IMG/VR virus record: IMGVR_UViG_3300045996_001687
Location: 1-43,303 of that record
Strand: one strand, 5' to 3'
DNA length: 43,303 nucleotides
Source of the DNA: a virus
Made by a program: the position numbers and the translations under genes. Shown here in pieces: positions 1 to 43,303 of this stretch; position 1 is the first letter of the stretch, and each line of letters starts with the position of its first letter. Under the pieces are notes generated by a model, which did not search any database, was not told where the DNA came from, and worked only from the letters and a program-made list of their open reading frames with translations.

Positions 1-5439: not shown

Positions 5440-6240
5440 ATGGACAAGATCCACCGCCGGCCCACCGCAGTGGCCACCAGCGTCCTGGTTATCGGCATCG
5501 TGGCCAGCCTGGCCGGCAACGTCCAGGCCATCCACCTGGACAACGCGGCGCCCGGAGTGGGCGCGCACGTCTCGGCCATCTTCTGGCCGGTCATCCTGTT
5601 CGGCACGGTGGAGCTCCTGATCCACGTCCCGTGGATGGCCAGCTGGCGTGACCGGCTGACCAAGGGCGCCGTCCTGCTGCTGGTGGCCGCGGTGGCCGGC
5701 TGGGTGTCCTACTGGCACCTGGCCCATGTCCTGTCCAGCTACGGCTACGACGTGGCCAGCCGCTACGTGGGGCCGCTGGCCGTGGACGCGGCCATGGTCC
5801 TGGCAGCGTTGGCACTGAACCGGGTTGGCCAGGCCAGGCGCCTGGCCGCGGAGCTGGCCATGGCCGATGTCCAGCCCGATGTCCAGGTGGCAGAGGTGGA
5901 CGTCCAGCCTGATGCCCAGCCCGTCCAGCTGGACACGTACGCAGGCTCGGCCGGACGGCTGGACAGCGTGGCCGATGAGGCCCGGACGTGGCTGGACAGC
6001 CTGGAGGACACCCGCGGCAGCCAGGAGCCCACCATGCCCGTCCCGGTGAGCCCGGCGCCGGCTGCCCGCGTCCAGCCCGAGAAGGTCCCGGCCGAGGCAG
6101 CCGAGCTCATCCGAGCTTGGGCCGCCACGGACCAAGCGGACCGGCCCCGCGCGGGCGACGTGGACGCCCTGGTGGGCGCGCACGAGGGCGTGTCGCCGCG
6201 GACGGCCCGCGGCTGGCGCGCGGTGGTCCTGAGCTCCTGA
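5440..6240 (+). CDS. DUF2637 / SpdB-like membrane protein
   Basis: A 266-residue protein with about four transmembrane segments in the first 135 residues. The signature WVSYWHLAHVLSSYGYD followed by RYVGPLAVDAAMVLAALAL is that of DUF2637 proteins, found on actinomycete conjugative plasmids and integrative elements beside transfer genes (Spd functions). A Val/Gln/Asp-rich linker follows (residues 145-170), then a C-terminal helical domain ending in GVSPRTARGWRAVVL that looks like a helix-turn-helix. The start is ATG 5440, after GAGCGAGGGAGCAAGG (5422-5437); ATG 5416 lacks a good site. It faces the FtsK/Tra-like gene at 7051-8874, the typical plasmid partner. Own promoter and terminator. Confidence 0.8.
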   Translation: MDKIHRRPTAVATSVLVIGIVASLAGNVQAIHLDNAAPGVGAHVSAIFWPVILFGTVELLIHVPWMASWRDRLTKGAVLLLVAAVAGWVSYWHLAHVLSSYGYDVASRYVGPLAVDAAMVLAALALNRVGQARRLAAELAMADVQPDVQVAEVDVQPDAQPVQLDTYAGSAGRLDSVADEARTWLDSLEDTRGSQEPTMPVPVSPAPAARVQPEKVPAEAAELIRAWAATDQADRPRAGDVDALVGAHEGVSPRTARGWRAVVLSS

Positions 6241-6251
6241 GCGGCACGTGA

Positions 6252-6282
6252 GGCCCCGCGGCCGGCGCCGCGGGGCCCTTCG
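6252..6282 (+). terminator. Intrinsic terminator
   Basis: Stem GGCCCCGCGG (6252-6261) / CCGCGGGGCC (6268-6277) with a 6-base loop, 12 bases after the stop at 6240. Confidence 0.75.
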
Positions 6283-6338
6283 CTCACATGGCCCTTGACC
6301 AGGCAAGAGGCGGGTCCGAGGACTTAGGCCAGAGGGGG

Positions 6339-6368
6339 TTGCGGACCCTGGGCTACGTCTGCTATAGT
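6339..6368 (+). promoter_or_regulatory. Promoter for 6414
   Basis: -35 TTGCGG (6339-6344), 18-base spacer, -10 TATAGT (6363-6368) then TAAGGTAC. Contains a perfect CTACGTCTGCTATAG (6353-6367). Confidence 0.82.
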
Positions 6369-6413
6369 TAAGGTACAGCAAGGGGGACGGGCCCCCGGGA
6401 GACGGAGACCGAG

Positions 6414-6659
6414 ATGAAGAAGATCAGGATCGACTGGTTCAACCAGGACAGCCGGATCGGGACCCCGGGCGAGGCCGAGTTCGTCAACCCGCAGGAGGCC
6501 CAGCGCAAGGTCATCCAGCTGAAAGAGGTCTCCACGATCATCTCGATCAACATCGACTACGTCACCGGCCGCCAGCAGTGGAGCCGGGAGGTCGGCGGGA
6601 CCTGGAACCAGGACTACTCCTACGACTCGGCCAGGGACAACGTCGCTCAGCCTGCCTGA
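6414..6659 (+). CDS. Small hypothetical protein
   Basis: An 81-residue protein (MKKIRIDWFNQDSRIGTPGE...), less GC-rich in amino-acid choice than its neighbours: many K, I, N, Q and few A or R. It looks like an alpha/beta domain (VNPQEAQRKVIQLKEVSTII, SINIDYVTGRQQWSREVGG). The leader is about 40 bases, with ribosome site GGGAGACGGAG before the ATG. It is a self-contained cassette with its own promoter and terminator. Not recognised. Confidence 0.75.
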   Translation: MKKIRIDWFNQDSRIGTPGEAEFVNPQEAQRKVIQLKEVSTIISINIDYVTGRQQWSREVGGTWNQDYSYDSARDNVAQPA

Positions 6660-6699
6660 CAGACCAGAGGCCCGGCCCCGGGAAGGGGGCCGGGCCTCT
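6656..6699 (+). terminator. Terminator cassette, copy 1
   Basis: Stem AGAGGCCCGGCCCC (6666-6679) / GGGGCCGGGCCTCT (6686-6699). The 44 bases from the gene's stop codon to the end of the stem are repeated at 6970-7013 with two mismatches. Confidence 0.85.
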
Positions 6700-6727
6700 T
6701 GCGTGCTCGGTCTACGTCTGCTATAGT
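6699..6727 (+). promoter_or_regulatory. Promoter for 6734 (leaderless)
   Basis: -35 TTGCGT (6699-6704), 17-base spacer, -10 TATAGT (6722-6727), then ATGGGT and ATG 6734. Contains a perfect CTACGTCTGCTATAG (6712-6726). The -35 box directly abuts the preceding terminator stem. Confidence 0.85.
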
Positions 6728-6733
6728 ATGGGT

Positions 6734-6973
6734 ATGACGCAGACAGGGACCATCGCCACCGCTCAGATCAACGGCTCCACGATCACCATCGTGGAACGGA
6801 CCCACCGCCTGACCGGTCAGGCGATCTTCGTAGTGGAAGAAGCAGCCATGGGTTACCTGAGCACGTGGGATATCAAGGACAGTGAGCTGGAGGCGCGAGA
6901 GAGCGCTAGCCGTCTTTGGACTCGCCGTGCTGGCAAAGAGACCATGATCGGATGCGGTCCCTCGGCCATCTGA
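6734..6973 (+). CDS. Small hypothetical protein, leaderless
   Basis: A 79-residue protein, MTQTGTIATAQINGSTITIV... It begins with beta-strand-like repeats and has a helical middle (SELEARESASRLWTRRAGKE). The ATG at 6734 is six bases after the -10 box; another ATG at 6728 would be upstream of the expected start site. Own promoter and terminator. Lower GC than the structural genes. Function unknown. Confidence 0.7.
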   Translation: MTQTGTIATAQINGSTITIVERTHRLTGQAIFVVEEAAMGYLSTWDIKDSELEARESASRLWTRRAGKETMIGCGPSAI

Positions 6974-7013
6974 CAGACCAGAGGCCCGACTCCGGGAAGG
7001 GGGCCGGGCCTCT
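6970..7013. terminator. Terminator cassette, copy 2, between convergent genes
   Basis: A 44-base copy of 6656-6699 with two mismatches, both in the stem. It separates the rightward gene ending at 6973 from the leftward FtsK-like gene ending at 7051. Confidence 0.8.
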
Positions 7014-7040
7014 CTGCTATAGCGCGTGAGAGCGCTCTCT
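7002..7040. repeat. 39-bp perfect inverted repeat, right copy
   Basis: Exact reverse complement of 4726-4764, including GCTATAGC (7016-7023) and the palindrome GAGAGCGCTCTC (7028-7039). Confidence 0.9.
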
Positions 7041-7050
7041 TGCCGGTAGC

Positions 7051-8874
7051 TCACCCGGCCAGCTGCCGGCTCTCCTCCCGCCACCTGATCAACTCGTCCA
7101 GGTCATACAGCCGCGCCTCGGTCCGGCCGTACGGCGTCCCGTCCGGCTTGTCCAGCGGCACCGGGAAGCCCGGCCGGCCGGCCGCTGTCCGCAGCCCTTC
7201 CAGCGTCAGCCGCGCCGGCCCGTCCTGGCCAGGCAGTTGGCCAAGCGCGTCTGCCAGCTTCACCGCCTGGCCAACCGCCGGCACTGTCCAGCTGTCCACC
7301 TGGCCATGGCCACTCTGCGGCCCCAGGACAGGACCGTGGACGGGGCCACTGGCCAAGACCTCAGCCAGGGCGTCCGGTTCGGACAGCCAGGGCACCCGGA
7401 AGATGTGGAAGTCCTCGCCCTGGGCCAGGCCCCAGATGCCGCGGGGTCCGGTCGGGCAGGCCACATAAGCCAGGGTGTCCACCAGCATCTTCCAGAGCTT
7501 GCGGTCCCAGCGGGCGATGAACCGGCCACCCTGGAAGCTCTCCCGGATGTCCCCGCCGTTGCCACCGAAGACGTTCGCGCTCGCCCGCTGGGCCATCACC
7601 ACCACGTGGATCTTGATCTCACGGCCCATGCACACGCTCTCCTGCATGGCCACGATGGCCGGACTCTGGACGGGTGGGTCCAGGTCGGCCGGGTCAAACG
7701 GTCCGTCGTCGGCCTGGGCCAGCTTGGCCGCCAGCATCAGCTCCTTGCGCACGCCGCGCCAGTACCGCTGGAGCTTCTTGGTCTGGACGTTGGCTTCCTC
7801 CACCACCACGAACACCCGGCGCTGCTGCTCGAGTTCGTCCTCCGGGAGCTCGATGCGCCGCCTGATCTCCTCGCCCACGGCCATCCAGGCGTCGTGCAGG
7901 TCCGCATCTCGGTAGGCATAGATCACCCGGTCGGTAGGCAGCTTGCCGCCGCCGGCCCAGCGCCAGTGCGAGAAGCGCTTGGGGTCCAGGATGACCAGGC
8001 CGTCCCCGCGGATGGCCCGCTGGACCATGAAGACCCGGCCCAGCACCGTCTTGCCCGTGCCGGCCGCGCCGGACATGAGCACGTGCGGGCTGTCCTCGCT
8101 CAGGCTGACCTGGACAAGGTGGCCGCCGGTCTTGCGGCCTACCACTACCACGTCCTCGGGCGCCTCGGCGATGGCCCTGCGGAGATCCGCCCAGGTGACC
8201 TTGTCCGGCGGGAGCGGCGCGGCGTAGAGCTCCACGCACACGTCGTTGCCGAACTCCCGCCAGTCCGCGCTGACCGGCGCCGGGATGCCCAGCCGCGCGC
8301 CCACGTTCTCTGTGATCTTGCGCTTGAGCGCCACCGAAAGAGGCGTGCCCACCGGGATCTGCACTCGAGCGGCCAGGCGCTCCTGCTGGCCCACCCGGCC
8401 GGCGCCCCAACCCTCGGGAAGCTGGATCCCGCGGCGGGCCGAGCGCCGGACGTAGCGCGTCCCCAGGATCTCCGACAGCACGCGGGCCGCGGGGTCCACC
8501 CACTCCTTGTTGAGCCGGCGGCCCCGCCACGCAGTCCGGACCCGTAGGACGCCCCAGCTGGACGCTCCGAGCACCAGGGCGGCCAGGTAGGCCCAGAGGG
8601 CCCAGAGCTCGACCCAGGGCGTCACGGCCCAGAGGGCCAGCCAGAACGGCACGGTGATGGCCGCGTGTCGGCGGGCCAGGCGCTCCCACTTCCTGCGGGT
8701 CAGCTTGGTGTAGGGCCGCGCCCGGTAGTCCACCGTGGCGTGGTGGAGGAACGTGGCATTGTCACCCGGCCCACGGAGCTGCTGGCCGGTGATGAAGTAG
8801 CGGTGGAGGATGCGGAGGGCGATCGGGATCTTGGTGTGCTCACCACGCACGGAGAGCAGCGGCTGGGCTGGCAT
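7051..8874 (-). CDS. FtsK/SpoIIIE (Tra)-like DNA translocase
   Basis: A 607-residue membrane-anchored ATPase. Two transmembrane segments lie at about residues 71-110. The motor domain has Walker A GAAGTGKT (269-276), the FtsK-type VILDPKR (about 294-300) and Walker B RVFVVVEEAN (353-361), then an arginine-containing IKIHVVVMAQRAS motif. The C-terminal 100 residues have a Gly/Pro-rich linker and a small basic domain (GTPYGRTEARLYDLDELIRW) that may bind DNA. In actinomycetes this architecture is typical of the plasmid double-strand transfer protein (TraB/TraSA) and of FtsK itself. With the SpdB-like gene nearby, a transfer or segregation role is likely. A GGAGGG site precedes ATG 8874. Confidence 0.85.
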   Translation of the reverse strand: MPAQPLLSVRGEHTKIPIALRILHRYFITGQQLRGPGDNATFLHHATVDYRARPYTKLTRRKWERLARRHAAITVPFWLALWAVTPWVELWALWAYLAALVLGASSWGVLRVRTAWRGRRLNKEWVDPAARVLSEILGTRYVRRSARRGIQLPEGWGAGRVGQQERLAARVQIPVGTPLSVALKRKITENVGARLGIPAPVSADWREFGNDVCVELYAAPLPPDKVTWADLRRAIAEAPEDVVVVGRKTGGHLVQVSLSEDSPHVLMSGAAGTGKTVLGRVFMVQRAIRGDGLVILDPKRFSHWRWAGGGKLPTDRVIYAYRDADLHDAWMAVGEEIRRRIELPEDELEQQRRVFVVVEEANVQTKKLQRYWRGVRKELMLAAKLAQADDGPFDPADLDPPVQSPAIVAMQESVCMGREIKIHVVVMAQRASANVFGGNGGDIRESFQGGRFIARWDRKLWKMLVDTLAYVACPTGPRGIWGLAQGEDFHIFRVPWLSEPDALAEVLASGPVHGPVLGPQSGHGQVDSWTVPAVGQAVKLADALGQLPGQDGPARLTLEGLRTAAGRPGFPVPLDKPDGTPYGRTEARLYDLDELIRWREESRQLAG

Positions 8875-8931
8875 CCCTCCAACCTACCTCACGTGTGACC
8901 AATTGGTTGTACGTCAGGTACGCTGACCGGC
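8875..8931. promoter_or_regulatory. Divergent promoter/operator region
   Basis: 57 bases between the leftward FtsK-like gene and a rightward gene. It holds the 10-bp palindrome ACCAATTGGT (8898-8907) and a TACGCT box (8919-8924) seven bases before ATG 8932, which would again make a nearly leaderless message. Likely an operator serving both directions. Confidence 0.5.
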
Positions 8932-9159
8932 ATGAAGCGAGACATGTCGGCCCCGAACTGGGCCCGCACCCTGGCCAGGCTGCGGCGCAACATGCAGGAG
9001 CTCCGGGAGCACGACTGCCAGGTGATCGAGCCGCCCAACTTCGAGACCCCGCCGGCCCACCGCGGGACCAGCTCAGGCCCGCCCAACGGCCCGGCCGTGA
9101 TGATCGGTGAACACGGCCCGGAGTTGCTGCTGGACAGACCTCACCACCCTCTGCTATAG
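8932..9159 (+). CDS. Small protein with a tape-measure-like GEHGPEL motif
   Basis: A 75-residue protein. The N-terminal half is a basic amphipathic helix (RTLARLRRNMQELREHDCQV). The C-terminal half is proline/glycine-rich and contains GPAVMIGEHGPELLLD. That resembles the VGEHGPEMIVP motif near the C terminus of this phage's own tape measure protein (about residue 588). The significance is unclear. The stop codon TAG (9157-9159) is part of the CTATAG promoter of the next gene. No ribosome site is seen; the start may be leaderless. Confidence 0.6.
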   Translation: MKRDMSAPNWARTLARLRRNMQELREHDCQVIEPPNFETPPAHRGTSSGPPNGPAVMIGEHGPELLLDRPHHPLL

Positions 9160-9160
9160 T
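9155..9160 (+). promoter_or_regulatory. Promoter -10 for 9250-10715
   Basis: TCTGCTATAGTAGACGTAG: TATAGT at 9155-9160, flanked on both sides by parts of the common element, so it reads nearly as a palindrome. It overlaps the stop codon of the previous gene. The leader to ATG 9250 is about 80 bases. Confidence 0.7.
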
Positions 9161-9249
9161 AGACGTAGCGGGGCCGGGAACGAGCTGATGCAAACTCCCG
9201 GACCTGGCCCCGCACACCAACCCAGCCGATCGGAACGGAGATAGTGATC

Positions 9250-9525
9250 ATGTGCCAGCACTGCGTGGACGAGAATCTGATGACGGCTGCCGAGCTGACC
9301 GAGCGCCTGGCTGCCGGGGACAAGAGCATCGTCTCCATGGGTGACCTGGGCCCGGAGGACTTTGCCCAGGAGCTGACCAAGCTGATGCTGACGGACATCG
9401 CCCGCGGCATCAGCCCGGACCAGGCGGTGGCCGCCGGGATCATGGCCGCCAAGGAGTACGTCAAGGCCCGTGGCTACGGCGCCGAGGTGGAGGCCACCTT
9501 CCTGGCCCAGCTGGACGCGCTCTGA
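9250..9525 (+). CDS. Hypothetical protein
   Basis: A 91-residue, largely helical protein: MCQHCVDENLMTAAELTERL... It begins with a CxxC pair that could bind metal. The GGAACGGAG ribosome site (9232-9240) is well spaced for ATG 9250, not for the GTG at 9244. Helices are likely at 11-27, 37-52 and 58-90. The stop overlaps the next ATG (TGATGA). It heads a five-gene overlapping operon of mainly membrane proteins. Function unknown. Confidence 0.75.
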   Translation: MCQHCVDENLMTAAELTERLAAGDKSIVSMGDLGPEDFAQELTKLMLTDIARGISPDQAVAAGIMAAKEYVKARGYGAEVEATFLAQLDAL

Positions 9526-10136
9526 TGAACCCCTGGATCACGGTATCCCTGTCCAGCTTCACGATCATGTTCGTGGCGCTGGCCTGGGCGCCGCTCAAGC
9601 GCTGGATCAAGAAGTGCAAGCGGCGCAAGGGCGGGGTCTACGGCTGGCGCGTGCGCCACCACCTGTACCCGACCAAGCGCGTCTGGGGCTACGTCGGGGA
9701 GTCCGTCAGCTTCGCGCTGCGCAAGCAGCAGCACCTGGGCTCCAGTCGGTTCGATCCCCGGACAGGCCAGCCGGTCAAGAGCAGCGCCAAGGGAATGGTC
9801 ATGCTCAAGGTCCCGGCTCAGCCCTGGACCGATCTGGACCCGGTCATGCACGTGATCATCCCGTTGCCGTGGTGGCTCTGCTGGAAGTGGGTCCTGCGGC
9901 CGCTGGAGACGCTGGCCATGCTGTGCACCTGGCCGGTCTACAACGACGCCAAGAACCACTGGAACCCGCGGCGCATCCCCAAGAACCTGGCGAAGATCCA
10001 GCGCGCCCGCCGGGACGCCGGGACCGTGGCCTACAAGGTCACCGTGGCCACCGGCCGCTGGCTCGGGACGGCGTGCCGCGTCGTCGGGCTGCTGCTCATC
10101 CTGGCCGGCCTCGGTGCGGCGCTGAGCACGCTGTGA
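9525..10136 (+). CDS. Membrane protein, unknown function
   Basis: A 203-residue protein with an N-terminal span (about residues 4-24), a central hydrophobic tryptophan-rich region (VIIPLPWWLCWKWVLRPLET, about 110-135) and a C-terminal span (about 180-200, GLLLILAGLGAALSTL). Between them are strongly basic stretches (KRWIKKCKRRKGG; RRIPKNLAKIQRARR). Next to the FtsK/SpdB-like genes it could be part of a membrane complex, but that is a guess. Overlaps both neighbours (TGATGA and GTGA). Confidence 0.7.
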   Translation: MNPWITVSLSSFTIMFVALAWAPLKRWIKKCKRRKGGVYGWRVRHHLYPTKRVWGYVGESVSFALRKQQHLGSSRFDPRTGQPVKSSAKGMVMLKVPAQPWTDLDPVMHVIIPLPWWLCWKWVLRPLETLAMLCTWPVYNDAKNHWNPRRIPKNLAKIQRARRDAGTVAYKVTVATGRWLGTACRVVGLLLILAGLGAALSTL

Positions 10137-10327
10137 CCAAGCGGCGTGCCGGGACCACGTGCGACTTCTCCGGCAAGCGCCGGTACCGGGACAAGACCGA
10201 GGCCACCAACGCCGTCCGGACCTTCCAGCGGAACAGCGAGCGGGACGTGATCCCGGTCCGCGTCTATCCCTGCCACATGTGCAAGGGCTATCACCTCACC
10301 TCTCAACCCTTCAGGGAGAGTCCATGA
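10133..10327 (+). CDS. Small zinc-ribbon-like protein
   Basis: A 64-residue basic protein from GTG 10133 (GTGA overlap). The order KRRYRDKTEATNAVRTFQRN, then VIPVRVYPCHMCKGYHLTSQ is a pattern seen in many short actinophage proteins. CHMC, the following His and an earlier Cys (TTCDFSG) could bind zinc. Probably nucleic-acid-binding. The stop overlaps the next ATG (ATGA). Confidence 0.75.
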   Translation: MTKRRAGTTCDFSGKRRYRDKTEATNAVRTFQRNSERDVIPVRVYPCHMCKGYHLTSQPFRESP

Positions 10328-10479
10328 AGATCACTTCCGTCCTGGGCCTGGTCGTGGGCCTGCTGCTCATCCTGACCGGCTCGGCCCTGGCCACGTTCGG
10401 CGTGGCCGGCATCGAGCCGGGCCTTCCGTACTCCGGGCCGGTCAACGTGTCCACGATCCCCAACCCGCTCGGGCGGTGA
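10324..10479 (+). CDS. Small membrane or secreted protein
   Basis: A 51-residue protein. Residues 5-28 (SVLGLVVGLLLILTGSALATF) form one hydrophobic span or an uncleaved signal, followed by a short Gly/Pro-rich tail. Ribosome site CAGGGAGAG lies before ATG 10324. ATGA and GTGA overlaps on either side support it. Confidence 0.65.
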   Translation: MKITSVLGLVVGLLLILTGSALATFGVAGIEPGLPYSGPVNVSTIPNPLGR

Positions 10480-10715
10480 CCGTGAACCGGGAGCTTGCGA
10501 GGAAGCGACCGGCCAACGCGCCGAGCACTGCCCGAGTGATCCAGGGCCATCTGGTGGCCACCGGGCGGCTGGTCCAGCAGCGGACCTTCCTGGAGCGCGT
10601 GACCACGCCCGCGGACTGGCCGGCCTCCGTTGTGCTGCTGCTCCACCTGGCTCTGGCCAGCGGGGTGGTTCTGCCGATGGTGTGGCTGGCGGAATTTCTC
10701 GGCAGCCTGGACTAG
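10476..10715 (+). CDS. Small membrane protein
   Basis: A 79-residue protein starting at GTG 10476 (overlaps the previous stop). A basic N-terminal half (NRELARKRPANAPSTARVIQ) is followed by a hydrophobic span at about residues 50-72 (SVVLLLHLALASGVVLPMVW). Last gene of this operon. Function unknown. Confidence 0.65.
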   Translation: MTVNRELARKRPANAPSTARVIQGHLVATGRLVQQRTFLERVTTPADWPASVVLLLHLALASGVVLPMVWLAEFLGSLD

Positions 10716-10735
10716 CGATCAAGGACTAGCCCGGC

Positions 10736-10741
10736 TATAGT
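10736..10741 (+). promoter_or_regulatory. Promoter -10 for 10775
   Basis: GGCTATAGTTGAGGTACA: TATAGT at 10736-10741 followed by the GGTA element. No strong -35 box. The leader is about 30 bases with ribosome site GGGAGAGCGAG. Confidence 0.65.
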
Positions 10742-10774
10742 TGAGGTACAATCAACCGAGCAAGGGAGAGCGAG

Positions 10775-10897
10775 ATGCCGGCAGGCAACGAGTACCGGGC
10801 ACAGCAGGCAGCGGATCTGGCGCGGCGCGTCGCGGAAGCCCGGGCCAGGGATGCTGCCGCCGCCGCGGCCCGCGAGGCTCAACAGCGGAAGTCCTGA
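10775..10897 (+). CDS. Very small alanine/arginine-rich helical protein
   Basis: A 40-residue protein (MPAGNEYRAQQAADLARRVA, then an AEARARDAAAA-type helix). The strong ribosome site, dedicated promoter and following terminator support expression; the sequence itself gives no function. It may be a short coiled coil. Confidence 0.55.
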   Translation: MPAGNEYRAQQAADLARRVAEARARDAAAAAAREAQQRKS

Positions 10898-10910
10898 CCA
10901 ACCCCGGCAC

Positions 10911-10958
10911 ACAGCGCGGCCCCGGTACCCGAGCGAGGGTGAGTACCGGGGCCGCTGT
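10911..10958. terminator. Bidirectional terminator at the convergent junction
   Basis: Stem CGGCCCCGGTAC (10917-10928) / GTACCGGGGCCG (10943-10954), extended by ACAGC/GCTGT. It separates the rightward small genes from the end of the leftward late operon. Confidence 0.8.
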
Positions 10959-10966
10959 CTGTGTGC

Positions 10967-11176
10967 CTATCCCTCTGCGGGAGGCGGGATCGGCGGCATC
11001 TCGTTTACCTTGGCCTTGACGATGACCGAGCTCTCCGTCTTGATGTTGGCCCGGAGAGCGAGCTCGGCGTGCAACGACTGGAGCTCGGCGTACCCGTTCA
11101 GGTCCCCGGCCGTGTTCTCGATGATGAGCCGGCCCTCCATGGACCCCTCATCGCCCGTGAACCGCTGCGTGATCAT
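10967..11176 (-). CDS. Hypothetical protein at the end of the late operon
   Basis: A 69-residue protein (MITQRFTGDEGSMEGRLIIE...). It looks like a small beta/alpha domain with a Pro-rich end (MPPIPPPAEG). The start ATG overlaps the stop of the holin-like gene by one base. It is downstream of the lysis genes. Function unknown. Confidence 0.7.
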   Translation of the reverse strand: MITQRFTGDEGSMEGRLIIENTAGDLNGYAELQSLHAELALRANIKTESSVIVKAKVNEMPPIPPPAEG

Positions 11177-11418
11177 CAGCGGTTGCGCTTCACATACGCG
11201 CCGAGCAGCCCGATCACTGAGGCCACCGCGGTGGTGGCGGTAGCGGTCAGCCAGCCCGGGAGCGTGGACAGGTCCAGGTCGCCCAGGTAGCCGATGGCGC
11301 CGGTGGCCAGGGAGGTCAGGACCAGCGTGGTGGCGATGCCGACCTTGCTCTCCGGGGCCAGGCTCTTGCTGCCGTCGCGGTTCGGCCCCGCAGTGGTGGC
11401 CGGGTTGGTGTTCGTCAT
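11176..11418 (-). CDS. Holin (two-span type)
   Basis: An 80-residue protein with two transmembrane spans (about 29-49, VGIATTLVLTSLATGAIGYL; and about 54-75, LPGWLTATATTAVASVIGLL), a polar N terminus and a short basic tail (YVKRNR). Size, topology and position after the amidase gene are those of class II holins in actinophages. A GGAGAG site lies before ATG 11418. Confidence 0.7.
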   Translation of the reverse strand: MTNTNPATTAGPNRDGSKSLAPESKVGIATTLVLTSLATGAIGYLGDLDLSTLPGWLTATATTAVASVIGLLGAYVKRNR

Positions 11419-11431
11419 GCTGCTCTCCTTG

Positions 11432-11722
11432 TCAGGAACAACGGGTTGCGGCCAGGCTGGCATAGATGGCCGCTCGGCGCTTGCCGCTGGGCGTGGTGGG
11501 TGGCTCGACCCGATAGGTCTGATTGTCCAGCTCGATCAGGTCACACCATTGCCGGTCCGCGTCCACGCGCGCGCGGGTCTCGGCCCGCACGCTCAGGATG
11601 TTGGTGGCCACGGCCAGGCTGATCGACGCCACGAACATGCCGATGACGGCCCACCACGGAGCCGGCGCGCTGGCCACCAGCCGGCGGCGGGTCTCCCGTA
11701 CTGCGTCGGACGGCTGACCCAC
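11432..11722 (-). CDS. Lysis-cassette membrane protein
   Basis: A 96-residue protein from GTG 11722 with one transmembrane span (about 23-43, WWAVIGMFVASISLAVATNI). A conserved-looking tail follows, with a Cys pair at each end (WCDLIELDNQTYRVEPPTTP ... ATRCS). Similar one-span proteins sit beside holins in many actinophages. It could be a second holin or spanin-like factor; role unproven. Confidence 0.65.
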   Translation of the reverse strand: MGQPSDAVRETRRRLVASAPAPWWAVIGMFVASISLAVATNILSVRAETRARVDADRQWCDLIELDNQTYRVEPPTTPSGKRRAAIYASLAATRCS

Positions 11723-11725
11723 GTC

Positions 11726-12027
11726 TCAGGCTCCGATCATGCGCTGGATGATGGCGGCAGCGATGATGACGCCGGCCCCGCTGGCGGCGTATCCGGCGCC
11801 GCGCCACGCCCGAACCGAGCTCCGATCACGGACGCTGCGCCAGAGATTCCCCACTCGGCTATGAGGGCGAACGCTCCCCAGATCAGCGACTCGTTCGGTT
11901 GAGCCGGCGGGGTGAAGCCGATACCCGCCTGCTGGAAAATGATCACCCAACCCAGCGCGTAGGTGCTGATATTGCGGGCCACGGTGAGCCGGCCGGGCCC
12001 CCCGGAAGTTGGCTGCTGTGCGCTCAC
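11726..12027 (-). CDS. Holin-like membrane protein, reading frame shifted internally
   Basis: From GTG 12027 the protein reads SAQQPTSGGPGRLTVARNIS, then a hydrophobic YALGWVIIFQQAGIGF and SLIWGAFALIAEWG. Past about 11850 this frame continues as a Pro/Ser-rich tail to 11737. The -1 frame instead gives NLWRSVRDRSSVRAWRGAGY followed by a good transmembrane segment (ASGAGVIIAAAIIQRMIGA), ending at 11726. The joined protein looks much more natural. The switch point is the GGGG run at 11849-11852 (plus strand CCCC). Either a base is missing in the assembly, or there is real frameshifting, or the gene is broken. Confidence 0.5.
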
Positions 12028-12068
12028 TCATGGTCCACCGATCTGGTCCGGGCTGGGGCAAGGGAAGA

Positions 12069-12914
12069 TCAGGACTGGTCCGGGTCGGCGGGTTCCTCGG
12101 CCGGAGCGAGGAGATCCCGGATCTCCGTCAGGAGCGTCTTGATCTCCGACAGCGTAGCCGTGTTCGCTTCCACCTGGCCCTTGACCTCGGCCACGGCCTC
12201 GGTGGACCGGCGGGCCCAGATGGCGGCCAGCTGATCGATCGTGTCCTCGGCCACTACCGTGCCGGCGGGGAGATCCGGCTCGAAGAGCTCCTTGCCAGTA
12301 GTGCTGGTGACCTTCATGGTCTCGTCGGACTCGGGCTGTGTCACTGGCTTCTCCTCGGATTCGGGATTGAGCTCGGCCCGGACCATGTCCAGGAACCGGC
12401 TCCACGGGAAGTTGGGTCCGGGGTCGGTGTGATCGGACTGCTGGAACGCCCGGCTGATGTCGTGGTGGGAGCAGAAACCCTTTACTCCGTCGCGGACCTG
12501 AGCCACCGTCAGGTGCCGGACCGGGATGTCCCACTTCTTGCTGTCGCGTGCTGCCTGCTTCGCTGCGCGCCGAAGCATGGCCTCGGCGTAGTTGTCGGCC
12601 CACCAGGCAGCCGAGTAGCCGGCCCGGCCGCACAGCTCGTAGTGGATGCCGCGCCGGTTGCCCTCGCCGCGGGCCGTGTGTGCCTGGTCGGCGGTGCGGA
12701 CGCACTGGACGGTGCTGGTGTTGTCCACGAAGTAGTGCGCGCTGGTGCCATCGGTCCGACGCGCGTCGTAGGCCGCGCCATCTTCGGCGCTCTGGCTATG
12801 ACTGGATCCCTCGGTGGTGTGGATCACGATCAACTGGACCTTGGTCCGGTTGGCGTTGGTCCAGCTCCTGGGCTCCACCCAGGAAAGATCCGGGTACTCG
12901 GGCGAACGTGCCAT
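12069..12914 (-). CDS. Endolysin, N-acetylmuramoyl-L-alanine amidase (Amidase_2)
   Basis: A 281-residue lysin. The amidase domain (about 20-175) shows VIHTTEG (H32, zinc ligand), AHYFVDN (60-65), a His in SHHDIS (150-151) and SDHTDPGPNFPW (H162, D164), the expected Amidase_2 order. The C-terminal 100 residues are acidic with a predicted coiled coil (EANTATLSEIKTLLTEIRDL) and no recognisable wall-binding repeat. There is no signal peptide, so release depends on the holin. Ribosome site GCGAGGGGA precedes ATG 12914. It cleaves the amide bond between MurNAc and the stem peptide. Confidence 0.88.
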   Translation of the reverse strand: MARSPEYPDLSWVEPRSWTNANRTKVQLIVIHTTEGSSHSQSAEDGAAYDARRTDGTSAHYFVDNTSTVQCVRTADQAHTARGEGNRRGIHYELCGRAGYSAAWWADNYAEAMLRRAAKQAARDSKKWDIPVRHLTVAQVRDGVKGFCSHHDISRAFQQSDHTDPGPNFPWSRFLDMVRAELNPESEEKPVTQPESDETMKVTSTTGKELFEPDLPAGTVVAEDTIDQLAAIWARRSTEAVAEVKGQVEANTATLSEIKTLLTEIRDLLAPAEEPADPDQS

Positions 12915-12950
12915 GGTTGATCCCCTCGCAATCTGGCCTGATCGTACCGG

Positions 12951-13385
12951 TTATGCCACCTCATCGACCTTGACAAGGATCGATGAATAGTTGCTCATGG
13001 TCGCCTGGGCCGGGGTGGTGACCACCAGCTTGGCGTTGTATGCGCCGGCCGCTGCCACCGTGGTCATCCAGAAGTTGGCCACCGAACCCTTGGCGTTGGC
13101 GTCCGAGTCCTGGAAGAGCGCGAAGTTGGGCGACGAGTCGGCACCGAAGAACGCTCGAGCGCTACCGCTGCTGGCCATGGTGACCGCGGTGGCATAGACC
13201 GATACGGACCAGGAGATGGTGACGGTGGCGCCGGCCGTCTCGATAGTGACCGGGATAGTGGTCCCGGCCATGTCCACGCCCGCTGAGCTGACCGGCGTGG
13301 TCCCGCTGGCCGCCGCCCAGTAGGTCTTGGTCTGGAGCCGGTTGAGCCGCTGGGCGGTGATGAACTGTCCTGGTGCAAAGGCCAC
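12951..13385 (-). CDS. Minor tail or fibre protein
   Basis: A 144-residue protein from GTG 13385 with AGGGAGA before it. The start AFAPGQFITAQRLNRLQTKT is typical of short actinophage tail-tip proteins. The rest is beta-rich, Ala/Thr/Ser-rich and jelly-roll-like. It lies between the large minor tail protein and the endolysin, a position typical for receptor-binding or fibre proteins. Confidence 0.65.
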   Translation of the reverse strand: MAFAPGQFITAQRLNRLQTKTYWAAASGTTPVSSAGVDMAGTTIPVTIETAGATVTISWSVSVYATAVTMASSGSARAFFGADSSPNFALFQDSDANAKGSVANFWMTTVAAAGAYNAKLVVTTPAQATMSNYSSILVKVDEVA

Positions 13386-13396
13386 GGTGATCTCCC

Positions 13397-16135
13397 TTAG
13401 AGCGCCACGATCGCAGGATCCCACAACCGGACCTTGGTCCCGGTGGCATGGGTGAACGCGTAGCCGCCCACTCCCCGGGCTGAACAGTTCAGGGTCTGAG
13501 CCTGGCCCACCCCGTTGGTGATACTGGTGACGGTGACCCGCTCACCGCCGATGTAGAAGTCCACGCCTGCGGTCCAGAGGCCGGCCGTGTTGTCCCAGCG
13601 GGTCCCCGAGGTGGTGGTGATCGGGATGGCCAGGGCGGTGTCCGAGATCAGCGCGGTGGTCTCGCAGTATTCGTTGTCGGCCCGGCCCAGGATCCCGGTG
13701 TCGTCGGCGACCGCGGCCCGCCAGGCGGACGCACTGGAACAGTTGAGATCCACCATCCACTGGTCCGGGTCCAGCGTGGCCCGGTAGCCCTCCACGATCA
13801 GGTCCGGCTCATTGCCCTGGACCTGCTCCGTGCCGGTCTCCACCGTCAGCCGCCAGCCGTACTCCCGCTTGCGCCAGTGCTGGAGCAGATGCGGGCTGCG
13901 CGCGAAGTTGAGAGCCACGCTCGGCCAGCGCAGGCGCGTGTTGATCCCCATGGCCACCCGGAAGCCGGCATGGTTCTCCAGCACCGAGTCCTGAGCCGCG
14001 TTGATCGTGACCGAGTCCTCCCAGACCCCGTGCCGCAGAATGTCGTCGTTGTCCTGGTAGAAGCCCTCGCCGCCGGCGCTCCTTGCCACCGTCCACCGGT
14101 TGCGCAGGCGCTGATCGTCCCGGGTCGGCTCGGGTGCCATGGCGATCTCACCCGCGGCCACCGAGATGGCCATGGTGGCCGTCTTGTTCCAGCGGGCCTC
14201 CCGCGGGATGTACTCCAGCCCGGCGCCGCGCTCGGCCATCACGCCATAGTCGGCCTGGACGCACGACTCCAGCACGCCCAGCGTGCCACCCTCACGCTGT
14301 GGGCCCATGGCCTCGGATGCGCCCGGGTGGAGGATGTACGGGATCCCGGCCTCGGCGCACACCCGGGCGAACCGGTTCGCGGCCAACTCCCCCGCGTAGC
14401 CCGAGCTCACCAGGGAGAACTCCGTGGTGACGAACGGCAGCGTGTTGCGGCCCAGCCAGACATGCGCGAAGGACGTGCCGGCCGGGCCGCTCAGGATGAA
14501 CGAGCTGATCGTGGAGTCCGAGGTCCCCAGTACGGTGCCGGTGACGGATCCGAAACTGGTGTCGCCCACGCGGTGGACCAGCAGTGCCCAGCTGGTGTTG
14601 CCGGGCACGATGGTCTTGTCCGTCTCCAGCTGGATGGCTGTCCACTCCGACAGGTCCAGGCCGTGGGCGATGCTCCAGGCCAGCAGGACCGTGCCGTCCG
14701 CGTCGATGCCGTCCAGGTAGAGATTGGCGTCATTGGCAGAGATCTCCCAGCGGCGGACCGGACCCCGCGCGCACCGGAACGTGATGATCTTGGTCTTGAC
14801 GCTCGGGACGCTACTCATCTTGAAAAGGCACATGGCCGAGAAGCCGCTACCGCCGTTGACCAGCCGGGTCTCCCCCGTGATCAGCCCGGTAGCCGTGTCC
14901 AGGCTCGGGGATGCTCCGCCGCCGGCAAGGTCGGAGACCCCGGCCGGGGTCACCCCGTTGAACGATGCCGCTGCCACGCCCTGGATCACGCTGGAGAAAT
15001 TCTGGGCCGACGCGCCGTCCTCCAGCGGCCAGTAGCCGGTGGTGTTCGCCTGGGAGGCCAGCATGCGCCGCAGCGGGGACTGGATCGGGTAGGTGCCCTG
15101 GCGGATCCGCCGCAGGATGCCGGCTGCTTCGATCGGTGTCCAGGAGTTGTTTCCCGAGCGGTCCCAGCGAACCGGCCAGGAAACCACCGACCCGGTGAAC
15201 TCGAGCGCCACCACCGTGAAGTCATCGAACGCCAGGATGTTGGTGCCCGAATTGGTGTTGCTGCCGAACCGCGCGGTGTAGATCCCGACCCCGGCGCCGG
15301 TGACGGCCGTGCTGCTGTCGGTGGTCTCGATCGTCCAGGTGGCCGGCTCGGCGCCCGCGGCGGCCCAGGCCTTGGCCCGGATGGTCCGGCCCTCGCACTG
15401 CACGCGCACCTTCCACTGCTGGCCTGCGGTGTAGGTCAGCGAGGGCAGCGGATTGACCGAGGCCAGCTCCTCGCCGCCACCGGCGGTAGAGAAACGGTAG
15501 ACCTCCATGCGTAGCGCGCCCAACAGATCGAACGACAGCACGGCGGCCAGGTAGGTATCCGTGGCCGTGATCCGGACCCGGATGCCAGCGGCGTACCGGG
15601 CGCCGGTGGCGATGGCCGCAGGGGTCACCGTCATCACGGCGTCCACGTCCCTGGCCTCGCCCTCCAGCGCGGTGGCATTGGCGCCGGTGGCCGCCGCGGG
15701 AATGGTGACATAGCCCTTGCTGCCGTCAGTGGTCCAGTTGGTCAGCGGGATGGTCTGGGACCAGGCCCCGCCCACGTCACCGGCCGCCGTGCTCGGCGTG
15801 AGCCAGCCGTCGCTGCTGGCCGCCCGGGTGAACGTGTCCTTGTAGGACACCACGCCCATCCGGATCGGGTTGTTGATGTCCAGCAGTCCGTAGTACGGAC
15901 CCGCGATGTTGTCGGTGCTGAACCGGCCGTCCCGGTTGTCCAGGGTCAGCATCATCTGGCCGGCATCGACGCTCGGTGCCTCATCGCCCTTGCCGGCCGA
16001 GTAGGAGATGGACTGGCCACCGTCCTGGCCGGGCCGGCGGATGTAGGCCGAGATGTCTTCCTCCAGGCCCCAATTGCCGGGCTCAGAGTCCGGATTCACG
16101 CCCGGGTACAGCCAGAGGCGGATATCGAAGGTCAT
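13397..16135 (-). CDS. Large minor tail protein with a lectin-like domain
   Basis: A 912-residue baseplate or tail-tip protein. The start (DISAYIRRPGQDGGQSISYS, MMLTLDNRDGRFSTDNIAGP) is characteristic of the minor tail protein after the tape measure in Streptomyces-type phages. Residues about 120-320 look like one beta-sandwich. The part from about 365 (TTGYWPLEDGASA) to about 570 looks like a LamG/concanavalin-type domain. The C-terminal third is a tail-hub-like domain. It overlaps the tape measure stop (ATGA). Probably involved in host binding. Confidence 0.8.
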   Translation of the reverse strand: MTFDIRLWLYPGVNPDSEPGNWGLEEDISAYIRRPGQDGGQSISYSAGKGDEAPSVDAGQMMLTLDNRDGRFSTDNIAGPYYGLLDINNPIRMGVVSYKDTFTRAASSDGWLTPSTAAGDVGGAWSQTIPLTNWTTDGSKGYVTIPAAATGANATALEGEARDVDAVMTVTPAAIATGARYAAGIRVRITATDTYLAAVLSFDLLGALRMEVYRFSTAGGGEELASVNPLPSLTYTAGQQWKVRVQCEGRTIRAKAWAAAGAEPATWTIETTDSSTAVTGAGVGIYTARFGSNTNSGTNILAFDDFTVVALEFTGSVVSWPVRWDRSGNNSWTPIEAAGILRRIRQGTYPIQSPLRRMLASQANTTGYWPLEDGASAQNFSSVIQGVAAASFNGVTPAGVSDLAGGGASPSLDTATGLITGETRLVNGGSGFSAMCLFKMSSVPSVKTKIITFRCARGPVRRWEISANDANLYLDGIDADGTVLLAWSIAHGLDLSEWTAIQLETDKTIVPGNTSWALLVHRVGDTSFGSVTGTVLGTSDSTISSFILSGPAGTSFAHVWLGRNTLPFVTTEFSLVSSGYAGELAANRFARVCAEAGIPYILHPGASEAMGPQREGGTLGVLESCVQADYGVMAERGAGLEYIPREARWNKTATMAISVAAGEIAMAPEPTRDDQRLRNRWTVARSAGGEGFYQDNDDILRHGVWEDSVTINAAQDSVLENHAGFRVAMGINTRLRWPSVALNFARSPHLLQHWRKREYGWRLTVETGTEQVQGNEPDLIVEGYRATLDPDQWMVDLNCSSASAWRAAVADDTGILGRADNEYCETTALISDTALAIPITTTSGTRWDNTAGLWTAGVDFYIGGERVTVTSITNGVGQAQTLNCSARGVGGYAFTHATGTKVRLWDPAIVAL

Positions 16136-18117
16136 CAGCCCACCGCCGTGGGGATCAGGTTCATGGTGCGGATCATCTTCCGGAAGAAAACGCGCATCTC
16201 CTCGGGACCCACCATGTCCAGCCGCACGGCCAGAGCGCCACCGTTGAACGGGTTGCCGCCGGTCAGGCGGTGGCCGTTGTCCTTGGCGCGCACGGTGCCG
16301 CGGGTGGCCGCCGCGGACAGGACCCGGCCGGCTGCCTCGGGCACGATCATCTCGGGGCCGTGCTCACCCACGAGGTAGGGGATGCCGCGGGCCACCGGAC
16401 CACCGGACGCTCGAGCGTTCTTCCGGACAGCGTGCGCGGCCTTGCTGACGTTGGTCACGCCGGTAATCTTCATGGCGATGTTCACCGCGCGCGGGATGTC
16501 GTCGATGATGTCCTTGACCGAGTACAGCGAGCGCCGGGCCGCCGCGGCGCCCTTGACGCTCACGCTAGCCGAGTAGTTCCGGGCGTATGCCCCACCGGCC
16601 TTCCTGGCCCGGTTCATCTCGTCACGGACGCCGTCGATCTGCTTCTTGGTCATCCCGGCCGCGCGCATCGTGGCCTCCATGGCGGGGGACAGGTTGCCGT
16701 CGAACGTCTCACCCAGCGCGCCCACCTTGCCCTGGAGGTTGACCGCAGCGCCAGCCAGGTTGCGGCTGGCCGCCCTGGCCTCCTTGCTGTCCTTGCCGTG
16801 CTCCTTGATCGCCTCGTTCAGATCCTTCTGAGATTCCTTCACCTTGTCCTGGGCGTCCAGCAGCGCAAAGGCCGGGTCGGTCTGAGCCTGCATTTCCGCG
16901 GCCAGGCCCACCAGCGCGTCCGTGTGGCCCTGGGCCGCCCTGGCCGCGTCGGTCATCCCGTCCGCCAGGCCCTTGGTCCGCTTGGTCAGCGTGCCGGTCT
17001 CGTTGGCCGCGTCGGCGTAGTGCTCGCGCAGCATCGGCAGCAGCGGGCCGGTCATCCATGGATTGTTGGACAGCTGATTCAGCACGCCCAGGAAGTTGGT
17101 GGTCATGTTGACCGTGTCGGTGAGTACACCGGTCAGCATCCGGAGGTTGTCCGCGGCCCCCGTGCTGCCGTCTCCGAGCACATCGATCATGTGGCCGACC
17201 GAGTCACCCACGAAGCCGATCGAATCGCCCAGGGCGTCCAGGGCCGGGCCGCTCTTGACCGCCGCGCCGGCCAGACTGTTGGAGATCACCTCGCCCGCGC
17301 GGACCACCTTCTCCACCAGCGGGACGATCTGGCCGGAGGTGGAGGCGAAAACCTCGGACCACCGCTTGCTGATCCGGGTACCGGCCTGGTCCAGGATGCC
17401 GATGGACTGCATGATCGGCGCCTTGTAGGAGGTCACCGCGGCCTTGCCCAGGCCGTCCGCGAACTTCTTGCCCGCGGCCCGGCCGGCCTGCTGGATCTCC
17501 TTGTCCTTGCTGACGGCCAGAGCAACACCCGCGCCGATGGCCGCCGCGCCTGCTCCCGCACTGAGTGCCGCGCTCATGGACGACACCAGCACCGGGGCCG
17601 CCGCGATACCGATAGCCCCGCCCACCACGGGGCCCACGTGGGCACCGGCCTTGGTGGCGATGCTTGCGCCCGAGGCGGCCAGGCTCCCGCCGAGCTTGGC
17701 CATGAACGACAGGGCCGCCGGCTTGGGATCCGGCAGCAGCGTCTGGAGGATGCCCTTGCTCTTGGTCATCCGCTGGAGGTCGGCTTGGGCCTTGCGGATC
17801 CCGCGGGAGATGTCCATCCGGCCGGCCGCGTCGTCCGCGTCGGCCAGCTGGCCGGCCAGCAGCACGAGGTCCTGATTGACCTTGCCGATGGCCGTGTCCA
17901 GCTTTTCGATCTTGCGGGCCGTGCCGCCGGCCGTGTCACCGAGCATGTCCGATGAGCGCTCGGCCGCAACGCTGGCCTTGCCCATCTTGTCGGTCTTCTT
18001 GGCCGCCGCGTCCGCCGCGGTGCCGACCTTGTCGATGTCCTTGGCGGCGGCCTGGGCGCCCGGCCCCATCTTGTTGCGGGACAGCAGATCAAGGATGAGC
18101 TCGCGCTTCTCAGCCAT
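16135..18117 (-). CDS. Tape measure protein
   Basis: A 660-residue protein that sets tail length. It is Ala/Lys/Asp-rich and helical at both ends, with hydrophobic Ala/Gly-rich segments in the middle (GPVVGGAIGIAAAPVLVSSM), long helical stretches, and the C-terminal GIPYLVGEHGPEMIVPEAAG motif (about residue 588) common in tape measures. At roughly 1.5 angstroms per residue this suggests a tail near 100 nm, short to medium for a siphovirus (inference). Its start overlaps the end of the frameshifted chaperone. Confidence 0.9.
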   Translation of the reverse strand: MAEKRELILDLLSRNKMGPGAQAAAKDIDKVGTAADAAAKKTDKMGKASVAAERSSDMLGDTAGGTARKIEKLDTAIGKVNQDLVLLAGQLADADDAAGRMDISRGIRKAQADLQRMTKSKGILQTLLPDPKPAALSFMAKLGGSLAASGASIATKAGAHVGPVVGGAIGIAAAPVLVSSMSAALSAGAGAAAIGAGVALAVSKDKEIQQAGRAAGKKFADGLGKAAVTSYKAPIMQSIGILDQAGTRISKRWSEVFASTSGQIVPLVEKVVRAGEVISNSLAGAAVKSGPALDALGDSIGFVGDSVGHMIDVLGDGSTGAADNLRMLTGVLTDTVNMTTNFLGVLNQLSNNPWMTGPLLPMLREHYADAANETGTLTKRTKGLADGMTDAARAAQGHTDALVGLAAEMQAQTDPAFALLDAQDKVKESQKDLNEAIKEHGKDSKEARAASRNLAGAAVNLQGKVGALGETFDGNLSPAMEATMRAAGMTKKQIDGVRDEMNRARKAGGAYARNYSASVSVKGAAAARRSLYSVKDIIDDIPRAVNIAMKITGVTNVSKAAHAVRKNARASGGPVARGIPYLVGEHGPEMIVPEAAGRVLSAAATRGTVRAKDNGHRLTGGNPFNGGALAVRLDMVGPEEMRVFFRKMIRTMNLIPTAVG

Positions 18118-18723
18118 CCGCGGGGCCCCTGTTCATCGAGTGCCAGTAGTCCACATGATCCACCATCTCGGGGACGCTCATGTCCTCCAGCTGGCCACGA
18201 TTCACGCCCATGGTCACCACGAACATCGGCGCCCAGGCATCCACAAGAGTCCTTATCCCGCCACAGGCGAGGTCTGCAAAACGACCAAATCCGTGGGCTC
18301 CGAGGTCTCGGGGCGAGACGGGCCGGGCTCCGGGGAGCCAGTGGCCGGCAGCTCCTGCGTGGCCGGCTCGGTCACCTCGGGCTCCGTACCGGCCTCGGCT
18401 TTTCCCTCATCCGCCTTGGCCCGCCAGTTGATCAGCATGACCAGCGGGGTGAACTCATCGAACGGCCCGGCCAGCTTCGGATCGAAGTCCCGCACGCCGA
18501 GCCAGGCTGCGGCCAGGTTGCCCAGGACCGAGCGCATCCGCGCGCCGTTCATCACGTCCACCAGCGGCATCCCCAGCTCGGCCTCCAGCTCGATCAGCTC
18601 CCTGGCCGATCGGCGGATCAGGTCCGGCTCGGAGTACGTGAACCAGCGGTCCCCGTACCTGGCCACGTCGTCCGGGTCCGTGAAGCAGAACTCCAGCGGG
18701 TCCCATGCCTTGCTCGCGTCCAT
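18110..18723 (-). CDS. Tail assembly chaperone, frameshifted GT product
   Basis: Past the stop of the G protein at 18253, the -1 frame is open and encodes GIRTLVDAWAPMFVVTMGVN, then MSVPEMVDHVDYWHSMNRGP and ends at 18110, overlapping the tape measure start. This matches the T extension made by programmed frameshifting in most siphoviruses. The shift must occur upstream of TAA 18253. The T run GTTTTG (plus strand CAAAAC, 18277-18282) is the best slippery candidate, though it is not a classic X-XXY-YYZ heptamer. Confidence 0.72.
18253..18723 (-). CDS. Tail assembly chaperone G
   Basis: A 156-residue protein (MDASKAWDPLEFCFTDPDDV...), the abundant unshifted product. A helical domain with conserved hydrophobics (RELIELEAELGMPLVDVMNG, LGNLAAAWLGVRDFDP) is followed by an acidic Pro/Thr/Glu-rich tail. 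Ribosome site GAGCGAGGGAGC (18727-18738) precedes ATG 18723. It should bind the tape measure during tail assembly. Confidence 0.8.
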   Translation of the reverse strand: MDASKAWDPLEFCFTDPDDVARYGDRWFTYSEPDLIRRSARELIELEAELGMPLVDVMNGARMRSVLGNLAAAWLGVRDFDPKLAGPFDEFTPLVMLINWRAKADEGKAEAGTEPEVTEPATQELPATGSPEPGPSRPETSEPTDLVVLQTSPVAG

Positions 18724-18739
18724 CTCGCTCCCTCGCTCG

Positions 18740-19204
18740 TTACTTGATCAGCCTAGCGGCAAAGTCCTCCACCACCTGGGCCATCGCTGCCTCGGCCTGG
18801 TCCGCGGCCATCTCGGTGCCGCGCCGGTGGAACCCGGGCGTGATCGTGGTGACATACCAGACCTTCTTGCGGCCGAAGAGCGGGTGCCGGAGCTGGCCGG
18901 CCTCCAGGCTCGGGAGGTCCCGCCGCTCCTGCTTACCGTCCGCGTAGGTCCGGATGATCAACTGGGCCTGCTGGCCCGCGTTGCGCCGGCTGGCCCGGTG
19001 CCGCAGGCTGCCGGTCAGCAGCTCCTTGTAGCCGCTGGGCATGGCCTTCTCGGCCTCGGCGGTGATGCTCTGGGTCACCGGCCGGGTGACCTTCTCGAGC
19101 GCGCGACCCATGGCGCGTGACAGATCCTTGTTGCCCTCGGCGCGGATCTGGGCCGCCACCCTGGAGAAGGTGGCAGCCCCGGTGATCTTTACCTCCAGGC
19201 TCAC
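18740..19204 (-). CDS. HK97 gp10-like head-tail/minor tail component
   Basis: A 154-residue protein from GTG 19204, three bases after the stop of the tail-tube gene. It reads SLEVKITGAATFSRVAAQIR at the N terminus, then KVTRPVTQSITAEAEKAMPS, RHRASRRNAGQQAQLIIRTY, LRHPLFGRKKVWYVTTITPG and a C-terminal amphipathic helix. The pattern of an amphipathic N-terminal helix and RHPLFG...WY resembles gp10-like/tail completion proteins. Exact role unproven. Confidence 0.65.
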   Translation of the reverse strand: MSLEVKITGAATFSRVAAQIRAEGNKDLSRAMGRALEKVTRPVTQSITAEAEKAMPSGYKELLTGSLRHRASRRNAGQQAQLIIRTYADGKQERRDLPSLEAGQLRHPLFGRKKVWYVTTITPGFHRRGTEMAADQAEAAMAQVVEDFAARLIK

Positions 19205-19206
19205 GG

Positions 19207-19635
19207 CTACGCGTAGGTGCCGAGCGTGGGGATGCCCTCCACCTGGAAGGTGGCCGCCACCGGCACCCGGTCCGAGACGGTGGCGTCGTAGGTGAGTTCG
19301 GTCATCCAGCACTCGCCCGAGACCTTGAGTGCGCCGGTGGCGCCGCCGGCCGGGCCGTACTCGAAGGAGCTGGTGGCCGTGGCCACCCGGATCCCGTTGA
19401 GTACGGTGGAGATGCCGGTGGTGGCGGTCGCGTCGTAGTGGCCGCCGATTGAGAAGGTGACGTTGGCCAGGCTGGGGATGCTCTTGGTGCCGGGGTCCCC
19501 GAACGCGGTCACCTCGGACAGCGCACGCGCGCCCGGGAGGCCGGTGACACTGTTCAGGTAGATGTGCACCGAGCGCAGCGTGCCGCCGCTGTCATCGATC
19601 GAGAAGACGGCACCCTTGCCGTGAACGAAAGACAT
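19207..19635 (-). CDS. Major tail (tube) protein
   Basis: A 142-residue beta-rich protein: MSFVHGKGAVFSIDDSGGTL, then GARALSEVTAFGDPGTKSIP, SLANVTFSIGGHYDATATTG and a C-terminal beta domain. The pattern of an insert after ALSEVTAFGD and a GxY(D) strand fits siphovirus tail tube proteins. It shares its start (MSF-HG--AV) and general plan with the next gene upstream, so one may be the tube and the other a tube variant or decoration. Confidence 0.7.
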   Translation of the reverse strand: MSFVHGKGAVFSIDDSGGTLRSVHIYLNSVTGLPGARALSEVTAFGDPGTKSIPSLANVTFSIGGHYDATATTGISTVLNGIRVATATSSFEYGPAGGATGALKVSGECWMTELTYDATVSDRVPVAATFQVEGIPTLGTYA

Positions 19636-19647
19636 GGTGTTCCTTTC

Positions 19648-20397
19648 CTAGCGGGGTGCCGCGGAGACCAGGAAGGTCACCGAGCCGGTTCCGGTCACGT
19701 CCGTGACGACGCGAAGATAGCGGTTGACGGTGGTCCCGTCAGCGACCTTGACCACCTGGGCGCCGATGGCCGTGGTGGCCGTGAAGGTGGCCAGGTCGGC
19801 CCAGCTGCTGGCGTCCGTGGAGTGCTGGATCTTGATGCCAACGGTGGTGAACCCGGTGTAGGCGGTGACGTGCAGTGCGGCCATGAGCCCGTGCGTCGTG
19901 GGCGTGATCGGCGCCGCGCCGCGGTCCACCGCCGTGCCGTTGCCGTCCGCGGTCTCGGCGCCCAGAGCGTGGAGGACGTAGCCCATCTCCACGGACTCGT
20001 CCGCCGCCGCGCTCATCGAGAAGCCCACCGCGTCCGCCACCATGGCATCGATCGCGTGCTCGGAGATGTCACCGATCATGAAGAACGCAGGCTTGCCGAC
20101 GATGCTGCCCGAGCCTTCCGGCAGGCACGTGCAGATGAACGCGCTGTCCACGCCCACGGCGTCCGTGATCTCCTTGCTCAGCCCAGCCGCCGGATCGTTG
20201 TCCTGCGGACCGCGCAACGCCAGAGAGCCGGCCATGAGGCCGGGCACGAACCGAGCGCCGGCCGCGCCGGCCGTCTGGCCGACCGTGCTCACCTCGGACA
20301 TGCCGCGGGTGTGGGACATCGTCCAGCCCGAGATTTCCGAGCTCACCAGCTTCTCGTTGACCAGGACCGCAGAGGATGAACCATGGGCGAAGGACAT
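19648..20397 (-). CDS. Second tail-tube-like protein with an Ig/discoidin-like end
   Basis: A 249-residue protein: MSFAHGSSSAVLVNEKLVSS, SEVSTVGQTAGAAGARFVPG, GLMAGSLALRGPQDND. The first 170 residues parallel the 142-residue tube protein. The C-terminal 80 residues (VGIKIQHSTDASSWADLATF ... TVNRYLRVVTDVTG) have the pattern of a beta-sandwich surface domain used by phages for adhesion. Two tube-like genes in tandem suggest duplication and specialisation. Confidence 0.7.
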   Translation of the reverse strand: MSFAHGSSSAVLVNEKLVSSEISGWTMSHTRGMSEVSTVGQTAGAAGARFVPGLMAGSLALRGPQDNDPAAGLSKEITDAVGVDSAFICTCLPEGSGSIVGKPAFFMIGDISEHAIDAMVADAVGFSMSAAADESVEMGYVLHALGAETADGNGTAVDRGAAPITPTTHGLMAALHVTAYTGFTTVGIKIQHSTDASSWADLATFTATTAIGAQVVKVADGTTVNRYLRVVTDVTGTGSVTFLVSAAPR

Positions 20398-20855
20398 CAG
20401 CTCACCACTTCCAGCGGGATGGCTACCCCGAGGTAGTCCACCTGATCATAGGTAATCCGGCCCATCTGCCGCGCCGCGCCCATCTGCACGTAGGAGATCA
20501 ACCCACCGAGCGTGCCGGCATCGTCCAGCTTGGCCTTGATCCTGGCCAGACCGGCGTCCGGCTTCCTGGACAGGAACGACCGGAGCGTCCGCTGGGCGTG
20601 CTCGGTCTCCACGTCCTGGACAAGGACGGTCATCATGACCGTGAAGTTGTCCGCGCCGTCGCCCATGTTCTGGTCCCAGGCCACGTCATCGAGCTCCAGC
20701 ACGATGGCCGGCACCTGGACGTTGCGAGCCACCTCGGAGTAGACCGTGATGGTCTGGACCTCCCCGGACAGCTCGTCACCGGTGACCGTCCCGTCCAGGA
20801 CGGCCTCCAGGGCATCGAAGACCTCGTTCAGGTCATAAGCCGCGGGCGCGCTCAT
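20397..20855 (-). CDS. Tail terminator-like protein
   Basis: A 152-residue protein, MSAPAAYDLNEVFDALEAVL..., VYSEVARNVQVPAIVLELDD, MMTVLVQDVETEHAQRTLRS. The helix-then-beta pattern with PAIVLEL and TVxVxV strands is that of neck/tail terminator proteins, and the position just before the tube genes agrees. It probably caps the tail tube at the head-proximal end. Confidence 0.7.
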   Translation of the reverse strand: MSAPAAYDLNEVFDALEAVLDGTVTGDELSGEVQTITVYSEVARNVQVPAIVLELDDVAWDQNMGDGADNFTVMMTVLVQDVETEHAQRTLRSFLSRKPDAGLARIKAKLDDAGTLGGLISYVQMGAARQMGRITYDQVDYLGVAIPLEVVS

Positions 20856-21013
20856 GGCGTGTATCCCGGCTTGAGCATGTCCCGGTTCGCGCGGGCCAGG
20901 CGGACGGACTTCAGGACCAGCGGGTGGGTCGGTGCGAGCTTGTCGGTCACCAGATACTTGATGATCAACGACTCATGCCGCTCGGCATCCTTCTGGGCGG
21001 TGGCCTTGTTCAT
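20852..21013 (-). CDS. Small head-tail region protein
   Basis: A 53-residue basic protein (MNKATAQKDAERHESLIIKY...). It is fitted exactly between two structural genes: its ATG overlaps the previous stop (TAATG) and its end overlaps the next start (ATGA). Helical, unknown function; possibly a connector component. Confidence 0.65.
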   Translation of the reverse strand: MNKATAQKDAERHESLIIKYLVTDKLAPTHPLVLKSVRLARANRDMLKPGYTP

Positions 21014-21936
21014 TACGAGCCCACCAGCAGATTCTCGTCCAGGACGTAGTCCCGGAGCTTCTGCTCTACCATCGGGTTGGCCCGGATCCGGATCCCGAAG
21101 TCGCCGAATCCGGCCACGCCGAAGGGCGCATCCTTGGCTTTGTCGTCCATGACGGCCAGCATCAGGCAGGACGTGACCACCGGTTCCGGGACGTTCTCCC
21201 AGCCCCACTTGGCCGTGACCTGGACGGTGTACCCGCGCCAGGTGGCCGCGGCCCAGATCGGGTGCACGCCTGACCCGGACATGGCCACTCGGCGGTACGG
21301 CCAGCCCGGCACCTGATTGACGATGCCGTCCGTCGGCTCCAGCGCCAGGGTGGCCACGTCCCAGTCCGTCCCGGCCGTGGTCCCGAGGTAGGGCGTGATG
21401 ACCAGGCCGTCCGTGGTCCAGAAGTCGTGCGTGTCCACCCCTGTCCGCCCGACCGGGAAGGTCCGGGTGGACACGTCCTCGGCACGGCCGAACTGGCGGT
21501 GTGTCCAGGAGTTGATGTCCTGGCTGGCCGAGCGCAACCGCTGGGTCAGCTCGGTGTCCCTGGCCGTCTGGGCGTCCGGGATCCCCATACGGCTCTTGAG
21601 CATGGCCAATGTGGCGTACGGCCCACCGAGCGGCGCCGTCAGCGCCGAGCTGACCGTGACGATCTCCGAGGCCGTGACCGTCTCGCTGTCCGGGTCGGTG
21701 CCCGTCCAGGCCACGAGGTAGTCCCCGAGCGCCTGACCGGACGGGACGGTCCAGGCGTACGTATTTATACCTACGGCCGGGGTCAGCACGCCGGTGGACG
21801 TGGGGCCCACCGCGGCGGCCCCGCCGGCCAGCGGGGTGATGGTGATCTGGACATCGGTCACCGCGACGTGCGGGCCGCCCTCGTACTCGCGCCATTCGGC
21901 CACCAGTGTGGCCGTGGCTCCCCTATTGATGATCAT
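21013..21936 (-). CDS. Head-tail adaptor with an N-terminal Ig-like domain
   Basis: A 307-residue protein. Residues 1-95 form an Ig/BppU-N-like beta domain (GATATLVAEWREYEGGPHVA, YAWTVPSGQALGDYLVAWTG). From residue 105 the sequence has the gp6/Phage_connect-like pattern: YATLAMLKSRMGIPDAQTAR, LRSASQDINSWTHRQFG, then YTVQVTAKWGWENVPEPVVT and a C-terminal helix. The fusion of an Ig-like domain to a connector is notable, because connectors are usually buried. Overlaps the fibre gene by 14 bases. Confidence 0.72.
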   Translation of the reverse strand: MIINRGATATLVAEWREYEGGPHVAVTDVQITITPLAGGAAAVGPTSTGVLTPAVGINTYAWTVPSGQALGDYLVAWTGTDPDSETVTASEIVTVSSALTAPLGGPYATLAMLKSRMGIPDAQTARDTELTQRLRSASQDINSWTHRQFGRAEDVSTRTFPVGRTGVDTHDFWTTDGLVITPYLGTTAGTDWDVATLALEPTDGIVNQVPGWPYRRVAMSGSGVHPIWAAATWRGYTVQVTAKWGWENVPEPVVTSCLMLAVMDDKAKDAPFGVAGFGDFGIRIRANPMVEQKLRDYVLDENLLVGS

Positions 21937-22864
21937 TGCGGGCCCTCCAGCGGAACGGGAACGCGGTGGAGGCGTAGACCTGGCCGCCGCCGGACCCCAG
22001 GTGCATCAAAGCGAAGGTCACGTTGCCACCGGACAGGTCACCCGACTCCACCGTGAAGTCCATGAACGTGCTCAGCGGATGCAAGGCCCCGCCGGCCAGC
22101 GGGTACATGGACGGGTCGCCCTCCGCGCCACCGGCCGGGCTGGCCGTGCCCGTGCTGGCGTACCGGACCGGGGAGCCGCCCACCAGGACGGCCAGCTCGT
22201 AGAAGCTGCTGGCGGTGTGGCTGATCAGGCAGGCCAGGTCCAGGGAGACGTTGTCACCGATGGCTGCCGGGATGGCCAGTGTGAGGCCTGCGACCGGTGT
22301 CCAGGACGCGTCCGCGGAAATGGCCACGTTGCCGCTGGTGACGATATCCCGCGCGAAGGTCGGTGCCGTCCCGCCGCCGCCGCCGCCACCACCGGACGCG
22401 GCGATGGTCAGCGTGCCGGCGCCGTCATCGTAGGTCGCGGTGACGTTGGCACCGGCCACCACCATGGCGCCCACGGTGTCCTGGACGGACTCGGCCAGGC
22501 CGGTCACGTCCGCGGTCACATGGGCGTGGCCGGCGGCGGACTTGCCCTCCAGGGCGCCCTGGAGGCCGGTCACGTCCGCGATGGCGTGGCCGTGGTTGCC
22601 GACTGCCGCGGTGGAGCCGGTGGAGCCCAGGGCCAGGGAGCTGGTGCCGGCACCGATGGCCGTCCGGGCCGCCGCCGCGTCGGCCGCGGTGAGTACCGAT
22701 CGGCCCACGGCGGTGGAGTCGGACACGTCCACGGCCACGTGGGTGTGCACGGTGGGCGCCTTGCCGGCCAGGGCTGCGGTCAGGCCGGTCACGTCCGAGA
22801 TGGCCACCGGCCCGCCCTCGCCACCACCGCTCGGCGGATTGCTGGTGTAGCCGGTGGCTGCCAC
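21923..22864 (-). CDS. Collar-repeat fibre protein in the head module
   Basis: A 313-residue protein. The first 130 residues have three repeats of the type DVTGLxxALxGKxxxxHxH (ISDVTGLTAALAGKAPTVHT; IADVTGLQGALEGKSAAGHA; VTADVTGLAESVQDT), the signature of trimeric tail-fibre or collar shafts. A glycine run follows (about 158-167, GGGGGGGG) and then a beta-rich C-terminal head. It lies between the capsid and connector genes, so it may be a head fibre or collar fibre and not a tail fibre. It overlaps the adjacent glycosyltransferase gene. Confidence 0.68.
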   Translation of the reverse strand: MAATGYTSNPPSGGGEGGPVAISDVTGLTAALAGKAPTVHTHVAVDVSDSTAVGRSVLTAADAAAARTAIGAGTSSLALGSTGSTAAVGNHGHAIADVTGLQGALEGKSAAGHAHVTADVTGLAESVQDTVGAMVVAGANVTATYDDGAGTLTIAASGGGGGGGGTAPTFARDIVTSGNVAISADASWTPVAGLTLAIPAAIGDNVSLDLACLISHTASSFYELAVLVGGSPVRYASTGTASPAGGAEGDPSMYPLAGGALHPLSTFMDFTVESGDLSGGNVTFALMHLGSGGGQVYASTAFPFRWRARNDHQ

Positions 22865-23775
22865 TACCGGATCCCGTCTCTCACTCGCGGAATGACCAGA
22901 CCGGCGCGGCTATAGAGCTCGGCCGTCCGGGCGATCTCGTGACCCTTGGCCTGGATCAGGGTCTCCTGCTGCATGGCGTACGCCGTCTCGTCCAGGAAGA
23001 TCCCGCCCTTGTAGTGCGTGGTCTTGATGCTGGTGTCCACGCCCATCTCCAGGCCGGACGCCTGCACGCGCACGCAGAAGGACAGATCCTCGGAGAAGGT
23101 CCGAGGCGTGCCGTTGCCGCCGGCCGTGGCGTCCGTGATCGGCATGAACGGGTCCGGGCCGACCGCGGTCAGGGCCTCGCGGTGGACCAGCAGGCACGCG
23201 GCGCCGGTCCCGGCCACGTGCTGGAAAGCGTCCCGCCGATACTTACCGATGGCCTGGAATCCGCGCTCACCGTTCGGCCGCTCCTGGTAGGAGTAGAGCG
23301 TCGGCTGGATGCGGTAGCGCGCGGCATAGAGCTCGTTCTGGCGGAGGTCCGGGTCCAGCTTCTGCGCGAAGCACAGCGCGCCCAGGACCGGCACGGAGTT
23401 GGCCTCGGCGGACTCCACCAGGCGATCCACGGTGTCCGCGGCAAAGCCCATGTCCGAGTCGACCATGAAGAGCCATTCCGCATCCGTGTGCTCCAGGAAG
23501 TAGCGGGCCACCTCGTTACGGGCGCCGGCCAGGCCCATGGTGCCGGACACGCGCCGGACGTACTGGCCGCCCTCGCGGATGATCCGGTTACTGGTGGCCG
23601 CGTCCCGCAGCATCAGGTCCGTCCAGGACAGGCCGAAGCACGCCGCCCATTCCTGGCCGTCGACCACGGCCGGGATCACCGAGCCGGGCACGTACGCGGT
23701 CTCGGGCGGCAAAGGCATTCCGTCCGGGCCTTCCGGCACGTCGTCACCTTCCTCTGCCCACAACGCGTTGGTCAT
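22864..23775 (-). CDS. Glycosyltransferase, GT-A fold
   Basis: A 303-residue protein. GLAGARNEVARYFLEHTDAE followed by WLFMVDSDMGF (DxD at 106-108, nucleotide-sugar/metal site), then VPVLGALCFAQK, AGTGAACLLVHREAL and SEDLSFCVRV(Q) match GT-A glycosyltransferases, GT2-like. It is coupled to the fibre gene and sits in the head module, so virion glycosylation (fibre or capsid) is the likely role; glycosylated virions are known in actinophages. An acceptor cannot be deduced. A CTATAG (22910-22915) lies within the end of the gene. Confidence 0.75.
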   Translation of the reverse strand: MTNALWAEEGDDVPEGPDGMPLPPETAYVPGSVIPAVVDGQEWAACFGLSWTDLMLRDAATSNRIIREGGQYVRRVSGTMGLAGARNEVARYFLEHTDAEWLFMVDSDMGFAADTVDRLVESAEANSVPVLGALCFAQKLDPDLRQNELYAARYRIQPTLYSYQERPNGERGFQAIGKYRRDAFQHVAGTGAACLLVHREALTAVGPDPFMPITDATAGGNGTPRTFSEDLSFCVRVQASGLEMGVDTSIKTTHYKGGIFLDETAYAMQQETLIQAKGHEIARTAELYSRAGLVIPRVRDGIR

Positions 23776-23812
23776 CTCGTCCTCGCTCCTGGCCGGGTGG
23801 TGGCTGGGTAAG

Positions 23813-23849
23813 CCCGCGCGCCCCGACCCAGCCAGGCAGGGCGCGCGGG
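23813..23849 (-). terminator. Hairpin/attenuator downstream of 23858
   Basis: Perfect 10-bp stem CCCGCGCGCC (23813-23822) / GGCGCGCGGG (23840-23849). It lies between the 144-residue head gene and the glycosyltransferase gene. There is no T run, so attenuation is more likely than full termination. Flank CGCGGGAGACTGC is shared with the hairpin after the capsid gene. Confidence 0.6.
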
Positions 23850-23857
23850 AGACTGCC

Positions 23858-24292
23858 TTACTCCTTGTTGCTGACCTTGGCGCTACCGCGGCCCTGGGTC
23901 CGGGCCGCCTTGGGCAGGCCGGCCATGGGGTCGGTCGCGGTGACCTTGACGCCGCCGTTGTCCTTCTGCGGCTCCATGGTCTGCTGACCCTGGTCCGGCG
24001 GGGTGAGCGCTTCCTCCACGCTCACTTCCTCGCGCGGCACGTCCTCCGGGGTGTACGTCTGGACCTCGGCCTTGACCTCGGCCACGTCACCGGGCGCCGG
24101 ACGGGTGTCCAGCTCCTCGGCCTTGGGGTCCACGAGGTTGACGTGCTCGCCGGTGGCGCTGACCGGGCCCAGGGCGGGGTCCAGCCGGGCGATCTCGGTG
24201 CCGTCTCCGGCCCGGACCACCTTGATCTGGTCACCCGCGGGGACCTTGTCGTCGTAGTCCGGGTCGCCGGACTTCCGCTTTTCGTGAACCAT
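23858..24292 (-). CDS. Hypothetical head-region protein
   Basis: A 144-residue acidic protein (MVHEKRKSGDPDYDDKVPAG..., IKVVRAGDGTEIARLDPALG). It is mostly low in complexity and charged. The middle and tail (DVPREEVSVEEALTPPDQGQ ... KDNGGVKVTATDPMAGLPKA) look disordered. Its place right after the major capsid suggests a minor head or decoration protein; not recognised. Flanked by hairpins on both sides, so its dose may be set by attenuation. Confidence 0.65.
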   Translation of the reverse strand: MVHEKRKSGDPDYDDKVPAGDQIKVVRAGDGTEIARLDPALGPVSATGEHVNLVDPKAEELDTRPAPGDVAEVKAEVQTYTPEDVPREEVSVEEALTPPDQGQQTMEPQKDNGGVKVTATDPMAGLPKAARTQGRGSAKVSNKE

Positions 24293-24322
24293 GTCGGTCC
24301 CTCTCCTGGATCTGGGTTGGGC

Positions 24323-24356
24323 CCCGCGCGCGCCCGGGGGGCCGTCCGCGCGCGGG
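24323..24356 (-). terminator. Hairpin/attenuator downstream of the capsid gene
   Basis: Stem CCCGCGCGCG (24323-24332) / CGCGCGCGGG (24347-24356), immediately after the capsid stop. Partial terminators after capsid genes are common in phages; this one shares flanking sequence with the hairpin at 23813. Confidence 0.6.
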
Positions 24357-24362
24357 AGACTG

Positions 24363-25832
24363 CTAGGCGGTGGTCTTGTCCTGGAGCAGACGGAACGCCA
24401 GGTCGTTGACCGAGTCCGAGCCGTTCCGGAAGTGCATGTACCAGCCGCGCCGGCCGTCGGGCAGGTTGTTGCTGGTGTTGAACAGGTGCGGGATGAACTC
24501 GATGGAGGTCGATCCCGGCTTGTCCACGATCACGAAGTTGGAGAAGTCACCGAACACCAGCAGGTTGTCCACCGTGGTGGTCTGCTGGACGGCCGGGGCC
24601 TCATCCGACTCCCGCACCGGGCGGCCCAGGAGCCGGTCCGTGTACGACTGGGTGATGTCCGTGGAGTAGCTGGCACCGAGCGCGGTGCCGAGCGCCATGA
24701 TCGAACCCCGGAAGAGCGGGTTCATCAGCCAGGACGCCTTGCCGCGCCACCGGACGCCCAGCTGGCGGTAGACGTTCTGGATGTCCGCCAGGGTCCAGGT
24801 GGCACCGGTGGTCAGCTGGAGCTCCACGTTGGTGTTGCTGTCCAGCGCGGTGAAGATGCCGGTGGGCTGACCCGAGCCGGAACCGGTGGCGTGCGCCACC
24901 GCCTCCAGCCGGTCCTTCGCGTCGGCCAGCATCATCTGCACGTCCCCGGCCAGGCCGGTGATGTCCTCGAACGACTCGATCGACGCCATGATCAGCGACT
25001 TGGCCGAGAAGACCGGGATGGACGCGGGGCCGATCGGCGGGGTGTCGTCCGAGACCTCGGTGAGTTCCGCGTCCCAGCTGGCGGTGGCGCCGGCCGTGGT
25101 GACGCCGTTCCAGCGGTTGGCCCCGCCGGTCAGCGTGACGGTCCGGGCCATGCCGCGGATCATGTTGCTGACGCCGTTGTTGGTCAGGATCAGCGTGGGG
25201 TCCAGGTGCGTCGGCACGAGATAGCCACCGGCCGTGTTGGTGCCCACGGCCATGGCCGCGCGCTCCACGTCCTCCAGGAACGCCGGGTCCGTGCCCGTGA
25301 CGACCTTCTCGAACGCGCTGACGTAGTTGGGGTCCAGCCGGCCGAGGATGTTCCGGCTCCAGCTGGTGTCCTTCTTGTGCCGGCGCACGAACTTCTTAAC
25401 GCTGTCGTCGTAGCCGTCCGGCATCTCGTAGCGCTCGATCGCCCGATTGATGTTGTCGCCCAGGGCGTCCCGGAACTCGCGCTCACCCATGTGCCGGGTG
25501 TTGCTGCGCAGGATCTCGAACTCGTTGCCCTTGACGATCACGGCCGGGCCGGCGCCGCGCTCGCGGCGGGAGCGGGTCACCTCGGTCTCGCGCTGGTCGC
25601 CGGGCTCGGTGTGGGTCTCGTCGTCCGCGTACTCCCGCAGGCGCTGGATCTCGTCCTCGCGCGCCTGGGTCTCGGCCCGCTCGATCTCCAGACCGGGGAT
25701 CAGCTCCAGAGCCGCGTCCTGACGCTCGATGTCCGCATCGGACGGGTCCTCCAGCTCGGCCACCTCAAGGATGATCCCGCGCTGGATCTCGATCTCGGCG
25801 GTAACGTCCGCCAGCTTACGGCGCTTGGCCAT
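24363..25832 (-). CDS. Major capsid protein, HK97 fold
   Basis: A 489-residue protein. Residues 1-110 are a charged coiled-coil region (AEIEIQRGIILEVAELEDPS ... REDEIQRLREYADDE) like the delta/scaffold domain removed by the protease. The HK97 core follows: GTNTAGGYLVPTHLDPTLIL, SWDAELTEVSDDTPPIGPAS, KSLIMASIESFEDITGLAGD, HATGSGSGQPTGIF, VRWRGKASWLMNPLFRGSIM and VFGDFSNFVIVDKPGSTSIE. It overlaps the protease gene by 17 bases. Confidence 0.92.
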   Translation of the reverse strand: MAKRRKLADVTAEIEIQRGIILEVAELEDPSDADIERQDAALELIPGLEIERAETQAREDEIQRLREYADDETHTEPGDQRETEVTRSRRERGAGPAVIVKGNEFEILRSNTRHMGEREFRDALGDNINRAIERYEMPDGYDDSVKKFVRRHKKDTSWSRNILGRLDPNYVSAFEKVVTGTDPAFLEDVERAAMAVGTNTAGGYLVPTHLDPTLILTNNGVSNMIRGMARTVTLTGGANRWNGVTTAGATASWDAELTEVSDDTPPIGPASIPVFSAKSLIMASIESFEDITGLAGDVQMMLADAKDRLEAVAHATGSGSGQPTGIFTALDSNTNVELQLTTGATWTLADIQNVYRQLGVRWRGKASWLMNPLFRGSIMALGTALGASYSTDITQSYTDRLLGRPVRESDEAPAVQQTTTVDNLLVFGDFSNFVIVDKPGSTSIEFIPHLFNTSNNLPDGRRGWYMHFRNGSDSVNDLAFRLLQDKTTA

Positions 25833-26571
25833 CGATGCTCACTCCCAGTTCCCTGGCGCGCAGGATGTTCGCTCGCTGCCGCGCCTTGATCCGATTCCGG
25901 CCAGGGTGCCCATCGGGCGAGCCTTCCGGCGCGGCGGGTCCCGGGTCGGGAGTGCCGTTCGTGGTGGACGGGGCCTGGGGCGTGCCCACCATGTCAGTGA
26001 TCATAGACCGAACCAGCTCCTGAAGGTCTTCCTGGCTGCGAATCGCCACCAGGCCGGCGCCCTCATACGCGGGGGAGTGGGTCGGTCCGTACTCCTTGAG
26101 GCCGAGCTCCATGCGCTCCACCACCGGCAGCCGGCCATTGCTGCCGACCTTGCGGGTGTTGTAGACCCGGCCAGTGAATGACTGCCCACGGATCTGACCA
26201 CCCTCCCAGGCAGCCAGGACGGCATCAGCCATCTCGCCATCGTTGTAGCGGCTCACGGTCAGCAGGCCCTTGCCGTCCGGCCGGATCTCCTGCGGCGTGG
26301 CGATCGGCACGGCACCCAGCATGTTCGGCTTGCCGGTCAGGTCGTACCCGTGGTTGTAGAACACCTGGACGCGCTGAATGCCGTGGGAGAGCGTGCGGTT
26401 GTACGCCGCCTTGTTGATCCGCTCCATGTAGTGGCCGTGCTTGTCCAGGATCTCGGCTTCCTCATCGAACACGGCCGCGTACGCGGTCACGGTCCGGCCC
26501 TTGCGGTCCACCCGCTGGATGTCCAGGTCATCAATGGCCAGGAAGCGGGAGATGGTTTCGATTGCGGTCAC
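25816..26571 (-). CDS. Prohead (capsid maturation) protease, HK97 family
   Basis: A 251-residue protein. VFDEEAEI with Asp, FYNHGYDLTGKP (H74, catalytic His), GQSFTGRVYN (S131, nucleophile) and EYGPTHSPAYEGA make up the expected order of a herpesvirus-fold prohead serine protease. The last 60 residues are polar and Pro-rich. It removes the delta region of the capsid protein. It overlaps both the capsid gene and the previous mosaic head gene. Confidence 0.88.
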   Translation of the reverse strand: MTAIETISRFLAIDDLDIQRVDRKGRTVTAYAAVFDEEAEILDKHGHYMERINKAAYNRTLSHGIQRVQVFYNHGYDLTGKPNMLGAVPIATPQEIRPDGKGLLTVSRYNDGEMADAVLAAWEGGQIRGQSFTGRVYNTRKVGSNGRLPVVERMELGLKEYGPTHSPAYEGAGLVAIRSQEDLQELVRSMITDMVGTPQAPSTTNGTPDPGPAAPEGSPDGHPGRNRIKARQRANILRARELGVSIDGQAP

Positions 26572-27263
26572 TACGCGCTCCCCTTGACATAAGCCAATGC
26601 CTTGACACCGCTGATTTTGTTATGGCGCTTGTCGTAGACGGTAACGCCGCGAATAGTCAGGATGTTGATACTCCGGTCTCCGTCTGGAGACGAAAAGGTG
26701 TAGCCACCATGCCCGGTAACAGAAGTCAGATTCCAGCCGGACGCTTGCATGGCTTCAAAGACCGGACGCGTGGCCTTGGACTTGACCAGCGCCTCTTGAC
26801 CGTCCATGCCGAGCAACCGAGCAAAGGCCGCAGGCGTGGCAGCCTTGAGTCGGTTAAGCTTATCGGCCTCGGCCGCGTCCCGAGTCTCGCGCTCGGCATT
26901 GTGATGCAATGCCGAAGCGATATTCGTAGTCTCCCATTCCCGGTCAGGATTGGCGCCCAGATCGGACAGGATCTCGCGTGCCTGGTCATCTCCGATTCCT
27001 GCGTCTTTGAGAATGCGGAGATGGTCCTCGTTCCGCCGCGAATTGCCCATGTACCATTCACGGTCGCCCTTAAGAATGTCCTGGATCTGGACCGCAGAGA
27101 GCTCCCGCCGCTTGGGCGCCACGGCCGGACCTTGCTCCGGCTTGTCGGCCAGGGCGGCGGTGGCCTTACTCAAGCCCGTTTTGCCGGCCACGTTGGTGGG
27201 CTTGCCCAGCCGGTTGCCGTGGGACTTCTGGTTGTGGGTGCCGTGGCGCTCCAGGTCAGTCAT
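26571..27263 (-). CDS. Nested product from an internal leaderless start
   Basis: ATG 27263 lies exactly six bases after TATAGT (27270-27275, minus strand), the same geometry as at other apparently leaderless genes here. The resulting 230-residue protein starts TDLERHGTHNQKSHGNRLGK, which looks like a natural N terminus for a head protein. The frame is the same as the 396-residue gene, so both products would share this C-terminal part. Either there are two nested products or two genes were once separate. Confidence 0.55.
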   Translation of the reverse strand: MTDLERHGTHNQKSHGNRLGKPTNVAGKTGLSKATAALADKPEQGPAVAPKRRELSAVQIQDILKGDREWYMGNSRRNEDHLRILKDAGIGDDQAREILSDLGANPDREWETTNIASALHHNAERETRDAAEADKLNRLKAATPAAFARLLGMDGQEALVKSKATRPVFEAMQASGWNLTSVTGHGGYTFSSPDGDRSINILTIRGVTVYDKRHNKISGVKALAYVKGSA

Positions 27264-27761
27264 ACCCCTACTATAGCCGACCGAGCGACTGACCGGGGTG
27301 ACACGCTTCATCGGCTTGACCGTGGCGGCCCGGCCGTCCTTGCGTGGCGCGGCCTTGCGCGGAGCCGCCTTCTTGGCCGGCGCCGCGGCCTTCTTGGTAG
27401 CCGGCTTCGCGTCGGTCAGCGTGGTGGTCTTCTTGAGGCCCTGGATCCGCTTGAGCAGCGCCGGAGTGACCTTGCCGTCCACCGGGAGACCCAGTTTCTT
27501 CTGGAGCCCGCGGACGGCGGCGGTGGTCCGTGGCCCGAACTTGCCGTCGACCGCCAGCGGCTTGCCCTGAGCATCGGTGATCCCCAGCTTGTTCAGGGCC
27601 TTCTGCAACGCCTTGACGTTGTCGTCCCCGCCCTTGCTGCCATAGCCCGAGCCACGGGTGCCGTCATAGCCGATGGCGCTACTCTTCTGGCCGCCCTTGC
27701 TGACGAACTGGCCGCCCTGGGCACCGGTGCCTCGGGCGTACAGGGCCTCATTGAATGCCAC
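26571..27761 (-). CDS. Mosaic head protein: PG-binding-like N terminus, HNQKSHG C-terminal part
   Basis: A 396-residue protein from GTG 27761. Residues 1-25 (ALYARGTGAQGGQFVSKGG) resemble start motifs of actinophage head proteins. Residues 45-108 (VKALQKALNKLGITD... FGPRTTAAVRGLQKKLGLPV) are a peptidoglycan-binding-1-type repeat. Residues 109-150 are Ala/Lys-rich and histone-like (ATKKAAAPAKKAAPRK). From M167 it reads TDLERHGTHNQKSHGNRLGK, the HxxHNQxxHG motif seen at the start of separate phage head proteins. The last 190 residues are a mixed helical domain of unknown function with lower GC. It sits between portal and protease, where MuF/ART-type minor head proteins occur. The second start is listed separately. 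Confidence 0.7.
   Translation of the reverse strand: MAFNEALYARGTGAQGGQFVSKGGQKSSAIGYDGTRGSGYGSKGGDDNVKALQKALNKLGITDAQGKPLAVDGKFGPRTTAAVRGLQKKLGLPVDGKVTPALLKRIQGLKKTTTLTDAKPATKKAAAPAKKAAPRKAAPRKDGRAATVKPMKRVTPVSRSVGYSRGMTDLERHGTHNQKSHGNRLGKPTNVAGKTGLSKATAALADKPEQGPAVAPKRRELSAVQIQDILKGDREWYMGNSRRNEDHLRILKDAGIGDDQAREILSDLGANPDREWETTNIASALHHNAERETRDAAEADKLNRLKAATPAAFARLLGMDGQEALVKSKATRPVFEAMQASGWNLTSVTGHGGYTFSSPDGDRSINILTIRGVTVYDKRHNKISGVKALAYVKGSA
27270..27275 (-). promoter_or_regulatory. Internal promoter -10 within the head gene
   Basis: Minus strand GGCTATAGTAGGGGTATG: TATAGT, six bases, ATG 27263. No clear -35 box. It fully matches TATAGTNNNGGTATG despite lying in coding sequence. Confidence 0.65.
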
Positions 27762-27764
27762 CGG

Positions 27765-29399
27765 TCAGACCTCCAGCTTTTCGAGTGCGCCGGCCAGGGC
27801 CGCGTCCGCCGCCGGATCAACGTCCGGCTCGATCTCTTCCCCGGGCGCCGCGCCGGGATCGGCCAGCGGATCGGGCATCTCCAGCTGACTGAGGTCCCCC
27901 GCCTCCACCGCGGTCACCACGGACGCGGCATCGAACTGGGCACCGGTCAGCGCCACGATCGAGTCGGCCTTGGTCTTGACCACCGCAGCTTCCTCGGCTG
28001 CCGGGTCCTTCTCGGGCTCGGTCTTCTGGCCGTCCTGAGCGCCGGGTGCCTGGAGCTGGACGGACATCATGCCGCTGTGCTCGAGCAGCGAGAAGTCCTC
28101 GGCCAGGACCGCCTTGACCACGCTCTCCGGGGTGTAGCCGGCGCTGATCAGGGTATTGATCGTGCCGGCCTGCGTCGCCTGGATGTCCGCGAGATCCTTG
28201 CTGTCCTCCCGCAGAAAGGCCACATCTCGAGCGTCGTACCAAAGGTCCGCATCATCCGGAACGTCGATGATCGGGGCCAGAGCGCCGCACAGCGAGCGCC
28301 ACTGCGACCGCAGGAACATGTCCGCGTAGGCGCGCTTGGCCTGGCCGTAGTTGGAATAGGTGGCCGCCGCCAGGCCCTCGGACAGGCCCACAACGATCGG
28401 CGGAACCCCGCCGGCTGCTGCGATACGCGTCTCACCCGCACCCTGGGTCGCCCGGAAATCGAGCTGGCGCATGTCCGCGCCGATCACGCGCACGTCCGCG
28501 CCACCAGCGGTGTACAGCGTCTTGTAGGCGTTCTCCACGCCCACGCTGGCCTCATTCATCTTCCGGACGAATTCCACGAACTTGTCCGGGCCCACCGTCT
28601 CCTTGAGCGATACCGCCACATTCGGTGTGGCCGCATTCTCGAAGAATTTCATCTTGTGGGTGGTAGCGGCCAGGTCGGCCTGCATTTCCTTGATGACCGG
28701 ACTCAGCCAGGACATGCCGCGGAAGAGCGCATCCGGGTCCGGGATCGGTGCCCAGAAGGCAGCCTCGGCGAACCGGCCGCGGACCGGGTAGAGCTCGGAC
28801 GGTCCGCCGCTCCAGGTGCCACCGGCCGTGTACTTGATGCCCACCACGTCCGCGGCCACCGCCTTGTCCGGCGGGGCCGTCAGGATGAACTCGCACCAGT
28901 CGGGCCGCAAGCGCCGTAGGCGGTCACCGTCCCGGCCGGTCTCGAGCGCCCAGAACGCGGTCCCGCCGCACGTCACGTCCTGCTCAGCACGGAGCAGCAG
29001 ATCCTGAGTGGTGCCACCCGGCCAGGGGCGCTCCAGGAGCTCCAAGTCGGCATTGCCGAACAGGTCGTTGCCGCCGCCCGGGTTGTTCCGGCGGCGAAAC
29101 TTGAAAGCAATCTCCGAGAAGGGCCGCGCCCTGGCCATGCTGACCGCGAAGACGATGCCGTTGCTCTTGTACGCGCCCGAGACGTAGCCCAGGAACGAAT
29201 CGGTGACCGGCTCCACCTTCTGGCCGGCATAGGTGGTGGTGTAGGCCGGCTGATAGATCTGGCCCTGAAAGGCCATGAGCGAGTCCACCCAGCCCTGGAA
29301 GGACGGTGTCCCGAATCGCTCGATCTCCTGCGTCGGCTCGGCCGTATTGCGCCCGATCAGCTCCCGGCCGAAACGGACGATCTCCTGGCCGATGCTCAT
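27765..29399 (-). CDS. Portal protein
   Basis: A 544-residue protein, start ATG 29399 overlapping the terminase stop (ATGA). It has the features of HK97-type portals: FLGYVSGAYKSNGIVFAVSM, RARPFSEIAFKFRRRNN, LERPWPGGTTQDLLLRAEQD, GNAFW-like GGTAFWALE, then FRGMSWLSPVIKEMQADLAA, FFENAATPNVAVSL and a stem region GVPPIVVGLSEGLAAATYSN. The last ~100 residues are acidic. It forms the dodecameric DNA entry channel. Confidence 0.9.
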   Translation of the reverse strand: MSIGQEIVRFGRELIGRNTAEPTQEIERFGTPSFQGWVDSLMAFQGQIYQPAYTTTYAGQKVEPVTDSFLGYVSGAYKSNGIVFAVSMARARPFSEIAFKFRRRNNPGGGNDLFGNADLELLERPWPGGTTQDLLLRAEQDVTCGGTAFWALETGRDGDRLRRLRPDWCEFILTAPPDKAVAADVVGIKYTAGGTWSGGPSELYPVRGRFAEAAFWAPIPDPDALFRGMSWLSPVIKEMQADLAATTHKMKFFENAATPNVAVSLKETVGPDKFVEFVRKMNEASVGVENAYKTLYTAGGADVRVIGADMRQLDFRATQGAGETRIAAAGGVPPIVVGLSEGLAAATYSNYGQAKRAYADMFLRSQWRSLCGALAPIIDVPDDADLWYDARDVAFLREDSKDLADIQATQAGTINTLISAGYTPESVVKAVLAEDFSLLEHSGMMSVQLQAPGAQDGQKTEPEKDPAAEEAAVVKTKADSIVALTGAQFDAASVVTAVEAGDLSQLEMPDPLADPGAAPGEEIEPDVDPAADAALAGALEKLEV

Positions 29400-30994
29400 G
29401 CCCACATCACCATCGGCTCGGTCTCCAGCTCCACGGGCGCCTTGGCCAGGCCCCAGAGCGCGTGCGTGACGCCCACCAGGCCGGTGATGTCCACCGCCGC
29501 GGTCCGGCGGTCCCACGCGTGCCCGTCGCCCACCGGCCGCTTGTCCGCGCCGCCCACTGCGATGGTCAATTCATCCTGCCCGAGGTGAACGACCGTCCGC
29601 GGTTCGGACAAAGGCCTGGTGGCCGCATCATAGATCATGCCGAAAGCCTGAGCCACGTCCCGCGCGGCCATGGTCATGACGATCTCATCCGGATCCTTGC
29701 CGGCCTGACGCAGTGCGGTCTGGAGGTCGGCCAGGATTGAGCCGGCGGGCGAGCCCGGGTCGATGGCGATGCGCGCGTCCGCGGTCAGCACCAGCGCCAC
29801 CAGATCGGGGATCAGCCAGGCCGAACCGGCGCCGCGCTTGATGAGCTCCAGGTGCGTCTTGCCGTCCTCGCGCCGCTGGGCCAGGCCGATGCTGGCCGGC
29901 ACGGTCCCGCCGATTCGCGGGCCGATGTCCGGGGAGACCACGGGCCGGTCCACCAACGTGCCAGGAGCGCCGGATTCGGGGTCCAGCATGGCCTGCCACT
30001 GTTCCTTGGTGATGACCGTGAATCCTTGCTCCAGGTCGGGCGGCCAGATGCACAGCCGCTCCCGGGCGTAGCCGCGGTCACCCATCGAGCCGCGCTCGCG
30101 CTCCAGGACTTCCACCGGGATGCGCTCGGGAGCGTTCGGGTTGGTCCGGAGGAACAGATCCACCGAGTCCAGGTCGATCTCCTCCAGCTTCTCCAGCGAG
30201 CCCTCCGCGCCGTAGTCCATGAACGCGGTCCCGACCTTGCCCGCGTTGCGCTTGGCCTTGAAAAGCGGGACGCCCGTGTCCGAGGTGAGCGGCGGGCTGC
30301 TGGTCAGCCAGACCTGGGGATTGGGCACGGCGGACATGGTCGGCAGCTGGGCCTCCTGCTGCTCCTCGGTGAGCGCGTACGCCTCATCCCAGATCAGTTT
30401 GCGGAAGGTGAAGCCGCGGCCGGCGCCTTTCGAGCGGGCCAGGAAGCGGAGCCGCTGGCCGTTCAGCAGCTCGATTCCTTCCTCACCATTGGTGTTGATG
30501 ACCTTCTTGACCTTCTTGCGCATCCAGTCCGTGTTTTCGATCAGGGAGAGAATGCGCCGGAAGGCCTCCATGGCGGTCTTGTACTCGTGCGCGGTGTGCC
30601 CGATCAGCAATTCGCCGGTACCGAAGAGCCACCAGAGCCCGAGCGCTTCCAGAACGGCGCCCTTGCCGTTCTGCCTGGCCACGATCAGGGCCACCTGGAA
30701 GGCCGCCCATTTGCCCTGGGCGGTCTCGCCCAGCCCGAGGATCAGGGCCAGCTGCTCCCAGGGGTCCAGGATCAGACCGGTAGAAGCGGCCAGATCGATG
30801 GCCTCGGGGCCGCTGGAGTAGGCGTAGGTCGGAATAGCGCACATCCGCGGAATGAGCTCTTCTGGGGCCTGGATCCGGCCGGAGAGCGGGTGCGGCGGGA
30901 TCTCCCACGTGGTCCCGTCCGGCAGCACGATCGACTTCTTGTCCAGAGAACCTGGACGAACGTTCGGCACGGCCAGCGCTGCGGTCCCGGACAT
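29396..30994 (-). CDS. Terminase large subunit
   Basis: A 532-residue packaging motor. Walker A-like VALIVARQNGKGAVLEAL (RQNGKG at 107-112), Walker B FRKLIWDEAYAL (DE at 203-204), and coupling-type motif VWLTSSPPL are visible; the C-terminal half has the nuclease domain. Length is typical for this family. A 15-bp hairpin abuts its start codon. Packaging type (cos or headful) cannot be told from sequence; a nearby HNH gene hints at cos (inference). Confidence 0.92.
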   Translation of the reverse strand: MSGTAALAVPNVRPGSLDKKSIVLPDGTTWEIPPHPLSGRIQAPEELIPRMCAIPTYAYSSGPEAIDLAASTGLILDPWEQLALILGLGETAQGKWAAFQVALIVARQNGKGAVLEALGLWWLFGTGELLIGHTAHEYKTAMEAFRRILSLIENTDWMRKKVKKVINTNGEEGIELLNGQRLRFLARSKGAGRGFTFRKLIWDEAYALTEEQQEAQLPTMSAVPNPQVWLTSSPPLTSDTGVPLFKAKRNAGKVGTAFMDYGAEGSLEKLEEIDLDSVDLFLRTNPNAPERIPVEVLERERGSMGDRGYARERLCIWPPDLEQGFTVITKEQWQAMLDPESGAPGTLVDRPVVSPDIGPRIGGTVPASIGLAQRREDGKTHLELIKRGAGSAWLIPDLVALVLTADARIAIDPGSPAGSILADLQTALRQAGKDPDEIVMTMAARDVAQAFGMIYDAATRPLSEPRTVVHLGQDELTIAVGGADKRPVGDGHAWDRRTAAVDITGLVGVTHALWGLAKAPVELETEPMVMWA

Positions 30995-30996
30995 GG

Positions 30997-31033
30997 ATCA
31001 CCCCCGCTCACAGCGTACGTGAGCGGGGGTGAT
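30997..31033. terminator. 15-bp perfect hairpin before the terminase gene
   Basis: ATCACCCCCGCTCAC (30997-31011) and GTGAGCGGGGGTGAT (31019-31033) with a 7-base loop. It lies between the neprosin-like gene and the terminase start, touching the ATG at 30994. It could terminate or attenuate read-through, hide the terminase start, or be a packaging or protein-binding site. Confidence 0.7.
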
Positions 31034-31045
31034 GTGGGGATTCGG

Positions 31046-31852
31046 TCAGCAGCCGATGACGCCCGGGAGCGTGTTGTCGGCCTTCCACATCGGCGTGCCG
31101 TAGCGGAACGTCGTGGAGGTCTGGACGGAGATGGTCGGCGGACCGGTGCTCGGTACCGTCCGGGTGGTGAAAGCGGCGGCCAGCGCCGGGCTCTGACCCT
31201 GGAGCGAGTAACTGCCGATCCGGGCCGCGGTGCCCGAGCTGGCATTCTGGCCGTCGCCCATGTCGGAGCACGGGGTTGCCGTGCCGTTGGAAGCGGCGAC
31301 CTCCCCGTACGCCTGGACCTGATTCACCTTGTTCCAGGTGATGCCGGCCGAGGTCCAGACCGTGTCCGCGAAGCTGCACAGCCAAGCCCCGCCGACCGCG
31401 ACCCACCAGGCGCCGTTGGAATGGACTACCTGGAAGCGCGGCGGATTGACCTTGTCCCCGACCCAGGCCGCCGGCACGGTGCTGCCCGCGTTGACCGGGT
31501 TGGCCGCGTAATCGGCGCACCCGTTGTAGCCCATGAGCGCGCCGTTGACCGTGTGGTAAGTGAAGATCGTGTGGGTGGAGACGCCCTTGCGCCACCCCAC
31601 TTCGATCCGATTCTTGCGGTCGGTCGAGAAGACGGCCAGCTCGGCGATGCTGTGCGAACTGTTGCCGTCATGAGCACTGTTGACGTGCGGGTTCTCCACG
31701 GTCAGGTTGACCGCGGCGCCGTCCGCGTTCAGGCCGAACTGCTCACCGATGGCGTAGAAGTAGCTGGTGGCCGCGTAGGCCGGGCCGGCACCGATGAGGC
31801 CGGCGGCGGTCAGCGTGACCGCGGCGATGAACCCTGCAAAGAGCCGGCGCAT
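31046..31852 (-). CDS. Secreted neprosin-like (DUF239) protein, putative glutamic peptidase
   Basis: A 268-residue protein with a classic signal peptide (RRLFAGFIAAVTLTAAGLIG, cleavage after AYA at about 27). The mature part follows the neprosin pattern: NRIEVGWRKG (E84), HTIFTYHTVNG, GYNGCADY, then GAWWVAVGGAWLC and VQAYGEVAAS (E184), then SDMGDGQ. In neprosin two glutamates in E-GW and GGEV contexts form the active site of a glutamic peptidase; both are present here about 100 residues apart. It lies between a KOW-like gene and the terminase and is probably cargo affecting the host surface or surroundings. Five cysteines in the mature part. Confidence 0.7.
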   Translation of the reverse strand: MRRLFAGFIAAVTLTAAGLIGAGPAYAATSYFYAIGEQFGLNADGAAVNLTVENPHVNSAHDGNSSHSIAELAVFSTDRKNRIEVGWRKGVSTHTIFTYHTVNGALMGYNGCADYAANPVNAGSTVPAAWVGDKVNPPRFQVVHSNGAWWVAVGGAWLCSFADTVWTSAGITWNKVNQVQAYGEVAASNGTATPCSDMGDGQNASSGTAARIGSYSLQGQSPALAAAFTTRTVPSTGPPTISVQTSTTFRYGTPMWKADNTLPGVIGC

Positions 31853-32187
31853 CAGGCGTTGTCGGCGGACTCGTTGACCGGCCAGGAGATGCGCGCGCCC
31901 AGGCCCGGCATGTCCCCGGACAGGCGCGAGACCAGCTTGGCCAGCGCGTTCAGCACGGCCGGGCTGTCGCTCTCGTCCAGGGCCGCGGTCTGGATCTCGG
32001 ACGCCAGTCGGCCCTCACCGATCGTGGACTCCTGCGGGGCCTTGAGGTTGCTGTCCTTGATGACGGCGTATCCGCCCTTGGCCAGCTTCACCGGGTACTG
32101 GCCGTCCTCGGCCGGGCCCAGGATGGTGGCCTCCTGCCCGCGGTGGTTGCCGCGCGAGATGGTGACCTTGTCGTTGGCGCTGAACAT
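31852..32187 (-). CDS. Small KOW/SH3-like protein
   Basis: A 111-residue protein: MFSANDKVTISRGNHRGQEA, TILGPAEDGQYPVKLAKGGY, AVIKDSNL. The first 50 residues have the KOW/SH3-barrel pattern with GN(H)RGQEATI. The C-terminal half is helical. It is first after the promoter at 32227 and overlaps the neprosin-like gene (TGATG), so the two are cotranscribed. Possible nucleic-acid or protein-binding role. Confidence 0.65.
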   Translation of the reverse strand: MFSANDKVTISRGNHRGQEATILGPAEDGQYPVKLAKGGYAVIKDSNLKAPQESTIGEGRLASEIQTAALDESDSPAVLNALAKLVSRLSGDMPGLGARISWPVNESADNA

Positions 32188-32226
32188 GCGTTTTCTCCCT
32201 GGTCAGGTGGTGTTCGGATTACGTCA

Positions 32227-32232
32227 ACTATA
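32227..32232 (-). promoter_or_regulatory. Promoter -10 for 32187 and 31852
   Basis: Minus strand TATAGT followed by TGACGT; the leader is about 34 bases with ribosome site CAGGGAG. It allows the KOW and neprosin-like genes, and perhaps terminase, to be transcribed separately from upstream genes. Confidence 0.65.
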
Positions 32233-32239
32233 GCACGGG

Positions 32240-32599
32240 TTAGTGTATTTGCTCGGCGGCCGGGGCCATCTCCGGAGGAATCTGTGAGCGTGCCGCCTTT
32301 GCCTTCTCCGCGCGCCGCTGGGCCAGGATGTCCGCCGGATCCTCGCCCGGGCCGGCTACCGAGCCGCCCTTGGCCGCGGTCCCGTCCAGGGTCTTGACGA
32401 TGGTGGCCAGGGCCAGGGCCTGCTGCCGCGCCTCGGCCAGCACCTTGTCCACGGTCACCTCGGCCACCGTCTCAGGCAGGTTGACCGCGAAGTCCAGCCA
32501 GGCCGGGTTGCCGTTGATCTGATCGTTCAGCTGGTCCAGGCGGGCCTTGATCCTGTCCGCCTCCAGCTCCAGCGCCGTACGCCGCTCGGCCGCGTTCAT
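32240..32599 (-). CDS. Possible terminase small subunit
   Basis: A 119-residue helical protein (MNAAERRTALELEADRIKAR...). The tail DPADILAQRRAEKAKAARSQ and preceding amphipathic helices (ETVAEVTVDKVLAEARQQAL ALATIVKTL) resemble small terminases of actinophages, and its place upstream of the large subunit agrees. However, two genes and a promoter separate them, so the call is tentative. ATGA overlap with the upstream gene. Confidence 0.45.
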   Translation of the reverse strand: MNAAERRTALELEADRIKARLDQLNDQINGNPAWLDFAVNLPETVAEVTVDKVLAEARQQALALATIVKTLDGTAAKGGSVAGPGEDPADILAQRRAEKAKAARSQIPPEMAPAAEQIH

Positions 32600-32967
32600 G
32601 ATCCGTCCAGCTCCGACGGCTTCCAGCCCTCGTGCCGCGGCCACCCGGTACAGCCGGCGCCGTGGTCCTGGCAGATCCTTTCCTCGGGCTCGCGCTCGGG
32701 CGGCGGGCCCGTGGTCCAGCCCTCGGGCACCTCGCCCACCTCGCCTGCGTCCAGCGGCTGGACGTTCCCGCGCAGCGGCTCGGGCTTCTTGGCCGGCTCG
32801 TCCTGCTGCATGAAGACCACCACCGTGATGGCGATGGGCGCACCCACCTCGCCGGTGACCGAGACCATGCGCATGTGCGAGCTCGGGATCCCGTACCGGC
32901 GCTCCAGGTAGTCAACGGCCTCCCGCAGGCCCACTTCCTTGCCGTCCTTGGCGATGATGATGCTCAC
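32596..32967 (-). CDS. Hypothetical protein
   Basis: A 123-residue protein, MSIIIAKDGKEVGLREAVDY..., with an N-terminal alpha/beta domain (RRYGIPSSHMRMVSVTGEVG, PIAITVVVFMQQ) and a Pro/Glu-rich C-terminal half with a Cys pair (ICQDHGAGC). Unknown function. Overlaps the next gene (ATGA). Confidence 0.7.
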   Translation of the reverse strand: MSIIIAKDGKEVGLREAVDYLERRYGIPSSHMRMVSVTGEVGAPIAITVVVFMQQDEPAKKPEPLRGNVQPLDAGEVGEVPEGWTTGPPPEREPEERICQDHGAGCTGWPRHEGWKPSELDGS

Positions 32968-32979
32968 GCTTCCTCACTC

Positions 32980-33318
32980 TCAGCGGTACATCTCGATCGG
33001 GTGCGGGCCGCACCCGGGTATCCCGCACTGAACCATCGTCCCCTCGGGAAGGGCGTAGATCGCGTCCAGATTCTCGCGGATCCGATCCATCCATTCCTTG
33101 GCCACTGCCCGCAGATCGGACACGTCCTGAGCGGCGCGCGCATCGGAAACGGCACGCTGCTCAGGCGTCAGGCCGAGCGGGTCCACGCTGCGTGACCGGC
33201 TCTCGTTTGTACCAAGCTTTGTAGCGGGGGGAATTTTCTCGACAGGGACGTGGGGTCGCGGTATGTCCGATTTCACGATGCCGACCCACCCCCCTACCTG
33301 AGCGTGACTACTGATCAT
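32980..33318 (-). CDS. Hypothetical protein
   Basis: A 112-residue protein. The ATG at 33318 overlaps the HNH stop (ATGA). The N-terminal third (MISSHAQVGGWVGIVKSDIP...) seems unstructured, the middle is helical (RAVAKEWMDRIRENLDAIYA) and the tail has VQCGIPGCG, which may bind metal. Lower GC at its 5' end than the neighbours. Not recognised. Confidence 0.6.
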   Translation of the reverse strand: MISSHAQVGGWVGIVKSDIPRPHVPVEKIPPATKLGTNESRSRSVDPLGLTPEQRAVSDARAAQDVSDLRAVAKEWMDRIRENLDAIYALPEGTMVQCGIPGCGPHPIEMYR

Positions 33319-33602
33319 GATGGCAACCAATTCCTTGATCGAATCGCAGGCAGGGTAGTAGGCACATCAGTACGCGCACCCTTTGATCCATTGCATGACC
33401 TGCACAGCACACCCAATGCACCATGCGCATCACCACTCACATGCACAGCTACTACATGATCAGCAGTGAGGTCCCATGCAGGATGGGCTGGTCTGTTCCA
33501 CCCAGGGCACACATCCCCATAGGTAGCCCTGTGTGCCCGCACTACCTCCGCCCTGCGTGCCCGCTCACCCCAGTCAGCGTGCAGGTCCCTCCGTGCGGGC
33601 AT
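33315..33602 (-). CDS. HNH endonuclease
   Basis: A 95-residue protein. VCPGWNRPAHPAWDLTADHV, then VLCRSCNGSKGAR is the HNH fold: Cys pairs for structural zinc, DH of the active site and N of CNGSKG. Small HNH proteins next to terminase genes in many phages assist DNA packaging or cleavage at cos; a homing role is also possible. The GC content in the 3' part (33315-33540) is lower than the rest of the genome, with many CA/TG steps. Confidence 0.82.
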   Translation of the reverse strand: MPARRDLHADWGERARRAEVVRAHRATYGDVCPGWNRPAHPAWDLTADHVVAVHVSGDAHGALGVLCRSCNGSKGARTDVPTTLPAIRSRNWLPS

Positions 33603-33614
33603 GCTCCGTACCCC

Positions 33615-34097
33615 CTACCAGGAACGCACGTACGGCGGATGCCACCGATACGTGCTGGACACCGGGCTCTTCGCCCAGGGCCAGGGCGCCACCGTGCACG
33701 GCGTCCCGAAGAGCGCATCCATGAACGCGCCCACCTGGGGATACCGCTCGATCCGGCCACCCCGCAGGATCGACAGCGTGTCCCAGCTCCAGCTGCTGCC
33801 GCCGACATAGACCGCCACCGCGGCCTCCCGTCCGCGCTCCATGCGCACGGCCAGGCTGTCCCGCTCAGGACCGGGCCGGCCGGTGGAGGCATGCGGGAAG
33901 CAGCCGCGCGCATAGGTCACCAACACGGACCAGCCGAACCGCGGGGCCAGGGCCCGGAGGTCTTCCACGGCGGCCTTGCTCGGGCCCATGGCGCCGTCCC
34001 GACTGGTGATGGACGGCGCCGGATACGCGGGTGCCGGCGGGACCGGTAGACGTGGCCCGAGCCCGATCCCGCCGCCGGCGTAGAAGCTGTCCGTCAT
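33615..34097 (-). CDS. Hypothetical protein
   Basis: A 160-residue protein. N-terminal 35 residues are Pro/Gly-rich (YAGGGIGLGPRLPVPPAPAY); then a helix-strand pattern (VEDLRALAPRFGWSVLVTYA, SLAVRMERGREAAVAVYVGG, WDTLSILRGGRIERYPQVGA). It could be a small DNA-related alpha/beta domain. Not recognised. Overlaps endonuclease VII (ATGA). Confidence 0.65.
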   Translation of the reverse strand: MTDSFYAGGGIGLGPRLPVPPAPAYPAPSITSRDGAMGPSKAAVEDLRALAPRFGWSVLVTYARGCFPHASTGRPGPERDSLAVRMERGREAAVAVYVGGSSWSWDTLSILRGGRIERYPQVGAFMDALFGTPCTVAPWPWAKSPVSSTYRWHPPYVRSW

Positions 34098-34576
34098 CGG
34101 TCCGGCCAGAGGAACGCCACGGCGAGCGCGTCCACCTCTGCGTCCGTGAGCTCCACACCGCTGTCCGCCGCGTGCAACCGCTCCTGTTCGATGATGGCGA
34201 GGACGCGCGCCGGCTGGGCCATGCGATCCCGCCGATAAGCGGCCAGGCGTTCCAGCGTGTCCGCGTCATGCCACCCAATGGTCCGGTTACAGGTCTTGTC
34301 CCCGCCCGAGCACAGGAGCCCTCGCACGACTCCCGTGGTGTGGTTGTGATCAACTCCGAGACGGCGCGTGCCTCGCGCCTTGGGATCGTCCGGGTGAATG
34401 CCCTTGGCTTTTCGGCAACCCCAGCAGCAGCCTTTTTGGGCCACGTACAACAGCCGATAGTCCCGAGGCGTGACGCCGTACAGGTCCAGATTGCGCGCAT
34501 AGAACGCGCGCCAGGCCCGGACGTTCGCGCTGGACATGCCCTCGGGCGGGCTCCAGAGCTCCACCGTGCTAGCCAC
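34094..34576 (-). CDS. Recombination endonuclease VII
   Basis: A 160-residue protein. LLYVAQKGCCWGCRKAKG (C51, C54), LGVDHNHTTGVVRGLLC (DHNH at 76-79, C89) and C96 followed by RTIGWHDADTLERLAAY form the T4 gp49-like endonuclease VII domain, with the four-Cys zinc site and the DHxH active site. It resolves Holliday and branched DNA before packaging. The start overlaps the end of the previous gene by 8 bases. Confidence 0.87.
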   Translation of the reverse strand: MASTVELWSPPEGMSSANVRAWRAFYARNLDLYGVTPRDYRLLYVAQKGCCWGCRKAKGIHPDDPKARGTRRLGVDHNHTTGVVRGLLCSGGDKTCNRTIGWHDADTLERLAAYRRDRMAQPARVLAIIEQERLHAADSGVELTDAEVDALAVAFLWPDR

Positions 34577-34814
34577 GAGGAGCCACCCACTTCAGCGTGA
34601 CCCAGTAGGTCCGGGCGCCGGCCAGCGCGTAGTCCTCGCGCAGGCCCACCACGATGAACCGACCCAGGAACGGATGCACGTCCACGTTGAGCCCGAACGT
34701 GAACGGCTTCTCACCTGGCTTGGCCATGGCCTCCCGGAGCTGCACAAAGGTGCTGTGCGGCACCGGGAGAGTCACGTCCGCCACCTCGGGCAGGTCGGTC
34801 CGGGGCCCGGTCAC
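34569..34814 (-). CDS. Hypothetical protein
   Basis: An 81-residue protein from GTG 34814 (GTGA overlap). Beta-rich, with VTLPVPHSTFVQLREAMAKP, FTFGLNVDVHPFLGRFIVVG and YWVTLKWVAPRG. Not recognised; coupled on both sides to the wHTH gene and endonuclease VII. Confidence 0.65.
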   Translation of the reverse strand: MTGPRTDLPEVADVTLPVPHSTFVQLREAMAKPGEKPFTFGLNVDVHPFLGRFIVVGLREDYALAGARTYWVTLKWVAPRG

Positions 34815-35164
34815 CGCTTGATCCGGTAGAACGTGCGGTTGCGGCTGGACTGGATGGACCGGCCCTCCGGGTGGGCCTTGGAGCGGACCACCACCGGCAC
34901 GGAGACCGCGCGGGTGTCCTTCTCCAGGATGCCGGCGCCGGCCGCTCGAGAGAGCAGCGCCACCAGCGTGGCCGGGGACAGGTCCGTCTCCTTGGCCACC
35001 GTGTCGGACAGCTCCTTGCCGTCCAGGTACTCGGTCCCCACGCGCTCCAGGGCGCGCCACATCTTGTCCCAGGCCGGGCCCAGGCGCTTGCCCTTGGTCG
35101 GGTAGCCACCCTTGGGCCATGCCGGATTGGGGATGTCCGGCGCCTTGGTGTGCGTGATAGTCAT
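34811..35164 (-). CDS. Winged-helix-like DNA-binding protein, leaderless
   Basis: A 117-residue basic protein. Residues 38-85 (AWDKMWRALERVGTEYLDGK ELSDTVAKETDLSPATLVAL LSRAAGAGILEKD) have the helix-turn-helix and wing pattern. ATG 35164 lies exactly six bases after TATAGT, so it is likely leaderless. Its promoter overlaps the stop codon of the upstream gene. It is a candidate phage regulator or replication accessory protein. Confidence 0.6.
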   Translation of the reverse strand: MTITHTKAPDIPNPAWPKGGYPTKGKRLGPAWDKMWRALERVGTEYLDGKELSDTVAKETDLSPATLVALLSRAAGAGILEKDTRAVSVPVVVRSKAHPEGRSIQSSRNRTFYRIKR

Positions 35165-35170
35165 AGGTCC

Positions 35171-35176
35171 ACTATA
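35171..35176 (-). promoter_or_regulatory. Promoter -10 inside the stop codon of the upstream gene
   Basis: Minus strand GCTATAGT: TAG of the CTATAG box is the stop codon of the gene ending at 35172; ATG 35164 follows six bases after TATAGT. Confidence 0.7.
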
Positions 35177-35699
35177 GCTTACGAGCGGACCCGGTGGCTA
35201 CCGCCCGTTCGCACGCCAGGCAGTCCACCAGATCGAGCCGGTCCACCAACCGAGCCCGCATCGGGCCCATGTCCTCGCCCACGAACAGGCACGCGCTGTG
35301 CTGGATGACGCCACGCCCGTCAAAGATGGTCCGCTGGAGCAAATGCACGGGCGCCGGGATCAGGTGGTCACCCTCGCGGTCCCGCCAGTGCCGGACCAGC
35401 CCGGTTCGGATCAGCTCGTTGATCACGGTGGAGAGGTTGCGGCCGAGCCCGGTCAGGCTGCTGCCGGTGGGCGGGAACCAGCGACCGGCCATGTTCCGAT
35501 ACGGCCGGGTCCCGTAGTACTCCAGGGCCAGCAGCACGCGGGCCGTGGCCTCATCCGTGCACGCCTTGTCCTGCCACCGCTGAGCCACGCGCAGCGCGCT
35601 GGTGGGCTGGATGTGGGCCGCGGCCCGGGTGGCCCAGTTGGCCCCATCCTCGGTAGTGGTCAGATCCGGGTTCATGGAGTGCTGTGCAATCTCGCTCAT
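35172..35699 (-). CDS. Possible winged-helix replication-region protein
   Basis: A 175-residue protein. The middle (TARVLLALEYYGTRPYRNMA, SSLTGLGRNLSTVINELIRT, GLVRHWRDREGDH) has the pattern of a wHTH with helix, recognition helix and wing. The C terminus has a CLAC pair. It is transcribed from the iteron region and is the first gene to the left of the candidate origin, so it may be an initiator or regulator. The start is ATG 35699, 11 bases after the predicted start site. Confidence 0.55.
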   Translation of the reverse strand: MSEIAQHSMNPDLTTTEDGANWATRAAAHIQPTSALRVAQRWQDKACTDEATARVLLALEYYGTRPYRNMAGRWFPPTGSSLTGLGRNLSTVINELIRTGLVRHWRDREGDHLIPAPVHLLQRTIFDGRGVIQHSACLFVGEDMGPMRARLVDRLDLVDCLACERAVATGSARKL

Positions 35700-36014
35700 G
35701 CACTCATCCTACCACGGCTATAGCATGCCTGGATCCACTCTGGGGCCAGAGCTGTCCGCCTCCCGCAGGGGTGACAGGCACCTGACAGGCAGCCTGTCAG
35801 GTCGTTTTCCCAGGTCAGGGGCCGTTTTTGGGCTCAGGTGACAGGGGTGACAGGCAAAAGTGCATTGTTTGTTCCATGCGTGCGCGTGTGCGCGCGTGAG
35901 AGAGATGTTTTCCATACTTAGCCTGTCACCCCTGTCACCTAGGGTCTGAGCTGCAAAAACAGCTGACAGGCACCCTGTCAGGTGCCTGTCAGCTGTCCGA
36001 TATGCCCTGTCACC
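35700..36014. other. Iteron-rich noncoding region, candidate replication origin
   Basis: 315 bases without a gene. TGACAGG occurs in both orientations at 35772, 35783, 35793(-), 35839, 35848, 35922(-), 35931(-), 35964, 35974(-), 35985(-) and 36006(-), with one more at 36082(-) just inside the SF3 gene. Between the clusters is a less GC-rich stretch (35855-35920). This is the layout of an iteron origin, beside SF3 helicase and prim-pol genes. Confidence 0.75.
35717..35722 (-). promoter_or_regulatory. Promoter -10 for 35699
   Basis: Minus strand TATAGC followed by CGTGGTA, like the site at 5286. The leader is about 11 bases. It lies at the edge of the iteron region. Confidence 0.65.
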
Positions 36015-37409
36015 TCAGGCCGAGTAGGCCCAATCGCCGAACGGCTTGACCTTGGCGAGGGCCGTTTCCGACAGCCCGATCCCTGTCAGGTGCCATACCT
36101 TGGCCTGCCCGATCCGCTTGTCCGAGATCCCGGGCCGTTCCGCCAGCCGGTGCCGCAGCGTGGTCACGTCCGTGGCGTCCTTGGTCCGGCCCATGTCCTC
36201 GCACCAGCGGCGGTAGGCCTCAAAGAGCTCCTGCTGAGACACCTTCAAGTCCTCGCCCACGGTGCACATCTGCTCCAGGAACTCCGCGTCCGGGTCGGCG
36301 TACTCCCGGAACCGGGCGTCCACCTGGCCGTGGCTCTCGGGCCGGGTGAAGCGGCCTTGCTTCTCCAGGCGGTCCAGCCCGTCCAGGGCCCAGTTGAGGA
36401 TGCCGGGCAGCTCGGCCATGAGCCGGTCCTCCAGCGTGATGTCCTCCCGGCCGGCGAACGACACCGAGAACCGGATGTGGGTCATGCGGTTGGCCAGGGC
36501 CCCGGACCGGTTGATCAGTCGCGGCGTCTCGTTGCTCAGGATCATGAACCGGACCCCGAGGTGGCCCACCCACTCGGTCTGGTACTTCCGGTTTGCCCGC
36601 ACCTGATCGTTGCCGGTGATCCGGAGCAGCGGCTCCACCACCTCACCCGCAGCCCGCGAGGCCCATTTCGGTTCGCTGATCGTGGCCAGGCTCTTGCCGA
36701 TCAACCCGGACAGCCCGTACTCGCCGGCCAGGTCGTTCAGGGTCACGCCGGTGGTGTGGCCAGGCCCCAGCATGGCCTCCAGCACGCGCACGATGACGCC
36801 CTTACCGGACCGGCTGGCGCCCACCAGGCTGGCCATCATCTGGTGGTCTGTCCGGCCGCTGAGCACGTAGCCGAACCACTCCTGGAGGAAGTCGTGTGCC
36901 GTGGTGTCGCCGGGCAGGCTGCTGTCCAGGAAGGCCAGCCACTCGGCCGGGACGGCGTCCGGGACGTAATCGAACGGCAGGCTGGTCAGGTTGAACCGCA
37001 ACGGGCTGTGCGGTAGCAGGACCCGCTGGCCGTCCGGGTCCGTCTCCACCACGCCGTTGGCCAGGATCAGCCCGCGCACGTCCTCCCCGGTGCGCTGGAG
37101 GGCGCCGCGGCTCAGGGCATGCTCCAGGTCCGCGATCTTCTTCCGGGTGGGCGCCCACGGAACCACCTTGTCCTCGCCCTTGCTGTCCTTACCCACGTAC
37201 GTGGCCGTCTCGGTGGCCTGGTAGAGCCACTGGATCACCAGATCGTCCTGTTCCGGCGTCCAGTGCCGGCCGGTCCAGGTGTAGTAGGACCCGCGCCACC
37301 AGGCCAGGTCACCCGGGTACCGGGTGGCCAGGGTCCGTGCCACCTTGAGTGGCTGGTTCGGGTTGTCGAGTTCGTGCGTGCCCAGCTCCCGTTCGCTCTG
37401 CTGAGTCAC
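36015..37409 (-). CDS. SF3 (D5-like) replicative helicase
   Basis: A 464-residue protein. An N-terminal D5_N-like domain (SYYTWTGRHWTPEQDDLVIQ) is followed by SF3 motifs: A, LVGASRSGKGVIV (197-204); B-type region SLATISEPKW; C, HLGVRFMILSNE with sensor Asn; and an arginine finger region (ALANRMTHIRF). The C-terminal domain (EAYRRWCEDMGR) is typical of phage/plasmid D5 primase-helicases. It pairs with the prim-pol gene (ATGA overlap), and its end lies next to the iterons. Confidence 0.88.
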   Translation of the reverse strand: MTQQSERELGTHELDNPNQPLKVARTLATRYPGDLAWWRGSYYTWTGRHWTPEQDDLVIQWLYQATETATYVGKDSKGEDKVVPWAPTRKKIADLEHALSRGALQRTGEDVRGLILANGVVETDPDGQRVLLPHSPLRFNLTSLPFDYVPDAVPAEWLAFLDSSLPGDTTAHDFLQEWFGYVLSGRTDHQMMASLVGASRSGKGVIVRVLEAMLGPGHTTGVTLNDLAGEYGLSGLIGKSLATISEPKWASRAAGEVVEPLLRITGNDQVRANRKYQTEWVGHLGVRFMILSNETPRLINRSGALANRMTHIRFSVSFAGREDITLEDRLMAELPGILNWALDGLDRLEKQGRFTRPESHGQVDARFREYADPDAEFLEQMCTVGEDLKVSQQELFEAYRRWCEDMGRTKDATDVTTLRHRLAERPGISDKRIGQAKVWHLTGIGLSETALAKVKPFGDWAYSA

Positions 37410-38464
37410 CGTGCCACCTTCCGCATCAGTGCCGAGTACGCATCCGTAGGCGGCTGGTCATCGATGATCGAATACGGCTCCCGGCTCAGGCCCTGGCTGA
37501 GCGCGTCCTTCAGTCGGCTGTCCAGGGTCCAGCTGCGCCGGTTGGCGCGGTTCCAGGCGTCCGAGTGCACGCCGTTCTTCTGGGCCGCGGCCACCAGGAT
37601 CTCCTTGGCCTGCTCCAGGGTGAACAGCCCGGCGTTGGCCATCCGGGCGAACCAGATACCGGCCCCGCCCAGGGTCTTGTTGACCGTCCCCTCCGTCATG
37701 GTCAGGACGTTGTGGAGCTGGGTCAGCGTGTGGTTCTCGGCCACGGTGCGGCGGATGATCTGGCCGGCCGCATCCCATCCGTCGTCCTCGATCTCCTCAG
37801 CCTTCTCGGCTCGGAGGTTGCCGCCGCCGGTCCGCTGGGCCGCGGGCGAGTCCACCGGTGCGGTCAGCAGCTCCTGCCACGCCTCGGGCAGCACGGGCAG
37901 ATCGATCACCCGCGGCGGCGGCCCGTCCAGTCGGCGCCCGTCCGGGCCGTACCAGTGATAGAGCGCGCCACCGGCGGACAGGTTGACCGAGGGCCAGGCC
38001 ACCGCGTACCGGCGCCCGTAGTGCAGGATTTCGATGTTCGGGCCGTAGGCCTTGGCCAGGATCTCCTCCGCACCCGGGATGGCGATGCGGCCCATGCCCG
38101 TGCGGTAGAACCGGTGCCCGGCGTCGCCGGACCCGCGGGCAGTGTTGCGGTAGGTCGGCGGTAGCTGTCCCAGCTCGGCCTCTGCGGCGGCCAGGGTGGC
38201 CGCGCCGGCATGGCCCTCGTATTCGTCCACGTCCAGGCCGATGACCTGGCGCGGCATCCGCAGGCCCAGGTTGCGCCGCGCGAAGCGCTCCTGCTCCGTG
38301 CCCAGCTTGATCCGCGCCCAGCCGATCGGTGGTGCGTCGTATCCAGTCACGCCCTTGGGGACGGGTGACTTGGCCAGTGGCTCACGGTCGGTGCCCACCG
38401 GGAACACGTCCGCCCAGCCGCGCTGGTAGTACGTGAGCGCTGCTGCTCCGTACGGTCCGGTCAT
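37406..38464 (-). CDS. Primase-polymerase (bifunctional DNA primase/polymerase, N-terminal)
   Basis: A 352-residue protein from ATG 38464 (or 356 from ATG 38476; neither has a strong ribosome site). Prim-pol motifs: FPVGTDREPLAKSPVPKGV, IGLDVDEYEG (DxD, metal), SGDAGHRFYRT (S/H motif) and RRYAVAWPSVN (third motif). The C-terminal 130 residues are a helical domain. With SF3 helicase it forms a self-sufficient replication pair known from actinomycete plasmids and phages. No separate DNA polymerase was found. Confidence 0.85.
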   Translation of the reverse strand: MTGPYGAAALTYYQRGWADVFPVGTDREPLAKSPVPKGVTGYDAPPIGWARIKLGTEQERFARRNLGLRMPRQVIGLDVDEYEGHAGAATLAAAEAELGQLPPTYRNTARGSGDAGHRFYRTGMGRIAIPGAEEILAKAYGPNIEILHYGRRYAVAWPSVNLSAGGALYHWYGPDGRRLDGPPPRVIDLPVLPEAWQELLTAPVDSPAAQRTGGGNLRAEKAEEIEDDGWDAAGQIIRRTVAENHTLTQLHNVLTMTEGTVNKTLGGAGIWFARMANAGLFTLEQAKEILVAAAQKNGVHSDAWNRANRRSWTLDSRLKDALSQGLSREPYSIIDDQPPTDAYSALMRKVAR

Positions 38465-38510
38465 CTTTGGTACCATTTCTGTGCGGATTGAACTGGATAG
38501 CTGACTGGAA

Positions 38511-38541
38511 ACGGCCTGGTGTGGCGCCAGGCCGTTTTTCT
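38511..38541. terminator. Hairpin between 38564 and the prim-pol gene
   Basis: Stem ACGGCCTGG (38511-38519) / CCAGGCCGT (38527-38535) with a T run (TTTTTC) on the plus strand side. The leftward genes also have a weaker T run (GTTTCC). It may terminate leftward transcripts or stop antisense ones. Confidence 0.6.
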
Positions 38542-38563
38542 CTGGGCTGATCAGCGTATGCCG

Positions 38564-38821
38564 TCACCGGCCCAGCAAGGCGGCAATGCGCCGCATCTCG
38601 TCCGCGCCGTACTCCTCATTGCCGCTCGCCTCCAGGGCCTCGGCGATGGCCTCGGGCTCTGCGGTATCGAGCGCGGCCATGATCTCGTCCCGGACGCCGG
38701 GCTCCAGCACGGTCCAGCCGTTGCCGCGCATCTCGTCGGCCCAGCGTGCCTGCTTGATCAACGTGCGCGCGGCCCGGGCTACCGCAGTAGCCTCGGGCCG
38801 CGTCATCGTTCTCTGCTCCAT
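38564..38821 (-). CDS. Small helical protein under a palindromic operator
   Basis: An 85-residue acidic helical protein: MEQRTMTRPEATAVARAART, KQARWADEMRGNGWTVLEPG, EPEAIAEALEASGNEEYGAD, MRRIAALLGR. A 22-bp palindrome lies 14 bases before ATG 38821, so its expression is probably controlled by a dimeric regulator. Function unknown. Confidence 0.7.
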   Translation of the reverse strand: MEQRTMTRPEATAVARAARTLIKQARWADEMRGNGWTVLEPGVRDEIMAALDTAEPEAIAEALEASGNEEYGADEMRRIAALLGR

Positions 38822-38834
38822 GATCAGAGCCTAT

Positions 38835-38856
38835 CACAATACAGTTCTGTATTGTG
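38835..38856. promoter_or_regulatory. 22-bp palindromic operator
   Basis: CACAATACAG (38835-38844), TT, CTGTATTGTG (38847-38856): perfect 10-bp arms, AT-rich in a GC-rich genome. It lies between the SF1 helicase stop and the start of the 85-residue gene. The only site of this type seen. Confidence 0.75.
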
Positions 38857-40143
38857 TCATGTCTTGATGCTGGCCAAGGTCAGCGTCTGACGCGCCCGGG
38901 TTGCCGCGGTGTAGAGCCACTTCCTGGCGTCCTCCACGGCCGACCCCATGCCCTCGCGCCGGGCCTTCATGGAGATCATCCCCGGGGTCTCATCGAAGAC
39001 GTACACGCTCTCCCATTCCGAGCCCTGGGCCTTGTGCACGGTGATGGCCTGGGCGAACGTGGCCAGCATGCGGTTGCCGCGCTGGCCGGCGCCGCTCTTC
39101 TTGGCCGCGTCCTGGTGGTCCATGCCCAGGAAGCCGTCCGCGAACGCGTTGATGGTCCTGTGGGCGCCCTCATCGGTGACCACCTCCAGCACCGGGCCGC
39201 CGGGGGTCTGCTGCACGCCGAGCACATCGAACTGCTGGCCGTTGAACACGGCCAGGTCCTTGTTGTTGGTCAGGCACATGACCCGGTCACCGGCCACCGG
39301 GACACCCTCGGGGAAGCCGTGCAGCTGGCGCATGGCCTTGACCAGGCTCCACCGGCGCTTATTGCTCCAGACCAGCACCTGATCGTGCTCCATGGCGTGA
39401 CGCACACTGACCCCGATCCGATCGCTCGAGCTCAGTCCGAGGCCGGGGCCGTCACTCTCCCGGATCCGAGTGGCCAGGGCGGTGATCGGGTTGTCCAGGG
39501 CCGAGCGGTGGATCTCGGTCAGCAGGTGGTCCGGCTTGGCGTTGGTGTAGTAGCCGCCGCCCTCCACCGGCGGGAGCTGGGCCGGGTCGCCGAGCACCAG
39601 GATCGGCACGCCCAGGCTCTCCACGTCGTTGGCCAGCTTGGCGTTGACCATGGAGACCTCATCGAGCACGATCAGGCTCGCGCTGGCCCACTCGCACATC
39701 GGGTTGAGCTCCCAGCTGACCCGGCGCGCGTTGGCCTCCAGCTCCGGGATCAGGGCCTCCAACTCCTTGTAGCGCGCGGTGGCCTCGGGCTCGCTGTCGA
39801 TCACGCCGGACGCCAGGATGTTGTCCCGTTCCTCCCGGGCGGCCATCAAGGCCTCGCTTGCCTCGGCGCTGGTCGTGGGCAGGTAGATGGCCGAGTGGAT
39901 GGTGGAGGTGGGCTCGGCGCCCTTGCTGCGGAGCACGTGGGCAGCCTTGCCGGTGAACGTCCCGTAGACCACGTTCCGCAGCCCGAGCAGCGCCGGCAGC
40001 TCCTTGGCCAGGGTGGTCTTGCCGGTACCGGCATAGCCGAAGAGCCGGAAGACGGCGGATCCCCAGCCGAACGAGCGCACGTCCGCGTGCCAATTCTTGA
40101 TCTTCTCGATGCCAGCAAGTTGCTGGGCGGAAAGCTCTGTCAT
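38857..40143 (-). CDS. SF1 helicase, RecD2/Dda-like
   Basis: A 428-residue protein. Motifs in order: FRLFGYAGTGKTTL (Walker A, 36-43), GTFTGKAA (Ia), LIVLDEVSMV (DEVS, 161-164), PILVLGDPAQLPPVEG (III, 185-193), TEIHRSA (IV region), ITVHKAQGSEW (V) and WLYTAATRAR (VI). It is a 5'-3' helicase of the Dda/RecD2 type. ATG 40143 is seven bases after TATAGT. Codons upstream of this ATG in the same frame lie in the promoter and are not coding. Confidence 0.88.
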   Translation of the reverse strand: MTELSAQQLAGIEKIKNWHADVRSFGWGSAVFRLFGYAGTGKTTLAKELPALLGLRNVVYGTFTGKAAHVLRSKGAEPTSTIHSAIYLPTTSAEASEALMAAREERDNILASGVIDSEPEATARYKELEALIPELEANARRVSWELNPMCEWASASLIVLDEVSMVNAKLANDVESLGVPILVLGDPAQLPPVEGGGYYTNAKPDHLLTEIHRSALDNPITALATRIRESDGPGLGLSSSDRIGVSVRHAMEHDQVLVWSNKRRWSLVKAMRQLHGFPEGVPVAGDRVMCLTNNKDLAVFNGQQFDVLGVQQTPGGPVLEVVTDEGAHRTINAFADGFLGMDHQDAAKKSGAGQRGNRMLATFAQAITVHKAQGSEWESVYVFDETPGMISMKARREGMGSAVEDARKWLYTAATRARQTLTLASIKT

Positions 40144-40150
40144 GCTGTTG

Positions 40151-40156
40151 ACTATA
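40151..40156 (-). promoter_or_regulatory. Promoter -10 for the SF1 helicase (nearly leaderless)
   Basis: Minus strand TCTGCTATAGTCAACAGC then ATG 40143, seven bases after the -10 box. Divergent from the promoter at 40185-40214. Confidence 0.7.
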
Positions 40157-40184
40157 GCAGAGGAAGATCGGGCCCCGCTACGTG

Positions 40185-40214
40185 TTGCCGATACGTGCCT
40201 ACGTCCGCTATAGT
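40185..40214 (+). promoter_or_regulatory. Promoter for the early operon (leaderless)
   Basis: -35 TTGCCG (40185-40190), 18-base spacer, -10 TATAGT (40209-40214), then ACAGGT and ATG 40221. It contains CTACGTCCGCTATAG, one base from the perfect 15-mer. It should drive the whole rightward early operon across the contig junction. Confidence 0.85.
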
Positions 40215-40220
40215 ACAGGT

Positions 40221-40433
40221 ATGAAGAGCACACTCCCGGACCCCACGATCACCGGCCCCTGCCAAGCCCAGGCGCACTGGACGTGCACTGGTCAGGCCGC
40301 GGGCGAGCGCCTGAACCCGCTGGCCATGCTCCCGGGCAGCGAGGTCCCCGCGGACTACGTGCCGATGTGCCAGCCGTGCGTGGACCATCTCTCGGACGCC
40401 TACGTGGCCGCCGTGCACGGGGGCCGGGCGTGA
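40221..40433 (+). CDS. Small zinc-binding protein, leaderless, first early gene
   Basis: A 70-residue protein. Cys residues at CQAQAHWTCTG and MCQPCVDHL could form a treble-clef or zinc ribbon. ATG 40221 lies exactly six bases after TATAGT. Being first in the early operon it may be a regulator or host-takeover protein. Overlaps the next gene (GTGA). Confidence 0.7.
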   Translation: MKSTLPDPTITGPCQAQAHWTCTGQAAGERLNPLAMLPGSEVPADYVPMCQPCVDHLSDAYVAAVHGGRA

Positions 40434-40870
40434 CCCCCGCCGAGCGCGTGGTGGTGGAGGCAGCGGTCCGGTGGGCCGCACTCTGGGAGCGTCGTCCCAC
40501 CGGCAACCACGCGCCGCTCTGGGACGCTGTCCAAGTGCTCCTGGCCGAGCGCGCCGGCTCGCAGCCTCTGACCGTGGAGATCACCTGGGGCCAGGTGGTG
40601 GAGGGCGACAAGCTCTACCGCGCGCCGAACGGCGGCCCGGCCCAGGTCGGCCAGCCCGGTGGTGTCTGGCGCGAGGTCACCCAGTCCGGCCCGCTGGACG
40701 GCGGCAAGGTGATGCGGATCCACGTCCAGGGCCTCCCGCGGCCCATCCAGCCCAGCGCGGCCAAGCCCGTCATCGTCCGGCGCGGCAAGACCGGCCAGGG
40801 CGTGGACGCGCTCGGCTCGGTGCTCTGGTCCGGCCCGTCCGCACGCACACACGAGAGCGAGGAAGCATGA
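40430..40870 (+). CDS. Hypothetical early protein
   Basis: A 146-residue protein from GTG 40430. N-terminal helix (AERVVVEAAVRWAALWERRP), then a beta-rich domain beginning VEITWGQVVEGDKLYRAPNG and GGKVMRIHVQGLPR; C-terminal tail polar. Not recognised. GTGA and ATGA overlaps. Confidence 0.7.
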   Translation: MTPAERVVVEAAVRWAALWERRPTGNHAPLWDAVQVLLAERAGSQPLTVEITWGQVVEGDKLYRAPNGGPAQVGQPGGVWREVTQSGPLDGGKVMRIHVQGLPRPIQPSAAKPVIVRRGKTGQGVDALGSVLWSGPSARTHESEEA

Positions 40871-41298
40871 GCAAGGCTCAGTGGCTCTGCCTGGGCGGCC
40901 CCATCCACGGCCAGTACCGGACGGCCGGCCTGGAGCTGCTGGTCCCGGACCCGGACGCCGTGCCGGTGGAGTACAGCTCCGTGTTCGGCCGGCGCCGGGT
41001 GGCCGTACCGGCCCCGCCGATCCTGTACCGGCCAACCCGAATCTCTCTGCCCGGCTGGACGGTCAAGCTGCCGGTCTGGTGCGAGGACCGCATTGCCCGC
41101 GGCAGGGCCGCGCCCGTGTTCGCCTCGGTGCTGCCCGGTGGGCTGCACGGCGTCCCGCGGGACGCGGCCTGGGCCTGCCGCTGGTGCTACGGCCGGCCGA
41201 TGGACGGCCATGAGACGTGCTCCCGCGTGCAGTGCATCTCGCACTGGCACGCGGTCAAGAGCCTGGACACCCTGACCTGGAGAGGCGAGGAGCGATGA
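40867..41298 (+). CDS. Hypothetical protein with a C-terminal zinc site
   Basis: A 143-residue protein. It begins MSKAQWLCLGGPIHGQYRTA, a common opening among short actinophage proteins. The C terminus has ACRWCYGRPMDGHETCSRVQ C, with four Cys likely binding zinc. Ribosome site GAGAGCGAGGAAG before ATG 40867. Unknown function. Overlaps the next gene (ATGA). Confidence 0.7.
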   Translation: MSKAQWLCLGGPIHGQYRTAGLELLVPDPDAVPVEYSSVFGRRRVAVPAPPILYRPTRISLPGWTVKLPVWCEDRIARGRAAPVFASVLPGGLHGVPRDAAWACRWCYGRPMDGHETCSRVQCISHWHAVKSLDTLTWRGEER

Positions 41299-41495
41299 GC
41301 ATCCGAGGACTGCTCTACCAAGGTCGCTGCGATCACTGCGGTGCCCTCACGGCCCAGATGGACAGTCAGTTCACCGTGGATCGCTGGATGCGGGACAACG
41401 GATGGAGTATGGGCGTCCGGCTGAACGGGGAGCGTGCCAAGCGCGGTGGCCTGGACTACTGCCCGGAGTGCTCGCGGCGGCGGTGGCCTTCATGA
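41295..41495 (+). CDS. Small zinc-ribbon protein
   Basis: A 66-residue protein with two CxxC pairs (GRCDHCGA near residue 12 and YCPECSRRR near residue 56), a classic zinc ribbon. Probably binds DNA, RNA or a polymerase. Third zinc-site protein in a row. Overlaps the helicase start (ATGA). Confidence 0.75.
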   Translation: MSIRGLLYQGRCDHCGALTAQMDSQFTVDRWMRDNGWSMGVRLNGERAKRGGLDYCPECSRRRWPS

Positions 41496-43300
41496 CCCAC
41501 CTCCGCGAGTACCAGCAGCAGGCCCTGGCCGCGTTCCGGGACGCGCTGTCAAGCGATGTCAACCGGGTGGCGCTGGAGATGGCCACCGGCCTGGGCAAGA
41601 CCGTCACCGGCGCCCAGGCCGCGGTGGACTTCCTGGACAGCGCCACCCAGGAGGCATTCTTCGACAACGACCATCGGGAGCGCCAGCGCGTCCTGGTCCT
41701 CGTGCACACCGAGGAGATCACCGGCCAATGGGTGGAGAAGCTCCAGTTCGCTGTGTCCCGCGGCGAGCTCCCGTACTCGATCGGCGTGGTCAAGGGCGAC
41801 CGGAACGAGGTGGCCGCGGACATCGTGGTGGCCAGCGTCTGGACCCTGGCCCAGCCCGGCCGGCGGGAGCAGATCACGGACGTGGGTTTCGTGATCGTGG
41901 ACGAGTGCCACCATGCCGTGTCGCCCACGTTCCTGAGCCTGCTGGAGTACTACGGGGTGATGGACAGGCCGTGCACATGCCGTGCCGCGGCAGAGGGCGG
42001 CGGCCATGACCACGGATGCCGCTACTGGCCGGCGGCTGTCCCGACCCTGGGCCTGTCCGCCACTCTGGCCAGGACGGACGGACAGGGCCTGGGCAGGGTC
42101 TGGCAGGACATGCCGTTCAGCCGCTCGTTGCCGTGGGCCATCCGCAAGGGCTACCTGATCGATCTGGTGCCCTACACCATCAAGATCCCTGACCTGGACA
42201 TGTCCTCGGACAGTGCCCTGGACACGTCGCTGGCCGGCGGCCTGGCGCCCGAGGCGGTAGTGAGCGCGTGGCGGGACAAGGTGGAGTTCGGCCAGTTCAT
42301 GGAGCAGGCTGCGCTATCCACCGTGCTCTTCGCGCCGCTGGTCAAGTCGGCCCAGGCTTTCGCGGACGCGTTCAACGCGGCCGGGGTCAAGGCCGAGGTG
42401 GTCCACGGCAAGATGGCGGACGCGGCGGTGGCCGCCGTCATGGAGCGCTACGAGTCCGGCGTGACCACGGTGGTCTGCAACGCCATGAAGCTCACCGAGG
42501 GCTGGGACTCCCCGCGGACCATGTGCGTGATCGTGGCTAGGCCGACCCAGAGCGTCCCGTTGTTCGTCCAGATGGTGGGCCGCGGTGTCCGGCCATGGCT
42601 GGCGCCCGAGGCCCCGCCGCGGGAGGAGCAGCGATGCATCCTGCTGTGCGTCCAGGGCACGTCCAACCAGCTGGCCACCGTGGCCGACCTGTCCGACAAC
42701 ATCGGCCAGGTCACGGACGGCCAGAGCCTGTTGGCCATGGAGGACCAGTGGGACCTGGGCAAGGACATCCCGGACGAGACCGAGGCCTACCGCGGGCCGG
42801 TCCGGGTGGAGCAGTGGGACATGGCCGTCCAGGCCAGTAGCAAGGCCTGGCAGTACACCGAGGGCGGCGTGCCGTTCCTGCCCACGGCCAAGAAGGGACA
42901 GGGCTACGTCTTCTGTGTCCAGGACATGTCCGGGACATGGGGAGTGTGGCACCGGGGTGTTGTCCAGGTCGGCACGCCCGCCCTCGTCCAGCGCATGGCC
43001 ACCGCCCCCGATCTGGAGCTGGCTATGGCCGTGGCCGAGGACGTGGCCCAGGATCTGGGCGGGGACGTGGGCGCTCTGCTGGCCGACAAGACCAGGGCGT
43101 GGCGCAAGGACGTGCCGTCGCCCGAGCTGACCGGGCTGGCCCGCTCGGTGGGCGTACCGGAGAAAGAGATCGGGCGGATCCTGACCCAGCGGGCCGCCGG
43201 CAAGGCCGGAAAGTTGTCGGACCTCATCACTAGAGTCCAGGCCAGCAAGGTGCTGGACCGGGTGGCGAGCAAGATCAAAGAGCGAGGGAGCAAGGCATGA
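41492..43300 (+). CDS. SF2 DNA helicase (DECH box) with Cys-rich insertion
   Basis: A 602-residue protein. LREYQQQALAAFRDAL (Q-like motif), MATGLGKTVT (31-37), VHTEEITGQW (Ia), IVDECHHAV (DECH 137-140), GLSATLARTDG (189-191), TVVCNAMKLTEGWDSP and PLFVQMVGRGVRPW (VI). Between motifs II and III is an insertion CTCRAAAEGGGHDHGC (161-176) with spacing fit for zinc. The C-terminal 180 residues have no recognised domain. It is a ComFA/RAD25/UvsW-like translocase that may unwind recombination or replication intermediates. Confidence 0.87.
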   Translation: MTHLREYQQQALAAFRDALSSDVNRVALEMATGLGKTVTGAQAAVDFLDSATQEAFFDNDHRERQRVLVLVHTEEITGQWVEKLQFAVSRGELPYSIGVVKGDRNEVAADIVVASVWTLAQPGRREQITDVGFVIVDECHHAVSPTFLSLLEYYGVMDRPCTCRAAAEGGGHDHGCRYWPAAVPTLGLSATLARTDGQGLGRVWQDMPFSRSLPWAIRKGYLIDLVPYTIKIPDLDMSSDSALDTSLAGGLAPEAVVSAWRDKVEFGQFMEQAALSTVLFAPLVKSAQAFADAFNAAGVKAEVVHGKMADAAVAAVMERYESGVTTVVCNAMKLTEGWDSPRTMCVIVARPTQSVPLFVQMVGRGVRPWLAPEAPPREEQRCILLCVQGTSNQLATVADLSDNIGQVTDGQSLLAMEDQWDLGKDIPDETEAYRGPVRVEQWDMAVQASSKAWQYTEGGVPFLPTAKKGQGYVFCVQDMSGTWGVWHRGVVQVGTPALVQRMATAPDLELAMAVAEDVAQDLGGDVGALLADKTRAWRKDVPSPELTGLARSVGVPEKEIGRILTQRAAGKAGKLSDLITRVQASKVLDRVASKIKERGSKA

Positions 43301-43303
43301 GCG
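43177..43303. repeat. 127-bp terminal direct repeat, right copy
   Basis: Exact copy of 1-127. It holds the last 41 codons of the SF2 helicase and the ATG of the next gene, so the early operon runs without a break across the contig junction. Confidence 0.95.

Follow-up and report, generated by a model that had tools for sequence, protein, structure and literature searches.

Soil phages carrying a plasmid-related gene pair may move DNA between connected cells without virus particles

The Streptomyces plasmids pSVH1, pIJ101 and pWTY27 combine TraB/Tra, an FtsK-related membrane translocase, with Spd proteins, among them a DNA-binding membrane partner, and with short DNA repeats near or inside the transfer genes (PMC3583192, PMC4170104). 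In work cited in PMC3583192, TraB is described as binding repeated 8-bp motifs via its C-terminal wHTH and as forming hexamers and pores. SpdB2, a membrane protein, is oligomeric, binds DNA and interacts with TraB (PMC4170104), and the transfer locus clt of pWTY27 is situated at the 3' end of the FtsK-type gene (PMC3583192). Conjugal transfer genes, including an FtsK-like one, are also carried by the Streptomyces plasmid-phage pZL12 (phage ZL12), a tailed actinophage (PMC3583192). A translocase, repeats and a membrane partner of this kind are likewise proposed here for a lineage of soil phages.

The window, i.e. the whole stretch of DNA analysed, comprises 43,303 bp (positions 1–43,303 of IMG/VR record IMGVR_UViG_3300045996_001687). 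A perfect direct terminal repeat of 127 bp indicates that it is most likely a closed contig, and genes for TerL, portal, protease, and major head and major tail proteins identify it as a tailed dsDNA phage. Its relatives, termed lineage I, are uncultured soil phages; some of their records are fragments, and the fuller ones encode portal and terminase and thus represent true tailed phages. Neither a tyrosine nor a serine integrase was found in any lineage-I record, fragmentary ones included, matches to ParA/ParB (PF13614, PF02195) were absent from all 17 records searched, and lysogeny genes are not evident. A profile search of sequenced genome contigs with the ATPase alignment revealed no prophage relatives. 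The host is presumably a filamentous actinobacterium.

Table 1. Positions of the features discussed, numbered along the window
Feature	Position	Strand	Remarks
DUF2637-like, Spd-like membrane protein, 266 aa	5440..6240	+	alternative ATG start 5416
TGGMCA array in DUF2637-like gene	5732..5998		9 strict sites; frames 1 and 2
FtsK/TcpA-fold membrane ATPase (translocase), 607 aa	7051..8874	-	winged-helix-like C-terminal tail
TGGMCA array in ATPase gene	7149..7355		9 strict sites; frames 0, 1 and 2
GIY-YIG-motif protein with C-terminal TM segment	9525..10136	+	third conserved gene of the locus
Small one-TM protein	10476..10715	+	adjoins the GIY-YIG gene
Iteron array, 11 copies of TGACAGG/CCTGTCA	35770..36015		noncoding gap beside Prim-Pol/D5 replication genes

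An earlier note on this DNA had drawn attention to two facing genes, a DUF2637-type membrane protein and an FtsK-like ATPase, and this arrangement is borne out in the relatives. Wherever both genes are readable, in the window as well as in 14 of 14 genomes of related uncultured phages, they are convergent and adjacent; adjacency was seen in 12 of 12 phage loci first examined (with L007 and L008 near-identical) and additionally in L021, L024 and L054. Beyond this lineage, a second, distinct FtsK-type ATPase lies beside DUF2637 in 33 other loci, so that the pairing is found again with a motor of another kind.

The assignment of the first protein to DUF2637 (PF10935) holds for the family and is sub-threshold for the window protein itself, which scores 15.1 bits against a Pfam cut-off of 22.8. 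Orthologues at the same place exceed this cut-off (45.3 bits in L012, 31.3 bits in L005), and at E≤0.1 a match is obtained for 56 of the 61 family members. The AlphaFold2 model displays four long N-terminal TM-like helices, a disordered linker and a C-terminal three-helix HTH-like unit; a PDB fold search with this model yielded no significant match. The earlier equation of DUF2637 with SpdB fails, since SpdB of pIJ101 matches neither DUF2637 nor any other Pfam family nor the DUF2637-like profiles, and no sequence relation between it and the phage protein was found. A search of the open literature found one paper that mentions DUF2637, apparently not on its function.

For the ATPase, the Pfam score is likewise sub-threshold (14.8 bits for FtsK_SpoIIIE, PF01580, with a 24-bit cut-off and 38.8 bits for pIJ101 Tra). 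However, a fold search with the predicted structure of residues 118–518 places TcpA at the top (Z 25.2), followed by FtsK (Z 23.0), and the modelled fold, an FtsK/SpoIIIE-type RecA fold, is clearly FtsK/TcpA-like, in agreement with the earlier description. TcpA is the conjugation coupling ATPase of pCW3. At the N-terminus, AlphaFold2 predicts a helical hairpin (60–82/90–137), where simple hydropathy flags a single segment (92–110). The C-terminal tail is conserved, folds as helix-helix-strand-helix in the model and has no Pfam match. An assignment as terminase was rejected because the phage possesses a separate TerL and portal.

The kinship of the conserved convergent pair lies with plasmid genes. 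Matches to the ATPase outside the lineage comprise 47 plasmid records and a single cultured phage (one of 50,697 cultured-phage records, at 29%); its nearest relatives beyond the phage group are Streptomyces and Planobispora plasmid proteins of the pRL2-11 type. In a midpoint-rooted tree with long branches, it groups with these plasmid ATPases, apart from the AICE ATPases and pIJ101 Tra, with a support of 100/100. The best matches are therefore not confined to phage proteins and the plasmid kinship put forward earlier is retained, whereas the expected clustering with TraB is not, as by sequence the ATPase is outside the TraB/AICE clade. A literature search found no paper on DNA transfer by pRL2-11-type ATPases or on transfer of pRL2.

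On the plasmids pRL2, pPR2, pFRL3 and pFRL6, as in the phage, a homologous ATPase (about 30% identity) is encoded next to a DUF2637 gene; in pFRL6 the annotation calls the ATPase a Tra protein, with a conjugal transfer protein as its neighbour. In contrast to the convergent phage pair, the plasmid genes lie on the same strand, and the two fully read plasmids, pRL2 and pPR2, have no annotated virion genes. AICE-like modules of Micromonosporaceae, in which DUF2637 stands beside an FtsK of about 720 aa, often with a GntR regulator and at some loci with an integrase-like neighbour, have repeats clustered at the ATPase gene's 3' end, but differ from the phage in ATPase clade and repeat motif. The 90-kb pZL12, unlike the window phage, is annotated with ParAB and with an integrase/recombinase; its FtsK protein gp071 does not match the phage ATPase family, nor do those neighbours of gp071 that were checked match the DUF2637-like profiles.

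Repeats resembling the TRS bound by TraB had been suggested as a test of the locus. In the intergenic gaps beside the pair no TRS-like 8-mers were found except the promoter-like repeats GCTATAGC, and the search was accordingly moved inside the genes. Here a 6-bp motif, TGGMCA (variant CGGACA), is dense in both genes and occurs in all three reading frames; these arrays are the new observation of this study. The whole DUF2637-like gene contains 14 strict sites, and the array in the ATPase gene falls in the linker that immediately precedes the C-terminal domain. Genome-wide, the two densest 250-bp intervals of the window phage lie inside the two genes. The same holds for six of seven whole genomes, the window included, and in the seventh the genes rank high; one genome (G013) has two further arrays elsewhere.

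The arrays exceed what the protein sequences require. With the looser motif YGGMCA, none of 200 synonymous shuffles reached the observed count in any of 30 gene tests, and in 13 of 15 phages TGGCCA, TGGACA or CGGACA ranks first among 2,080 hexamers under a synonymous-codon control. By the looser motif, the DUF2637-like and ATPase genes of the window rank only 3rd and 4th among its 52 genes. As a positive control, the same blind scan was run on AICE-type modules: in 31 of 45 loci (10.8 expected, duplicate contigs excluded) it picked up clustered repeats at the FtsK gene's 3' end, the position that clt occupies in pWTY27. Applied to pRL2, it found nine CGGACA in a 250-bp stretch of the DUF2637 gene, an array placed inside this gene as in the phage; the arrays of pFRL6, pPR2 and pFRL3 lie in the ATPase linker, about 1 kb downstream and between the two genes, respectively. 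TraB/Tra systems differ in that their repeats lie at the 3' end of tra, whereas the phage has arrays in both genes. Thus TRS-like repeats are present, and they look like putative loading sites of the pump.

Taken together, these features lend support, at the level of sequence, to the proposal of a DNA-moving module, and we somewhat favour the reading that the pair is a plasmid-related dsDNA translocation module working on the phage's own genome. The ATPase would assemble at the membrane as an FtsK/TraB-like ring, and either the ATPase or the HTH of the DUF2637-like protein may bind the TGGMCA arrays as loading sites, by analogy with TraB on the 8-bp TRS at clt. The DUF2637-like protein could form or gate a membrane passage, through which circular phage DNA would be pumped across the cross-walls into neighbouring compartments or cells of the filamentous host. 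The purpose of such a TraB/Spd-like module is probably septum-to-septum spread, so that the phage could travel as naked DNA ahead of lysis or in its place. It is a tentative further step, to which we give a little less than even credence, that this tailed-actinophage lineage possesses a second, particle-free mode of spread, with its own dsDNA conjugation machine, bearing arrays in its two genes, pumping the genome across the septa of hyphae or from one mycelium to another.

Several other functions were weighed against translocation. The translocase might hold an extrachromosomal prophage and share it out among daughter compartments or spores, with the arrays serving as a parS-like anchor and not as the start of transfer. 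Such a role would suit the lack of an integrase in the lineage, the plasmid-like replication genes and the iteron array; moreover, the parS loci of mycobacteriophage RedRock consist of eight 8-bp repeats (PMC7157519), and Streptomyces plasmids show an overlap between functions in spread and in stability (PMC4170104). However, the searched lineage-I records lack ParA/ParB family matches and the pair resembles plasmid transfer genes more than par genes, which makes partition unlikely. The GIY-YIG protein brings superinfection exclusion or membrane takeover into consideration: being membrane-anchored and conserved at the same locus, it could form a complex with the ATPase and the DUF2637-like protein that blocks or cuts incoming DNA, the arrays marking self. 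Since this protein was not found in the plasmid loci examined, and since the arrays cluster in the genes of the module itself, which suits a loading role more than a genome-wide label of self, we regard exclusion as improbable.

FtsK-like folds are common among phages, and the ATPase weakly matches a terminase-labelled PHROG family (1.5e-7), both of which would fit a packaging or ejection helper, transporting phage DNA into heads or away from injection sites at the membrane. The conventional TerL and portal of the phage, together with the predicted membrane domain, DUF2637 partner and plasmid kin of the ATPase, render this role very improbable. Lowest in probability, if only by a shade, is the notion that the genes were inherited as a plasmid cassette and have no present role in moving phage DNA, the repeats being a by-product of low-complexity linkers and tandem duplication. 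The linkers are indeed repetitive, and tandem duplications are visible, for example in G002 and G011, but the excess over synonymous shuffles in every test, the use of three frames and the recurrence of the same motif family in divergent phages and pRL2 argue against a mere by-product.

In multicellular septate hosts, it is not obvious how lysis of one compartment would carry infection to the next, and a phage-borne septal DNA pump, if real, would be a concrete and testable answer to this problem. With such a pump, phage and conjugative plasmid would also be less sharply separated, even though no prophage is integrated or stabilised by par. On actinobacterial chromosomes and plasmids, many modules of the DUF2637/FtsK type are uncharacterised, and the mapping of such loci has until now proceeded one plasmid at a time; short repeats lying within coding sequence, found blind by the synonymous-codon approach, may show which sites these modules recognise.

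The small membrane proteins noted earlier near the pair (Table 1) do contain TM segments, and the first of them also carries a GIY-YIG motif, whose residues Y, R, GY.G, R, H, E and N are invariant in 16 sequences. Its Pfam match is weak and confined to 3 of the 16, a profile search of PDB sequences gave no match, and no relative was detected in the plasmid loci examined. The adjoining one-TM protein may be the counterpart of a family of neighbours conserved in the relatives (cluster 15).

In several phages the motif variant (TGGCCA or GGACA) tracks a residue of the ATPase C-terminal tail (YGR or YGQ/S/L). This covariation is suggestive, but was dropped because L021 breaks the pattern. The iteron TGACAGG was set aside as a transfer site because it is intergenic, near replication genes, and because iteron clusters differ in sequence between the phages whereas TGGMCA is shared; its array is likely a putative replication origin outside the transfer module.

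Relatives of the window's ATPase were retrieved from 11 contigs by an IMG/VR protein search (54–65% identity), and a twelfth contig was reached with the DUF2637-like protein as query. The earlier note's pairing of a DUF2637-type protein with an FtsK-like ATPase holds across these phages, as a DUF2637-like orthologue adjoins the ATPase in 12 of the 12 contigs, and profile searches added three further loci carrying the pair (L021, L024 and L054). A few small ORFs separate the two genes in the window. Among cultured phages, Dagobah provides the sole ATPase match (29%), and three different DUF2637-type queries gave no match. Around the pair, TCTGCTATAGY promoter-like repeats and AGAGGCCCGG...CCGGGCCTCT hairpins (4726–5084, 5275–5409, 6347–7040 and 9142–9168) flank single genes, as if each gene formed its own transcription unit.

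Features of the window discussed in the text
Feature	Position	Strand	Remarks
DUF2637-like gene	5440–6240	+	converges with ATPase gene
ATPase gene	7051–8874	-	607 aa; converges with DUF2637-like gene
Small membrane-anchored GIY-YIG-motif protein	9525–10136		GIY-YIG residues and C-terminal membrane segment
Iteron array, 11 copies of TGACAGG/CCTGTCA	35770–36015		noncoding gap adjoining Prim-Pol and D5-helicase genes

Outside the lineage, the ATPase matched 47 plasmid records at 28–34% identity, and on pRL2, pPR2, pFRL6 and pFRL3 a DUF2637 gene adjoins the ATPase gene. The predicted structure is nearest to TcpA and FtsK. In the ATPase tree, which is midpoint-rooted and contains long branches, the phage proteins form one clade of 14 rows (100/100), with L054 apart on a long branch, and the phage and plasmid-type ATPases together split from pIJ101 Tra and the FtsK proteins of AICEs (actinobacterial ICEs) at 100/100. 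The suggested Tra/Spd kinship therefore stands with regard to the plasmid ATPases with adjoining DUF2637 genes, the closest relatives outside the lineage, but not with regard to the AICE FtsK/pIJ101 Tra clade; by sequence, the ATPase falls outside the TraB family. Relatives of the DUF2637-like protein in sequenced genomes belong for the most part to Micromonosporaceae. Since the DUF2637 neighbour in 33 chromosomal and viral loci is a different FtsK-type protein of ~720 aa, DUF2637 repeatedly has as its partner an FtsK-type motor, and these motors belong to more than one lineage.

The most informative feature of the module is the presence of in-frame arrays of putative recognition sites. The earlier note had proposed looking for 8-bp TRS-like repeats; scanning the relatives' full records for short repeats in clusters revealed dense ones, candidate sites of this kind with the motif TGGMCA, inside both genes. 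Most phages have it in the form TGGCCA, the rest as TGGACA (equivalent to TGTCCA) or CGGACA. The DUF2637-like and ATPase genes hold the top two 250-bp intervals for TGGMCA in six of seven genomes; in the seventh, G013, their intervals lie within the top four. In the window these two intervals hold nine sites (from 7126) and eight sites (from 5751), whereas the average 250-bp interval has 0.86. With synonymous-codon shuffling, which controls for protein sequence, the observed count of the looser motif YGGMCA was reached by 0 of 200 shuffles in 30 of 30 gene tests. One of TGGCCA, TGGACA and CGGACA ranks first of 2,080 hexamers in 13 of 15 phages and second or third in the remaining two; CGGACA ranks second in pRL2, and the control modules L039, L040, L042, L083 and L084 display no such enrichment. 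Because the sites fall in all three reading frames, it is the DNA on which selection acts. As a single case the window is weaker, two other genes outscoring the pair for the looser motif. Two more dense TGGMCA arrays are located in G013 (IMGVR_UViG_3300035091_000016) at ~35200–36100, apart from the pair and within or close to ORFs that overlap.

As a positive control, a blind scan for the strongest 8-mer cluster per locus placed it inside the module in 31 of 45 distinct loci, versus 10.8 expected; the loci are related and hence not independent, so that the p-values overstate the case. Positional agreement is the stronger argument. In AICE-type loci the cluster typically lies where the FtsK gene ends (positions 0.97–1.01), just as the transfer locus clt of pWTY27 lies at the traA end, with 16 bp within traA and 159 bp past it (PMC3583192). 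The array is found in the DUF2637 gene of pRL2 and in the ATPase gene of pFRL6.

By analogy, the best reading is that the module would work like a TraB/Spd module, TraB and SpdB2 being the experimental template (PMC3583192, PMC4170104). Its established elements are the conserved pair, the plasmid kinship, the predicted FtsK/TcpA fold and the selected arrays. The arrays may be bound by the ATPase tail or by the DUF2637 HTH, the ATPase ring would pump circular phage DNA, and the DUF2637 protein would serve membrane passage, possibly resulting in spread through cross-walls. A precedent for an actinophage that is also conjugative is pZL12 (PMC3583192), although its FtsK belongs to another family than the lineage's ATPase.

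A relative of the GIY-YIG-motif protein occurs in every lineage locus from the protein and profile searches that extends across this site, and also in L023, which is more distant; all catalytic motif residues are present in the window protein and its relatives, with almost no Pfam score, and the plasmid loci examined yielded no relative. L023, a distant relative on a 31-kb viral contig, carries within 1–3862 an ATPase, the GIY-YIG-motif protein and, at the contig end, a TGGACA array, and no DUF2637 gene in this stretch.

The window (43.3 kb, GC 68.5%) has a perfect 127-bp terminal repeat, and the contig is most likely closed. It encodes terminase, portal, head and tail proteins, and the majority of its terminase relatives are actinobacteriophages; a glycosyltransferase-like gene (22864–23775) lies amid the structural genes. 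No integrase was found in the lineage records, and no ParA/ParB across the 17 searched, six of which, including the window, contain Prim-Pol. The D5-type helicase and the iteron array of the window are plasmid-like traits. Iteron-type clusters of this kind are likely replication origins; their repeats differ across the lineage (for example, CCTGCA in G011 at 22196, CCCGCA in G012 at 38559). Prim-Pol and D5-type helicase are two adjoining genes in the window (36015–38476); several relatives have their Prim-Pol match within one open frame of ~775–940 aa.
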